NCBI GenBank assembly: GCA_009929795.1
Contig: RZZR01000005.1
Location: 1-48,754, forward strand
Direction of reading: 5' to 3'
DNA: 48,754 nt
DNA from: Deltaproteobacteria bacterium
Lineage (GTDB): Bacteria; Desulfobacterota; Desulfovibrionia; Desulfovibrionales; Desulfomicrobiaceae
Shown here: positions 1 to 48,754 of the stretch, piece by piece
Layout of the letters: each line of letters opens with the position of its first letter
How positions within the stretch are numbered: the stretch's first letter is position 1
Made by a program: the position numbers and the translations under genes
The notes under the pieces: model-generated
The model's input: the letters and a program-made list of their open reading frames with translations, nothing else
What the model was told of the DNA's origin: nothing
Database searches by the model: none

Positions 1-485
1 GCTTCCATCTTCAGGGCGTGGGACAGTTGGCTCTGCAGTGTGATGTATTCCGTGATGTCCTCGCCCAATAGGAGAAGGCTCCGGCCCTCGCCCTCTCCTC
101 CGGCCATGGGGTGGACTCCCAGTTTGAGATGGCCCTTGCGTCCGTCGATGCGGCTGAACTCCAGGCGCTCCAGGGCCACGCTTCGGCCATCTTGCCGGCA
201 GGCCGCGCAGGCACGGGCCACGGCGTCCCGGTCCCAGGGCAGGTCCTGGTCATGCAGGCACTTTCCCCAAAGTTGATCGCCCCCCACCCCGAGATGCTCC
301 CGGCAGGACCGGTTCCATTCCACCACCCGGTCTTCCTCGTCCAGGACCGCCAGCAGCAGGGGAATGGTCCGGATCAATCCGGCCAGATCGTCCTGAAGCC
401 GGGTCAGGGAGGCCTGGACCTCGGCCAGACGTCCCTCGGGGCTGACTCCGGTCTTCCCGGGGATTTTTGTCGCGTTTTTCGTCAC
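1..485 (-). CDS. PAS-domain sensor histidine kinase, N-terminal part (cut by window edge)
   Basis: Reading the minus strand gives 161 codons running off the left edge. A short coiled N-terminus leads into a PAS domain (residues about 30-145: LLLAVLDEEDRVVEWNRSC, then a GEDITEYI exit), followed by QSQLSHALKMEA, the linker that normally enters a HisKA domain. The kinase core itself lies outside the window, so 'kinase' is inferred from this linker. I chose the GTG at 485 because AGAAGG sits 8 bases upstream; a GTG at 494 is in frame but has the same purine run touching it, and an in-frame stop lies further upstream. There is no membrane segment in the visible part, suggesting a cytosolic sensor. 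It lies downstream of the chitinase-like gene on the same strand, with a perfect hairpin between them. Confidence 0.75.
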   Translation of the reverse strand, partial: MTKNATKIPGKTGVSPEGRLAEVQASLTRLQDDLAGLIRTIPLLLAVLDEEDRVVEWNRSCREHLGVGGDQLWGKCLHDQDLPWDRDAVARACAACRQDGRSVALERLEFSRIDGRKGHLKLGVHPMAGGEGEGRSLLLLGEDITEYITLQSQLSHALKME

Positions 486-544
486 GATGCCCACCTTCTC
501 ATGCTTGCGGTCAAGCTTTCACATCACAATGCAGGGACGTTTTC

Positions 545-568
545 TGGGGCGCGACGCATCGCGCCCCA
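545..568. repeat. Perfect GC-rich palindrome (REP-like hairpin)
   Basis: Ten-base arms (TGGGGCGCGA and TCGCGCCCCA) flank a CGCA loop, between the chitinase-like gene and the PAS kinase. No T-run follows on either strand, so a classic intrinsic terminator is unlikely. The GGGGCGCGA...TCGCGCCCC core resembles dispersed extragenic palindromes seen in many genomes. Only one copy was noticed in this window. Confidence 0.5.
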
Positions 569-588
569 CATTCATCGCACGCTTGAAG

Positions 589-1518
589 CTATTCAATGCA
601 ACCCACCAGAATATTTCTGTAATAGGTATTCCATTCATCAGTGTCCTGGGGATCACCCTGCGGCCGGGTCGGCAGTTCACCGCCCACGCCGAAATAGTCG
701 GCGAAATACTGGAAATGATCGGCCCGGTGCCGAATCTTTTTCCCATAGACGTTATCGAACGGAGGCAAGGGCTTGTTGCATTCGATGCCGCCGTTGACGA
801 TGTTGATGACCAAGCCGAAACCCTTGGCCCCGTACTTGACCATGACATCGTGACAGGTCTCGCCCGGAACGTTCGGGCTGCCCTTGTACAGGGTCCAGAA
901 CCAGAACCCCGAACCAAAGGCCATGGGCCCGTCCTTCAGAATCTTGTCCGGCTCGTCCAGCAGGGGCAGCATGTCGCCATCGTTCAAAAATTCGGAATAG
1001 GCCCCGTAATTGGCGTTCCAGCTCAGCTGAATGGGACCCCGTCCGAAAAAGCAGGTGTCCCCGGAAGGCTGATACGTGGGCTGATACTTGTTGCCCGAAT
1101 CGAAATAGCAATGATCGACCGAACCCCGGGCTCCGTCCTCTTCCTGAAAACACAAACCCCACTTGGCATAGCCGTCCGGAGCCGTGTCCCAGCCCCCGGT
1201 GGTTTCCTGGGCCCAGTTGGCCAGGATGGCCGCCAGTTCCAGCCTGTTGATGGTCTCGTTCCCGGAATTGAGGAAAACGGAAAACTCATGGCTCAAATCG
1301 AATCCGGCCATCATGTTGGCGTAGGAATACAGGTTTCGATCGGCCCCCGGGATGCTCGATGGCCTTTCGTTGGCGTGGGGGAACAAAGCTTTGAAGTCGG
1401 CCTGGGTTATGAATTTTTCCAGAATTTTATGATTTTGTGTCGGTGAATCGGAAAAACTGTCCCCCGTGCACCCGGCCAGGACAAAACTCAACAGACAACA
1501 TACAAAAACCCTTTTCAT
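589..1518 (-). CDS. GH19 chitinase-like lipoprotein
   Basis: A 309-residue protein with a lipoprotein signal peptide ending in the lipobox LAGC (Cys16), so it is probably anchored in a membrane facing the periplasm or outside. The body carries family 19 glycoside hydrolase hallmarks: WAQETTGGW around residue 92 (the Glu matches the general acid of the HETTGG motif), CFFGRGPIQLSWNANYG around residue 155, and NIVNGGIEC around residue 236. GH19 enzymes cleave beta-1,4 links in chitin and, for some bacterial members, peptidoglycan-like substrates. The ATG at 1518 has a purine-rich AGAGAG upstream. It stands alone, divergent from the FmdE-like gene. No chitin-binding or other carbohydrate module is visible, so whether the substrate is external chitin or cell wall cannot be told. 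Confidence 0.87.
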   Translation of the reverse strand: MKRVFVCCLLSFVLAGCTGDSFSDSPTQNHKILEKFITQADFKALFPHANERPSSIPGADRNLYSYANMMAGFDLSHEFSVFLNSGNETINRLELAAILANWAQETTGGWDTAPDGYAKWGLCFQEEDGARGSVDHCYFDSGNKYQPTYQPSGDTCFFGRGPIQLSWNANYGAYSEFLNDGDMLPLLDEPDKILKDGPMAFGSGFWFWTLYKGSPNVPGETCHDVMVKYGAKGFGLVINIVNGGIECNKPLPPFDNVYGKKIRHRADHFQYFADYFGVGGELPTRPQGDPQDTDEWNTYYRNILVGCIE

Positions 1519-1612
1519 CTGATTCTCTCTTCATTTTTTTACTTTCAATGTGTTCCAGCCAATACCTTCGCTTGGATTGACCCTCCTTTGTTGTATGGTT
1601 TGCTCTGTGTTT

Positions 1613-1650
1613 CAGTCATTGTTTTCGATTGAAAGGTCAACAACTGACTG
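1613..1650. promoter_or_regulatory. Imperfect inverted repeat in the 1519-1810 divergent gap
   Basis: CAGTCATTGTT (1613-1623) is mirrored by AACAACTGACTG (1639-1650) with one bulged C; a smaller TTTC/GAAA inversion is nested inside. It overlaps a possible promoter for the downstream plus-strand gene (TTGAAA at 1629, a 16-base spacer, then GATATT). It could be an operator or an RNA hairpin. Nothing else was recognised in this 292-base gap. Confidence 0.35.
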
Positions 1651-1810
1651 GATATTTCCCGTTCATCGCCCACCGTCCCGGGTTGTCGTGGATGAATCGA
1701 CGTCGCCATGGCCGCCAATCTTTACAACCCCGATACTCCGAGGCTATTCCCGACCCTCCGCCGGGCCGCCGGAACGGCCCATTCCAGCAACCCATGGAGG
1801 AACACGCCCC

Positions 1811-3457
1811 ATGCCCGAGACCCGCCTTGGCCGCTACACCGTCGACGAATATCTCAGCCTCATCGAGGACTTCCACGGCTTCCAGGCCCCGGGCCTGATC
1901 CTGGGCGGCTTCATGGTCCAGGCCGCCATGGAACGCATCCCCCCCAGGACCCTGTCCGACGCCGTGTCCGAAACGGCCTGGTGCCTGCCCGACGCCATCC
2001 AGCTCTTGACCCCCTGCACCGTGGGCAACGGCTGGCTGAAGATCGTCCAGCACGGGGTCTACGCCCTGGCCCTGTACGACAAATACACCGGCCACGGAAT
2101 CCGGGTATTCCTGGACGCCACCAAACTCGACTCCCGGCCCCTGATCAAGGAATGGTTCCTCAAACTCAAGCCCAAGCAGGAGCAGGATTCTCCGGGAATC
2201 CGCCACGAGATTCTCCAGGCCGGGGCCGACATCTGTTCCTTCGAGACCGTCCAGGCCGGACCGCGCCTTTTGGACAAGCGGAGCAAGGGCCGCCTCGGGG
2301 CCTGTCCCCTGTGCGGCGAGATCTACCCCCTCCAGTACGGCGAACTCTGCCGGGCCTGTCAGGGCGATTCTCCATACATCTCGAGATCCGGCAGCCTGTC
2401 CAAGCCTCCGGCCTTCAAGGCCTATGTCCCGCCGGCCATGCTTGTGGAGGAGGCCCTGGGCCGGGCCGCCCTGCACGACATGACCCGCATCGAACCCGGC
2501 CGAAGCAAGGGTCCAGAATTTTTGGCCGGAGAAACCATCACCGCCGGGGATGTCTGCCGCCTGCACCGTATGGGAAAGGCCCGAATTTTTGTCCAGGACG
2601 AAACCGAACCCGGAACCGACTGGATTCACGAAAACCAGGCCGCCGAGGCCTTTGCCAAGGCCATGGCCGGGCCTGGCGTCGTTCCCCAGGGCCCGCCCAG
2701 GGAGGGCAAGGTCAACCTGGCAGCCGACCGGGACGGCCTTCTGGTCGTGGACCGGGACGTGTTGACCCGCTTCAATCTCGTTCCCCAGGTCATGTGCGCC
2801 ACCCGCCACACCTGCCGTCCGGTCCGGTCCGGAACCAGGGTGGCCGGCACCAGGGCCATCCCCCTCTACCTCCACGCCTCTCTCTTTCGCACGGCCCTGT
2901 CCGTTTTGGATGAAGGTCCCCTGGTCAAGGTCGAACCCATAAGACCACTGACCACCGGCATTTTGGTCACCGGCACCGAGATCTTCAACGGCCTGGTGGA
3001 GGACAAGTTCGCCCCCATAATCCGGGGCAAGGTCTCCCAGTACGGTTGCCCGGTGTTGGACCCGATCATCGCTCCGGACCAGGCCCGGGCCGTGCGCGAC
3101 GGAGCCAGGGCCCTGCTTGAGGCCGGGGCCGAACTGTTGATCACCACGGCCGGCCTGTCCGTGGACCCCGACGACGTCACCCGCCAGGGCCTGGTCGAGG
3201 CCGGGGCCACTGACCTCGTCTACGGGGCCCCGATTCTGCCCGGCGCCATGACCTTGCTGGCCCGCATCGACCGGGTTCCGGTCATCGGCGTTCCGGCCTG
3301 CGCCCTGTTCTTCAAGACCACCAGCTTGGATCTTCTCCTCCCCAGAATTTTGGCCGATGTGGCCGTGACCAGGGCCGATCTGGCCGATCTGGCCGAAGGC
3401 GGGCTCTGCCACGAATGCAAGATCTGCACCTTCCCCAAGTGCGGATTCGGCCGATAG
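1811..3457 (+). CDS. FmdE-like / MoeA-like molybdopterin-binding fusion protein
   Basis: A 548-residue cytosolic protein in three parts. Residues 1-150 are an FmdE-type domain (FHGFQAPGLILGG, then ETAWCLPDAIQ and TPCTVGNGWL). Residues 160-185 form a zinc ribbon with two C-x2-C pairs (CPLCGE, CRACQG). Residues about 230-520 resemble MoeA: a domain with LAGETITAGDVCRL, then a MoaB/Mog-type fold with ILVTGTEIFNGLVEDK and TTAGLSVDPDD. The C-terminus is Cys-rich (CHECKICTFPKC). FmdE is a formylmethanofuran dehydrogenase-associated protein; MoeA folds bind molybdopterin, so a role in Mo/W cofactor handling is inferred. The usual FmdE metal motif FHGHxCPG is altered here (His and Cys replaced by Phe and Ala). 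ATG 1811 is chosen for GGAGG 10 bases upstream; longer in-frame forms lack such a site. Confidence 0.8.
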   Translation: MPETRLGRYTVDEYLSLIEDFHGFQAPGLILGGFMVQAAMERIPPRTLSDAVSETAWCLPDAIQLLTPCTVGNGWLKIVQHGVYALALYDKYTGHGIRVFLDATKLDSRPLIKEWFLKLKPKQEQDSPGIRHEILQAGADICSFETVQAGPRLLDKRSKGRLGACPLCGEIYPLQYGELCRACQGDSPYISRSGSLSKPPAFKAYVPPAMLVEEALGRAALHDMTRIEPGRSKGPEFLAGETITAGDVCRLHRMGKARIFVQDETEPGTDWIHENQAAEAFAKAMAGPGVVPQGPPREGKVNLAADRDGLLVVDRDVLTRFNLVPQVMCATRHTCRPVRSGTRVAGTRAIPLYLHASLFRTALSVLDEGPLVKVEPIRPLTTGILVTGTEIFNGLVEDKFAPIIRGKVSQYGCPVLDPIIAPDQARAVRDGARALLEAGAELLITTAGLSVDPDDVTRQGLVEAGATDLVYGAPILPGAMTLLARIDRVPVIGVPACALFFKTTSLDLLLPRILADVAVTRADLADLAEGGLCHECKICTFPKCGFGR

Positions 3458-3468
3458 GCGGAACGAAC

Positions 3469-5208
3469 TCACGAAAGCCCCGTCAATTCATCGTCGGCCA
3501 GGGGCAGGGTCAGGATGAAGGTCGTGCCCCGGCCGAAAATAGACTCGCAGCGAATCTCGCCCCCATGGGTGTGAAAGACCATCTGGGCCAGGGCCAACCC
3601 CTGACCCGTGCCCCGGCCCACGTCCTTGGTCGTGAAGAATGGATCGAAGATTCTTGACAGGACCTCTTCGGGGATCCCCGGCCCAGTGTCCGAGATCCGC
3701 ATCTCGACCATGTCCGCGATGGGACGGGCACTGATCGCAATCTCGCCGGAACGACCTGTGTCCTCCACGGCCTGGATGGCGTTGACCAGGATATTCAGGA
3801 CGGCTTGGCTGATCTCCCCCGGGGAGCAGAAGACCTTCGGCAGATCCTGGACGATGTCCAGCCGAACCTCGGCCTTTCCCCGCCACTGGGACTCGGTCAG
3901 GATCACCAGATCCCGAAGGATGGTCCCAGGATCGATTTCCTCCCGCTGTCCCGGCACGTTGGGCACCAGTTTCTTCATGGCTGAGATGATATGGCTGACC
4001 TTGGCCAGCCCGACCCGGATGTCGGCCAGGGCCTCGGGAACCTCGGCCAGTGCCCGTTGGACCTCCTCCGCATCGACCTTTTCGGCCGTGCCCTCCATTC
4101 CGGCGCATTGAGTGGCCAGGGCCTTGAAGGCCGAATCCAAGTAGTCGATGTTCGCGGTCACGTACTGAATAGGCGTGTTCAGTTCGTGGGCCACGCCCCC
4201 GGCCAACTGCCCCACGCTCTCCAATTTGCGGACCGTCATCATTTTCCGCTCGTTGTCACGCAATCGATCCATGGCCCGGGCGTTTCGCAGGGACATGGCC
4301 GCGAAATCCCCGAACAGACCAGCCAAACGGGCGTCGTTTTCGGTGAAGTTTCCCGGCTTGTTGGCCAGGCCCATGATCCCGACCACCTGTCCCTCCACGT
4401 TCAAAGGGGCGAAAAGCACGTTCCGCATGGCCACATGACCCTTGGACATGAACTCCATCCATGGGCTGTGCATGAAGTCGTTTTCAAAGACCACCCGGCC
4501 CGTGGCGTAGGCCTCGGCCCGCAGCCCCCTGATGGGCATGGGCAGGGACGGGTCCACCGTGCATGGGGCCTTGCCCGAATCGAGAAAGAGCACCTCGTTC
4601 TCGTGGCCGTCCGGTGAGAGCAGGGCCACATACCCGGCCCGGGCCCCGGTCACGGACTTGCAGGCGTCGAACACGGCCCGGGCGCTGTCCGTGAAGTCGG
4701 CGGTCCGGAGCACGCTTCTGGAGGCTTGGAGCAGAGCCTCCATCTCCAGATTTCTTCGAGTTGCCTCGTCGAGTTGCTTCCTGGATTTCAGGGCTTCGTT
4801 GTGCAGGTCCGCCAGAGCCTTGAGCTTGGCCGTGAATATTTTGAGGTCCACGGGTTTACGCAGGTAGTCCACCGCTCCTTTATCGTAGCCCTGGAACCGG
4901 TCGGAGTCCGAAAGTCTGAACGCGGTGACGAAGATGAGCGGCGTATTCTCGTTCAACCCTTCGGCCCGAATGCAGGACGCGGTCTCGAATCCGTCCATTC
5001 CCGGCATGTTCACGTCCAGGACCATGGTCGCGTATTCGTTCCGTCGGGCCAATTCGATGGCCTCGGGCCCGTTCGTGGCCTGATCGATTTCGATCTTCGG
5101 AATTCTTTTGATGGCTCCCTCCAGAACCAGCAGGCTGACCGGATCGTCGTCCACCAGGAGCACCCGGCAGGGTGCCTCGACCGTGCTTCCGCCGCTAATG
5201 GTCATCAT
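3469..5208 (-). CDS. Receiver-GAF-histidine kinase
   Basis: A 579-residue soluble kinase, last gene of the signalling operon. Order: receiver domain (residues 15-135, phospho-acceptor Asp65 in VLDVNMPGMDG), coiled linker, GAF domain (about 170-320), HisKA with ESVGQLAGGVAHELNTP, and HATPase with NAIQAV, DTGPGIP and GTGQGLAL. The start is the first of two adjacent ATGs, 5 bases after GGGAGG; it overlaps the previous gene by 14 bases, implying translational coupling. An N-terminal receiver on a kinase suggests that it is itself controlled by phosphotransfer from another kinase, likely the ones encoded just upstream. No DNA-binding output domain exists in this operon, so the final target is unknown. 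It ends 11 bases from the convergent FmdE-like gene. Confidence 0.9.
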   Translation of the reverse strand: MMTISGGSTVEAPCRVLLVDDDPVSLLVLEGAIKRIPKIEIDQATNGPEAIELARRNEYATMVLDVNMPGMDGFETASCIRAEGLNENTPLIFVTAFRLSDSDRFQGYDKGAVDYLRKPVDLKIFTAKLKALADLHNEALKSRKQLDEATRRNLEMEALLQASRSVLRTADFTDSARAVFDACKSVTGARAGYVALLSPDGHENEVLFLDSGKAPCTVDPSLPMPIRGLRAEAYATGRVVFENDFMHSPWMEFMSKGHVAMRNVLFAPLNVEGQVVGIMGLANKPGNFTENDARLAGLFGDFAAMSLRNARAMDRLRDNERKMMTVRKLESVGQLAGGVAHELNTPIQYVTANIDYLDSAFKALATQCAGMEGTAEKVDAEEVQRALAEVPEALADIRVGLAKVSHIISAMKKLVPNVPGQREEIDPGTILRDLVILTESQWRGKAEVRLDIVQDLPKVFCSPGEISQAVLNILVNAIQAVEDTGRSGEIAISARPIADMVEMRISDTGPGIPEEVLSRIFDPFFTTKDVGRGTGQGLALAQMVFHTHGGEIRCESIFGRGTTFILTLPLADDELTGLS

Positions 5209-7204
5209 GTCCGCCTCCCATGGGCATCCGTATCCGAAAGGTCGTGCCCTTGCCCACCGTTGAATCGAAATCAATGGTCCCGCCGTGCTTGGTCACGGCC
5301 GCGTAGGTGATGGCTAAACCCTGGCCCGTGCCCCGGCCCACCTCCTTGGTGGTGAAAAAGGGATCGAAAACCCGGTCGGCATCCCAGTCGGGAATTCCGC
5401 ATCCCGTGTCCGTGATCGTGATCTCCACCATCTCCCCGACCAGAGCGGTCCGGATGGTGATCAGGCCCTTTGCCCCAGTATTCGCAACCACTTCCCCGAT
5501 GGCCTGGGCCGCGTTGACCACCACGTTCAACAAGGCCTGGTTCAGGTCGCCGGGTATGCAGAGGATGGGGGGCAAATGAGGGGCCAGGTCCGTCTTCAGG
5601 TCGGCCACGTATTTCCACTCGTTTCGAGCAATGGTCGCCGTGGTCTGCACGGCCTCGTTCACATCGACCATCCGGAGTGCGTCCAGATCCGGATGGGAAA
5701 ACCGCTTCATGGCTTGGACGATGGTCCGGATCCGGTCCACGCCTTCCAGGGATTCATCCAGGGATTTCCGGGCCTCAGCCATCAATGGCCGAAGCTCGGC
5801 CAAGTCATCTCGGACCTCCGAGCCCTCAGTTTCGATCCCGGAATCCAGGGCAGCCTCGACGCGTTCCAGAACCATGCGCAAAAAGTCGAGGTTCCCCCCG
5901 ATGTACTGGACCGGGGTGTTGATCTCATGGGCGATGCCCGAGGCCAGCTGACCCACGCTCTCCAGCTTCTGGGCCACGGCCAGTTGCCGCTCGAGATTTT
6001 TCCGATCCGAGATGTCGAAAAGGATGGCCACCCGGTGCGGCCGACCGTCGATGGTCACCGGCACGACGCTCTTGCTGATCGACAAAACCCGGCCGTCGGG
6101 CCGCTCCAGCCGGAACTCGGCGTGGAGGGTCTTGCGGCCCAGGGCCGGACACGCGCCGTCCTCGGCCTTGCGCTTTTCCACGCATATGAAATCCTGGCAT
6201 CTGCGCCCGACCAGGGCCGCCTCGTCCAGACCGAGAAGCCCGGCCCCCACCGCATTGACCTCCACGATCCGGTGGTCGGCCATGTCGATGACGAACACCC
6301 CGGCCTCGATCCCGGACAGGATGCTCTGCAAAAGATCCTTCTGCTCCCGAACCCGTTCCTGAGCCTTGGCCCGCTCGCTGACATCCAGAACCAGAATGTA
6401 AGCCCCCCTGACCCGGCCATCGCCGTCCACATCGGGACGATAGCGGGCCTCGAACCACAGAATGCCCTTGCCCGGCGGGTCGACCCGACCCTCAAAGTCG
6501 ACAGGCTCTCCGGCCAGGGCCCTGGTCAGAGGCTTTCGGATCAAAGCCCACATCTCCGGGCCGACCACCTCGGCCACGGTCAGGCCCAGGATCTTGTCCT
6601 CATCCAGCCTGTGAAATCGTTGATAGCCTTCGTTGACGAACCTGTAGCGGAAATCCGCATCCACATAGGCCACCAGGGCCGGAAGATTGTCCGTGACCGT
6701 CCGGAGAAAGGCCCGGCTGACCCGAAGTTCGCGATTGGCCTCGGCCAAGTCGCTGGTCCGCTCCTTGACCAGGGTATTGAGCTTGTCCCGCTCCCGCAGA
6801 ATCCGGACCTGAGCCGCCTTTCGTTCCACGGCGTAGCGTACGGCCCGGACCGACAAGGGACCCGACATCTGGTCCTTGATCAGATAGTCTTGAGCCCCGG
6901 CGCGCACGGCCTGAATCCCGGCCTCCTTGCGGTCCAGAACCGTGACCACGATCACCGGCAGATCCGGAAAAGTGGCCGTGAACCGCTCAAAGGTTTCCAG
7001 ACCCTGGCTGTCGGGCAGATTGAGATCCAGGAGCACGGCGTCGACCCGACCCTGCCCGACCCGTTTCAGGCCCTGCTCCAAGGTCCCGACACTGTCCAGG
7101 GCTGGGCTCCGGCCGCCGTTCTCCTCGGCCAGATAGGCCCGCAACAGCTCCACGTCATCTGGATTGTCTTCAATGTACAGGATTCGCAGTTCGTCGTCCT
7201 TCAT
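5195..7204 (-). CDS. Receiver-PAS-PAS-histidine kinase
   Basis: A 669-residue soluble kinase. Residues 5-125 are a receiver (IEDNPDDVELL; Asp60 in VLLDLNLPDSQG). After a coiled segment come PAS 1 (about 170-285) and PAS 2 (about 295-410, with a CEKRKAEDGACPA stretch bearing two Cys), then HisKA (ESVGQLASGIAHEINTPVQY) and HATPase (NAAQAI, DTGCGIPD, GTGQGLAI). The H-box is closely similar to that of the next gene, so the two kinases look like paralogues that differ mainly in sensor domain. The ATG at 7204 follows GAGGGAG. It starts 10 bases after the stop of the single-domain receiver and overlaps the next gene by 14 bases. Confidence 0.92.
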   Translation of the reverse strand: MKDDELRILYIEDNPDDVELLRAYLAEENGGRSPALDSVGTLEQGLKRVGQGRVDAVLLDLNLPDSQGLETFERFTATFPDLPVIVVTVLDRKEAGIQAVRAGAQDYLIKDQMSGPLSVRAVRYAVERKAAQVRILRERDKLNTLVKERTSDLAEANRELRVSRAFLRTVTDNLPALVAYVDADFRYRFVNEGYQRFHRLDEDKILGLTVAEVVGPEMWALIRKPLTRALAGEPVDFEGRVDPPGKGILWFEARYRPDVDGDGRVRGAYILVLDVSERAKAQERVREQKDLLQSILSGIEAGVFVIDMADHRIVEVNAVGAGLLGLDEAALVGRRCQDFICVEKRKAEDGACPALGRKTLHAEFRLERPDGRVLSISKSVVPVTIDGRPHRVAILFDISDRKNLERQLAVAQKLESVGQLASGIAHEINTPVQYIGGNLDFLRMVLERVEAALDSGIETEGSEVRDDLAELRPLMAEARKSLDESLEGVDRIRTIVQAMKRFSHPDLDALRMVDVNEAVQTTATIARNEWKYVADLKTDLAPHLPPILCIPGDLNQALLNVVVNAAQAIGEVVANTGAKGLITIRTALVGEMVEITITDTGCGIPDWDADRVFDPFFTTKEVGRGTGQGLAITYAAVTKHGGTIDFDSTVGKGTTFRIRMPMGGGHDDH

Positions 7205-7214
7205 GCTCGCTCCC

Positions 7215-7652
7215 TCACGCTCTGGGAAGTTTGACCACTGTGAACCAGAAATCCTCGATAGACCGGACCACCTTCATGAACTGATCGAAATCCACGGGCT
7301 TGGTCACGTAGCAGTTCACATGGCAATCATAGGCCCGCTCAATGTCGTCCTCGTTGTCCGAGGTGGTCAAAACGACCACCGGGATGGTCCTGAGCACCGG
7401 GTCGGCCTTGATCTCCCGCAGAACCTCGTGCCCGTCCTTGCGCGGCAGGTTCAGGTCCAGGAGGATGATGTCCGGCCTGGGGGACTCGGTAAAAGGCCCC
7501 TGCCGACGCAGGAACAGGAAAGCCTCCTCCCCGTCCTGAACCACATGCAAAACGCTGTGGACCTTGGCGTCCTTCAATGCCTCCCTGGTCAGCAGAACAT
7601 CGTCGGGGTTGTCCTCGACCATGAGGATTTCCACGGCCTTCAATCTATTCAT
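7215..7652 (-). CDS. Single-domain response regulator (Rcp1-like)
   Basis: A 145-residue stand-alone receiver: [15 protein letters not shown] at the N-terminus, phospho-acceptor Asp66 in [14 protein letters not shown], the conserved [10 protein letters not shown] and the Lys of YVTKPVD. This is the Rcp1 subtype, which usually pairs with phytochrome-type kinases of the SHDLQEPLR class, exactly the class encoded immediately upstream. The start ATG at 7652 overlaps the kinase stop by 8 bases and has GAAGG 8 bases upstream. It has no output domain, so it probably passes phosphate on or acts by protein contact. Confidence 0.93.
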
Positions 7653-9486
7653 CGTCCACACCTTCAACTGGCAGGGTGAAATGAAATACCGACCCGTCAT
7701 TTCCATCCGAGGCAACGCCGATCCGCCCTCCGTGACGCTCCACGATCCGCTTGCAGACCGCCAGGCCGATGCCTGCCCCCTCGTAGGCCTCCCGGCCATG
7801 CAGCCGCTGGAAGATGGCAAAGATCCGATCCTGGTACTGGGGGTCGATGCCGATGCCGTTGTCGGCCACCTCCACCCGCTGCCACCGGCCCTCGGCCCGG
7901 GCCGAGATCCTGATCTTCGGAACTGCGTCCGGCCGTCGAAACTTCAAGGCGTTGGCCACCAGATTCTGGATCAGCTGGACCAACTGGACCCGATCCCCCC
8001 GGACCCTGGGCAGATCTCGGACCTCGATCCTGGCCCCGGTTTCCTCCACGGCCTGGGCCAAATTTTCCAGGGCCTCGGCCGTCACCTCGTTCAAATCCAC
8101 CGTCTCCAAGGCACCGCCTTTGGTGTTCACCCGGGAATAGGTCAGCAGCCCCCGGATCAGGGCCCGCATCCGCTCCCCGGCCCTGACCGTGCCCCGCATG
8201 AAGGTCCGTCCGTCATCATCCAGACGATCCCCGTACCGACGCTCCAGAAGCTGGATATAGCTGATCATGACCCGAAGAGGTTCCTGAAGATCATGGGAGG
8301 CCACAAAGGCGAAATGCTCCAGCTCCTTGTTGGACCGCGACAGCTCTTCGTGACTGTGCTCGAGCTTCTCGGCCATGGCGTCGAAAATCTGACCGAGCAG
8401 GGCCACCTCGTCCCGGCCCCGGAGACCGCTTCGGGCCAAAAGATCACCCCCGGCCAGGGCCCTGGCCGCCTCGGCCAGACGGGACATGGGCCGCACCAGG
8501 CCCCGGGCCAGGGCCGCCGAGGCCAGCAACGCCAACAGGGTGGCCACAGCCGCGACCAGGATCAGGTCGTTGCGCCGTTTGAGGGTCGCCCCGAACACGT
8601 CGTCGTATTCCAGGCGCAAGGCCAAAATCCAGCCCAGGGCATCACCTTCGCCGTGGTCGTAGAATCCGGCCACGGCCACCACCTCCCGGTCATCCCCCGC
8701 TCCCTGGATGGCCGACCACGATCCGACACCCTCCATGTCTCGTGCGTCCGACCCCCTCGGCACCGTTCCAGCTTCGCCGGGTTGAAACAGGCGACTGGCG
8801 TACAGGACCCGATTTTGGGCGTCCACCAGCTCCATGACCGTGGTCCGAAAGGGCCGCAGATGGATGCCCGTTTCCCTGGCCAGGGCCGTGGCCCCCACCG
8901 TGGCCGCCATGACCCCGACCATGGCCCCCGAGGTATCCTGGATGCGCACGGCCACGGTAACCACCTCCCACCGGTCCTCCTCGCCAAAAGCTCCGGTCGT
9001 CACGGACCGGCCCATGTCAACGGCATCCTGCCACCACCTGTTTTTCGGCCCTCCGGACGGCAGTCCAGCCTCTGTGGCTCCGACCACCAATCCGGTCCGG
9101 TCCGTCACCAGAACCGTCTCGAAAAATGGCGTTCCGTAGTTCTGGGCAAAAAAGTCGACGAACCTTTGCCGCAGTCGGTCGTCAATCCAGGCCCTCCCAC
9201 GGATGGGCGCTTCCTCGGTCAAGACCTCCTGCATGATCCCGTCCGTCAGGAACAGCCGCATGTCCTCCACGCTGAAGGCGATGTTGTTTCGGACCCGGTC
9301 CATGACCAGTCCGGCCAGGATTTCCATGTCCCGCAAGACAACTTCTTCGGTTTCGGCCTGGGACCGAGCGATGAGCCAAAAGGAAACCCCCACGAGCAGG
9401 CCCACGGTCACGGCCGTCAGCAGACCGAGCCGCAGGCCGATGCCCGGCCGGAACCCGACTCGAAAGAGATCCAGGCTATCGTTCAT
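7645..9486 (-). CDS. Membrane histidine kinase with periplasmic dCache-type sensor and HAMP
   Basis: A 613-residue inner-membrane kinase. TM1 lies near residues 17-40, a periplasmic double-Cache-like domain at 45-300 ([26 protein letters not shown] before the membrane), TM2 at about 307-330, HAMP at 330-385, HisKA at 390-460 with His398 in [14 protein letters not shown], and HATPase to the end ([28 protein letters not shown]). The SHDLQEPLR box is typical of the phytochrome-like kinase class. The start ATG 9486 overlaps the stop of the substrate-binding lipoprotein gene by 11 bases. This coupling suggests that the lipoprotein presents ligand to the kinase. The ligand is not predictable from sequence. 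Confidence 0.9.
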
Positions 9487-10585
9487 GATAGACGAGCCGA
9501 CCGTTCTCGATATGGGCCGGCACCAGGGGAAAGGTCCATTCGTGGCTCCCTTTGGTCGAAACCACGTCGCCGAATACGCCGGGGAAGACGAACCCTCCGG
9601 CCAGGCCGTTGCGCAGGCTTTCGGCTCCAAGGCCGTTTCGCTCCAGCGTCGCCGCCAGCAACATGACGGCATCGTAGCCAATGGCCGTGAAATGAGTGAA
9701 AGCCTCCCCGGTCATGGCCTCGTACCCGGCCTTCAGACTGGCGGCCCGGTCGGCCCTGGGGCTGTAGATTCTGGTCGTGCTGACCTGCAGACCCTGGAAC
9801 TGGGGCATGGTCAGATAAAGGGGATGGGCCGAGCTGGTCAGGCCCAGCCGGACGCCGCCATACTCGTCCCTGACCAGGGCTTCGTACAGGGGCGGATGCT
9901 GTCCGGGCAGGCCGACGACCAGCACCCCGTCCGTGTCGGCCAGCCCCGTGGGCGGTGCTGAAAACTCCATGGCGTTCATGGGAAACGGCCAGTCGAGAAC
10001 GCGTCGACCCTCGGGTTCCAGGGTCCGGCGCAGATGGTCGAGCATGACCCGGCCAAGGACCGAATCCACCCGCCAGACTCCCAGAGTCTCCACGCCCAGA
10101 ACCCGGACATGGTCGACGATGGGGCCTAGCTCGTCCTCGGGCCGGGGCCAGTACCGGAAGGTCCAGGTGGCGTTGGCCGTCAGTTCCGGGGCCGAGGTCA
10201 CCACCCCCAGAAGGGGGACTTCCGCCGCCTCGGCCAGGGGCCGCAGGCCCAGGGCCACGTGGCTCCGGGCGACAATGACCGCTGCCGGCTCGCCCTTGGC
10301 TGTCATCTCGGCCCACAGGTCCCGGGCCCGGGCCGGATCGGAACCGCAGTCGCGGAAATCCAGGACCAGCTTGCGGCCACGGATGCCCTGGCCTGAGTTG
10401 ATCTCCCTGGCCGCCAGGACCATGCCGTCCCGGATGGCCGCTCCTTCCAGGGTCTGTCCCCCCGAAGCATCCTCGATGCTCAGGATGGCCCCCAACCGGA
10501 CCGCATCGGGATCGCCGCAGGCAGACACCAGGATCGCCAGAGCCAAGCCCAGAATCAGAACAACAGAATTACGGGCATCGAGCAT
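9476..10585 (-). CDS. Leu/Ile/Val-type periplasmic substrate-binding lipoprotein (sensor partner)
   Basis: A 369-residue lipoprotein: signal peptide with lipobox VSAC near residue 23, then a type I periplasmic-binding-protein fold (VRLGAILSIEDASGGQTLEGAAIRDG split as usual for the Peripla_BP_6 N-lobe; INSGQGIRGRKL; a C-lobe with FTHFTAIGYDAVMLLA). Family members bind amino acids, amides or aromatic acids and normally feed an ABC importer. No permease or ATPase gene is nearby. Instead the gene overlaps a sensor kinase by 11 bases, so it is likely the ligand-binding front end of a signalling pathway. The start ATG 10585 has GGAGGGG 7 bases upstream; a longer in-frame form would bury the signal peptide. 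Confidence 0.9.
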   Translation of the reverse strand: MLDARNSVVLILGLALAILVSACGDPDAVRLGAILSIEDASGGQTLEGAAIRDGMVLAAREINSGQGIRGRKLVLDFRDCGSDPARARDLWAEMTAKGEPAAVIVARSHVALGLRPLAEAAEVPLLGVVTSAPELTANATWTFRYWPRPEDELGPIVDHVRVLGVETLGVWRVDSVLGRVMLDHLRRTLEPEGRRVLDWPFPMNAMEFSAPPTGLADTDGVLVVGLPGQHPPLYEALVRDEYGGVRLGLTSSAHPLYLTMPQFQGLQVSTTRIYSPRADRAASLKAGYEAMTGEAFTHFTAIGYDAVMLLAATLERNGLGAESLRNGLAGGFVFPGVFGDVVSTKGSHEWTFPLVPAHIENGRLVYHER

Positions 10586-10669
10586 GTTCGCCCCTCCTCG
10601 AGATAAATCCTGAGATGTCCCACATGTAGACCGATTTCTGGGACGGGGCAAGACCGAATTCGAATCAGG

Positions 10670-11137
10670 CTATTGCCTGGGCCCGGCCGCCTCCTTTTTG
10701 CCAGATCTGGTCAAGCGTAGGCGCAAAAACTCGGCCGCAGCCGCTCCGGCCTCGTCTCCCAAAGAATGCCTCATGCCGTATTCGGCCAGGTCCTCGGCCA
10801 TCTGCTTTTCCATCCGCTCCGACTCCAGGAACATGATGTAGGTCAGAAGCAGGGCCGCGTCGTTGTCTTCGCCGCCGCTGCACAGCAGCTCGATCTGGTT
10901 GCGGGGCACGGTTTCGTGCAGCCGTTCGATGAACATGTCGATCCATTTGCCGTACAGGGTCGGCATGATCTCCGGTATGGCCAGGGCCACGGCCTCGGCT
11001 GTTTTCCGGTCAAGATCGGGCATGGTCACCGAAAAGTACTCCAGCAGGGATTCCTTTCGGCGGCTCTCGTCCCTCGAGAACCGGTCCAGGACCAGCAAAA
11101 AAATCTTGCTCCGAATCTCATGGTCGGTCATTTCCAT
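10670..11137 (-). CDS. Conserved-looking unknown protein, helical, cytosolic
   Basis: A 155-residue protein that I do not recognise. It begins MEMTDHEIRSKIF, is rich in charged helix (LDRFSRDESRRKESLLEYF, ESERMEKQMAEDLAEYG) and has no signal peptide, membrane segment or metal motif. The ATG at 11137 follows AAGGAG with a 9-base gap. It lies 84 bases upstream of the substrate-binding lipoprotein on the same strand, so it could be the first gene of the signalling operon or a separate unit. A 15-codon ORF with a good ribosome site precedes it. Confidence 0.75.
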   Translation of the reverse strand: MEMTDHEIRSKIFLLVLDRFSRDESRRKESLLEYFSVTMPDLDRKTAEAVALAIPEIMPTLYGKWIDMFIERLHETVPRNQIELLCSGGEDNDAALLLTYIMFLESERMEKQMAEDLAEYGMRHSLGDEAGAAAAEFLRLRLTRSGKKEAAGPRQ

Positions 11138-11184
11138 TTCACATATCTCCTTGTCGTGTCGTTATGTTCGCCCTAAGTCGTGAG

Positions 11185-11232
11185 TCATTGCCAAAAATCG
11201 GCAGGCCGTGGCGCGGCCGCCGGTTCGGTCAT
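11185..11232 (-). CDS. Possible 15-residue leader peptide ORF
   Basis: ATG at 11232 is preceded by TAGGAG with a 5-base gap, one of the better ribosome sites in the area, and encodes MTEPAAAPRPADFWQ before a TGA. It lies 47 bases upstream of the unknown 155-residue gene on the same strand. It could be a small protein, a leader peptide or a chance match. No run of a single amino acid suggests classic attenuation. Confidence 0.35.
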   Translation of the reverse strand: MTEPAAAPRPADFWQ

Positions 11233-11297
11233 GGTGTCTCCTATCTATTGACCCGTCAAATGCATATGGCGGAATTGTGAAAAAAAACCCATCGCTC

Positions 11298-11326
11298 TGG
11301 ACATCCGCCCACCGGCAGGATACAAA
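11298..11326 (+). promoter_or_regulatory. Candidate sigma-70 promoter of the cyclophilin gene
   Basis: TGGACA, a 17-base spacer, then TACAAA, placed about 44 bases before the cyclophilin ATG. This is the only reasonable match in the divergent gap. The first gene of the tmc operon begins 37 bases after the cyclophilin stop, so this promoter might also serve tmc. Confidence 0.45.
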
Positions 11327-11369
11327 GCCCGAAAAGTCATGCATATCATATCTCTATCCAATTGAAATT

Positions 11370-11876
11370 ATGAACAATCCACATATCCTCCTCGAAACGA
11401 ACCTCGGCGACATCCTTATCGAACTCCTTCCCGAACATGCCCCGGAAACAGTCCAGAACTTCCTGGTCTACCTGGACGAGGGGCACTTCGATGGCACAAT
11501 TTTCCACCGGGTCGTCCGGGGGTTTGTCATTCAGGGTGGTGGGTACGGCATCGACCTCGTTCGCCGTCCTACCCGGGAGCCAATTATCAACGAAGCAGGC
11601 AACGGCCTGTCCAACACCAAGGGAACCGTGGCCATGGCCCGGACCCCGAACCCCCATTCGGCCACGGATCAATTTTTCATCAATGCCGAAGACAATCCAT
11701 CGTTGGACCATCGCGATGACACCCCCGAGGGTTTTGGTTATGCCGTCTTTGGCCGGGTCGTCGAAGGAATGGACGTGGTCAAAAAAATCAACTGGAAAGT
11801 TTCCAAACCACGGGACGGCTTTGACGCCCTTCCCGTGGACATGGTGATGGTAAACGCCGCGCGGCGTTTCGAATAG
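11370..11876 (+). CDS. Peptidyl-prolyl cis-trans isomerase, cyclophilin type
   Basis: A 168-residue single-domain cyclophilin without a signal peptide, hence cytosolic. Family marks in order: PETVQNFLVYLDEGHFDG, the catalytic FHRVVRGFVIQGG, GTVAMARTPNPHSATDQFFIN and GYAVFGRVVEGMDVV. The active-site Arg (FHR), Gln-Gly-Gly and QFFIN residues are all present, so it should be active in proline isomerisation. The ATG at 11370 has no clear Shine-Dalgarno, which is unusual here. Longer in-frame starts exist but would add an unrelated N-terminus over the candidate promoter. It resembles ppiB but the subclass cannot be fixed by eye. Confidence 0.92.
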   Translation: MNNPHILLETNLGDILIELLPEHAPETVQNFLVYLDEGHFDGTIFHRVVRGFVIQGGGYGIDLVRRPTREPIINEAGNGLSNTKGTVAMARTPNPHSATDQFFINAEDNPSLDHRDDTPEGFGYAVFGRVVEGMDVVKKINWKVSKPRDGFDALPVDMVMVNAARRFE

Positions 11877-11913
11877 GAACCGGCACCCCGAACCGACAGC
11901 GAGGAGAGCGCAG

Positions 11914-13176
11914 ATGACGAAACTGAAACAATGGGACTGGACCCCGGGCGAGAGGACCATCGTGCCCTCCCTGGCCTGTCCTGCCGGATTCATGTGGCAG
12001 GAGGAGGCCGTGGCCTCGCCCGATGGCGAAACCGTGGCCGCGGTGGCCAGACGTGAGGACGAGACCTTCACCGTGCGCGTCAATAACGAGCATTGGGAAG
12101 GCGAATACGAGAAATTTTGGCATCTGGGCTTCGGCCCCGACAACCGTCTGGCCGGTCTGGCCCAGGTGGACGGTGAATGGCTCCTGACCGTGAACGACGA
12201 GGCTCTGGGTGAGAGCCACGCCTTTCTGTGGACCATCCTCTTTGACGAAGACGGCACCAACGTGGCCTGCGCCTCCCAGCAGGACGGCAGCTACGGCATG
12301 CTGACCAACGGAGAACCTTGGCCGGAACTCTTCGACAACGCCAATAATTTCGCTTTAAGCCCCACCAACGGCAAAACCGCGGCCGTGGTTCAGATCAAGC
12401 CTCTGGGCCAGGCCGACACCGAAACCTTTTTCAAGGGCGTCTTCAGCGTGGCTGTGAACGGCCAGGTATGGGACTCCATTTTCGTCAACGCCTGGACCCC
12501 GGTATTTTCCCACGACGCCTCCCATGTCGCCGTCCAGGCCCGCATCAACACCTACGAATATACCATTACCGTGGATGACAAGCCCTGGACCCAGCGCTTT
12601 CAATATGTCTGGGATCCGGCCTTCGACCCGGCCACCGGCGATGTTCTGGCCCCGGTCCGCCTCCAGGGCAAATGGGGCCTAGCCCGTAACGGAAGTATGG
12701 ACTGGAACCCGACACTGGTACAATGCTGGGATGTGAAAATCGGCCCTGACGGCAAGAACATCTGGGCCATCGGCGCCCCCGAATACGGGAAATTTACCGC
12801 CATCCAGAATGGCCGGCCCTGGAACACGAAGTTCCCTGTGGCCGTCGACCTGCGTCTGTCTCCGGACGGTACCCGGGCCGCCTGCCTGGGAAATAACAAC
12901 AATACCGACTTCGTGGTTGTCGTCGATGACAAACCCTGGCCCGGTACCTGGGGCATGGCCTGGGCTCCGGTCTTTTCCCCGGACGGCCGCCATGTGGCCG
13001 TCACCGTCCGCAAGAATGGCCAATACACGGTTCTGGTCGACGGCAAGGGCATGAACCGGACCTTCCGCCGCTGCTGGCCTCCGGCCTTCAGTTCCGATGG
13101 CGCCCACATCCTCATCCGGGCACTGGACGGCAACGCCTTCAAGCGCATCGTCCTTCCCGTCAAGCAATTTTCCTGA
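11914..13176 (+). CDS. tmcD: Tmc complex subunit TmcD, WD40-like beta-propeller
   Basis: A 420-residue cytosolic protein of repeated blades, each with a W- and D-rich signature such as SPDGETVAAV, SPDGTRAAC and SPDGRHVAV, alternating with VNNEHW, VNDEAL and VDDKPW turns. The protein has no signal peptide. It matches the repeat protein TmcD of the Desulfovibrio transmembrane Tmc complex, whose exact role is unknown. The assignment rests on context, because the next three genes are the other Tmc subunits in one transcription unit. GAGGAGAG precedes the ATG closely. Its stop is 10 bases from tmcC. Confidence 0.85.
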   Translation: MTKLKQWDWTPGERTIVPSLACPAGFMWQEEAVASPDGETVAAVARREDETFTVRVNNEHWEGEYEKFWHLGFGPDNRLAGLAQVDGEWLLTVNDEALGESHAFLWTILFDEDGTNVACASQQDGSYGMLTNGEPWPELFDNANNFALSPTNGKTAAVVQIKPLGQADTETFFKGVFSVAVNGQVWDSIFVNAWTPVFSHDASHVAVQARINTYEYTITVDDKPWTQRFQYVWDPAFDPATGDVLAPVRLQGKWGLARNGSMDWNPTLVQCWDVKIGPDGKNIWAIGAPEYGKFTAIQNGRPWNTKFPVAVDLRLSPDGTRAACLGNNNNTDFVVVVDDKPWPGTWGMAWAPVFSPDGRHVAVTVRKNGQYTVLVDGKGMNRTFRRCWPPAFSSDGAHILIRALDGNAFKRIVLPVKQFS

Positions 13177-13186
13177 AGGAGGCCCC

Positions 13187-13849
13187 ATGGAAACATTGTA
13201 TCTTCTGGCCCGAGGGCCCCTGTGTTGGGCCACGGCCATCATCTTCGTTCTGGCCATGGGCTGGAAATTGTCCAAGGCCTGGTCCGAAGCCAAGGCCAAA
13301 GACGGCTCCTCGGTAGCCTATCTGTCCTGGAAATTTGGGCTGCGGTCCATCTTCAACTGGGCCATTCCCTACAATGCCCTGGGCTGGAAAGAGAATCCCC
13401 TGATCTGCGCGGCCACGTTTTGCCTGCACCTCTCCCTTTTGCTTTTGGTACTGTTCGCCGACGGCCATACCGTCTTGTGGGAATACACCTTCGGCCTCCG
13501 AATCTGGGCCCTCTCGCCCATGCTGTCGGATATCCTGTCCGTCGTAGCCTTGACCTCTCTGGGCGTTCTGGCTTGGCGGAGGATCGCGGTGCCGCAGGTC
13601 AAATTCGTCACCGGCCCGGCCGATTGGCTGGCCCTGATACTGGTCACCGTCCCCGTCCTGACCGGCTTTCTGTCAGGATTCCTCGGCGGAACCTCGGCCC
13701 TGACCTTGACCACCCTGCACATCCTGACGGCCGAAATCCTTATTGTCCTTATCCCCTTCACCCGCCTGTCCCATGCCGTTTTCATCTTCTTCACCCGGGC
13801 CTACATCGGCTCCGAGTTTGGTGGAGTCCGGCATTGCAGAGACTGGTAA
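13187..13849 (+). CDS. tmcC: Tmc complex subunit TmcC, membrane cytochrome b
   Basis: A 220-residue integral inner-membrane protein with about five to six hydrophobic segments (starting TAIIFVLAMGW; later FCLHLSLLLLVLFADGHTV, LALILVTVPVLTGFLSGF, LTAEILIVLIPFTRLSHAVF). Several membrane histidines (in CLHLSL, LTTLHILTAE and RLSHAVF) can serve as heme b ligands, as in the NarI/DsrM-like cytochrome b family. In Tmc it is thought to carry electrons between the periplasmic cytochrome c3 and the cytoplasmic iron-sulfur protein. GAAGGAGG lies just before the ATG at 13187; a longer in-frame reading overlaps tmcD and was discarded. It is 16 bases from tmcB. Confidence 0.9.
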   Translation: METLYLLARGPLCWATAIIFVLAMGWKLSKAWSEAKAKDGSSVAYLSWKFGLRSIFNWAIPYNALGWKENPLICAATFCLHLSLLLLVLFADGHTVLWEYTFGLRIWALSPMLSDILSVVALTSLGVLAWRRIAVPQVKFVTGPADWLALILVTVPVLTGFLSGFLGGTSALTLTTLHILTAEILIVLIPFTRLSHAVFIFFTRAYIGSEFGGVRHCRDW

Positions 13850-13865
13850 CATATACGGAGTATCC

Positions 13866-15221
13866 ATGAGCACCATAAGGGAACGACGAATCACGGACCA
13901 GGGTCTGGAGATCGGCCTGGCCGCCCTGACCCAGGATCGCATCCGGGAAGCGGTTCAGGCCATCAGAAACTCCGAAACCGGGGCCAAGATGAAGGTCTAC
14001 CACGAGACCTGTATGCGATGCGGCATGTGCGCCCCGGCCTGCCATTTCTACGTCTCCAACGACAACGACCCGAGCTACGCTCCAGTGGCCAAGGTCCATC
14101 AGACCATGACCCGCATTCTAAACGGCGAGGACATTGGCCCTCAGGACGTCTACGACTTCGCCCAGATCGCCTACACCGAGTGCAACCTCTGCCGTCGTTG
14201 CGCGTTCTACTGCCCGGTGGGCATCGACATCGGCTACATCATGAGCACGGTGCGCCGGTTCTGCTACAAACTGGGCATGGTTCCCCAGTATCTGAACGAT
14301 ACCGGCAACAGTCACGCCTCGACCATGAACCAGATGTGGGTCAAGGAAGACGAATGGACCGACTCCCTGCTCTGGCAGGAGGAGGAGGCCCGGGACGAAT
14401 TCCCCCATATCCGCATCCCCCTGGACAAGGAAGGGGCCGACATCTTCTACTCGGTCATCGGCCCGGAACCCAAGTTCCAGACCCAGTTGATCTACCAGGC
14501 CGCCTGCATCATGCACGTGGCCGGACTGGACTGGACCATGCCCAGCTTCCCTGGCTGGGACAATTCCGACATGAGCATGTATATCGGCGACTTCGAAACC
14601 ATGGGCCGGGTCAAGAAGGCCCATTTCGATGCCGCCCAGAAGCTGAAATGCAAACGCATCGTCATGGGTGAATGCGGCCACGCCTTCCGGTCTGTCCACG
14701 ATGTGGGCAACCGCTGGCTCGGGGCCAAGGATTCTCCAGTGCCCATCGTCCATTCGATCAAGTTTTTTGCCGACCTTATCCGGGAAGGCAAAATCAAAAT
14801 TGCTTACAAAATCGACGACCCGGTGACCATCCATGACCCCTGCAACGTCATCCGCGGCCGGGGTCTCATGGATGAACTCCGCTATGTGACGCACGCCCTG
14901 TGCTCCAACGTCATCGAAATGACCCCCAACCGTGAATACAACTATTGCTGTTGTGCTGGCGGCGGAGTCATCAACTGCGGCCCGCCCTACAAGAACTCCC
15001 GAGTCCAGGGCAACCGAGTCAAGGCCGAACAGATCAAACGGACAGGGGCCACGATCGTCATTTCACCCTGTCACAACTGTCATTCCGGCCTGGAAGACAT
15101 CGTCCACGGGGCCAAGATCGATGCCAAAATCAGTTTTCTGGGGGATCTCATCTACCCGCAGATGGAAAAGCCGGCGCACTTCACCGAGCCGGCACCCTGC
15201 AATGGAGGTGGCCATGTCTAA
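13866..15221 (+). CDS. tmcB: Tmc complex subunit TmcB, CCG-domain iron-sulfur protein
   Basis: A 451-residue cytosolic protein resembling HdrD/GlcF. Two [4Fe-4S] motifs lie near the N-terminus ([12 protein letters not shown] at about residue 52 and [12 protein letters not shown] at about 107). The C-terminal half has a cysteine-rich CCG domain: HDPCN, then [12 protein letters not shown], then SPCHNCHSG. In heterodisulfide-reductase-like proteins this domain binds a special [4Fe-4S] cluster. Here it would exchange electrons with TmcC on the cytoplasmic side. The ATG at 13866 has GGAG 5 bases upstream. The gene overlaps tmcA by 8 bases, so the subunits are translated together. Confidence 0.93.
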
Positions 15222-15621
15222 ACTGAAACGCACCACTCTCCCGGTCCTGGCCGTCCTGGCCGCGGCCATTTTCCTTCTGGCCCCCCTGGGTTCTCTCATG
15301 GCCCAGGACTCCTTTATCAACTTCGAACCCCTGCGGCCCCTAACCCGGCCGGCGGCCCTGTTCGACCACGACGACCACAACGAAAAAGCTGGGCTTGAAG
15401 ACTGCACGGCCTGCCATCACGGCGGCGAGAACGGGGTCATGGACCCTGATGAGGACACGGCCGGCACGCCCTGCGCCGACTGCCACAAGGTCGATGCCGG
15501 ACCCAACACCCGTCTGGTTCGGGCCTATCACCTCCAGTGCATCGGCTGTCATGAAAAGGATGCCAAGGGCCCTCTGGCCTGCGGTCAATGCCACGATCCG
15601 TTTATAAAGGCCGCCGAGTAA
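15214..15621 (+). CDS. tmcA: Tmc complex subunit TmcA, periplasmic tetraheme cytochrome c3
   Basis: A 135-residue exported cytochrome: signal peptide ending near GSLMA, then about 107 mature residues with exactly four CxxCH heme sites (CTACH, CADCH, CIGCH, CGQCH) and extra His ligands (DHDDHNEK before heme 1, RAYHLQC). This fits the c3 family and the acidic type II cytochrome c3 of the Tmc complex, which takes electrons from hydrogenases through type I c3. The ATG at 15214 has GGAGG 5 bases upstream, inside the end of tmcB; a nearby ATG at 15202 has no such site. Confidence 0.93.
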
Positions 15622-15635
15622 ACGGAAAGTAGAGT

Positions 15636-16145
15636 ATGGAAGTTTTCGAGGCCATCGCCAACCGACGGAGCGTCCGCAAATACACGGATAAGCCCGTTGC
15701 CGACGATCAGATCCGGACCATCCTCGAGGCGGCCATGATGGCCCCCAGCGCCGGCAACGCCCAACCTTGGCAATTCGTGGTCGTTCGTGACCGCGAGATC
15801 CTGGCCGCCTTGAAGGACATCAACCCTTACGCGGCCATGGCCGCCCGGGCACCGCTGGGCATCCTGGTTTGTGGGGATCTGAGCCTTGAAAAATACCCTG
15901 GCTACTGGGTTCAGGACTGCTCGGCCGCCATCCAGAATATGCTCCTGACCATCCACGGTCTGGGCCTTGGTGCGGTCTGGACCGGCATCCACCCCATGGC
16001 CGACCGCGTGGCCGGATTCCGGAAGCTCTTCAAGCTGCCGGACCATGTCGTGCCCCTGGGATTCATCATCATCGGCCACCCGGCCCAGAACCCCACTGCC
16101 GAAAGCCGCTATCGGGAAGACCGAATCCATCAGGAAACTTGGTAG
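15636..16145 (+). CDS. Nitroreductase family FMN protein
   Basis: A 169-residue flavoprotein of the nitroreductase fold. Marks are the N-terminal NRRSVRKYTDKPV phosphate/FMN-binding stretch, APSAGNAQPWQFVVV, and GLGLGAVWTGIHP followed by LGFIIIGHP. Such proteins use FMN and NAD(P)H, but substrates vary widely. It starts 14 bases after tmcA and ends just before a strong terminator, so it is probably the last gene of the tmc transcript. Whether it works with Tmc is unknown. GGAAAG lies 8 bases before the ATG. Confidence 0.9.
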   Translation: MEVFEAIANRRSVRKYTDKPVADDQIRTILEAAMMAPSAGNAQPWQFVVVRDREILAALKDINPYAAMAARAPLGILVCGDLSLEKYPGYWVQDCSAAIQNMLLTIHGLGLGAVWTGIHPMADRVAGFRKLFKLPDHVVPLGFIIIGHPAQNPTAESRYREDRIHQETW

Positions 16146-16164
16146 CAAAACCGTAATAAACGAC

Positions 16165-16204
16165 AACGGGCGGACAGTGACCTCACTGCCCGCCCGTTTT
16201 TTTT
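16165..16204 (+). terminator. Strong intrinsic terminator after the tmc/nitroreductase operon
   Basis: ACGGGCGG pairs with CCGCCCGT and, inside it, CAGTG pairs with CACTG around an ACCT loop; eight T follow. It lies 20 bases after the nitroreductase stop. The reverse strand lacks a T-run, so it acts in one direction. Confidence 0.9.
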
Positions 16205-16292
16205 GCCCCCATCCAATCAGATCAGCCAGGCCCGCAACTCTTCTTTCCCCAATGCATCGTGCATTTTTACTCGATGCGTTCAGTGAAAATAC

Positions 16293-17261
16293 TCAATTCG
16301 TGTTGCCGTTCCGGACGGACGCCCTGACCTCGTCCAGAATCGGCGTCCAGGATGAGAACCTTCCCAGCGACGAACCGCCCTGATCGTTCACCTCAAACCC
16401 CGGTCCATGGACCGTGGACACCCTGATTTCCACTCGGTCAAAGGAAACGGCCCCGGTCTCAGGGTTGAAGAGCCATTCCGTGCCGTAGGGATTTTCAGGG
16501 AAGGCGACCAAAACGCCCTCGGACATCAAATCCTCCAGCTCCTGGGGCCAAGCCCCGGTCCGATTCTTGAAATCGGCCACGGACCGTTCCAGAACCAGCA
16601 CCCCTTCCAGGGCCTTGATCCGTCTCTCGATCTCGTCCGTCCTGGAACCCTCGGTCTCTTTTTCCTTGAGCATGGCGTACAGCAATCTCAGGGCCCATTC
16701 GGTCCGGCCCGATTTCTGGGCCAGCCTGGCCCCGAGGACCGGCAGGATTTCCGGGGAATGCGGAACTTTGGCGGCCTGAAGAAAGGATTCCGAAGCGGCC
16801 TGATAGTCGTTCAGAAAATAATACTGGTTGAAACCGGCGTAGTACCGGGCCCGCCAATCCCAGGGCCGGTGCTCGGCCGCTTTCCTCAGAATCCGGACGG
16901 CCCGTTCGGGCATGCTTGCGCTCCAGGCCAGTAGTCCCTGGGCCATGAGATAGGTCTGCTCGAAATAGGGGTCCAGGGCTTGGGCCTGGTCAAAGGCCCG
17001 GGCCACGGCCAGCCACTCGGCCCGATCCAGGACTTGATTGGATCCGATGAACGATTGGACCCCAAGGAGCAGATAATCGGCAGCCAGACCCTTGAATTCA
17101 CCGGCCAGGGCCTGAAGGGCCAAAGGCGGCAGATTCAGGCCGTCGAATTGGAATCGGTGCATCCGGCCCTGTCGTTGTTCCTGCACGGCCAGTCCTGCGG
17201 CCATGTAGCCGGAAAGAAGCGCGAGGCCCAGGAAGACGAACAGGATTTTTCTCAGCTTCAT
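16293..17261 (-). CDS. Membrane-anchored TPR-like protein with pseudopilin-like C-terminal segment
   Basis: A 322-residue protein with one N-terminal hydrophobic segment (residues 5-25, KILFVFLGLALLSGYMAAG), then tetratricopeptide-like helical pairs (ALDPYFEQTYLMAQGLL; ARYYAGFNQYYFLNDYQAA). Near residue 240 comes FKNRTGAWPQELEDLMSEG...PENPYGTEW...NPETGAV, a pattern common in the globular part of type II secretion pseudopilins. I do not know its function; a scaffold or assembly role is plausible. The ATG at 17261 follows GGAG with a 7-base gap. It lies 65 bases after the ABC permease gene on the same strand. Confidence 0.75.
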   Translation of the reverse strand: MKLRKILFVFLGLALLSGYMAAGLAVQEQRQGRMHRFQFDGLNLPPLALQALAGEFKGLAADYLLLGVQSFIGSNQVLDRAEWLAVARAFDQAQALDPYFEQTYLMAQGLLAWSASMPERAVRILRKAAEHRPWDWRARYYAGFNQYYFLNDYQAASESFLQAAKVPHSPEILPVLGARLAQKSGRTEWALRLLYAMLKEKETEGSRTDEIERRIKALEGVLVLERSVADFKNRTGAWPQELEDLMSEGVLVAFPENPYGTEWLFNPETGAVSFDRVEIRVSTVHGPGFEVNDQGGSSLGRFSSWTPILDEVRASVRNGNTN

Positions 17262-17326
17262 GCCATATCTCCATCCCCGTTGGGGCAGGTTTAAAACCAG
17301 CCCCAACTACGGCAACCATCCGGCCA

Positions 17327-18136
17327 TTACGACAGCTCCCTTCGGGAAAAAGCCCAAACGGCCAGCCACAGGGAAAAACCGATGTAGGCTAGGCCGTAAG
17401 CCGCCACCCAGGCCATCTGAACCGGGTCCTGAGGCAGACCATAGGCCGCGGCCAGCTTATAGTCGAAGGCCGAAAAATTCGGAAAGATCCAGCCGGCCAC
17501 TTTGACCACCCAGGTCAGGACCGGATTCTCGCCCAGGGCCGTTCGAGCCAGGGCCGCCTTTTGGACGGTTTCTAGTGATTGGCCGATGACGTAGGCCAAA
17601 AAGAGCAGGAACAGGGCCGTGAACTGCTGACTGGTCAGACATACCAGAAGGATGCCCAGGGCCAGAAGCACGAACAGGGCCAGGATCTGCATGGCCAGGG
17701 CCAGTCCGAACAGGCTCCAGGAGAACCCCATGGGCACCCAGGCCTCCTTGCCCATAACCGAAAACTTGAAGGACAGAACCGCGCACAGGGCCAGGATTCC
17801 GGCCGCGGCCAGCAAAACCAGGCACATGCCGACAAAGGTCCCCACCAGAAACTGGGATCGGGTCACCGGTCGGGACAAGACCATGTACACGGAACGCCGC
17901 TCCAGGTCCGCGGCCAGATTTCCCACTCCAAGGAAAAAGATAAGCAGCAGGCCCGACAGGGATACCGTGGACAGGCCCACGTCCACGGCCACCTTGCCGA
18001 CTTCCCAGGTGAAGGACGAGGTGATGACCAAGTTGGCCAGGAAAAGGCCCAAGGCCAGAGCCAGGACCACATGCACGGCCTTGTGCCGGATGGCTTGCCG
18101 AAAGGTCAGCCCGGCCACGAGAATGATACCGTTCAT
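17327..18136 (-). CDS. ABC-2 type transporter permease
   Basis: A 269-residue membrane protein with about six hydrophobic segments and the feature of ABC-2 permeases that face exporters of unknown cargo: an N-terminal TM (FRQAIRHKAVHVVLALALG), the ERRSVYMVLSRPVTRSQFL cytoplasmic turn, and a C-terminal TM cluster. It overlaps the ATPase gene by 4 bases (ATGA), so the two form one complex. The cargo cannot be told. Confidence 0.88.
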   Translation of the reverse strand: MNGIILVAGLTFRQAIRHKAVHVVLALALGLFLANLVITSSFTWEVGKVAVDVGLSTVSLSGLLLIFFLGVGNLAADLERRSVYMVLSRPVTRSQFLVGTFVGMCLVLLAAAGILALCAVLSFKFSVMGKEAWVPMGFSWSLFGLALAMQILALFVLLALGILLVCLTSQQFTALFLLFLAYVIGQSLETVQKAALARTALGENPVLTWVVKVAGWIFPNFSAFDYKLAAAYGLPQDPVQMAWVAAYGLAYIGFSLWLAVWAFSRRELS

Positions 18137-18870
18137 GCCGAGACCTCCCCACCCATTCGAGTCCGGCTATCAGCCTCGATCAGGGCCACGAAGGAGTCTT
18201 CCAGGCTGCCTTGAAGTCTGAAGTCCTCCACTCGACCCTCAAACAACAGCCGACCGTGGTTGATGATCCCGATCCGGTCGCAGAGCCGCTCCACGTCGCT
18301 TAGAATATGGGAGGAAAAGAACACGGTCCGGCCCTGGTCCCGGCATTCCAGAATGAGGTCGGTGATCAGCCGGCGTCCCATGGGGTCCAGTCCACTCATG
18401 GGTTCGTCCAGGACCAGGAGCTTCGGGTCGTGAACCAGGGCCATGGCGAATCCCAGACGCTGCTTCATACCCTTGGAGTAGGTCCGGACCTGATTTTTGG
18501 CCGCCTGGGCCAGGTTGACCCGTTCCAGGATCTGTATGGCCCTACTGGAAAGCCCCAAACGGTCTATGCCGGAGGCCCGTCCGCAGAAGGCCAGACATTC
18601 CAAAGCCGTCAGGTTCTCGTAGACCGAGGGGTTTTCGGGAAGATAGCCCAGGGAACGACGGCAGGCCACGTTCCGATGGTCCATGCCGTCCACCAATATC
18701 CGGCCCGAACAGGCTTGGATGAAGCCCATGAGGACCTTGATGGCAGTACTCTTGCCCGCCCCGTTGGGCCCAAGGAACCCGAACACGGAACACTTGGGAA
18801 CGTGCAGGTTCAGGTCGTGCAGCACCCGGCTGGACCCGAAATTCTTGGTCAATGATTGGATGTCGATCAT
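18133..18870 (-). CDS. ABC transporter ATP-binding protein
   Basis: A 245-residue ATPase of the ABC-2 exporter class. Walker A is GPNGAGKST (about residue 39), the Q-loop region precedes LPENPSVYENLTALE, the signature is YSKGMKQRLGFAMALV, Walker B is LLVLDEPMSGLDP, and the switch His is in FSSHILSDVE. It powers the permease encoded immediately downstream. ATG 18870 (MIDIQSLTK) is chosen by homology to the family start; there is no clear Shine-Dalgarno, and longer in-frame forms cannot be excluded. Confidence 0.9.
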   Translation of the reverse strand: MIDIQSLTKNFGSSRVLHDLNLHVPKCSVFGFLGPNGAGKSTAIKVLMGFIQACSGRILVDGMDHRNVACRRSLGYLPENPSVYENLTALECLAFCGRASGIDRLGLSSRAIQILERVNLAQAAKNQVRTYSKGMKQRLGFAMALVHDPKLLVLDEPMSGLDPMGRRLITDLILECRDQGRTVFFSSHILSDVERLCDRIGIINHGRLLFEGRVEDFRLQGSLEDSFVALIEADSRTRMGGEVSA

Positions 18871-18992
18871 GATGTGCCCGAAAAAATGGTTTTGAAATAC
18901 AGCACGTAGAACGCTTTCCTTCACCAATGAAGGCATTCAGCGACCATGGCCGGACCAAATCCGCATCTCGTCGGACAATCGAACGTGGGCCG

Positions 18993-19018
18993 AAAAAATG
19001 GATCGGCCTGTTCAGGCC
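18993..19018 (-). terminator. Possible weak terminator after the EF-G paralogue
   Basis: On the minus strand GGCCTG-AA-CAGGCC overlaps the EF-G stop codon and is followed, after six bases, by six T. The stem is short and the T-run is displaced, so it may be weak or leaky into the ABC genes downstream. Confidence 0.35.
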
Positions 19019-21060
19019 AGGACGTCAAACCGATCGAAGCGCATGGTCATGCCGGCCCGACCCTGGGTTGCCGAGCGAATTTCCGTCGAAAAACCGAACA
19101 TCTTGCGCAAGGGGGTCAGGGCCTGGATGGTCTTCTGCCCGCCACGGTCGAACATGTTCTCGATTTTGGCCCCCTTGGCGCCCAAAAGTCCGATGCACTC
19201 GCCCACGAACTCGTCTGGAACGAAAATTTCCAGCCACATTATGGGCTCCATAAGAACCGGACCGGCCTGGGCCAAGGCCTTTTTCACCGCGGCCATGGAC
19301 GCCATGCGAGTCCCCAAGTCCGTGCCCTTGGGATGCCCGGCCTCGACCTCCGTGACCAAAGCCCTGACGTCTTGCATGGGATATCCCTTGACCACCCCCG
19401 ACTGCAAGGCGTCCTGGGCACCGGAGAGAGCCGCCTCGGCAAAGCCTCGGGGCAGGGTTTCCCGATCCACGGCCAGGACCACCTCAACCCCGCCGTCACG
19501 GCGCAGGGGTTCAATCTCAACTCTGACCCGGCCGTAATGGGTTTCTTCGCCTAACAACCGATCGACCTCGACCTCGGCATCGGCCTTGCGGATGATGGTC
19601 TCCTGATAGACCACCTGGGGTTTGCCGGCCCTGAAATCAATACCCTGCTCCCTGCGAAGCCGTTCGATGATCACTTCCAGATGAAGCTCACCCATGCCTG
19701 AAAGGATAAGCTGTTCTGTGTCCTCGTTGCGTTCCAGGAACAAGGTCGGGTCCTCTTGAAGAAGTCGGTCCAGGGCCTCCTCCAATTTCTCTTCTTCCTC
19801 GGCGTTGCGGGCCTCAAGACCCAGGGAAATGACCGGCTTGTATTCCTCGATCCGTTCGAGCAGGATTGAGGAATCTTTGCGGCAAAGAGTATCCGCAGTT
19901 CTGGTGGCCCGCATTCCGGCGGCGGCCACGATCTGCCCTGCCTTGGCAACGTCAACCCTTTCGCGCCTTCCGGCATGGAGTACAAACAACCGGGCCGCCC
20001 GTTCCTCTATGCCCTGGGTTGAGTTGTAAACCAGATCTCCGGCCTCGAGTTGGCCCGTGTACACCCTCAGGAATGCCAGTTTCCGGCCGGTCTCCATGCT
20101 GATCTTGAAGCATAGGGCCGACAGGGGTGATCTGCTGGAAAGAGGGAACGACCTGGGCTCTCCGTTCTCCGGGTCCACCCCCTTGGGCAGAGGAACATCC
20201 AGCGGAGAAGGAAGATACTTGACGATGCCGTCCATGAGCGTTTGCACGCCTGCGTTGCGCAGGGCGGACCCGACAAAGACGGGAACGATGGATTCGTCGA
20301 GGGTGGCCGCCCTGATGCATGCATCTAGGCGTTCGACAGGCACGGATTCCCCGGCCAGATAAGACTCGAGTATGACTTCATCCCGGTCGGCCAGAATTTC
20401 CACGGCCTTGTCCCGCCACGTTTCGGCCAGAGCGGCTTCGTCGTCATCCAAGGCCAGACGTGAGATCACGTTGCCCTGGGTTTCGGCATCAAATAGGAGT
20501 TTTTCTCTCGCAAAAAGATCGATCACCCCCCGGAACTCGGCCCCCTGGCCCAGCGGGACGAACAAGGGCAGGGGCACGACTCCCAGTTTCTCACGCATAG
20601 ATTCGAGCACGGTCCAAAAATCGGCTCCAGGCCGATCCATCTTGTTGACGAAGGCCAGCTTTGGCACATGGTACTTCTTGGACTGCCGCCAGACGGTTTC
20701 GCTCTGAGGTTCGACCCCGCCCACGGCACAGAACACTCCCACGGCTCCGTCCAGAACCCGCAGGCTCCGATCCACCTCGACCGTAAAATCGACATGACCC
20801 GGAGTGTCGATCAAATTTACAGTCTTCCCTTCCCAGGAAAAAGAGGAACACGCCGAAGAAATGGTGATTCCTCGTTCCTGCTCTTCTGGCAGGTAGTCCA
20901 TGGTCGCGTTGCCGTCATGAACTTCGCCCATGCGGTGGATACGCTTGGCGTAGAATAGCATGCGCTCGGTCAACGTCGTTTTCCCGGCGTCGATGTGGGC
21001 GATGATCCCGATATTGCGCAATTCGCGCAGATACTTCTCCTCTTTGGGCTTTTCCTTCAT
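19012..21060 (-). CDS. Elongation factor G paralogue (EF-G type 2-like GTPase)
   Basis: A 682-residue translational GTPase with all EF-G domains. G1 is AHIDAGKTTLTE, switch I ends EEQERGITI, G3 is DTPGHVDF, G4 is NKMD. Domain II has GRKLAFLRVYTGQLEAGD, domain III SGMGELHLEVIIERL, and domain IV the loop GYPMQDVRALVTEVEAGHP. Domain V has PDEFVGECIGLLGAKGAKIENM, where the usual RRG-x-I of main EF-G is altered. It is probably a second EF-G, with a role in recycling or stress rather than the main elongation factor, but this needs comparison. No ribosomal-protein genes are near. ATG 21060 has GAGGA upstream and overlaps the previous stop by 4 bases. Confidence 0.85.
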   Translation of the reverse strand: MKEKPKEEKYLRELRNIGIIAHIDAGKTTLTERMLFYAKRIHRMGEVHDGNATMDYLPEEQERGITISSACSSFSWEGKTVNLIDTPGHVDFTVEVDRSLRVLDGAVGVFCAVGGVEPQSETVWRQSKKYHVPKLAFVNKMDRPGADFWTVLESMREKLGVVPLPLFVPLGQGAEFRGVIDLFAREKLLFDAETQGNVISRLALDDDEAALAETWRDKAVEILADRDEVILESYLAGESVPVERLDACIRAATLDESIVPVFVGSALRNAGVQTLMDGIVKYLPSPLDVPLPKGVDPENGEPRSFPLSSRSPLSALCFKISMETGRKLAFLRVYTGQLEAGDLVYNSTQGIEERAARLFVLHAGRRERVDVAKAGQIVAAAGMRATRTADTLCRKDSSILLERIEEYKPVISLGLEARNAEEEEKLEEALDRLLQEDPTLFLERNEDTEQLILSGMGELHLEVIIERLRREQGIDFRAGKPQVVYQETIIRKADAEVEVDRLLGEETHYGRVRVEIEPLRRDGGVEVVLAVDRETLPRGFAEAALSGAQDALQSGVVKGYPMQDVRALVTEVEAGHPKGTDLGTRMASMAAVKKALAQAGPVLMEPIMWLEIFVPDEFVGECIGLLGAKGAKIENMFDRGGQKTIQALTPLRKMFGFSTEIRSATQGRAGMTMRFDRFDVLA

Positions 21061-21896
21061 GGCTGTGTGTCCTCGTGGTCGCAGACGATGGACAGGGTCC
21101 GGTTCTGAAACCATTTCGGACCGAGCTCTGGCCAGCACCACAGGCCCTCGCATCCCGGGCCCAGAATCGGGGCCGAATCCGACAAAAAAACCGTGCCCTC
21201 CCTGTTTCGATGATCGGAAGAATGGGCCTCGGCCAAAGTCGTGCATCCGGACTGAGCAAAGGCCAGGGTTTCCAGGTCTCGGTGCCTTTCCAAATTGTCG
21301 GGAACGCCAAGCCCTTCAGGTTCCTGCCAGCTCGGACAGGACCAGAGCGGGGCACGGGTCCGGAATCCGGATTCCCAGGGGCCGAGCAGAATCGTCCGTC
21401 CTGCAGATGATTCATTGGCAAGGCCCCGTACAAGGCACTCGAATTCCCTGCTCGTGCAATCGGCCGCCAGCTCCACCCCGCCAAGTTCCAACGCGGCCAG
21501 AAGGGTCGGTGGAAATCTCCGTCGATTCCGACGTCGGACCACGGCGATGGTCTGAACGCCGGCCAGAATGGCCGGAACCACCGCCGACAGGAGCATCATG
21601 GGGGCCCTGGCGTCGGGGTGCAACAAAACCAGCAGCCACGGAGCTGTGGTCCTTGTTTCAATAGATCGTGTTCCATCGGGCCATGGCGTGATCACCTGAC
21701 CCGGGGGCTGATTCTTGACTTTCCAAAATCTCCAAAGCCAAGCGATGCCGGTCTTTATGGTCGCCCGCTGGGTGGTCGTCAGCAGGCCGTAGGCACGGGA
21801 AAATCCGGCGTCGTCAATCCATCGAGACTCCAAGGTCTGCATCCAACCCGGTTCGACATCAAGCCGGAACTCAGCGTCGGCTTTGCCCTCTTCCAT
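21057..21896 (-). CDS. Unknown protein with histidinol/aldehyde-dehydrogenase-like stretch
   Basis: A 279-residue protein without signal peptide. Residues 85-150 (LLVLLHPDARAPMMLLSAVV, PAILAGVQTIAVVRR, PPTLLAALELGGVELA) look like the N-terminal nucleotide-binding fold of histidinol dehydrogenase or aldehyde dehydrogenase. The catalytic C-terminal part of those enzymes is not visible, so enzymatic activity is doubtful. It is coupled to the EF-G paralogue by a 4-base ATGA overlap, implying a joint role or at least joint expression. Near the start only GGGTGGG resembles a ribosome site. Confidence 0.65.
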   Translation of the reverse strand: MEEGKADAEFRLDVEPGWMQTLESRWIDDAGFSRAYGLLTTTQRATIKTGIAWLWRFWKVKNQPPGQVITPWPDGTRSIETRTTAPWLLVLLHPDARAPMMLLSAVVPAILAGVQTIAVVRRRNRRRFPPTLLAALELGGVELAADCTSREFECLVRGLANESSAGRTILLGPWESGFRTRAPLWSCPSWQEPEGLGVPDNLERHRDLETLAFAQSGCTTLAEAHSSDHRNREGTVFLSDSAPILGPGCEGLWCWPELGPKWFQNRTLSIVCDHEDTQP

Positions 21897-21934
21897 TCAA
21901 CCCACCCTTGGTCCGCTTTCTGAAATTCACACTA

Positions 21935-21957
21935 TAAAAAAGGCGGCCAAGGCCGCC
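21935..21957 (-). terminator. Intrinsic terminator of the trxA-trxB-bamD operon
   Basis: On the minus strand GGCGGCC-TT-GGCCGCC is followed directly by six T, 24 bases after the bamD stop. A textbook rho-independent terminator. Confidence 0.88.
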
Positions 21958-21980
21958 TCACGAAAAATCGATCCGGCCGA

Positions 21981-22730
21981 TCACAGCCAGTCGAACCATT
22001 GTTTCCAACTGCCTTTCTCCTCATCGATCCGTTCCTGGGAACGACTTTTCTGATATTTGAAGTAGGACAGGTCCCTGCGCACCAAAGAATAACGAACAAT
22101 CTCCTCCTGCTCAGGATACCTGTCGACCACGTATGAATACCGTTGCCAAGCCGCCTCGTAGTTCCCGGTTCTCCAGTAAAAATCGGCTACAAAGACCTCG
22201 TGTTCGGCCTCGTAACGCCTGCACTTGACAATATACTCCCGGGCCTCCCCGGCGTAGGGACTGTCGGGAAAGCTCAGGGCCACCCGGTTGAAATAGTCCA
22301 CCGCCTCGGTGATATTGTCCTGGGGAAGGTCGATGGAATCGAACATAAGGAAATTGGACTTCCCGATCTGGAACAAAACGTAGGGTATGGCCTCGTGTCT
22401 GGGATGCAGCGCCTCGAACTCCTTGTAGGTCGCCACGGCGGCCTTGTACTGCTCGTCAAGAAAATAGGCATCCCCGAGGGCGAGTTCGGCCATGGCCGTG
22501 TACGGGCTGAAAGGGTATCGTTCCTTGAGCTTTGTAAAGGAATCGATGGCATCCCCATACCGCTTCTCCTGCATGGCCAGACGGCCAGCCTCGGCCATTT
22601 CCTGGGCCGTATCCTCCGGAGGGGTCAGGAAAACGTAGTCAATAAGCCCGCATCCCTGAAGAAGCCCGGCCAACATCAAACAAAGAAAAAAATGGCGCAA
22701 CGGTCTTATTCCGTCCCAAAAATCAAACAT
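21981..22730 (-). CDS. bamD: Outer-membrane assembly lipoprotein BamD
   Basis: A 249-residue lipoprotein: signal peptide with lipobox LLQGC near residue 27, then tetratricopeptide repeats typical of BamD/ComL (AGRLAMQEKRYGDAIDSFTKL, ERYPFSPYTAMAELALGDAY, DSPYAGEAREYIVKC, EVFVADFYWRTGNYEAAWQR). BamD helps the BamA machine insert beta-barrel proteins into the outer membrane, so this supports a Gram-negative host. The ATG at 22730 lies inside the end of trxB (8-base overlap). A terminator follows. Confidence 0.92.
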   Translation of the reverse strand: MFDFWDGIRPLRHFFLCLMLAGLLQGCGLIDYVFLTPPEDTAQEMAEAGRLAMQEKRYGDAIDSFTKLKERYPFSPYTAMAELALGDAYFLDEQYKAAVATYKEFEALHPRHEAIPYVLFQIGKSNFLMFDSIDLPQDNITEAVDYFNRVALSFPDSPYAGEAREYIVKCRRYEAEHEVFVADFYWRTGNYEAAWQRYSYVVDRYPEQEEIVRYSLVRRDLSYFKYQKSRSQERIDEEKGSWKQWFDWL

Positions 22731-23649
22731 TGGTTCGCTCGATGAATTCGGTCGCTGCGTAGGCGGCAACAGCCCCGTCTCCCACTGCGGAGGTCACTTG
22801 CCTGCAGCGTTTGGAGCGGACGTCTCCGGCGGCAAAAACCCCATCAATATTTGTGGCCATTTCCTGGTCGGTCTTCAAGAATCCGTCCTCGTCCCGCTCG
22901 AGATCGGAAGGAAGGAAACCAGTGGCCGGTTTTAGGCCGATAAAGATGAACGCCCCGTTGACCTCGAGATGAGATCGCTCATCGGTCACCACATTCTTCA
23001 GATCAACTCCGGTCAGACCATTTTCTCCGACAAAAGACGTGACCACAGTGTCCATGTGGGGAACGATCTTGGGTTCGCGGGCCACCTTGTCCTGATAGAT
23101 TCGATCTCCACGGAAACGATCCCGCCGATGCACCAAATGGACCTTGCTCACGATCCTTGCCAGGTACAAAGACTCCTCGAGGGCCGTGTTTCCACCGCCG
23201 ATACAGATCACTTCCTGGCCACGAAAAAAATTTCCGTCGCACACGGCGCAATACGAGACGCCCCTCCCTGCCAGCTGATTCTCTCCGGGAGCTCCAAGCT
23301 TCTTCCAATTGGCTCCGGTGGCAACAATGACCGTTCTGGCCGAGACATCTTGGTCACCCACGGAAGCTGTCTTGATCTTCCCTTTGAGGTCCACCTTGAG
23401 AACCTCGTCCGAAAACCGGTCACAGGAAAAGGGTTTCAGATGCCGCTCAAAGAGTTCGGAAAGCTCCCAGCCCAAAATGCCTTCTGGAAAACCCGGATAG
23501 TTGTCGATCCGCTCCGTGTTGAGCATCTGTCCGCCTGGGGCCAACTTCTCGGCCCAGGCCAGAGAAAACCCGGCTCGAAGAAGATAGAGAGCCGCCGTGA
23601 TTCCTGCCGGGCCTCCGCCGATAACGAGGCAATCGTATAGTGCCGTCAT
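22723..23649 (-). CDS. trxB: Thioredoxin reductase
   Basis: A 308-residue FAD enzyme. N-terminal FAD motif VIGGGPAGITAALYL, redox-active disulfide YCAVCDGNFF (Cys pair separated by two residues), NAD(P)H-binding IGGGNTALEESLYL, and the C-terminal FAD contact GVFAAGDVRSKRCRQVTSAVGDG. It reduces thioredoxin with NAD(P)H. The HRRDRFRGDRI stretch after the second GxGxxA/G decides the cofactor and keeps Arg residues compatible with NADPH. It starts 6 bases after the trxA stop. Confidence 0.96.
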   Translation of the reverse strand: MTALYDCLVIGGGPAGITAALYLLRAGFSLAWAEKLAPGGQMLNTERIDNYPGFPEGILGWELSELFERHLKPFSCDRFSDEVLKVDLKGKIKTASVGDQDVSARTVIVATGANWKKLGAPGENQLAGRGVSYCAVCDGNFFRGQEVICIGGGNTALEESLYLARIVSKVHLVHRRDRFRGDRIYQDKVAREPKIVPHMDTVVTSFVGENGLTGVDLKNVVTDERSHLEVNGAFIFIGLKPATGFLPSDLERDEDGFLKTDQEMATNIDGVFAAGDVRSKRCRQVTSAVGDGAVAAYAATEFIERTNV

Positions 23650-23655
23650 GCCGGG

Positions 23656-23973
23656 CTAGATCTTGGAACTGATCATCTGCTTCAGACTGGCCTTGGATAC
23701 GGCCCCGGTGACCTGCTCGACGACCTCTCCACCCTTGAAAAGAATGAGGGTCGGAATGGCCCGGATTCCAAACCTGTTCGGAGTGGCCGGATTCTCGTCC
23801 ACATTCATCTTCACGATCTTCACAGTTCCGGCATATTCCTGGGCCAATTCCTCAACGACTGGAGTTATTGCCCGGCATGGCCCGCACCAGGGGGCCCAGA
23901 AGTCGACCAGAACCGGCAAATCATTTTTAAGGACTTCGGACTCAAAATTGTTGTCCGAGATCTGCTGCGCCAT
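23656..23973 (-). CDS. trxA: Thioredoxin
   Basis: A 105-residue thioredoxin with the classic active site WAPWCGPCRAI near residue 30, the conserved Asp (LPVLVDFWA), cis-Pro in IRAIPTLILFKGG and C-terminal GAVSKASLKQMI. The ATG at 23973 is chosen because AAGGAG lies 6 bases upstream; an upstream in-frame ATG at 23991 has none. It is the first gene of trxA-trxB-bamD, so protein-thiol repair and outer-membrane assembly are transcribed together. Confidence 0.95.
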   Translation of the reverse strand: MAQQISDNNFESEVLKNDLPVLVDFWAPWCGPCRAITPVVEELAQEYAGTVKIVKMNVDENPATPNRFGIRAIPTLILFKGGEVVEQVTGAVSKASLKQMISSKI

Positions 23974-24078
23974 TTTGAACTCCTTGTTCATAAAAAAGGT
24001 TGACTGACAAAAATCAAGGCGACATAGGCCAAATCGATCACCCGAAACACGGCTTCCATGCGCCATTTTCAAGTGAAA

Positions 24079-24108
24079 ACTCTACGTGGTGGTTCAAACC
24101 CCTGTCAA
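24079..24108 (-). promoter_or_regulatory. Candidate sigma-70 promoter of trxA-trxB-bamD
   Basis: On the minus strand a perfect TTGACA, an 18-base spacer and TAGAGT lie in the 163-base gap between tsaD and trxA, about 105 bases before the trxA start. Confidence 0.5.
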
Positions 24109-24136
24109 GCGGCGGACCAAGGACCAAAACACAGCA

Positions 24137-25201
24137 TTATATGGATCGATAATCCCAGGGTACCTTCCGGCCTCTGGGCACGGCGTCGAGATCCTGCCCA
24201 TGAAAAAAACCCGCACGGCCAAGAATTTCGCCGTAATAAGCAATCATGACCCCGTTGTCGGAACAGAGGCCGACATCCGGGATGGCCAGGCTAATCCCAT
24301 GGACTTGGGACAATTGTCCGGCTATGGCCCGCACGGCGCTATTGGCGGCAACCCCACCCGCAACCACCAGCATTCTCGTGTCCGGGTAACGGGCCAACGC
24401 CCGCTCGATCTTGATCCGGATCGTATCAGCCACGGCCCAGTTGAAGGAGGCGCAAAATTCCGGAAGATCGGGATGGATCGTCAACGAGGCCAAGGTCCCT
24501 TCCGTGCTCATATGCCTCTGAACGAACTCCGGACGGCTGGCGATGAGGTTGGCCGTGGCCGTCTTCAACCCGCTGAAACTGAAATCGAGATTCTGATTGT
24601 CGAGATACGGTCTGGGCAACATCTTGCGGTCCGGTTCGGCCAACACGGCCATCTCGTCGATCAGACGACCCCCAGGATAGGGCAAATTCAGACATTTGGC
24701 CGTCTTGTCAAAAGCTTCTCCGGCCGCGTCGTCCAAGGTCCGACCCAAAACCGTGAACGAGGTGGAAGATTCAGACCGATAGATGGACGTGTGCCCCCCG
24801 GAGACCACCAGGCCGAGAAAAGGAAACTCCAGGGGGGATGCCATTCCGGAAACCATCAGATGGGCCAGGAGATGATCAACGCCGATCAAGGGAACGCTCA
24901 GCCCCATGGCAACCCCCTTGGCGAAACCCAACCCCACCAGAAGACTCCCCAAAAGGCCCGGCCCACGAGTCACGGCCACAAGCCGAATGTCCTGGGGGCT
25001 CCGGTCGCAATTTCGGAAAAGATCGGCCCACAGACCAGGGAGAACCCGAAGATGCTCCCTGGAGGCGATCTCGGGTACGACCCCACCGAAAACGGCATGA
25101 ACAGGGACCTGGCTGGCGAGACAACTGGAAACCACAAGGCCGTTATCGACAAGGGCCAAGCCGGTCTCGTCGCAGGAAGACTCAATTCCGAGACAGAGCA
25201 T
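24137..25201 (-). CDS. tsaD: tRNA N6-threonylcarbamoyladenosine synthase TsaD
   Basis: A 354-residue protein of the Kae1/TsaD/YgjD family. It opens with LGIESSCDETGLAL, has the metal-binding HLLAHLM (two His), VVSGGHTSIY, the LDDAAGEAFDKTAKCL signature and the C-terminal VVAGGVAANSAVR plus DNGVMIAYYG. It attaches threonylcarbamoyl to A37 of ANN-reading tRNAs, in complex with TsaB and TsaE, which are not in this window. It follows fbp by 41 bases; the ribosome site is weak. Confidence 0.96.
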   Translation of the reverse strand: MLCLGIESSCDETGLALVDNGLVVSSCLASQVPVHAVFGGVVPEIASREHLRVLPGLWADLFRNCDRSPQDIRLVAVTRGPGLLGSLLVGLGFAKGVAMGLSVPLIGVDHLLAHLMVSGMASPLEFPFLGLVVSGGHTSIYRSESSTSFTVLGRTLDDAAGEAFDKTAKCLNLPYPGGRLIDEMAVLAEPDRKMLPRPYLDNQNLDFSFSGLKTATANLIASRPEFVQRHMSTEGTLASLTIHPDLPEFCASFNWAVADTIRIKIERALARYPDTRMLVVAGGVAANSAVRAIAGQLSQVHGISLAIPDVGLCSDNGVMIAYYGEILGRAGFFHGQDLDAVPRGRKVPWDYRSI

Positions 25202-25242
25202 GAAATACGGTTCTTTGATACTCGAAAGCGGTTCCTTCGGAA

Positions 25243-26250
25243 CTATCCTTCGGACATGACTTTCGTGGCGAGTTCCACGTCGCTCTTGGAACCAATAAAC
25301 AGGGGAACGCGGGAGTGAAGGTCCAAAGGGCCCATATCCAGAATCCTCTGATAGCCATCCGTCGCTGATCCTCCGGCCTGTTCGACGATCATGGCCATAG
25401 GCGCGGCCTCGAAATAGTACCGTAGCTTTCCCGTGGGCTTTTTGGGGTCCCGGGTGTCAGCCGGGTACATAAAGATGCCCCCGCAGAGCAGGTTGCGATG
25501 GAAATCCGAAACCAGGGAACCGATGTAGCGCAAACTGTACGGACGGCCCTGGGCATTTCCCCCGGCCTTGAGCCTAGTCAAAACCTTCTTGGTCCGATCG
25601 TCCCAATAATTCCAGTAGCCTTCGTTGATCGAATAGACCTTGCCGTGCTCCGGAATGACAATGTTCGGATGCGAGAGCAAGAACTCCCCGATGCTTGGAT
25701 CCAAAGTGAAACCGTGGACCCCCTCGCCTGTCGTGTAGACGAACATGGTCGAGGATCCGTAGATGACATATCCAGCTGCCACCTGGTCCAGGCCTCTCTG
25801 AAGAACCTCGGCCTGACTGACCTCATGTCCCTGGCCGCTTTTGCGTCGGTAGATACCGAAAATGGTCCCGATGCTTGCGTTGGCATCGATGTTCGAGGAC
25901 CCATCCAGGGGATCGAACATCAGAAAATATTCACCCACTGGAAACTGGTCGGGAATGAGAATCAAGTCGGCCTGCTCTTCCGAGGCCATGGCGCAGAGGA
26001 CTCCGGCCCTGGTCATGCGATGAACGATGACCTTCTGGGAAAAATCATCCAGCTTCTGGACCTGTTCCCCTTGGACATTGACCTCCCCGGTCAGGCCGAG
26101 AATGTCGGCGAGTCCGGCCTTGGTCACCTCCCTGGAAATGAGCTTCGCCGACAGGATCAACTCGTTTAAGAGACGGGTAAACCGTCCCGTAGCCATGGGA
26201 GACTTCTTCTGGTGGAGCAGCATGTGTTCGACAACCGTGATTCCGATCAT
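25243..26250 (-). CDS. fbp: Fructose-1,6-bisphosphatase, class I
   Basis: A 335-residue metal-dependent phosphatase of gluconeogenesis. Marks: VCAMASEEQ-type acidic site ([11 protein letters not shown]), the metal motif [12 protein letters not shown], the substrate loop [29 protein letters not shown] and [14 protein letters not shown]. The start at ATG 26250 (MIGITVVEH) has GGGAGG 6 bases upstream; the longer in-frame form would overlap the preceding lipoprotein gene. It is probably co-transcribed with that lipoprotein and tsaD. Confidence 0.95.
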
Positions 26251-26267
26251 CAGCGACCTCCCGAATT

Positions 26268-27023
26268 TCATTGTTCCATGGCGTAGATGAACCAAACACC
26301 GCCCATGGTCCGGGCCAGCCATAGATAAACCCGGCCATCAACGTCCATGGTTCCCTGGATCTTGTCCGCGTTTAACAGCCTGTTTTCTATCAACTGCATG
26401 GCTTTGTCCGGACCTTCAGCTCCCAACCGGCCACAGAACAGGGTCGAGTTGGAAAATAAGATTAAACGATCCGGAGCATCACTCAACCGACACAGACTTC
26501 TTGGATCGAAATGAGCGACAATCAAACCTTGCCAAAGGCTATCCTTGAAAAACGGAGCGGCAAGAAAAAACTCAGGGCCCAGAGGCGTCTCTTTGAAGCC
26601 ACCTCGGACCTTACGATCGTTCCACTCGTCGCCCAAGGCCAGCTCAGAAGTAAAATCAAGGGATTTCATGGTCACCGGAGGCTCCTGATGGAGGACTACA
26701 CCCGAAGAATCAATGGCCATCAGACCGCTCAGCCAGGGAAGTTCCTCCAAAACTCGACCATACCATTCGTCCGAAGGGAAACGATCCTGACTGTTCATGA
26801 TCCGGTACAATCTGGCCAGTTGGGTGTCCACGGGCCGGAATAGCCGGGAAAACTCGGCCCGAGGGGAATCCTCGGGCACTTCAAGATCCAGGCTCGGGTT
26901 GGGATTTACATATTCCTTGTATACTTTTCTCGTCCCCTTCCAGGTAGATTTCAGATAGCTGCAGCCCGAAGCGGTCAGACACACAGCCAACAAAAGGACG
27001 ATGAGCGCGATCTTGATTTTCAT
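26268..27023 (-). CDS. Unknown lipoprotein, Cache-like fold suspected
   Basis: A 251-residue lipoprotein: signal peptide with lipobox TASGC near residue 21, then a helical stretch and a mixed region with [45 protein letters not shown] and a C-terminal [24 protein letters not shown]. The alternation of 'IDSSGVV', 'G.....F' and 'G.I....D' blocks resembles a single Cache (PAS-like) ligand-binding domain, but I cannot confirm it. No enzyme motif is seen. It is 17 bases upstream of fbp on the same strand and divergent from a small coiled-coil membrane protein. Confidence 0.7.
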
Positions 27024-27101
27024 GTTTCCCTTGTGAACGACAGCGTCCCGTGAATCCGGGCCACTTGATTTTCTATATGGAGTTCTTTAGCTCTCATAGC
27101 C

Positions 27102-27545
27102 ATGATCATCATTTTCAGTCTGCTCATGATCCTGGCCTTCACTCTGGCCACGTCCTTGGCCTGCCGACGAATCATCCTCTGGCGCGAGGCCGAGATCCAC
27201 TCCCTGACCGGCCGGGAAAAGGATATCGAACAACAATACAGGGCTCTGAAGCTGGAATTATCCACCCTTAAGGATGATATCCTGGGTCTTGAAACGGCCC
27301 TGGATAAACTCCAATCAACAGTTCGACCCCAGGAACAGGGTTCGCCAGAACCCGGTGCCGCGACCGTGAACTTTGAAGAATTTTTGATATCCCAGGGCAT
27401 CGTCAATCAAGAACAATGCGAAAGAGCCGTTCGGTTCATCACCGCCTCGGGAAACGGCAACCTCCGTATGGAGGATGCCCTTGTGCTCCTGGGATTTGCC
27501 TCCTATAAGGACGTCAAAGCTGCCAGAAAAAAATTCCAGCCCTGA
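27102..27545 (+). CDS. Small membrane-anchored coiled-coil protein with MshEN-like tail
   Basis: A 147-residue protein. Residues 1-22 form a membrane segment (IIIFSLLMILAFTLATSLA), residues 25-75 a coiled coil (REKDIEQQYRALKLELSTLKD), and residues 90-147 a helical tail reading FEEFLISQGIVNQEQCERAV ... LRMEDALVLLGFASYKDV. The 'L..QGI....C..A.....L...LV.LGF....V' spacing resembles the N-terminal MshE/GspE repeat that binds c-di-GMP in some ATPases, but key residues cannot be judged by eye. No recognised family. No clear Shine-Dalgarno. Followed 33 bases later by a second small protein of similar plan. Confidence 0.7.
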   Translation: MIIIFSLLMILAFTLATSLACRRIILWREAEIHSLTGREKDIEQQYRALKLELSTLKDDILGLETALDKLQSTVRPQEQGSPEPGAATVNFEEFLISQGIVNQEQCERAVRFITASGNGNLRMEDALVLLGFASYKDVKAARKKFQP

Positions 27546-27578
27546 ACCAGACCCATCGATCAAGGATCGAAACTCAAA

Positions 27579-27836
27579 ATGTACGTTTCCATCATTCTTG
27601 GCATCGTCCTGACATTGGCATCCATCTGGATTATCGGTGCTGTTTTCGTTCGCGCCCAGGCCGCAGTCCAAAAGACCAAATACACCACTGACTCCAGAAT
27701 CGCCACACTGGAGGACAAAATCAAGCGAATGCACGACAGTCGAGAACGATTTCGCGAACGGATCTCGACTTTACGGGCCGAACTCGAGGCCTTTGAATCA
27801 CAGGCATTGCCGACTTCCGGCTTCCCAGAACCCTGA
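27579..27836 (+). CDS. Small membrane-anchored coiled-coil protein
   Basis: An 85-residue protein with one N-terminal membrane segment (VSIILGIVLTLASIWIIGAVF) followed by a charged coiled coil (TLEDKIKRMHDSRERFRER, then TLRAELEAFES). This resembles phage-shock PspB/PspC-like or other small envelope proteins only in outline; no family is claimed. AAGGA lies about 12 bases before the ATG. It probably shares a transcript with the similar protein before it and converges on a TPR gene. Confidence 0.7.
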   Translation: MYVSIILGIVLTLASIWIIGAVFVRAQAAVQKTKYTTDSRIATLEDKIKRMHDSRERFRERISTLRAELEAFESQALPTSGFPEP

Positions 27837-27862
27837 CCCCCGGAACAAATCAAGATCCAGTC

Positions 27863-28747
27863 CTAGGCCTTTCTAGCCCGCTGTTCCAATCTTTCGGCCA
27901 GATCTTCCAATCGGCCGACCACGTCGTCGGCCTGATCCGGTTCTCCCCCATCTTGATCATGCGCACCCTCTTCTAGGGCCGTCCGGGCTTTGGCCACCTG
28001 GGACTCCAGATCTCTACGATCCGATCCGGGAAGACTTTCCCGCCACAGTTCGGTGTAGATATCCAAGGCCTTGCGATACTCTCCCTGTGAAAAAAGGACA
28101 TCGGCCATGGACCGGGTTCTCACCCCGCCCTCAATCAGGCTTTCGTCGACCTCTTCGGCATCCTCGTCCTGATCGGGCTCCTGAAGGTCCTCCTCCACCG
28201 GAACGGTCAGGACAGCTCCGGCGAGATCCTCAGTCGGCTGAGGGGATTCGTCCGGAGGGTATTCCTCCCATTCCTCCTCCACGACGGCACCCTGTTCGAC
28301 CTCGCTTTTGGCCGAAGCCCTGCGATCTTGTCCCCGATCGGCAAGCAAAATCTTCAAGCCGGCAGAGAAGATATCTTTGACGGACACCGGCTTTGAGCCA
28401 AAGTGAGAAGTCAAAAGGGACAGGATCATGGCCGCCTCACTCCGCCCCTCTCGCTCCAGTTCCTGGCTCCAAATCTGGAAAAAAGGTGGACAACCGTGCA
28501 GGGAATTCATCAATTCTCGCACCAAGGCTCCGGCCTCATCTCCCTTACCTTTTTCATGACAGACCCGGATCAGAAGAAGCCGGGCCTCCATGTGCTCTGG
28601 GTGGCGTTCCAGGCCTTGCCGCAAGACCGTCTCGGCCTCGTCCTTCAGTCCGGCCTCAAGATACATGCCCGCCAAGGGAAAGAACACCTTGGAATTCGAG
28701 TCCAAACTGAAAATTTCCCTGTAAAATTTGATTTTTTCTTGCATCAT
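27863..28747 (-). CDS. TPR-domain protein with acidic central region
   Basis: A 294-residue soluble protein. Residues 8-110 hold tetratricopeptide repeats (FPLAGMYLEAGLKDEAETVL, EARLLLIRVCHEKGKGDEA), residues 140-205 are a very acidic, probably disordered stretch (EEDLQEPDQDEDAEEVDES), and residues 215-245 a further repeat (ADVLFSQGEYRKALDIYTEL), ending in a coiled coil. Likely a protein-interaction scaffold. Its ATGATG start overlaps the ftsB-like stop, so it is coupled to the cell-division-type gene and the pilus-motor run upstream. Confidence 0.82.
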   Translation of the reverse strand: MMQEKIKFYREIFSLDSNSKVFFPLAGMYLEAGLKDEAETVLRQGLERHPEHMEARLLLIRVCHEKGKGDEAGALVRELMNSLHGCPPFFQIWSQELEREGRSEAAMILSLLTSHFGSKPVSVKDIFSAGLKILLADRGQDRRASAKSEVEQGAVVEEEWEEYPPDESPQPTEDLAGAVLTVPVEEDLQEPDQDEDAEEVDESLIEGGVRTRSMADVLFSQGEYRKALDIYTELWRESLPGSDRRDLESQVAKARTALEEGAHDQDGGEPDQADDVVGRLEDLAERLEQRARKA

Positions 28748-29052
28748 TCATGCTCCGGAAGCTTTCTGGTCCGATCAGGGACAAGGTAAAGGACCTCTCC
28801 CGGTCGAACATAGTTCATTTCCCGCCTGACCACACTCTCCAAATACATCTCGTTGTCACGCATGAGACGGATCTGTCTGCTAAGGTCCACGTTTTTCTGT
28901 TCGATCTCCTCCACTCGCATCAACATGGACCGGTAGGCATCCTGGACCTCGAAATAGGCCATGATGCCGTGAGGACTGAAAACAAAACGATAGGCCAGAA
29001 AGAGATCAAGGGCCAGAAGGGCCGCAATGGTAAATTTCGACCACGTATTCAT
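28744..29052 (-). CDS. FtsB/DivIC-family septum protein
   Basis: A 102-residue single-pass membrane protein: one TM near the N-terminus (FTIAALLALDLFLAYRFVF), a coiled coil (RVEEIEQKNVDLSRQIRLMRD), and a conserved end MYLESVVRREMNYVRPGEVLY. This is the FtsB/DivIC plan (short cytosolic tail, one TM, leucine-zipper coiled coil, RE-x-x-Y-x-x-P-x-E). These proteins form the division complex with FtsL and FtsQ. Neighbours on the same strand are not division genes, so the assignment rests on the protein. The ribosome site is weak. Confidence 0.85.
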   Translation of the reverse strand: MNTWSKFTIAALLALDLFLAYRFVFSPHGIMAYFEVQDAYRSMLMRVEEIEQKNVDLSRQIRLMRDNEMYLESVVRREMNYVRPGEVLYLVPDRTRKLPEHE

Positions 29053-29076
29053 GACGTATTTGCCATTGCCGATTCT

Positions 29077-29346
29077 CTAGTGGAGTATCCGAAGAGGACC
29101 AAGGGGCACGTCTCCAAACACCTTTCGCAATTCGTCGAAAAACCGTGCCGTGGCCTCTTCGATCCGCTCAACATCGGATTCGGCCATGGCCATTGAAGCG
29201 ATGCGGGGAGCCAACCTGCGCAGATATTTGAACTCGGTGGCCGTTTCAGAGTCCTGGCCTGAAAGCCCCAGCCGAGCCTCCAGTTCCAGTATGGCCTCTA
29301 CGCAGGATGCAACCCTGGACAACAGGGCCGGATCAGTTCTGTCCAC
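29077..29346 (-). CDS. Small unknown helical protein
   Basis: An 89-residue protein starting with a GTG (VDRTDPALLSRVASCVEAI) that overlaps the end of the zinc-ribbon gene by 14 bases. It is all helical in appearance with LRRLAPRIASMAMAESDVER and a C-terminal FGDVPLGPLRILH. I recognise no family. The GTG start lacks a well-spaced ribosome site, and translation coupling is likely. It is 24 bases upstream of the ftsB-like gene. Confidence 0.5.
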   Translation of the reverse strand: MDRTDPALLSRVASCVEAILELEARLGLSGQDSETATEFKYLRRLAPRIASMAMAESDVERIEEATARFFDELRKVFGDVPLGPLRILH

Positions 29347-29971
29347 CCTGCCGGTCCAGATTACGCCGAGCCTTGTTCCACATCTCGACGTGGACCTCAA
29401 AGGCTTTTTCAACGTTGTCAAGGTGATCGTCCATCTTTTCGACGTCCTCTTCATTGAGATACATATTGACCCCCAGCCTGAAGGCCTCGACCGGGTCCAT
29501 GCTCACGGCCTTGCCTCCAGCCATAACCACGTTGACCTCTCTCCTTCTAGTGCCGGTCCAGGAATGGATGACATCCAAAAGACTCCGCCCGTGCTCGTCA
29601 TCGTGCAGCACGACAATTTGATAGGTGTTGAGCATCAGGCGTGCGTGGTCCGTGTCCTTATAGGTTGCCAGGCTGATATGGATTCCCCGAAGCTGCAGTG
29701 CTTTGTACAAAGTCTTGGAGAATCGGCCCTCGGGCAAAGCCGAGAAGGCCACCCTGGCCCCTGGAGGAAAAAACTCCAGAACGTCAGCTGTAGCCCCGGC
29801 CCTGACCACCTGACGAACTACCTCTTCGGCCTTGAGTTCTGGGCCCTTGTCCCGATCGACCACGATCTTACTTCCGCACCGGGGACAACGTACGCCAAAG
29901 CGTTTCGATTCCGGCAGCTTCTCGTCCGGAATCCGGAAACGGGCCTCGCAGCTAGTGCACGCCAGATCCAC
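29333..29971 (-). CDS. Zinc-ribbon protein with pseudo-receiver-like domain
   Basis: A 212-residue soluble protein. Residues 4-38 form an MJ0042-type zinc ribbon (ACTSCEARFRIPDE ... VRCPRCGSKIVV, two C-x2-C pairs). Residues 75-190 read like a degenerate receiver fold (FSALPEGRFSKTLYKALQLR, YQIVVLHDDEHG, VNVVMAGGKAVSMD, EAFRLGVNMYLNEEDVEKM) in which the phospho-Asp is not clearly placed. GTG 29971 is chosen because GGAGG sits 5 bases upstream; an ATG at 29995 lacks a site. It overlaps the pilU-like gene by 20 bases, hinting at a link to pilus retraction. Confidence 0.72.
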   Translation of the reverse strand: MDLACTSCEARFRIPDEKLPESKRFGVRCPRCGSKIVVDRDKGPELKAEEVVRQVVRAGATADVLEFFPPGARVAFSALPEGRFSKTLYKALQLRGIHISLATYKDTDHARLMLNTYQIVVLHDDEHGRSLLDVIHSWTGTRRREVNVVMAGGKAVSMDPVEAFRLGVNMYLNEEDVEKMDDHLDNVEKAFEVHVEMWNKARRNLDRQGGQN

Positions 29972-31145
29972 CGCGCCCTCCAGATCCCTGTCCATAGTTG
30001 ACGTCGAGCTCGAGCCTCTCGATGTCCGTAACCTTCTCGCCCCTGTTCGCTCTGATTCGATCGATCATCTGCATGAGCCTAGTTCGGAACGAGGCGTGGA
30101 TCATGGCCGTACGGGCCGTAATCTCCCCCTTCTCGAAAAGGTTGGCCAGAAATTTGTCAAAGGTGATCATGCCAAAGGCCTCCCCCTGTTCGATGATCGA
30201 GTAGAAATTCTTCTCCTCGGACTCCCCGTTGTGGATGACTTCCCGGACCCGGAGATTGGTGGCCATGATCTCAAAGGCCGCCACCCGACCACCTGAAACC
30301 CTTGGCATGAGCCGCTGGGAGACGACGAATTTCAGACTCTCGGCCAAACGTTGCCGAACAAGCCGCTCCTCGGATAGGTCGAACATGCCGATGATCCGGT
30401 TGATGGTCTGGCCGGCGTCGCTTGTATGCAGGGTCCCCAAAACCAGATGGCCCGTCTCCGAGGCCTCCAAGGCCGTGGTGACAGTCTCTCGGTCCCGTAT
30501 TTCGCCCACGAGAATGACCTTGGGCGCCTGACGCAGGGCTGCCCGCAGGCCTGATGCAAAGGCGTCGAAATCCTGACCCAGCTCACGCTGATTGACCGTG
30601 CCCTTCTTGTGGGTATGAAGATATTCGATGGGGTCTTCCAATGTGACGATATGCTTGGGGTGATGCTCGTTGATCCGGTCGATGAGCGCAGCCAGGGACG
30701 TCGATTTCCCCGTTCCAGTGCCTCCCGTGACCAGTATAAGCCCATATTTTTCGTTGACCATCTTGTGAAAGACCTCGGGCAGACCCATCTCTTCGAGAGT
30801 CGGAACGTGCATAGCCAGCTTGCGCATGACGATGCCCAGGGAGGCCTTCTGACCCAGTACGTTGACCCTGAATCGGTACTGCCCCGGAAGTTCGTACGAC
30901 AGGTCGCAGGAGCCGCTCCTGAGTTGGTCCTGATAGAGCCGCATGCTCCGCCCCATCATACACGTGGCGATGCTTTCGACCTGAAAGGGATTCAGTGGCT
31001 TGGTAAGGGGCCCTGCTGCAACGTCACGAAGATCTCCGAAAACCTCCACCTGGGGAGGCTTGCCGACTGTAAAGATGATGTCCGAGGCGTCCGGAGCATC
31101 CTGCATGATGGCATCCACGAGGTGGTCGAGTTGGGATCTGATCAT
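29952..31145 (-). CDS. Type IV pilus retraction-type ATPase, PilU-like
   Basis: A 397-residue hexameric ATPase of the PilT/PilU group. Walker A is GGTGTGKSTSLAAL, the Asp box is IVTLEDPIEYLHTH, Walker B is VILVGEIRDRETV, and the His box HTSDAGQTINRIIGMFD is of the PilU rather than the PilT form. Such proteins help retract type IV pili during twitching. It follows the PilT gene by 12 bases. The C-terminus ends in a glycine-rich tail (GQGSGGRGGSGVH). It is a paralogue of the next gene. Confidence 0.88.
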   Translation of the reverse strand: MIRSQLDHLVDAIMQDAPDASDIIFTVGKPPQVEVFGDLRDVAAGPLTKPLNPFQVESIATCMMGRSMRLYQDQLRSGSCDLSYELPGQYRFRVNVLGQKASLGIVMRKLAMHVPTLEEMGLPEVFHKMVNEKYGLILVTGGTGTGKSTSLAALIDRINEHHPKHIVTLEDPIEYLHTHKKGTVNQRELGQDFDAFASGLRAALRQAPKVILVGEIRDRETVTTALEASETGHLVLGTLHTSDAGQTINRIIGMFDLSEERLVRQRLAESLKFVVSQRLMPRVSGGRVAAFEIMATNLRVREVIHNGESEEKNFYSIIEQGEAFGMITFDKFLANLFEKGEITARTAMIHASFRTRLMQMIDRIRANRGEKVTDIERLELDVNYGQGSGGRGGSGVH

Positions 31146-31157
31146 GATTGCACCTGC

Positions 31158-32240
31158 CTACACCTCGGTGAAGTCCTCTGGAGGAGAGGTCAGGAAATCC
31201 CGGAACTTGGACTTGGAGGAGGCCTTGTTGTAAGCCTGCTCGGCATCGATGATGTTGGCCTCCAGGTATTTCATGATGGCGTCGTCCAGGGCCTGCATGC
31301 CGTACTTGCGACCGGTTTCGATGACGTTGTTTATCTGGAAGATCTTGTTTTCCCGAATCAGGTTTCGAACGGCCGGAACGCAAATGAGAATCTCCAGGGC
31401 CGCCACCCGACCTGGCCTGTCGATGCGCTTGAAGAGGTTCTGGGCCACCACGGCCCGAAGCGAATCGGCAAGACCGGACCGGACCTGCCCTTGCATCTGG
31501 CCGGGAAAAATCTCGATGATTCGGTCGATGGTTTTGGAAGCCGAAATGGTGTGAAGGGTTCCGAAAACCAAATGGCCGGTCTCGGCAGCCTCCAAAGCCA
31601 ATTGAATGGTTTCAAGATCGCGCATTTCGCCCACCAGGATGATGTCCGGGTCTTCGCGCAGAGCCCCTCTCAGGGCAGCGTGGAAACTTTTGGTGTCACG
31701 GCCGACCTCGCGCTGGTTGATCAGACAATTGACGGACTCATGGACGAACTCAATGGGATCCTCGATGGTCAGGACGTGCTCTTTGCGGTTCCTGTTGATG
31801 AAATCAATCATCGCCGCCAAAGTGGTCGATTTACCGCTGCCTGTAGGCCCGGTGACTAGGACCAGTCCCTTGGGGAGCTGACAGATATTTTTCAGAATCG
31901 GGGGAAGGCCGAGGTCTTCGATGGTCAGGATCTTCTGGGGAATCTCGCGGAAAACAGCGGCCACACCTCGCTGCTGATTGAAAAAGTTGGCCCTGTATCT
32001 GGCCATTTTGGGCACTTCGTAGGAAAAGTCGACGTCCCCGGTTTCCTCGAAGGACTTAATCTTGTCCTCGGGAGTAATTTCATACAAGAGCTTTTTCAGC
32101 TCCTCGTGTTCGAGGACTTTGTACTTGATCCGCTGCATCTCGCCGTGAAGACGGATGATGGGCTGGGACCCGGTCGAAAGGTGCAGGTCGGAGGCACCCA
32201 GGTCGTGGACCATCTTGAAAAAGGCGTCTATCTGGGCCAT
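31158..32240 (-). CDS. pilT: Type IV pilus retraction ATPase PilT
   Basis: A 360-residue ATPase with the canonical PilT sequence: LHLSTGSQPIIRLHGEM at the N-terminus, Walker A GPTGSGKSTTLAAMIDFIN, Asp box LTIEDPIEFVH, Walker B ILVGEMRDLETI, His box HTISASKTIDRIIEIFP, and an AIRNLIRE-like stretch (AVRNLIRENKIFQI) near the end. It drives pilus retraction. No pilin or assembly genes lie in the window, so the rest of the machinery is elsewhere. It is 63 bases downstream of pgsA. Confidence 0.95.
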   Translation of the reverse strand: MAQIDAFFKMVHDLGASDLHLSTGSQPIIRLHGEMQRIKYKVLEHEELKKLLYEITPEDKIKSFEETGDVDFSYEVPKMARYRANFFNQQRGVAAVFREIPQKILTIEDLGLPPILKNICQLPKGLVLVTGPTGSGKSTTLAAMIDFINRNRKEHVLTIEDPIEFVHESVNCLINQREVGRDTKSFHAALRGALREDPDIILVGEMRDLETIQLALEAAETGHLVFGTLHTISASKTIDRIIEIFPGQMQGQVRSGLADSLRAVVAQNLFKRIDRPGRVAALEILICVPAVRNLIRENKIFQINNVIETGRKYGMQALDDAIMKYLEANIIDAEQAYNKASSKSKFRDFLTSPPEDFTEV

Positions 32241-32303
32241 TGGCCGCTCCTGGTCTGGGGTTGTCGGCGGATGAACTTCGCTTTCATCAGTATCGGCAAA
32301 ATC

Positions 32304-32852
32304 TCACTTCGTCCAGATTTTGTAAAAGTTCAAAAAATAATTTCCTCCCGAATAGACGGTCATAACCAGGGAAATGTAGAGCATGGTCAGGCCCAAAGGA
32401 TTCGGGTCAATGCCGAAGACCGGATAATGAAGGATGAGGGGGCCAATACTCAGCATCTGGAAAACCGTCTTGATCTTGCCGTACGCGTCAGCGGCTATGA
32501 CCAGTCCCTGCTGAGCGGCCACGGCCCTCAATCCGGTAACCAGGATCTCCCTGACGACAATGATCACTGCCGCCCAAGCCGGAACCCAGCCCAAACCAAC
32601 AAGGGAGATGAGGACAGAGCTGACGAGGATCTTGTCGGCGATGGGGTCCAAAAACTTTCCAAGAGTTGTGATCTGATTGTATCGCCGGGCCACGAAACCA
32701 TCAGCCAGATCGGTGAGCGAGGCAGCCGCGAAAAAGATTAGGGCCGTCATGCAGGTCATCCGTCCGGGATAGGCCAAGAGGAGGACGATGACCGGAACGA
32801 GAAATATCCGTCCTAAAGTCAGGATGTTGGCCAGATTGAAAACCATGGTCAT
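32304..32852 (-). CDS. pgsA: CDP-diacylglycerol-glycerol-3-phosphate 3-phosphatidyltransferase
   Basis: A 182-residue membrane enzyme of phosphatidylglycerol synthesis. The CDP-alcohol phosphotransferase signature is complete: D-G-x2-A-R-x8-G-x3-D-x3-D, seen as ADGFVARRYNQITTLGKFLD. Four or five hydrophobic segments flank it. The ATG at 32852 overlaps the lytic transglycosylase stop by 4 bases and has AAGGGA 5 bases upstream. Confidence 0.93.
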   Translation of the reverse strand: MTMVFNLANILTLGRIFLVPVIVLLLAYPGRMTCMTALIFFAAASLTDLADGFVARRYNQITTLGKFLDPIADKILVSSVLISLVGLGWVPAWAAVIIVVREILVTGLRAVAAQQGLVIAADAYGKIKTVFQMLSIGPLILHYPVFGIDPNPLGLTMLYISLVMTVYSGGNYFLNFYKIWTK

Positions 32853-33469
32853 CCCTGTCCCTTGATCCGATTGTAGATGTGCATGACCTTTTTCACGTAG
32901 TTTTTGGTCTCCTGGAAAGGCGGGATGCCCCGATACTTTTCGACGTTGGTCGGCCCGGCGTTGTAGGCGGCCAGAGCCAGGGGAATGTCCTGAAACTTGG
33001 TCAACATCATCTTGAGATATCTGATGCCGGCGTCGATGTTCTCCTCCGGATCAAAGGGCCGCTTCAGACCAAGATCCTTTTGGGTATCGGGCATGATCTG
33101 CATCAGCCCCTGGGCCCCGGCAGAGGAAACTGCATCGCTCCGATAACCCGACTCCACCTCAATCACCGCATGGACCAGAGCCTCGTCCAGATCGTGTCTT
33201 TCGCTATAGAAGGACACGACCCTTGCGAACTTCCGGTCGTCCAGCTGCTTGGCCTCACCAAAGGTAATGTAAGGCTGGAACTTGTCCGATGTCGGCAGAT
33301 CGGTGAAATGAAGACCACCGTGTTCATCTTTGTAGAAATAGATGGTTCCGGACCCGGCGCAACTGGCCCATGTCAGAACCACTGCCCAGGCCAAGATGAC
33401 GCTGAAACCCATAATTGAGATGACAGCGCCTTTTTCAACTGATTCCATGGAATTTCCGATGCTGACCAT
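32849..33469 (-). CDS. Lytic transglycosylase, SLT type
   Basis: A 206-residue exported protein. After a hydrophobic N-terminal segment (residues about 19-38) comes a short DUF4124-like strand region (IYFYKDEHGGLHFTDLP), then an SLT domain with catalytic Glu in HAVIEVESGY, GAQGLMQIMPDTQKDL and LALAAYNAGPTNVEKY. It cleaves peptidoglycan glycan strands to 1,6-anhydro ends. A Cys follows the hydrophobic segment but with Trp at -3 it is not a normal lipobox. ATG 33469 is preferred over GTG 33475. Confidence 0.88.
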   Translation of the reverse strand: MVSIGNSMESVEKGAVISIMGFSVILAWAVVLTWASCAGSGTIYFYKDEHGGLHFTDLPTSDKFQPYITFGEAKQLDDRKFARVVSFYSERHDLDEALVHAVIEVESGYRSDAVSSAGAQGLMQIMPDTQKDLGLKRPFDPEENIDAGIRYLKMMLTKFQDIPLALAAYNAGPTNVEKYRGIPPFQETKNYVKKVMHIYNRIKGQG

Positions 33470-33486
33470 CTCCACTGATCCTGCCC

Positions 33487-34359
33487 TTAAACATGAATGC
33501 TGGACACCGCCTCCAAACTTTCCCTGGCAGCACGGGCCACGGTTTCAGACAACTCCAACAGAGCCTTCCGAGCGGGAGTTTCCTCGTCCAGAAGGACCAC
33601 AGGTTTTCCCAGATCTCCTGCTACCACTGTGGACGGATCCAAGGGAATGGCCCCGAGAAACCTCAATCCGTACTTTTCGGCCAGGTCCCGGCCTCCTCCG
33701 GACTTGAACAAATCAATCTTCTTGCTGCAATGAGGGCAGATGAGTCCGCTCATGTTTTCGACCACTCCCAGAATGTTGGCCTGGGCGTACTGGAGGAAAT
33801 TGACGGCCTTACGCACGTCAGCCAGGGAAATCTCTTGCGGAGTGGTCACAACGATGCTCAATGCCTCGGGAATGGTCTTCAGCACGGTCATGGGCTCGTC
33901 TCCGGTGCCCGGAGGCGAGTCGATGACCAAAAAGTCCAGTTCTCCCCAGTCCACATCGGCCACGAACTGCCGTATGGCCCCGGTCTTCATTGGCCCTCGC
34001 CAAAGAACGGCCTGGTCCGGATCCTTGAGCAGGGACTCCATGGAAACTACGGCCAAATTCTCGTTGTACATCTTCGGTTGGACAATGGATCCCCTGTCGA
34101 TCTCAAGGAGACCCTTGAGCCCCAGAAGGTGGGGAACGCTGGGTCCATGGATGTCCACGTCCAGCAGGCCGACCCGGTAGCCCTTGATGGACAGCGCCGC
34201 GGCCAGATTGACGGCAACGGAACTCTTGCCCACTCCGCCCTTGCCGCTCATGACGAACAACTTGTATTTGATCTTGCTCAGGGTCGAGGCGATCAATTGA
34301 TCCTGCAGGGCGTTGGCGCTGCTTTTCTTGTCTGTGCCGCTCGACGGGCAGGTACTCAT
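33487..34359 (-). CDS. Mrp/NBP35-type iron-sulfur cluster carrier ATPase
   Basis: A 290-residue cytosolic P-loop ATPase. The deviant Walker A is SGKGGVGKSSVAVNLA, followed by LLDVDIHGPSVPHLLG and the DSPPGTGDEPMTV switch. The scaffold Cys pair is CPHC in ENMSGLICPHCSKKID. Such proteins carry [4Fe-4S] clusters to apo-proteins, which fits the many iron-sulfur enzymes of a sulfate reducer. AAGGAG lies 9-10 bases before the ATG. Confidence 0.95.
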   Translation of the reverse strand: MSTCPSSGTDKKSSANALQDQLIASTLSKIKYKLFVMSGKGGVGKSSVAVNLAAALSIKGYRVGLLDVDIHGPSVPHLLGLKGLLEIDRGSIVQPKMYNENLAVVSMESLLKDPDQAVLWRGPMKTGAIRQFVADVDWGELDFLVIDSPPGTGDEPMTVLKTIPEALSIVVTTPQEISLADVRKAVNFLQYAQANILGVVENMSGLICPHCSKKIDLFKSGGGRDLAEKYGLRFLGAIPLDPSTVVAGDLGKPVVLLDEETPARKALLELSETVARAARESLEAVSSIHV

Positions 34360-34384
34360 CCTGTCATCACTCCTTGCTCGATAT

Positions 34385-34969
34385 TTAGATCAATTTCAGG
34401 GCTGCGAAGCCCAGGATAACCAGGACCAGTGTGGCACTGACCACCAGATTGAATCGCTCGGCCAGAAAATATCTGGCCTGTTCACCAAAGAAATGGATGA
34501 ACAAGGCGATCAGAAAAAACCGCAGCCCTCTGCTGAGAATGGAGGCCAGAACAAAGGTCGGCCAATCGATTCTGAATGCCCCGGCCGTCAACGTGCACAG
34601 CTTGTAGGGGATCGGTGTCAGCCCGGCCACAACCACGGCCCAGGCACTCCATTCCCTGTACCACTCCTGGACCACTCCATATTTGTCCGTCAGACCATAA
34701 AAGGCAATAATCGGATCACCGATGGCCTCCATAAAATATTGACCGATCAGATAGCCGAACACTCCGCCGAGAATGGACAAGACCAAACAGATCCCGGCAT
34801 ACCGGAAAACCCGATCCCGTCTGGCCAGGCCCATGGGAATGAGCAGCAGATCTGGAGGAATGGGAAAAAAAATCGATTCTGTGAAGGACACGACCATCAA
34901 AACCTTTTCGGCCCCTTTTCGGCCGGCCACATCCCACAGCCAATCCATCCATCTTTGAATGAATTTCAT
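34385..34969 (-). CDS. DedA/YqaA-type membrane protein
   Basis: A 194-residue membrane protein of the SNARE-associated/DedA superfamily, YqaA branch: VVSFTESIFFPIPPDLLLIPM, LSILGGVFGYLIGQYF and the conserved GLTPIPYKLCTLTAGAFRI with helix-breaking Gly-Pro. Four hydrophobic segments. DedA-type proteins are thought to move lipid carriers, but no substrate can be assigned. It starts 3 bases after pcm. Confidence 0.88.
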   Translation of the reverse strand: MKFIQRWMDWLWDVAGRKGAEKVLMVVSFTESIFFPIPPDLLLIPMGLARRDRVFRYAGICLVLSILGGVFGYLIGQYFMEAIGDPIIAFYGLTDKYGVVQEWYREWSAWAVVVAGLTPIPYKLCTLTAGAFRIDWPTFVLASILSRGLRFFLIALFIHFFGEQARYFLAERFNLVVSATLVLVILGFAALKLI

Positions 34970-34972
34970 GAT

Positions 34973-35617
34973 TCACCATCCATGATTACCAACAAGATCG
35001 ACGAAGGCCACTGCCCCATGATTCTCTTTGGAAAGCTGCCCGGCATCCTTGCGCAGCACGATCAGTTCCTGATTACGTCTTGAGGAACCCACGGGCATGA
35101 CCAAAATCCCCGGATTTGCCAACTGGGTGATAAGCGGATTTGGAATATCCGGGCCTCCGGCCGTGACGATGATCCGGTCGAATGGTGCCTCCTCGGGCCA
35201 GCCCATGGTCCCGTCGTCGAGCTTGAGGCTAACGCCGAAGATGCGCATGTCCATCATCCGCTTCTTGACCTGCATATAGAGGGACCTCACCCGCTCGACC
35301 GTGAACACATCCGCCCCCATTTCGGCCAGAACTGCGGCCTGGTAGCCTGATCCGGTCCCGATTTCCAAGACCTTCATCCCCGAGGAAACGTTCAAAAGTT
35401 CGGACATTCTGGCCACTATATAGGGCTGGGAGATTGTCTGGCCGTAGCCGATTGGCACGGGATGGTCACCATAGGCCTGGGCCTGGAGGGCCTCCTCGAC
35501 AAAAAGATGTCGGGGAAGTTTCTCCATGGCCTTGATCACGGCCGGATCGGATACGCCTCGGGCCACGATCTGCTCACGGACCATCCGCTGTCTGTTGCGA
35601 ATCCAGTCGCGGCTCAT
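34973..35617 (-). CDS. pcm: Protein-L-isoaspartate O-methyltransferase
   Basis: A 214-residue SAM-dependent repair enzyme. Marks: [40 protein letters not shown] (substrate and active-site Ser/Thr region), the SAM motif [19 protein letters not shown], and [14 protein letters not shown]. It repairs isoaspartyl residues in aged proteins. The ATG at 35617 fits the family start, but it has no strong ribosome site; an in-frame start at 35692 would add 25 residues and overlap the promoter of the divergent CBS gene. Confidence 0.93.
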
Positions 35618-35666
35618 CGGCCGGTACCACACCGATGATCCGTCTGGGCCAAATAGCGGCTTTGCC

Positions 35667-35696
35667 TTGACAAGATTGGAGACATGGCCCAAGAAT
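35667..35696 (+). promoter_or_regulatory. Candidate sigma-70 promoter of the CBS-domain gene
   Basis: A perfect TTGACA, an 18-base spacer and AAGAAT, ending 35 bases before the ATG. It lies in the divergent gap with pcm. Confidence 0.5.
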
Positions 35697-35731
35697 CTTG
35701 ACTACAGTACGGACATAACACGGGAGGTTCC

Positions 35732-36199
35732 ATGCTGCTCACGGTTCGCGATCTCATGTCCACGTCGTTATTCACCCTCCAAAAATACGACTCCATCAAG
35801 TCGGCCAAGTCCATCATGAAAATGGCCAGAATCCGGCATATACCCATTGTCGACGAAAAATCCCGCTTCGTCGGCCTTATCACTCACCGCGATATCCTCT
35901 CGGCCACGGTCTCCAAGCTGGCAGGCATTGACCGGAAGACCCAGGACGAGCTGGACGCGGGCATACCGGCAGGCGGAATCATGCGCAAGGACGCAATCAC
36001 CGTCCCTCCAGAAATGAATCTCAAGGAAGCAGCCCAGATCCTGTATCGAAACAAGTACGGATGCCTCCCGGTGGTTGAGGATGGAAAGCTCGTCGGCATC
36101 CTGACCGAGGCCGACTTCCTGACCCTGGTCATCAGCCTTCTGGACGCCATTGAGGCATCCCCTGAAATTGGCTCTCATCGCCCGCCGACAGGCCTATAA
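35732..36199 (+). CDS. CBS-domain pair protein
   Basis: A 155-residue protein made of two CBS motifs (VRDLMSTSLFTLQKYDSIK ... IRHIPIVDEKSRFVGLITH and MRKDAITVPPEMNLKEAAQ ... GCLPVVEDGKLVGILTEAD). CBS pairs bind adenine nucleotides and regulate partner proteins. It stands alone as a single-gene unit; GGGAGG lies 4 bases before the ATG. It converges on mgtE, which also has a CBS pair. Confidence 0.95.
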   Translation: MLLTVRDLMSTSLFTLQKYDSIKSAKSIMKMARIRHIPIVDEKSRFVGLITHRDILSATVSKLAGIDRKTQDELDAGIPAGGIMRKDAITVPPEMNLKEAAQILYRNKYGCLPVVEDGKLVGILTEADFLTLVISLLDAIEASPEIGSHRPPTGL

Positions 36200-36206
36200 A
36201 AAGAGC

Positions 36207-37541
36207 TCAAAATAAAAACAAGGATGCAAGTCCGAGAAAGGTGAAAAACCCGGCGCTGTCCGTCAAAGTGGTCAAAAAAATGCTTGATGCCTGGGCCGGG
36301 TCACGCCCCAAGGCCCGAAGAATCAGTGGTATCGAAGCCCCGGCCACCGCTCCGAGAAGCATATCGACGCCCAAGGACACCGAGACCACCGCTGCCAATG
36401 GCAACCTGCCGAAGCATAGCCCGAGACCGACGAAAACAGCCAGACCGATGATGATCCCGCTGGCCAGGCCGATCTTGGCCTCCCGCATGACCGCCAACCA
36501 GACTTTTTTTCGATCAAACCGCTCGACGGCCAACTGACGGATCATGACCGCCAGGGATTGCTGGCCCGTGTTTCCGGCCTGATTAGCCACGATGGGCATC
36601 AGCACAGCCAAGACCGCCATCTGGGCTATACTACCTTCGAACAGGTGGACGACCCAGGCCGACACCCCGGAATTCAAAAGATTGAGAAACAGCCAGGGGA
36701 TCCGCATCCTTATGGAATAGAGCCAGGGAGAATCGACTGTTTCGTCGGCTCCGGCGCCGACCATCCGCTGGATGTCCTCGGTGATCTCATCCTGGATGAT
36801 GTCGATGACGTCGTCTACGGTCACGATGCCCAGGATGCGCTGATCGTGATCCACGACGGGAATGGCCAGGAAATTATATCGATCGATCAGCCTGGCCACC
36901 TCCTCCTTGTCCACGTCCGATGTAACGTAGACGAGGTTCTGTTCTTTGAGGCAATCCCTCAGACGTTTCTTGGCCGGGCTGAGAAGCAGATCCCTCAGGG
37001 ACAACACCCCCTTGAGGTGGCGCATGTTGTCGACAATGTAGGCGTAGTAGAGAATTTCAGATTCTTCGACGTGGTGCCGAATCAGGCTGATGGCCTGCTC
37101 CGCTGTCAGATCCTGGTCCAGGACCAGGATCTCGGTATTCATGACCCCGCCGGCCGTATCCGGATCGAACATCAAAAGATGTCTGATCTCGGCAGCGTCC
37201 TCCTGCTTGAGGCCTTTAAGAATTCTGTGTCTGTCGGCCGAAGGCAACTCGTCGATAATGTCTGCGGCATCGTCCGGTGAGGAAATGGCCAAGATATCGG
37301 CGGCCAGTTCTGTCGGAAGCATCCTCATCAGGGCCACCCGATCGTAAGGCTCCATCTCGGCCACTGAATAGGCCACATCCTCCAGAGGCCGACTTTTGAT
37401 CAAGGCCATCTGTTCCTCGAATTCGAGGTTCTCCAGATGGTCGGCGACGTCCGCAGGGTGGGACTGCTCCCGAAAGGCCGAAGGCCAATCGATGCGTTTG
37501 TCGTCGAATTTGGAGCTCGGATGACGGTCGTCGCACTTCAT
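36207..37541 (-). CDS. mgtE: Magnesium transporter MgtE
   Basis: A 444-residue membrane protein with the full MgtE plan: N-terminal helical domain (ADHLENLEFEEQMALI; MLPTELAADILAISSPDD), a CBS pair (about 130-250), and a five-TM channel domain (LNLLNSGVSAWVVHLFEG; ANQAGNTGQQSLAVMIRQL; GLASGIIIGLAVFVGLGLCF). It is the cytosolic-Mg-gated Mg2+ channel. The pore-lining GNTGQQ Asn region is intact. No Mg-box riboswitch was seen in the 157-base gap upstream. Confidence 0.95.
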   Translation of the reverse strand: MKCDDRHPSSKFDDKRIDWPSAFREQSHPADVADHLENLEFEEQMALIKSRPLEDVAYSVAEMEPYDRVALMRMLPTELAADILAISSPDDAADIIDELPSADRHRILKGLKQEDAAEIRHLLMFDPDTAGGVMNTEILVLDQDLTAEQAISLIRHHVEESEILYYAYIVDNMRHLKGVLSLRDLLLSPAKKRLRDCLKEQNLVYVTSDVDKEEVARLIDRYNFLAIPVVDHDQRILGIVTVDDVIDIIQDEITEDIQRMVGAGADETVDSPWLYSIRMRIPWLFLNLLNSGVSAWVVHLFEGSIAQMAVLAVLMPIVANQAGNTGQQSLAVMIRQLAVERFDRKKVWLAVMREAKIGLASGIIIGLAVFVGLGLCFGRLPLAAVVSVSLGVDMLLGAVAGASIPLILRALGRDPAQASSIFLTTLTDSAGFFTFLGLASLFLF

Positions 37542-37605
37542 GAGGCGGACCTATCCCAATTGCCTGTGAAGGTCAAAAAGACCACCCCGGAGTTCCCGTT
37601 GAACT

Positions 37606-37634
37606 TTGACATTTCGTCCGTTTGGACTCAAAAC
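37606..37634 (+). promoter_or_regulatory. Possible promoter of the MltF-like/cheR-like/cheB unit
   Basis: A perfect TTGACA is followed, after 17 bases, only by CAAAAC, a poor -10. It sits 65 bases before the TTG start. Weak support. Confidence 0.3.
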
Positions 37635-37698
37635 CATCGCATCCGACGTTCTCGACCAAAAACACGACAACAACCATGTTCAGCAGGAGTTTTCCGGT

Positions 37699-39192
37699 TT
37701 GAATCAAAGCTCTCTTCAAGGGCTGACCCACACGGCCTTTCTTGCCCTCTCTCTCGTCCTGGCCCTCATTTCTTCCTCCGAAGCCGGAGAGCCGGACGTG
37801 AAACCCCTGACCCTCATGCGCAGCGCCGAGGTTCACACCGAAGACCTTCCTGTTATGAAGGATCGCAAAGCGATCCGGGTTCTGACCAGCTTTTCCCGAA
37901 CAAACTTCTACATCGAACAGGGACAACTCTCCGGTTTCGAATTCGGCCTGCTCAAGGAATACGAAAAGTACCTGAACAAGGAAAGATCCCGCAAGGAATT
38001 GCCGGTCGTCTTTGAATTCATCCCCCTGCCCCAGAGTCTTCTTCTACCGGCTTTGAAGGCGGGATACGGCGACATCGCCGCTGCGGGTCTGACCGTCACC
38101 GAGGCCAGGATGGAGGAAGCGGCCTTCACCAAATCCTACCTGAGCGGCATTTCCGAGATCGTCATCGGCCACGCCGAGGCACCTCCCATCCATACTCTGG
38201 ACGAACTGTCCGGCCGAGATGTTATGGTTCGTCCAAGCAGCAGCTACTTCGAATCTCTGTTGACCTTGAACGAGAGCCTGAAACACAAGGGTCTTCCCCT
38301 GGTTCGGATCCTGGAGGCCGACGAAACTCTGGCCACCGAGGACATCCTTGAAATCGTCAACTGCGGCGTTGTTCCCTACACTGTTGCCGACAGCCATATC
38401 GCCGAGCACTGGCTCCCGGCCCTTTCCGAACTCCGGAGCTATCCTCAGGCCGCCCTTCGACGGGACGGCCGGATCGCCTGGATGGTCCGCCGAAACAATC
38501 CTAAGCTCCTGGCCGACCTCAACGCCTTCATCGACAAACATAAAAAAGGGACCAAGATCGGCAACATTCTGTTCAAGAGACATTTCTCCCCGACCTCGGA
38601 TCTGAAGAATCCCGTCATGCCCGAAGACAATGCGAAGCGGGAAAAATTCGTTTCCCTGTTCAAAAAATTCGGTCTCCAATACGGCATCGACTGGAAGCTC
38701 GTGGCGGCCCAGGCCTACCAAGAATCGGGTTTCGACCACGGCCAACGGTCACCGGCCGGAGCCATCGGCATCATGCAGATTATGCCCTCTCTGGCGGAGG
38801 ACCCTCGGGTGGGCATTGCCGACATTACCTCGGTGGAGGGAAATATCCATGCAGGGGTCAAGTATCTGGCCCTCATCCGCGACCTCTATTTCGACGAAGA
38901 AAATCTTTCAAACAGCGAACGGATTCGATTCGCTCTCGGGGCCTACAATGCCGGACCGACGAGTATTCGCCGGGCAAGGGATCAAACCGAAAAACTGGGT
39001 TTTGATCCCGACCGATGGTTCCGAAATACCGAATACGGGGTACTGCACAGCATCAGCGAAGAGCCGGTCCGGTATGTGAGCAACATCAACAAATACTATC
39101 TGATCTACTCCCTAGCCGAGGCCATGAACACCCGCAAACAGATGATGAAGCAGAAACTTGAGGCCTCGGCAGAGGGAGCCCCCCGCCCATGA
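37699..39192 (+). CDS. MltF-like lytic transglycosylase with solute-binding domain
   Basis: A 497-residue exported protein, probably starting with TTG at 37699 because AGGAG lies 9 bases upstream and the result is a clean signal peptide (FLALSLVLALISSSEAGEP). Residues about 50-300 form an SBP_bac_3 domain (IRVLTSFSRTNFYIEQGQLS, DIAAAGLTVTEARMEEAAFT, DVMVRPSSSYFESL), residues 330-480 an SLT domain with catalytic Glu in AAQAYQESGFD, AIGIMQIMPSLAEDP and LGAYNAGPTSIRRAR. This is the MltF plan, where the binding domain is allosteric. The stop overlaps the degenerate cheR by 4 bases, so it is translated with cheR-like and cheB, an odd partnership. Confidence 0.88.
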   Translation: MNQSSLQGLTHTAFLALSLVLALISSSEAGEPDVKPLTLMRSAEVHTEDLPVMKDRKAIRVLTSFSRTNFYIEQGQLSGFEFGLLKEYEKYLNKERSRKELPVVFEFIPLPQSLLLPALKAGYGDIAAAGLTVTEARMEEAAFTKSYLSGISEIVIGHAEAPPIHTLDELSGRDVMVRPSSSYFESLLTLNESLKHKGLPLVRILEADETLATEDILEIVNCGVVPYTVADSHIAEHWLPALSELRSYPQAALRRDGRIAWMVRRNNPKLLADLNAFIDKHKKGTKIGNILFKRHFSPTSDLKNPVMPEDNAKREKFVSLFKKFGLQYGIDWKLVAAQAYQESGFDHGQRSPAGAIGIMQIMPSLAEDPRVGIADITSVEGNIHAGVKYLALIRDLYFDEENLSNSERIRFALGAYNAGPTSIRRARDQTEKLGFDPDRWFRNTEYGVLHSISEEPVRYVSNINKYYLIYSLAEAMNTRKQMMKQKLEASAEGAPRP

Positions 39193-39869
39193 ACCAGTTC
39201 GGACATCCCCATCGACTGACCGGGTTCCACATCGAACTACCGCACATCATCGAGGCCGTGGCCGATCCGGTGTCCGGATTCTTTCACAGGCCGAACGACT
39301 TCCTCCAACTCCACGACCACGTGCTGCCAAGACTCTGGGAAAATGTCCGGGTCGAGAAGCCCTGGCTGGATATCTGGCATGCCGGATGCTCGACGGGCGA
39401 GGACACGTATTCCCTGGCCATGCTCCTTTTCGAGTTCGCTTCGGACAATCCCGACTGTGACGCCCAGATTCTGGCTACAGACTTTTCGCGGGAATCGCTT
39501 GATGCCGCATCTCTGGCCGTGTATTCTGAAACCTGCGCCAACAGGCTGTCCTACGAGATGAAGCGCCGCTACCTCCTTCGTAGCCGATCCAGGACCGAAT
39601 CCATGGTCCGCATCCGTCCGGAGATCAGAAACGTGGTTCGCTTCAGACGACTGGACTTCATGGAAGACTTCAACTTCCGTCACGAAATGGACCTTGTCTT
39701 CTGTCGAAATCTCATCCACCTCTTCCATATCCCGGTCCAGCAACGTCTCTTGAGTCGAATCCGTAAGCACATGAGCCCCTGGGCATGCCTCGTCCTCGGG
39801 CATCCTTTGTCCTGGACTGATCACCACCTCGAAGAATTCCTCCCCGGTTTCTACTTCCTCAAGGAGTGA
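39189..39869 (+). CDS. Short, degenerate CheR-type methyltransferase
   Basis: A 226-residue protein matching the C-terminal SAM domain of CheR (WHAGCSTGEDTYSLAMLLFE, ILATDFSRESLDAA, MEDFNFRHEMDLVFCRNLIH). The N-terminal helical domain is missing, and the catalytic stretch that reads TTEFFREP in the full CheR of this window reads VSGFFHRP here (Arg to His). The end GHPLSW also departs from the usual GHSES. It may bind SAM or CheB without methylating. It is coupled by ATGA to the MltF-like gene and is 3 bases before cheB. Confidence 0.82.
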   Translation: MNQFGHPHRLTGFHIELPHIIEAVADPVSGFFHRPNDFLQLHDHVLPRLWENVRVEKPWLDIWHAGCSTGEDTYSLAMLLFEFASDNPDCDAQILATDFSRESLDAASLAVYSETCANRLSYEMKRRYLLRSRSRTESMVRIRPEIRNVVRFRRLDFMEDFNFRHEMDLVFCRNLIHLFHIPVQQRLLSRIRKHMSPWACLVLGHPLSWTDHHLEEFLPGFYFLKE

Positions 39870-39872
39870 CCC

Positions 39873-40946
39873 ATGCCCCCAAAAATCAAGGTCCTCATCG
39901 TCGACGATTCGGCCGTAGTCCGGCAGACCCTGAGCGATATCCTGTCCTCTGATCCGAACATAGAGATCTTCGGCACGGCCTCAGATCCCTATGTGGCCGC
40001 CGAAAAACTCAAGCAAGGCATCCCCGACGTCATCACCCTGGACATTGAGATGCCCCGCATGGACGGGATCACGTTCCTCAAAAAGATCATGACCCAGTAC
40101 CCGATCCCGGTCGTCATCTGCTCCACCCTGACCGAAGAGGGGGCCGAAACCACTCTCAAGGCCCTGGAGTACGGAGCACTGGACATCATCCTCAAGCCAA
40201 AAATCGGAACCAAGCAGTTCTTCGAGGAATCAAAGATTCGGATCTGTGACGCAGTCAAGGCCGCCGCCAATGCCCGACTGAAACCCATCACAATCCACAA
40301 GCCCATCAAGGTGACCAAAAAACTTTCCGCCGACGCCGTCATTCCCAAGTCTCCCGGCGGATCGGCCATGATCCAAACCACGGAAAAAATCGTCGTCGTC
40401 GGGGCATCCACGGGAGGCACGGAGGCCTTGGTCCAACTCCTCCAGGCCATGCCCATGGACTGTCCAGCCATCGCCATCGTCCAACACATGCCGGAAAAAT
40501 TCACCAATGCCTTTGCCAAACGTCTGAACGGCATCTGCGCCATCAGTGTCAAGGAGGCCTCCGACAACGATTCCCTGCTCAGAGGTCAGGCCCTAATCGC
40601 ACCGGGTAACCGGCACATGCTCGTCAAACGAAGCGGGGCACGATATTTTGTCCAGATCAAAGAAGGCCCCTTGGTCTCTCGGCATCGGCCTTCGGTGGAC
40701 GTGCTCTTTCGATCGGCCGCCCGCTACGGGGGCAAGAATGTGGTTGGCGTGATAATGACCGGCATGGGCGACGACGGAGCCAAAAGCATGTTCGAAATGC
40801 ATCAGGCCGGGGCCTACAACATCGCCCAGGACGAGGCCTCGTGTGTGGTCTTCGGCATGCCCCAGGAGGCTATCAAACTCGGCGGGGTGGATAAAATCGT
40901 CTCCTTGGACCGCATCGCCCCGGAGGTTATTCGGGCCGCCTCATAA
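39873..40946 (+). CDS. cheB: Chemotaxis response regulator protein-glutamate methylesterase CheB
   Basis: A 357-residue two-domain enzyme. The receiver (residues 5-120) has phospho-Asp in [13 protein letters not shown]. The esterase (residues 170-355) has the catalytic triad in [14 protein letters not shown] (Ser), [18 protein letters not shown] (His) and [17 protein letters not shown] (Asp). It demethylates or deamidates receptor glutamates. All key residues are present. A hairpin terminator for the opposite strand lies just after it. Confidence 0.96.
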
Positions 40947-40965
40947 TCTCTTGAATTCCAGATAC

Positions 40966-40992
40966 AAAAAAACCGGCCCCCACGGGCCGGTT
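40966..40992 (-). terminator. Intrinsic terminator of the orphan receiver gene
   Basis: On the minus strand AACCGGCCC pairs with GGGCCGGTT around a four-base loop, and the final TT runs into seven T in total. It lies 32 bases after the receiver stop. The plus strand has no T-run. Confidence 0.85.
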
Positions 40993-41024
40993 CGAACGGT
41001 GTCCTACGGAACAAGAGCCTGGGG

Positions 41025-41420
41025 CTAGAGCAGCTTGAGGTCCTTGAGCTTGGCCACCAATTTGTCCCGGTTGATGGGCTTGGCAAGATACCCTGTGGCC
41101 CCGCCCTGATAATAAGCCTCGAAAACGTTTCTCGGGTCGTCCAGGGCTGTGGTCATGACGATCTTGGCCTCACTTGCCGGCTCGACACCCATCTCCTGCT
41201 CCCGTATCCTGATGTTCTTCAGGGCTTCGTGCCCGTCCATGTTCGGCATCATGATGTCCAGACAAATGAGCTCGTACGGCGCCCTTTCGGCGTGAGCCAA
41301 CTCAAAGGCCTGCATTCCCTCCTTGCCGTCCATGGCGATGTCTACCTCGCCGTAAGGAGCTAGCAAATTCTGTAGAACCTTTCTGCCGATAAAATCGTCT
41401 TCGACGATCAAAATCTTCAT
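41025..41420 (-). CDS. Single-domain response regulator
   Basis: A 131-residue receiver: KILIVEDDFIGRKVLQ, phospho-Asp in LICLDIMMPNMDGHEA, conserved Thr in IVMTTALDD and Lys in LAKPINRDKLV. The ATG at 41420 follows GGGAGGAG with a good gap. It lies opposite to both halves of the chemotaxis cluster, between cheB and the MCP-like gene, as its own unit with its own terminator. It may be an additional CheY-like output or phosphate sink. Confidence 0.92.
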   Translation of the reverse strand: MKILIVEDDFIGRKVLQNLLAPYGEVDIAMDGKEGMQAFELAHAERAPYELICLDIMMPNMDGHEALKNIRIREQEMGVEPASEAKIVMTTALDDPRNVFEAYYQGGATGYLAKPINRDKLVAKLKDLKLL

Positions 41421-41676
41421 ATTCTCCTCCCAGGATCCTCGACACCTGTCTACGAACCAAGCCGTATCGTTTTGCTTGCGTCCGGAATCGACGACTCGGC
41501 TTCGAGTCGTTCGTGAGTTCTTGCCAGCTTTGGCCCAGATTGGCAACACCGAAGCTCGATTGGAGAACATTCCTGTGATGATGCCCATAATCCATGACGC
41601 TGGACGAGCAGGAAGAAAGTGGATATGCAATGACAGAAGTTCGATATAGTCACCAAGCCTTGAGACTCAGAAAACA

Positions 41677-43506
41677 ATGCATCAGGAATACGACAAACAT
41701 TTCGGCAGACTAGAAACGACCCTGTCCGATGTTCTTCCCTCCCTCAAGGCGGTCATCCACGAGCACGAGACCGACTTCCTGAACCTTGGCCAGGAGATGT
41801 TCTCCATCAACCAGGAAGCTAGGAGCCTCGCCTCCCTGGCCGGAGACCTGGTCGACCAGGCCGGCGGCGAGCACATTGATGCGCCAGTCGCGGCCTTCCG
41901 CCAACACCTCGGACTCACCAGGGATGTCTTTGCCATCGACGCCTTTCAAACAAGTCTGTCCGACATGGAAATCATCGTTGGCAGCATCAACGGCCTGAAC
42001 TCTTTGATCCGTGATTTTCGTCGTCTCATCCGTACTCTGCAGGTTCTGGGCATCTCCACACGCATTGAGAGCGCCCGTCTTGGCAGCGCCGGAAGAGGCT
42101 TCACGACTCTGGCCGACGACGTCGAAACCCTGGCCACAAAAATCGCCGAACACTCGGAGCGCATCGCCTCCGAATGCCAAAATCTCCTGAATCGTGTCGA
42201 AGGAGCTCGAACCACGACCAAAGGCATCCTTGACGGCCAGCTCAGGCTGGCATCAGGCTTCAGCGAACGCCTTCAGGAAAATATCCGCGACTTGGAAGAA
42301 ATGCAGACTAACGCCAGCCGTCGTTCAAACGAACTGAACGACAACAGTGCCGCCATCGCCAAAAAAATGGGCGAGATGGTCGTTTCGGCCCAATTTCACG
42401 ATATCACCAGACAAAAAGTTGAGCACGTCGTCGAAGTACTTGAGCATTGCCTCCAACTTCTAACCAATTTCGAAGAGCAAAGCGGGTCCTTGGAAGACGC
42501 CGTGAGCATCCTCACCTTGGTCTTGGACCTCGTGGACCTCCAGGTTTCTCAGCTCACCAATGCCGGACAAACGTTCCTCAAAGCCGTTTACTCCCTGCTG
42601 GCCAGCCTTGAAGACGTCAGGAATCAGATCTCCGGCCTCTTTCGATTGACGGCCGCGGTAGGCTCGACCGACGTCGAGAATGATTCTCCTCTGATTCGGG
42701 CTCAAAAGGGCATCGACGGTCTGCTCGAGGCGATGACCGAATGCGCATCCCAGGCCGCTGGAATCGGACGGGCCATGGAGGAAGTCGCCTCCACTGTGGG
42801 CGAGATGGTCAAAATGGCCGAGGATATTGAAGAGGTCGGCTCCGAGATTGAGCTCATCGCCCTGAATGCCAGCGTCAGGGCCGCCCATACCGGCGAGGAG
42901 GGTCGGGCCATGGGTGTTCTGGCCGTGGCCATCCAAAAGCTCTCGGGTGACGCCAGGGAACTGACAGATGCGGCCACTGATCGACTTCAGGAGATTTCCT
43001 CGAACTCCCACAAGCTGTTCGAGACCGCAGCCAAGGCTACCGATGCCCGACACGTGCACGAAATGACCGACTCCTTCAACGACATCTTTCAACAACTCCA
43101 TGACATGGAGGACGGGATCACCGAAAACTTCGAACGGGTTCGCGAGGCGGCCGGACGACTGGATGCCAGGATCATGGCCCTCACCGGCGACATCACTTTC
43201 CATGAAAGGGTCGATGCCGACATCCGGACCACAGCCGCCGGGCTAATCGAAACCATCGGATCCGTACGGTCGAAACTCCCGCCCATCGACTCGGAAACTC
43301 TCCTGCGAAATCGTTCCCGGATCGAGGCGCTGCTTCAGAAATACACCATGGATAGCGAACGGGTCATCCACGAGGAGATGTTCGGCCGTAATCATACCAA
43401 AACTGAATCGACCCCCAGGAAAACTGACATGGATGAGGTTGAACTTTTCGACGATTTCTCAGATGATAGAGATGACGATTTGGGCGACAATGTCGAACTC
43501 TTCTAA
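41677..43506 (+). CDS. Soluble MCP-like protein with CheZ-like active-site motif, tandem duplicated
   Basis: A 609-residue helical protein with no membrane segment. Two MCP hairpin-tip-like stretches occur: residues 121-142 (LQVLGISTRIESARLGSAGR) and 391-412 (IELIALNASVRAAHTGEEGR), 270 apart. About 100 residues after each lies a helix like that around the CheZ active site: AQFHDITRQKVEHVVEVLE at 238-256, and a weaker TFHERVDADI at 507. CheZ has FQDLTGQ; its catalytic Asp and Gln (D-x3-Q) match Asp242 and Gln246. The second copy lacks them. The C-terminus is acidic with DEVELF and DNVELF. I infer a scaffold with CheY-P phosphatase activity, but no family is certain. cheY follows 90 bases later. 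The ribosome site is weak. Confidence 0.75.
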   Translation: MHQEYDKHFGRLETTLSDVLPSLKAVIHEHETDFLNLGQEMFSINQEARSLASLAGDLVDQAGGEHIDAPVAAFRQHLGLTRDVFAIDAFQTSLSDMEIIVGSINGLNSLIRDFRRLIRTLQVLGISTRIESARLGSAGRGFTTLADDVETLATKIAEHSERIASECQNLLNRVEGARTTTKGILDGQLRLASGFSERLQENIRDLEEMQTNASRRSNELNDNSAAIAKKMGEMVVSAQFHDITRQKVEHVVEVLEHCLQLLTNFEEQSGSLEDAVSILTLVLDLVDLQVSQLTNAGQTFLKAVYSLLASLEDVRNQISGLFRLTAAVGSTDVENDSPLIRAQKGIDGLLEAMTECASQAAGIGRAMEEVASTVGEMVKMAEDIEEVGSEIELIALNASVRAAHTGEEGRAMGVLAVAIQKLSGDARELTDAATDRLQEISSNSHKLFETAAKATDARHVHEMTDSFNDIFQQLHDMEDGITENFERVREAAGRLDARIMALTGDITFHERVDADIRTTAAGLIETIGSVRSKLPPIDSETLLRNRSRIEALLQKYTMDSERVIHEEMFGRNHTKTESTPRKTDMDEVELFDDFSDDRDDDLGDNVELF

Positions 43507-43596
43507 ATCCAAGACATATTGGTCCGGACTCCGAGTCCCGACCGCGGAAGGTATTCTTGTCGCTTTCCGACAAGCCAGCAATCAGGAGCCGCTCCA

Positions 43597-43959
43597 ATGA
43601 CCAAAACGATCATGACCGTCGACGATTCGGCGAGTGTCCGCCAGATGGTGGGGTTCACCCTCAAAGATGCCGGGTACGGAGTCATCGAGGCCTCCGACGG
43701 CAAGGACGCCCTGTCAAAACTCTCTGGCCAGGTCCACATGGTCGTCACCGATCTGAACATGCCGAACATGGACGGCATTGAGCTGATCCGTAGCATCCGG
43801 GCCAACCCGGCCTACAAATTCATCCCCATCGTCATGCTCACCACGGAATCCCAGGATTCCAAGAAACAAGAAGGAAAGGCCGCCGGGGCCACTGGGTGGA
43901 TCGTCAAGCCCTTCAAGCCTGACCAGCTCCTGGCCGTGGTCAAAAAATTGATCCGCTGA
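43597..43959 (+). CDS. cheY: Chemotaxis response regulator CheY
   Basis: A 120-residue receiver in the CheY class: TIMTVDDSASVRQMVGFTL, phospho-Asp in VVTDLNMPNMDGIEL, Thr in VMLTTESQDSKKQ, Lys in WIVKPFKPDQLL. The ATG at 43597 has AGGAG 8 bases upstream. It lies between the MCP/CheZ-like protein and cheA, matching a phosphate flow from CheA to CheY. Confidence 0.94.
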   Translation: MTKTIMTVDDSASVRQMVGFTLKDAGYGVIEASDGKDALSKLSGQVHMVVTDLNMPNMDGIELIRSIRANPAYKFIPIVMLTTESQDSKKQEGKAAGATGWIVKPFKPDQLLAVVKKLIR

Positions 43960-44005
43960 TTGAGTTCGTATCCGCCAAACCGCATCCGTTCGTCGAGGGG
44001 TCGCC

Positions 44006-46129
44006 ATGTCTGTAGAATCCCAAAATCAACAAGCCTTCCGAGACGAGGCCACGGAGCTGCTCGGAGAACTCGAAAACTCCTTGCTCGAACTCGAACACAA
44101 CCCTGAGGACCAGGAACTGATCAACAGGGTCTTCCGGGCCATGCACACTATCAAGGGCTCCGGGGCCATGTTCGGATTCGAGGACATCGCGACCTTCACC
44201 CACGAGGTCGAAAGCGTCTTTGAACTGGTCCGCAATAAGCTGGTTCCCATCTCTAAACGGCTTCTTGATTTGACCCTTATGGCCAGGGATCAGATTCTGG
44301 CCATGCTCCAAGGGGAGGACTCGGGATCCGGAGACCAGACCCAAACAGTCATCACCGGACTCAAGGAAATCGTCCGCCTGCACGCTCCCGAACAGGAAAA
44401 GACAGCCGTCGAGGAAAAAACGATTCCGAGGGCCGGCGAGATTGGGGACGAGGGCACCAACGTCTTCAGGATCCGCTTCAAGCCCGATCGTCGCATCTTT
44501 CTGACCGGATCCAATCCCTATGGACTGATTCTTGACTTGGCCGATCTTGGCCATGAGAGCCATGTTCTACTGACAGAAGAGGTACCCCTACTCCAGGAAC
44601 TGGATCCAGAATCCTGCTACCTGAGCTGGGACATCCTTCTGTCCACGCCCCAGAACGAGGACGCCGTTAGGGAGATCTTCGTATTTGTCGAGGAGGACTG
44701 CGATCTCCAAATCTCCACCCTCATGACCACCGGGTCCGACATAGACGACTCTGCCCACAAACGTCTCGGCGAAATTCTCATCGACCGGGGTGACCTGACT
44801 GAAGACCAATTGAGGCAGGTTCTCGGCCAGCAAAAACCGCTGGGAGCTCTGCTCGCCGAACAGGGCCTCGTGCCCCCGGCCAAAGTCCGTTCGGCCCTCA
44901 AAGAACAGGAACAGCTCCGGCAGAAGCAGACCGTCGTCCAGCAGCAAAAGCTGGACCAGGGATCGAGCATCAGGGTTCCGGCCGAAAAACTTGACTCCCT
45001 GGTCGATCTCGTCGGTGAGCTGGTCACGGTCCAGGCCCGTCTCTCACAATTCGCTACCCAATTCACCGACACCGCTCTGGTGTCCATCGCCGAGGACCTC
45101 GAGCGACTGAGCGATGAACTCCGGGACAGCACCCTTGGGGTCCGCATGCTGCCCATCGGGACGACCTTCAACAAGTTCAAGCGGCTCGTCAGGGACCTCT
45201 CCAACGACTTAGGCAAAGAGATCGAACTCGTCACCCACGGCGCCGAAACCGAACTGGACAAGACCGTCATTGAGCGTCTGAACGACCCGCTCGTCCACCT
45301 TCTGCGCAACAGCATCGACCATGGCATTGAACTCCCGGACGAGCGTCAGGCAGCGGACAAGCCCAGAACCGGGACCATCGTCCTCACGGCCGAACACTCC
45401 GGAGGAGAGGTCCTCATCCAGATTACCGACGACGGAGCCGGCATCGACCCAACCAAACTTCGGGCTAAGGCCGTGGAGCGCGGGATCATTCTCCCCGAGG
45501 CAGACCTGACCGAACAGGAAATGCTGGGCCTGATTTTCGCGCCCGGTTTTTCCACGGCCGTCAAGGTCACCAATGTGTCCGGCCGGGGCGTAGGCATGGA
45601 CGTCGTCAAGCGGAACATCGACGCTCTCCGGGGACGAATCCACGTTGAAAGCCAGATTGGTCGGGGAACGACCATCAGTATCCGACTCCCGTTGACCCTG
45701 GCCATCATCGACGGCCTCCAGGTTCGGGTCGGCTCGGAATTCTTCATCCTTCCTCTCACCCTCGTCGAAGAATGCGTCGAACTCGTGAACCAGAACGATC
45801 AGGACGAAAAAAAACGGTTCCTCAACCTTAGGGGTGAAATCGTCCCCTACATTCGCCTCAGAAACTGCTTCGGCATCTCTGGACGGCGACCGCCCATCGA
45901 ACAAGTGGTCATCACAACAACCGAGGATCAGCGCATGGGCATCGTCGTCGATACCGTTGTCGGCGAACACCAGACCGTGATCAAAAGCCTCGGCCGCGTC
46001 TACAGGGACGTCAAAGGCCTCTCCGGAGCCACGGTCAAGGGTGACGGAACCTTGGCCCTCATTCTTGACATCCCCGGCCTGGTTCAATCGGTGCAGCCCG
46101 ATAAAGGGTCCATGCAAAAACACGTATGA
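44006..46129 (+). CDS. cheA: Chemotaxis histidine kinase CheA with an inserted helical region
   Basis: A 707-residue kinase. HPt domain at 1-105 with His47 in AMHTIKGSGAMFGF. Residues 150-240 form a mixed domain (VFRIRFKPDRRIFLTGSNP; LSWDILLSTPQNEDAVREIF). Residues 251-300 hold an MshEN-like helical repeat (HKRLGEILIDRGDLTEDQLR and PLGALLAEQGLVPPAKV). Then come dimerisation (LDSLVDLVGELVTVQARL), ATPase (HLLRNSIDHGIE; ITDDGAGID; SGRGVGMDVV) and CheW-like (565-700) domains. A conventional CheY-binding P2 is not obvious. No cheW is nearby. Its stop overlaps cheR by 4 bases. Confidence 0.94.
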   Translation: MSVESQNQQAFRDEATELLGELENSLLELEHNPEDQELINRVFRAMHTIKGSGAMFGFEDIATFTHEVESVFELVRNKLVPISKRLLDLTLMARDQILAMLQGEDSGSGDQTQTVITGLKEIVRLHAPEQEKTAVEEKTIPRAGEIGDEGTNVFRIRFKPDRRIFLTGSNPYGLILDLADLGHESHVLLTEEVPLLQELDPESCYLSWDILLSTPQNEDAVREIFVFVEEDCDLQISTLMTTGSDIDDSAHKRLGEILIDRGDLTEDQLRQVLGQQKPLGALLAEQGLVPPAKVRSALKEQEQLRQKQTVVQQQKLDQGSSIRVPAEKLDSLVDLVGELVTVQARLSQFATQFTDTALVSIAEDLERLSDELRDSTLGVRMLPIGTTFNKFKRLVRDLSNDLGKEIELVTHGAETELDKTVIERLNDPLVHLLRNSIDHGIELPDERQAADKPRTGTIVLTAEHSGGEVLIQITDDGAGIDPTKLRAKAVERGIILPEADLTEQEMLGLIFAPGFSTAVKVTNVSGRGVGMDVVKRNIDALRGRIHVESQIGRGTTISIRLPLTLAIIDGLQVRVGSEFFILPLTLVEECVELVNQNDQDEKKRFLNLRGEIVPYIRLRNCFGISGRRPPIEQVVITTTEDQRMGIVVDTVVGEHQTVIKSLGRVYRDVKGLSGATVKGDGTLALILDIPGLVQSVQPDKGSMQKHV

Positions 46130-47001
46130 AAAGCTCAGGAGCAAGGCCCTCCTCGACCCTGCATCCAATGCCGGCCATGAGCCCGCGTGAATTCGCCAAG
46201 TTCAGCGAATTCATTTCCAAGGAACTGGGAATCAAGATCTCGGACAAGAAGCAGGGAATGCTCCAGGCCCGTCTTCAAAAACGGTTGCGCATCCTTGCCC
46301 TGCCCTCGTTCACCGCCTATTGCGAATATCTCTTCTCCCTAAAAGGAATGGAGATTGAGCTCCCACATCTGGTGGACGCCGTGACCACTAACACAACCGA
46401 GTTCTTTCGCGAACCCAAGCACTTCGATTATATGAACTCCGTCGTCCTGCCCGAGTTCATCGCCCGTGGAGACAACGCGCCGATGGCCATCTGGAGTGCC
46501 GGGTGCTCTTCCGGTGAAGAGCCATATACCCTGGCCATTGTTCTCAACGAGTTCAAGGAAACCCGCGCCCCGCGTTTCCGGTTCGGAATTCTGGCCACGG
46601 ACATTTCCCGAGAGATTCTGGAAAAGGCCATGCGGGCTGTCTACACAGAGGAACGCGTCGAAAAAATACCCTACATGCTGAAGAAAAAATATCTTTTGCG
46701 AAGCAAGGAACGGTCTCGGGGGCTTGTGCGTATCGTCCCGGAACTTCGCAAGCTGGTCCATTTTCGCCAGCTGAATTTTATGGAAGACTTCGGATTTCGG
46801 GAGACAATGCACGTTATCTTCTGCCGCAATGTCATGATTTACTTCGACCGTCCCACCCAGGAACGCCTTATCAACCGCTTCTGCGAACACCTTGACGTCG
46901 GGGGATATCTCTTCATCGGCCACTCCGAGAGTCTGACCGGTCTCCGAGTCCCTCTGATTCAATCCGCTCCCACGGTCTATCGACGAATCAAAAAATCCTA
47001 A
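46126..47001 (+). CDS. cheR: Chemotaxis protein methyltransferase CheR
   Basis: A 291-residue SAM-dependent methyltransferase with both domains: N-terminal helical domain (FAKFSEFISKELGIKISD; LQARLQKRLRIL) and SAM domain (AVTTNTTEFFREPKHF with the key Arg, IWSAGCSSGEEPYTLAIVL, ILATDISREILEKAM, VIFCRNVMIYFD, GHSESL). It methylates receptor glutamates, opposed by CheB. The start at 46126 overlaps the cheA stop; internal ATGs at 46168 and 46177 are possible. Compare the degenerate paralogue at the other end of the cluster. Confidence 0.95.
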   Translation: MKSSGARPSSTLHPMPAMSPREFAKFSEFISKELGIKISDKKQGMLQARLQKRLRILALPSFTAYCEYLFSLKGMEIELPHLVDAVTTNTTEFFREPKHFDYMNSVVLPEFIARGDNAPMAIWSAGCSSGEEPYTLAIVLNEFKETRAPRFRFGILATDISREILEKAMRAVYTEERVEKIPYMLKKKYLLRSKERSRGLVRIVPELRKLVHFRQLNFMEDFGFRETMHVIFCRNVMIYFDRPTQERLINRFCEHLDVGGYLFIGHSESLTGLRVPLIQSAPTVYRRIKKS

Positions 47002-47014
47002 TGGCCATTTTTTC

Positions 47015-47043
47015 TTGACTCCAAAACGACCAACACATAAAAG
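47015..47043 (+). promoter_or_regulatory. Promoter of the tRNA-Arg gene
   Basis: TTGACT, a 17-base spacer and TAAAAG, with the tRNA 5' end 11 bases after the -10. Spacing and position fit a stable-RNA promoter. Confidence 0.65.
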
Positions 47044-47053
47044 ACTCACCTTC

Positions 47054-47130
47054 GCGCCCGTAGCTCAGTTGGATAGAGTGCCTGACTACGAATCAGTAGG
47101 TCGCAAGTTCGAATCTTGCCGGGCGCACCA
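47054..47130 (+). tRNA. tRNA-Arg (anticodon ACG)
   Basis: A 77-base cloverleaf: acceptor GCGCCCG pairs with CGGGCGC, D-arm GCTC/GAGT, anticodon loop CTACGAA (ACG), T-arm with GTTCGAATC, and an encoded CCA end. The anticodon stem has a mismatch at its outer pair (C27-T43). The ACG anticodon serves CGN arginine codons after deamination of A34. Confidence 0.97.
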
Positions 47131-47137
47131 AGATTTT

Positions 47138-47172
47138 AAGGGGTTACTGAATTATTCAGTAGCCCCTTTTTC
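47138..47172 (+). terminator. Intrinsic terminator after tRNA-Arg
   Basis: GGGG-T-TACTGAA pairs with TTCAGTA-G-CCCC around a TTA loop, followed by TTTTTC and more T. It starts 8 bases after the tRNA. Confidence 0.88.
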
Positions 47173-47241
47173 TTTTGTGTCACCTTCAGAAGAAACATGC
47201 ACACCAAAAATGAGTATGAAATGAAAATCATCGATAAACAA

Positions 47242-47260
47242 TCATTTCGAGTCGAAATGA
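47242..47260. promoter_or_regulatory. Perfect 19-base palindrome upstream of the glycerol-dehydrogenase-like gene
   Basis: TCATTTCGA-G-TCGAAATGA, with 9-base arms and a single central base, ends 4 bases before the ATG. A related TGAAATGA lies 25 bases upstream. This looks like a repressor site or an RNA hairpin over the start; the gene has no Shine-Dalgarno. Confidence 0.5.
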
Positions 47261-47264
47261 CGCT

Positions 47265-48371
47265 ATGATCAGCACTACGTTGTTTCCGGGTCGCTACGTG
47301 CAAGGAGCCGGGGCTTTAGGCCACTTGAGCAAAGAGCTCTCACGATTTGGGCAGCGGCATTTCCTGATCTGCTCCCCCTACCCACTGAAGCATCTGCTTC
47401 CGCCACTGCTATTGGAACTTGAGAAAACCGGAGCCGTTGATGTGACCCGCTTCGGCCGTGAATGCACTGACCAAGAAATCGAGAGGCTGCTGCAAGCGGC
47501 CCAAAATTTCGGTGCCGAGAGCATCGCGGCTTTGGGTGGTGGAAAGACCATGGACGCAGCCAAAGCCGTGGCCGCCAGGGCAGGGGTTCCCGTGTCTGTG
47601 ATGCCGACCATTGCCTCCACCGACGCCCCGTGCAGTTCAGTCTGCGTGATCTACACCCCAGAAGGGATTTTCCAGCGGGTGGACATCCTCCCCCGTAACC
47701 CAGACCTGGTTCTGGTCGACACAGAGGTTATTGCTCGGGCTCCGGCCAGATATTTGGTGGCTGGCATGGGCGACGCCTTGGCCACCTGGTTCGAGGCCGA
47801 ATCCTGTCGCGTGGCCTTAAAGCCCAACATTGCCGGAACTGTCGGCTCCATGACCGCCTACGCTATGGCCAGACTCTGTTACGAAACCATCCTGGAATGG
47901 GGTCTGACGGCCCTCACAGCCTGCGAGGCCGGGGTGGTTACACCAGCCCTTGAGCGGGTGGTTGAGGCCAATACCCTGCTGAGCGGTCTGGGTTTCGAGA
48001 GCGGAGGCCTGGGTGCTGCTCATTCAATCCACAATGGACTGACAGTCCTGCCTAGAGTCCGGGATCGGTACCACGGCGAAAAGGTCGCCTTCGGCGTCCT
48101 GGCTTCCCTGGTCCTTACGGACAAGCCCCCAAGCCTTATGAACGAGATCTTCACTCTGTGCGAATCCCTCGGCCTACCGACGACCCTGGCCGATCTCGGC
48201 CTGAACGAAGTCACCGACCGGGACTTGGTCCAGGTGGCGGAAAAGACCTGCGCCCCGGGCGAGTCAATCCACAACGAGCCTGTGGAAATTTCCCCGTCCA
48301 AGGTCCTTGCTTCTCTCAAAGCGGCCGACGCCATAGGTCGTCGACGCAAGCGCTCGGAGAAGCATCCCTAG
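47265..48371 (+). CDS. gldA: Iron-containing alcohol dehydrogenase, glycerol-dehydrogenase type
   Basis: A 368-residue NAD-dependent polyol dehydrogenase. Marks: PGRYVQGAGALGHLSKEL, the NAD motif ALGGGKTMDAAKAVA, MPTIASTDAPCSSVCVIYT, metal-site residues in AGMGDALATWFEAESC (Asp) and FESGGLGAAHSIHNGLT (His), then RYHGEKVAFGVL (second His). It would oxidise glycerol to dihydroxyacetone or reduce related carbonyls. It lies directly after the tRNA-Arg terminator as an apparently single gene. Confidence 0.92.
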   Translation: MISTTLFPGRYVQGAGALGHLSKELSRFGQRHFLICSPYPLKHLLPPLLLELEKTGAVDVTRFGRECTDQEIERLLQAAQNFGAESIAALGGGKTMDAAKAVAARAGVPVSVMPTIASTDAPCSSVCVIYTPEGIFQRVDILPRNPDLVLVDTEVIARAPARYLVAGMGDALATWFEAESCRVALKPNIAGTVGSMTAYAMARLCYETILEWGLTALTACEAGVVTPALERVVEANTLLSGLGFESGGLGAAHSIHNGLTVLPRVRDRYHGEKVAFGVLASLVLTDKPPSLMNEIFTLCESLGLPTTLADLGLNEVTDRDLVQVAEKTCAPGESIHNEPVEISPSKVLASLKAADAIGRRRKRSEKHP

Positions 48372-48653
48372 GGTCACCGGAATCAAAGCAAGGACAAGCC
48401 TTGTCAAAAAAATTGGAAACGTCATCAGCAAATTGGCTGATGTATTGCGACATCCATAAACCAATAGGACAATTCCGGCCTGTGAGAGAATCGAATAGTC
48501 CGATCGAACAACTGTGCTGGCTATGAAAGGCAACCAGGAGGCCTTGCTACAGTCGTGGGCACCGCCATCATTATCCCTTGAGCTTTTTTCCAGTTGATCT
48601 GGAGACGGCGAAAAGGCCTTCGTGGGGGGGATTTATACAGAATCGATAGAGTC

Positions 48654-48690
48654 AAAAAGGGCTTGAACCAGAAAATGGCTCAAGCCCTTG
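48654..48690 (-). terminator. Intrinsic terminator of the tRNA-Leu gene
   Basis: On the minus strand AAGGGCTTGAGCCA pairs with TGGTTCAAGCCCTT (one G-T pair) around TTTTC, ending in five T. It follows the CCA end by 8 bases. Upstream, 48372-48653, I see no gene or clear signal. Confidence 0.85.
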
Positions 48691-48697
48691 TTCACAT

Positions 48698-48754
48698 TGG
48701 TACCCGGGACGGGAATCGAACCCGTACAGCCTTGCGGCCGAGGGATTTTAAGTC
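48698..48754 (-). tRNA. tRNA-Leu (anticodon TAA), 3' part only
   Basis: The minus strand from the right edge reads GACTTAAAATCCC (anticodon stem and loop with TAA), a long variable arm (CTCGGCCGCAAGGCTG), the T-arm CGGGTTCGATTCCCG and a CCA end. The long variable arm and the TAA anticodon give class II tRNA-Leu. The 5' half is beyond the window. Confidence 0.9.

Follow-up and report, generated by a model that had tools for sequence, protein, structure and literature searches.

By profile comparison, MCPZ (the name used here for the 609-residue product of one gene in a window of 48,754 nucleotides, the whole stretch of DNA that was analysed) resolves into two fused copies of one unit, each consisting of a chemoreceptor (MCP) signalling stretch followed by a homologue of the helix that carries the catalytic residues of the CheY-P phosphatase CheZ. 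We consider it probable that the protein derives from a chemoreceptor and serves as a soluble scaffold of the receptor array, with a CheY-P phosphatase site of the CheZ type built into the same chain. The features on which this reading rests are collected in the table below.

Table. Features of MCPZ and its gene neighbourhood (positions in the window unless a locus is given)
Feature	Position	Strand	Basis or remark
MCPZ (tandem MCP-like / CheZ-helix protein)	41677..43506	+	609 aa, ATG start, no internal stop, predicted soluble
Repeat unit 1, residues about 36-268	41782..42480	+	hhalign, half 1 vs half 2
Repeat unit 2, residues about 306-535	42592..43281	+	hhalign, half 1 vs half 2
MCP-like tip of unit 1, residues 118-150, RIESARLGSAGRGF	42028..42126	+	E131, R134, F142 kept; tip Asn absent
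MCP-like tip of unit 2, residues 388-423, IALNASVRAAHTG	42838..42945	+	N397 82/82; K/R/Q at 401; mostly H at 404
CheZ-homologous helix, residues 232-256, including Q239-F-H-D242-I-T-R-Q246	42370..42444	+	conservation and profile comparison
Predicted catalytic pair D242 ... Q246	42400..42414	+	invariant 82/82; aligned to CheZ D/Q
Decayed unit-2 counterpart of the catalytic site, residues 508-514, FHERVDA	43198..43218	+	hhalign and entropy
YTM..ER..H motif, residues 556-565	43342..43371	+	Y556 and T557 82/82
Acidic disordered linker, residues 573-603	43393..43485	+	pLDDT below 50; 17-85 residues across the family
C-terminal docking tag (putative) GDNVELF-COOH	43483..43503	+	N[VIF][ED]LF end in 81/82 homologues
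cheY, single-domain response regulator, presumed MCPZ substrate	43597..43959	+	Response_reg E 3.5e-26; conserved neighbour
cheA (Hpt, dimerisation, HATPase, CheW domains; no P2 match)	44006..46129	+	Pfam
cheR, full length, overlaps cheA stop	46126..47001	+	Pfam
cheB	39873..40946	+	Pfam
Second cheR, without CheR_N domain	39189..39869	+	Pfam
STAS-like small ORF (by eye)	L119 7746-8150; L136 7716-8027; L142 7750-8094		between tandem gene and cheY

The earlier note on this DNA had proposed a tandem repeat of about 270 residues, and this is confirmed at two levels. Plain self-alignment of MCPZ scores 80, above every one of 1000 shuffles (mean 41.7, sd 6.7, max 72), and half-1 and half-2 profiles built from 82 homologues align over 232 columns (hhalign probability 98.1, E 1.3e-13), pairing FHDITRQ (240-246) with FHERVDA (508-514). 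The AlphaFold model is all-helical (pLDDT 89.5, pTM 0.71) and its helices are interrupted at equivalent points of the two units, 238-239 and 506-507, 268 residues apart; its nearest PDB matches are mostly chemoreceptors. There is no transmembrane-like hydrophobic segment in the sequence, and Pfam gave no recognisable match to a sensor domain. Near the C-terminus, the YTM..ER..H motif equals the catalytic site in invariance and is found again in one-copy relatives.

The receptor character of the protein is evident from Pfam MCPsignal (PF00015), which matches MCPZ at E 1.4e-15 (58.1 bits vs a cut-off of 34.6) as well as 23 of 23 orthologues; the two MCP-tip-like stretches picked out earlier (about 118-150 and 388-423) are hence real. 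Divergence has left the two tips complementary: copy 1 has the MCP-tip Glu, Arg and Phe without the Asn, and copy 2 keeps the Asn (82/82) but mostly has Lys/Arg in place of the Glu and His in place of the Arg. Each copy retains part of the CheA/CheW-binding tip, E131/R134/F142 in one and N397 in the other. The DSSP string of the model is unbroken at both tips, the places of the presumed hairpins. The two units may together constitute a single-chain pseudo-dimer. MCPZ shares with soluble-class MCPs (PF00015) the signalling-domain profile, tip-like sequence and adjacency to cheA, and differs from MCPs in having no transmembrane or sensor domain, in carrying two signalling stretches per chain with complementary tip residues, and in possessing a CheZ-type helix while lacking the aromatic CheR pentapeptide.

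The D-x3-Q site is more than a chance match. Asp242 and Gln246, together with His241, Arg245 and His250, are invariant in the 82-sequence alignment, which draws homologues from several phyla. The genome-contig scan for homologues searched with two peptide patterns, the catalytic site itself among them, and 74 of the 80 homologues kept from it contain the site pattern, so that conservation there is partly selected; a set of 28 relatives found by whole-protein similarity, with the motif not used, is free of this bias and keeps both residues in 28/28. More distant tandem relatives read FQDITRQ or YQDITRQ; across the relatives' sequences the His241 position is not universal, and Asp and Gln are kept. 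At five Solidesulfovibrio-type loci (L100, L101, L134, L091 and L111) the site reads QSHDIVRQ, with Phe240 replaced by Ser. Copy 1 thus keeps the Asp and Gln of the CheZ-type pattern, as the earlier note had read it, and copy 2 has indeed lost them, the mean residue entropy being 2.85 bits for residues 500-524 vs 1.15 bits for 232-256. The "F-H-D/E" of copy 2 did not hold up as a conserved motif, only His509 being partly kept (60/82).

In profile comparison, FHDITRQ of copy 1 lies in register with the catalytic FQDLTGQ of CheZ, and the local CheZ aligns to 1KMI, in which FQDLTGQ holds D143 and Q147. The tandem-family profile matches the local CheZ profile at E 4.5e-5; half 1 alone reaches 1.2e-5 and half 2 reaches 0.002, and the controls for the whole-protein comparison gave 0.03 (reversed MCPZ) and 0.0036 (the lowest among 30 heptad-block shuffles). 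A helix profile made from five receptor-type sequences, and free of CheZ, retrieves the CheZ gene of MCPZ's own genome at E 1.5e-6 and further CheZ genes at 3.0e-8, 2.6e-7, 3.6e-7, 4.7e-7, 5.2e-7 and 5.3e-7, hits which coincide with above-cut-off Pfam CheZ matches. When broadened, the receptor-helix profile aligns with the CheZ profile at E 4.9e-10 (probability 96.6), with the Asp and the Gln of each in matching columns. By these comparisons, the MCPZ helix and the catalytic helix of CheZ are homologues.

The Pfam CheZ model (PF04344) itself gives MCPZ 22.7 bits, below its cut-off of 30.7 and at a level around which unrelated coiled-coil families also match MCPZ-type sequences; single-sequence Pfam CheZ matches were set aside as evidence, being mixed with coiled-coil noise. 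By Pfam membership MCPZ is not a CheZ; it may well work like one. Neither searching PDB sequences with a profile of the catalytic region nor a fold search with fragment 165-335 brought up CheZ; both returned generic helices, an outcome of little meaning for plain helices. CheZ has an AXXFQ motif ahead of DXXXQ (PMC7750401), where MCPZ reads SAQFH; the Phe is conserved in most homologues, and Ser stands for Ala and His for Gln.

Set beside CheZ (PF04344; E. coli CheZ, PDB 1KMI), MCPZ thus has the homologous catalytic helix with D-x3-Q in register, and the two are also alike in running from a catalytic helical part through a flexible linker of about 30 residues to a C-terminal peptide. Upstream of the helix MCPZ has receptor signalling stretches in place of the CheZ hairpin, and it is a tandem with one dead copy; within the site, Arg (R245) occupies the Gly146 position and His (H241) the Gln142 position. 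The C-terminal peptides differ as well, GDNVELF in MCPZ as against the CheZ-type TQDQVDAILSQM in the CheZ of the same genome; canonical CheZ of relatives ends in a DVDDLLxQLG-type sequence, and this CheZ-type CheY-binding peptide is absent from MCPZ.

The MCPZ tail follows a near-universal family consensus, [GD]N[VI][ED]LF-COOH; its DNA pattern occurs once in the genome, and the tail is repeated in several Desulfovibrionales members of the family. One-copy membrane receptors with FQDI-type helices end in IELF, VELF, VVLF, ITFF and similar. When relatives were searched for with a D-x3-Q helix profile that excludes the tail, a [VI]x[LF]F-COOH tag was present in 29/29 complete proteins, nine of them one-copy receptors; the tag is found in 0/75 ordinary MCPs vs 9/9 one-copy D-x3-Q receptors (p 2.7e-12, a guide only, the sequences being related). 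Of these ordinary MCPs from the sampled genomes, 40/75 end in an aromatic CheR-type tether, mostly FE[RK][FY], and those of MCPZ's own genome (loci L003, L005, L007) end in FERF/FERY, a CheR-type pentapeptide unlike the MCPZ tag. The CheR pentapeptide pattern, x-[HFYW]-x-x-[HFYW], does not describe NVELF, which has Val at position 2, and an ordinary CheR pentapeptide is disfavoured, since local MCPs carry a different tether and none of the 75 has [VI]x[LF]F. The MCPZ tail may instead be a CheY dock, a reading that we adopt by analogy with CheZ and mainly because the tail is coupled to the D-x3-Q helix.

An MCPZ-type gene lies directly upstream of cheY-cheA in most loci, and cheR and cheB are present in many of the clusters. 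Here the short cheR and cheB lie upstream of the MCPZ gene, with a minus-strand response regulator in between; the cluster has two cheR genes, the first without CheR_N. In CheA, residues about 255-317 (LGEILIDRGDLTEDQLRQVLGQQK...) stand in the place of P2 and resemble, by eye, a c-di-GMP-binding repeat of the MshEN type; the segment has a marginal DUF4388 match only in Pfam. Just upstream of the cluster, an ORF at 37606-39192 fuses a type-3 solute-binding domain to an SLT transglycosylase domain (MltF-like). The five Solidesulfovibrio-type clusters have no cheY between the MCPZ-type gene and cheA; in those genomes that were checked, the displaced cheY is found as a 78-82% identical copy at another place. 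Between the tandem gene and cheY, loci of Kuenenia, Ignavibacteria and Bacteroidetes have a small ORF, STAS-like by eye, and locus L119 has a hemerythrin-like ORF ahead of cheA as well. FliM was found in 25/26 sampled MCPZ-family genomes, and the output is therefore the flagellar pathway; a type-IV-pilus output, for which pilT/pilU-like ORFs occur within the window, is disfavoured by the same count.

One genome-contig scan yielded 231 relatives, of which the best 80 include, by record title, members of Desulfobacterota, Nitrospirota, Planctomycetota, Bacteroidota and Ignavibacteria; a one-copy relative is present in the alphaproteobacterium Methylosinus. One-copy MCPs, mostly membrane-anchored, combine an F/Y-Q/E-D-x3-Q helix with a [VI]x[LF]F tail (L179, L180, L181, L189, L217, L218, L238, L240, L241, L245), and the helix lies about 115 residues after the tip (measured in L179, L180, L181 and L189). 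These receptors are probably related to the unit from which the tandem protein arose. A one-copy relative is annotated "methyl-accepting chemotaxis protein"; members of the family are annotated by their MCP domain only, and the phosphatase-like part is thereby hidden. No description of an MCP-CheZ fusion was found in the literature searched, whose coverage mostly excluded subscription papers, and the family is, as far as we found, both widespread and undescribed.

We infer phosphatase function, CheY docking and array membership for MCPZ, in a scheme whereby its MCP stretches would pack as a single-chain pseudo-dimer and join a CheA-containing array. The C-terminal tag would capture CheY-P from the co-encoded cheY; in CheZ it is the C-terminal helix that captures CheY-P. 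Asp242 and Gln246 would then speed CheY-P hydrolysis, leading to signal termination inside the array, with copy 2 lending structural support and taking no part in catalysis. CheT of Sinorhizobium meliloti, a non-CheZ protein with this motif and a predicted CheZ-like fold, dephosphorylates one CheY (reviewed in PMC12654446). CheT and MCPZ are alike, by description, as non-CheZ chemotaxis proteins with DXXXQ, whereas CheT is stand-alone, has homologues reported from alpha-proteobacteria and is not described as a receptor.

Three other readings of the site and tag were weighed. MCPZ could act as a sink or localiser, its CheZ-derived helix and tag concentrating CheY-P at the array with weak or absent catalysis; a tag as constant as the site and repeated in several lineages would suit this, as would a genome that already holds catalytic CheZ, CheX and CheC-like genes, but pure binding would not call for an Asp and a Gln kept without exception (82/82) in one copy and lost from the other, and we regard the idea as unlikely. 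We find it quite improbable that MCPZ is an ordinary cytoplasmic chemoreceptor, its D-x3-Q incidental to the helix and its NVELF a CheR/CheB tether like NWETF: the above-cut-off MCPsignal match, the register of N, E and F between the two peptides and the many clusters with cheR and cheB speak for it, yet MCPs of these genomes use FE[RK][FY], with an aromatic at position 2 (40/75), and never [VI]x[LF]F (0/75), and the helix matches CheZ by profile.

The spacing of the site raises a further possibility, that His241 in HDxxxQ could exchange phosphate with CheY as part of a histidine phosphotransfer or HisKA_3-like site. His241 is constant in the tandem alignment (82/82), and the spacing is that of His188-Asp189-Gln193 in DesK (PMC5231405); in NarX/DesK-type HisKA_3 kinases, Asp and Gln serve response-regulator dephosphorylation (PMC3510030, PMC5231405). 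MCPZ shares this spacing with NarX and DesK and has neither a kinase domain nor profile similarity: HisKA_3 (DHp) was absent from the Pfam scan of MCPZ and its orthologues, profile comparison was null (E 0.0088 elsewhere in MCPZ, 0.043 for the helix), leading us to reject a HisKA_3 relationship of the helix, and one-copy and some tandem relatives have Gln or Glu where MCPZ has His241. Phosphotransfer therefore strikes us as very improbable, and a scaffold fused to a phosphatase remains the reading we prefer.

The absence of cheZ, cheC and cheX had been offered as the explanation for MCPZ. For cheZ in the cluster the statement is correct; for the genome it is wrong, a canonical CheZ with its own CheY-binding-type C-terminus, two CheX and one CheC-like protein all being encoded elsewhere. 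CheX and CheC are alternative CheY-P phosphatases, and CheX uses ExxN instead of DxxxQ (PMC3510030). Since the genome has all of these types, and most relatives with MCPZ also carry CheZ, we reject the explanation here; another phosphatase may do the work. Otherwise the fused scaffold/phosphatase proposal, with one putatively live and one dead half, draws support from the duplication, from the CheZ-homologous helix, whose Asp and Gln persist in copy 1 but not in copy 2, and from the receptor-like scaffold. The missing-cheZ rationale regains force in other lineages: CheZ above cut-off is absent in 10/24 sampled MCPZ-family genomes, including Geotalea, Trichlorobacter, Geobacter and Kuenenia (absence being tentative in the several that are MAGs), and a 2008 survey of Geobacter reported no cheZ, its authors concluding that a CheZ-independent mechanism must operate (PMC2577667).

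For that mechanism the MCPZ family is a testable candidate. If the preferred reading is true, a receptor-derived protein couples both ends of the CheY cycle within one polypeptide. The prevailing view is that chemoreceptors control the kinase and that phosphatases are separate proteins. More tentatively, as a serious possibility rather than an expectation, MCPZ may belong to a class of receptor-phosphatase fusions that spans phyla and has so far gone unrecognised. Such a class, comprising one-helix membrane receptors and soluble tandems, would end the CheY signal inside the array, possibly under the control of receptor state, and would supply CheZ function in flagellated CheZ-less lineages such as Geobacter and Kuenenia.

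Follow-up and report, generated by a model that had tools for sequence, protein, structure and literature searches.

A conserved acidic C-terminal peptide as a candidate CheY-docking tail on a CheZ-like protein derived from chemoreceptors

The acidic tail that ends a 609-residue chemoreceptor-like protein encoded in the window (the whole stretch of 48,754 nucleotides analysed here) is explained best as a CheY-docking peptide on a CheZ-like CheY phosphatase made of two fused chemoreceptor hairpins, a reading to which a probability of roughly 0.55 is assigned. Computation yielded tandem hairpins, an invariant D242-x-x-x-Q246, a near-invariant C-terminal GDN[VIF][ED]LF, expansion of its copy number among relatives, and strict co-occurrence with one CheY. 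The wider proposal, that such proteins form a new class of CheY phosphatase in which a CheZ-type motif was grafted into or arose within a single-chain chemoreceptor, giving signal termination built into the array and 1 to 8 strand-forming docking peptides, is offered tentatively and at somewhat less than even odds.

The gene for the tail protein is flanked on one side by a response regulator of opposite strand and on the other by a CheY-CheA-CheR series; CheB and a short CheR are encoded upstream. The genes of the cluster are as follows.

39189-39869, forward strand: short CheR-like protein, 226 aa, with PF01739 and without CheR_N (PF03705)
39873-40946, forward strand: CheB, a rival candidate partner (PF00072, PF01339)
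41025-41414, reverse strand: stand-alone response regulator, upstream of the tail-protein gene
41677-43506, forward strand: MCP-like single-chain protein with the tail, 609 aa (ORF with PF00015)
43603-43959, forward strand: CheY, the putative tail partner and phosphatase substrate (PF00072)
44006-46129, forward strand: CheA (Hpt, H-kinase_dim, HATPase_c and CheW domains), 3' of the tail-protein gene in most loci
46126-47001, forward strand: CheR, a rival candidate partner (PF01739, PF03705), whose beta-subdomain loop aligns without a gap to 1af7

Directly upstream of the che genes, at 37606-39192, lies a fusion of solute-binding and lytic transglycosylase domains (SBP_bac_3 and SLT). Several Geobacter-type and Desulfohalobiaceae relatives have a regulator upstream on the same strand with 44-59% identity (compare 41025-41414), and several related clusters hold CheR-like ORFs of about 200-250 aa with 28-31% identity to the window CheR (compare 39189-39869). 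NCBIfam NF053729 (cyclic di-GMP-binding, MshE-related) matches residues 251-276 of CheA with an E of 1.2e-9 and 37.8 bits, just short of the cut-off of 38; a c-di-GMP-type module may separate the Hpt and dimerisation domains. One genome (G029) carries the whole module of tail protein, CheY, CheA and CheR twice, at loci L091 and L092.

Of 120 genomes searched in the host order, 43 contain a relative of the tail protein. The order set comprised 30 sequences, namely the window protein and one locus each from 29 of the 42 other matching genomes (those for which a locus was returned), and 24 of the 30 entered the order alignment, A2. A second set of 64 loci was obtained by a profile search of named genomes and covered Desulfovibrionales, Geobacter, Syntrophus, Syntrophobacteraceae, Nitrospirae, Ignavibacteria and one Acidobacteria MAG. 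Alignment A3 contained 54 sequences, the window protein and 53 of the 64 named loci, with L109, L117, L122, L125, L132, L141, L145, L147, L152, L157 and L169 omitted as near-duplicates, as truncated, or on account of a size limit; tail counts use all 64. The order set and the named-loci set overlap partly (G047, for example, is evidently L166), so the two are not independent.

The segments of the tail protein, all on the forward strand, are listed below with their residue numbers.

41677-42498, forward strand: MCP-like hairpin A, residues 1-274, tip near 137 (VIA-align to 2ch7_B 240-512)
42391-42414, forward strand: CheZ-like motif Q239-F-H-D242-I-T-R-Q246 (aligned to CheZ by hhalign)
42478-43269, forward strand: MCP-like hairpin B, residues 268-531, tip near 407 (VIA-align to 8c5v_I 252-516; best PF00015 stretch 360-483)
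43342-43371, forward strand: conserved YTMxSERxxH segment, residues 556-565, at the junction of bundle and tail
43393-43503, forward strand: acidic disordered tail, residues 573-609 (pLDDT below 50 throughout in the AlphaFold model of 609 aa)
43432-43449, forward strand: internal copy DEVELF, residues 586-591 (0 to 7 internal copies among relatives)
43483-43503, forward strand: terminal copy GDNVELF at the C-terminus, in which DNVELF is residues 604-609 (43486-43503)

The C-terminus reads MDEVELFDDFSDDRDDDLGDNVELF and is followed by TAA. The earlier note had described a doubled peptide at the protein end, and this is confirmed: DNVELF, the very C-terminus, starts 18 residues after the start of DEVELF. 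Judged by composition, the doubling is no more than mildly unusual: 230 of 20,000 shuffles of the last 25 residues gave a six-residue pair of equal or greater similarity. A chance repeat is ruled out by conservation in orthologues, composition being insufficient for this. The conservation that the earlier note had proposed to check was found on alignment: N[VI]ELF is the chain end in all 30 order-set orthologues (window included), and [VI]ELF is the chain end in 11/11 further loci read outside that set. All 64 named loci have F as the last residue, E or D at -3, and V, I or F at -4. L at -2 and N at -5 are each present in 62 of them, D at -6 in 55 and G at -7 in 53, and the exact ending GDNVELF is seen in 38. 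The linker residues just upstream of the terminal peptide vary among relatives, and identity to the window protein is 20-35% over the protein body, while the tail is near-invariant across phyla.

Copy number follows the lineage. One copy is present in 13 of the 30 order-set sequences, two in four and 4 to 8 in the others, and among the named loci a single copy is present in 55 of 64 and 2 to 8 in the rest; the largest array, at locus L026, reads ...DDNDVELFGDDNVELFSDDNVELFDDGNVELFGDDNVELF.... The doubling itself is thus lineage-dependent, with the window pair at the low end of the copy range, and the C-terminal copy is never lost. The earlier note's suggestion of a tether whose copies raise local concentration stands in kind, given a disordered segment, a near-invariant peptide and up to 8 copies in relatives.

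At the DNA level, GDN[VI]ELF followed by a stop was found in 35 of the 120 order genomes with one match each, and the reversed control gave 0. In the window's own genome a loose pattern of the type [VIM][DE][LF]F-stop had 9 matches, compared with 7 for its reversed control. TGG takes the place of the stop in 7 of the 9, and the one other match that has a real stop is C125. Three others among 3,404 stop-to-stop ORFs of the named loci end loosely alike, one of them MCP-like and ending GDFEMY. A motif common to unrelated proteins was accordingly rejected, the loose pattern standing near control level and GDN[VI]ELF-stop occurring once per genome.

The body of the protein matches MCPsignal (PF00015) at 58.1 bits against a gathering score of 34.6, and a match was obtained in all 54 members of A3 (E <= 0.01). 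AlphaFold (AF2), run on the 54 sequences, predicted long helices with a mean pLDDT of 86.8, falling below 50 at residues 573-609. Hairpin A was aligned by VIA-align to the Thermotoga maritima receptor 2ch7_B over 270 residues (Z 10.7, rmsd 3.7) and hairpin B to the Escherichia coli receptor 8c5v_I over 260 residues (Z 11.2, rmsd 4.8), scores which unrelated long helical bundles equal or exceed in the VIA list. The hairpin limits were taken from chemoreceptor rows only, the Foldseek and VIA lists also holding many unrelated helical bundles. A receptor tip is present in each half: TRIESARLG near residue 137 (conserved) in the first and ELIALNASVRAAHTG near residue 407 in the second. The tandem-hairpin reading rests on these sequence tips and on PF00015, because unrelated bundles score as high on fold. 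The chain is most likely two full MCP hairpins in tandem, a single-chain version of the receptor dimer; an MCP has one hairpin and one tip per chain, and two of each were found here. Natural single-chain MCP signalling domains are described for Rhodospirillum centenum and a few other microbes in the available part of PMC4692393, where their roles are stated as unknown.

The CheZ-like motif, QFHDITRQ, lies on the helix of hairpin A that returns from the tip. Q239, D242 and Q246 are invariant in all 54 sequences of A3, as is F609 at the chain end, and H241 is kept in 53 and R245 in 52. With hhalign, D242 and Q246 fall on the D-x-x-x-Q of the canonical CheZ sequence SFQDLTGQ, at a pairwise E of 0.0017 and a probability of only 15.5%; SFQDLTGQ itself occurs in 11/11 canonical CheZs of the host order that were read, these having been selected by that motif. 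None of the 37 other MCP-like ORFs in the tail-protein loci has the pattern. The equivalent site in hairpin B (508-514) is not conserved in the alignment of 54, so there is one CheZ-type site per chain. At the junction segment, Y556, T557 and M558 are each kept in 52 of the 54, R562 in 53 and E561 in 54, and helix lengths suggest that YTMxSERxxH comes to lie near the CheZ-like motif. The acidic residue of CheZ that pairs with the receiver lysine is taken to be D143. This pairing, and the role of CheZ Q147, are treated in the portion of PMC3035606 at hand.

The Pfam CheZ family (PF04344) matches residues 168-266 of the window protein at 22.7 bits, below its gathering score of 30.7. Of the 54 members, 8 match PF04344 (E <= 0.01) and 15 match an unrelated family, and the PF04344 match by itself is poor evidence. 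CheZ was not among the matches listed by Foldseek and VIA-align for the 609-aa model, which carries no weight either way. The protein is therefore filed as MCP-derived and not as a CheZ member, being below the Pfam threshold, and it probably works like CheZ. Both the CheZ-type motif and the paired receptor hairpins were absent from the earlier note. A canonical CheZ is also present in the same genome (L087, G000:C144); it ends TQDQVDAILSQMDAK, and the other ten CheZs read end DD/DELLxQLG[LI].

Co-occurrence was scored across the same 120 order genomes as both, protein only and partner only. The window-type CheY orthologue gave 43 both, 0 protein only and 2 CheY only, and the two exceptions are at contig ends (in G069 the position of the tail, in G025 CheY itself). 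For the CheR orthologue the counts were 42, 1 and 18, and for canonical CheZ 38, 5 and 43; the presence of a canonical CheZ in most protein-bearing order genomes (38/43) counts against the phosphatase reading. Among 22 further protein-bearing genomes, CheZ was above the cut-off in 5 and none was above it in 17, and a genome with the tail protein and without CheR was not found (CheR in 22/22). CheR, present in 42/43 and 22/22 genomes, is thus no help in choosing between the hypotheses. The link with CheA is looser than that with CheY: 62 of the 120 genomes have related CheAs, and many of these lack the tail protein. The CheY co-occurrence is partly plain operon linkage, which could account for much of it. 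In genus g21, where CheY is unlinked from the tail protein, CheY was present in 6/6 genomes searched, and it stands beside another cheA in the two genomes read. Loss of D-x-x-x-Q where CheY is unlinked was considered and disproved, HDI[TVA]RQ being kept in 30/30 order-set sequences on alignment.

Fourteen positions of CheY are conserved in 63 orthologues and not in 19 paralogous CheYs. Seven of them (K90, K94, T99, I102, Q110, V114 and K117) lie on the alpha4-beta5-alpha5 face, with a p of 0.017 that must be read with the fact that the face, 27 of 118 positions, was delimited after the list was seen. Its limits on the window CheY are those presumed from E. coli numbering. This face is common to FliM and CheZ binding according to the accessible sections of PMC3774744. 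The nearest solved structure to the window CheY, which has W101, is Vibrio cholerae CheY4 (50% identity), reported in those same sections as not binding FliM (PMC3774744), and a pathway output other than the flagellar switch may be envisaged.

A fused model was built by reading tail, linker and CheY in frame, with no further stop, as a 208-residue chain in which TAA was read as Q; the fold input held the window chain and 41 further rows, ten of them likewise read through. In the AlphaFold model of this chain, the terminal VEL (construct residues 54-56) is the only strand within the tail, and its block has a mean pLDDT of 77 against 45-58 in neighbouring blocks, values that come from one artificial construct with no negative control and with a C-terminus that is not free. 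The only other strands in the model are those of CheY, so the predicted VEL strand would have to pair with the CheY sheet. The structure prediction of tail with CheY that the earlier note had proposed thus gave a strand for the terminal copy, and the internal DEVELF has no assigned structure (block pLDDT 56). As to the partner, the earlier note had left the choice between the receptor type of tail, which binds CheR or CheB, and the CheZ type, which docks on CheY; the invariant D-x-x-x-Q, the one-to-one co-occurrence and the fused model favour the latter, and the former is weaker on two grounds, the residue at -4 and the pentapeptides of neighbouring receptors.

Under the CheY-docking reading, the VELF peptides would capture phospho-CheY by extending its sheet at one edge with a further beta strand, most probably next to beta5 on the alpha4-beta5-alpha5 face. 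The disordered acidic linker of about 40 residues would let D242 and Q246 reach the CheY active site, where Q246, by analogy with Q147 of CheZ, would position the water for attack, and D242 may pair with CheY K104 in the manner of CheZ. The receptor-like tips may hold the phosphatase in the CheA array, and extra copies of the peptide could raise the local CheY concentration or serve as a CheY-P sink.

The alternative that survives best, and which is considered unlikely, is that the tail is a divergent CheR/CheB-binding pentapeptide that tethers CheR (46126) or CheB to the array, with NVELF as the counterpart of EFE[RK]F in the class 34H-like receptors nearby. The tail protein derives from an MCP, two of its tail residues (E at -3, F at -1) agree with EFE[RK]F, F stands at -4 in 7 of the 64 loci, and the CheR counts given above are as this reading expects; the two shared residues suggest, on sequence grounds, that the tail may descend from a CheR-type pentapeptide. 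Its placement is also that of such a pentapeptide, C-terminal and after an MCP domain (PF00015) and a flexible linker. Chemoreceptor pentapeptides have aromatics at positions 2 and 5 (xZxxZ) according to the available text of PMC7390727, and NVELF of the window has V at position 2; no aromatic is present at -4 in 57/64 loci, which have V or I there. L occupies -2 in nearly all loci where receptors have R or K, the upstream G-D-N is conserved too, the internal copies are not C-terminal, and CheR is kept in 18 genomes without the tail protein. Neighbouring MCPs moreover retain EFE[RK]F, hence two distinct tails stand side by side: many neighbouring MCPs in related clusters end FE[RK][FY], and three of seven other receptors in the window's own genome end EFERF, DFERF or DFERY. 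Geobacter class 34H receptors use EFEKF, according to the part of PMC2577667 at hand. With these pentapeptides on neighbouring receptors, the cluster CheR already has its tethers. The beta-subdomain loop of the window CheR is as long as that of Salmonella CheR, where Pseudomonas aeruginosa CheR1 has a 3-residue gap, and the long form recurs in most cluster CheRs in which the loop was found by regular expression; loop length was dropped as a discriminator because EFE[RK]F receptors are present, so that the long form agrees with either partner.

Next in order, and judged improbable, is a multivalent sticker for another partner (CheA, a CheW, or a polar or scaffold protein) that clusters the array, with D-x-x-x-Q structural or serving an unrelated receiver domain. 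Arrays of up to 8 copies do resemble multivalent linear motifs and CheA lies 3' of the gene in most loci, but the related CheAs in genomes without the tail protein, the single copy in most loci (55/64) and the predicted strand on CheY in the fused model speak against it. A C-terminal degradation tag, or a tail with no specific partner and a conservation due to composition, would fit a low-complexity acidic linker but is very improbable, seven residues being conserved across phyla while those just upstream vary, and internal copies existing.

If the phosphatase reading is true, Geobacter and other lineages in which CheZ is reported to be absent would have in this protein a candidate CheY phosphatase. 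A Geobacter survey states, in the portion of PMC2577667 available, that a CheZ-independent mechanism must operate there, and CheC and CheX are also listed. Removal of CheY-P in bacteria without CheZ is not settled everywhere, and a phosphatase shaped like a receptor and carrying its own tether for CheY offers a concrete, testable candidate; no separate anchor would be needed to keep it in the array. Relatives with 1 to 8 docking copies already form a natural experiment on the effect of tether valency on a signalling step, and the tail would be a second C-terminal linear motif in chemotaxis beside the CheR pentapeptide. No description of the tail, or of a CheZ motif in an MCP, was recognised in the accessible portions of the open-licence PubMed Central literature.

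Among known systems, the single-chain MCP domains (R. centenum and a few others, PMC4692393, and the engineered Tsr~Tsr) likewise have two MCP hairpins per chain, whereas neither a CheZ-type motif nor a CheY tether is mentioned for them in the available part of that source. The CheR/CheB pentapeptide of MCPs (NWETF, EFEKF) shares with the window tail its C-terminal position and acidic character, the residues E at -3 and F at -1, and a disordered linker that joins it to an MCP domain; unlike it, the window-type tail mostly lacks the aromatic at -4, has L at -2, has a conserved GDN upstream and is repeated internally. CheZ (PF04344) is alike in the D-x-x-x-Q on a long helix (QFHDITRQ in the window, SFQDLTGQ in CheZs of the order), in the disordered linker to a C-terminal acidic and hydrophobic peptide, and in its pairing with CheY. 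The window protein differs from CheZ in being built on two MCP hairpins in one chain with one motif per chain, in falling below the Pfam cut-off, in a tail that reads GDNVELF where CheZ has VDDLLxQLGL, and in sharing its genome with a canonical CheZ. The N-terminal CheY-binding peptide of FliM, of the DEIDALL type, is also short, acidic and hydrophobic, DEVE-LF resembling DEIDALL by eye only, but it binds CheY as a helix, whereas the window tail is predicted to do so as a strand.
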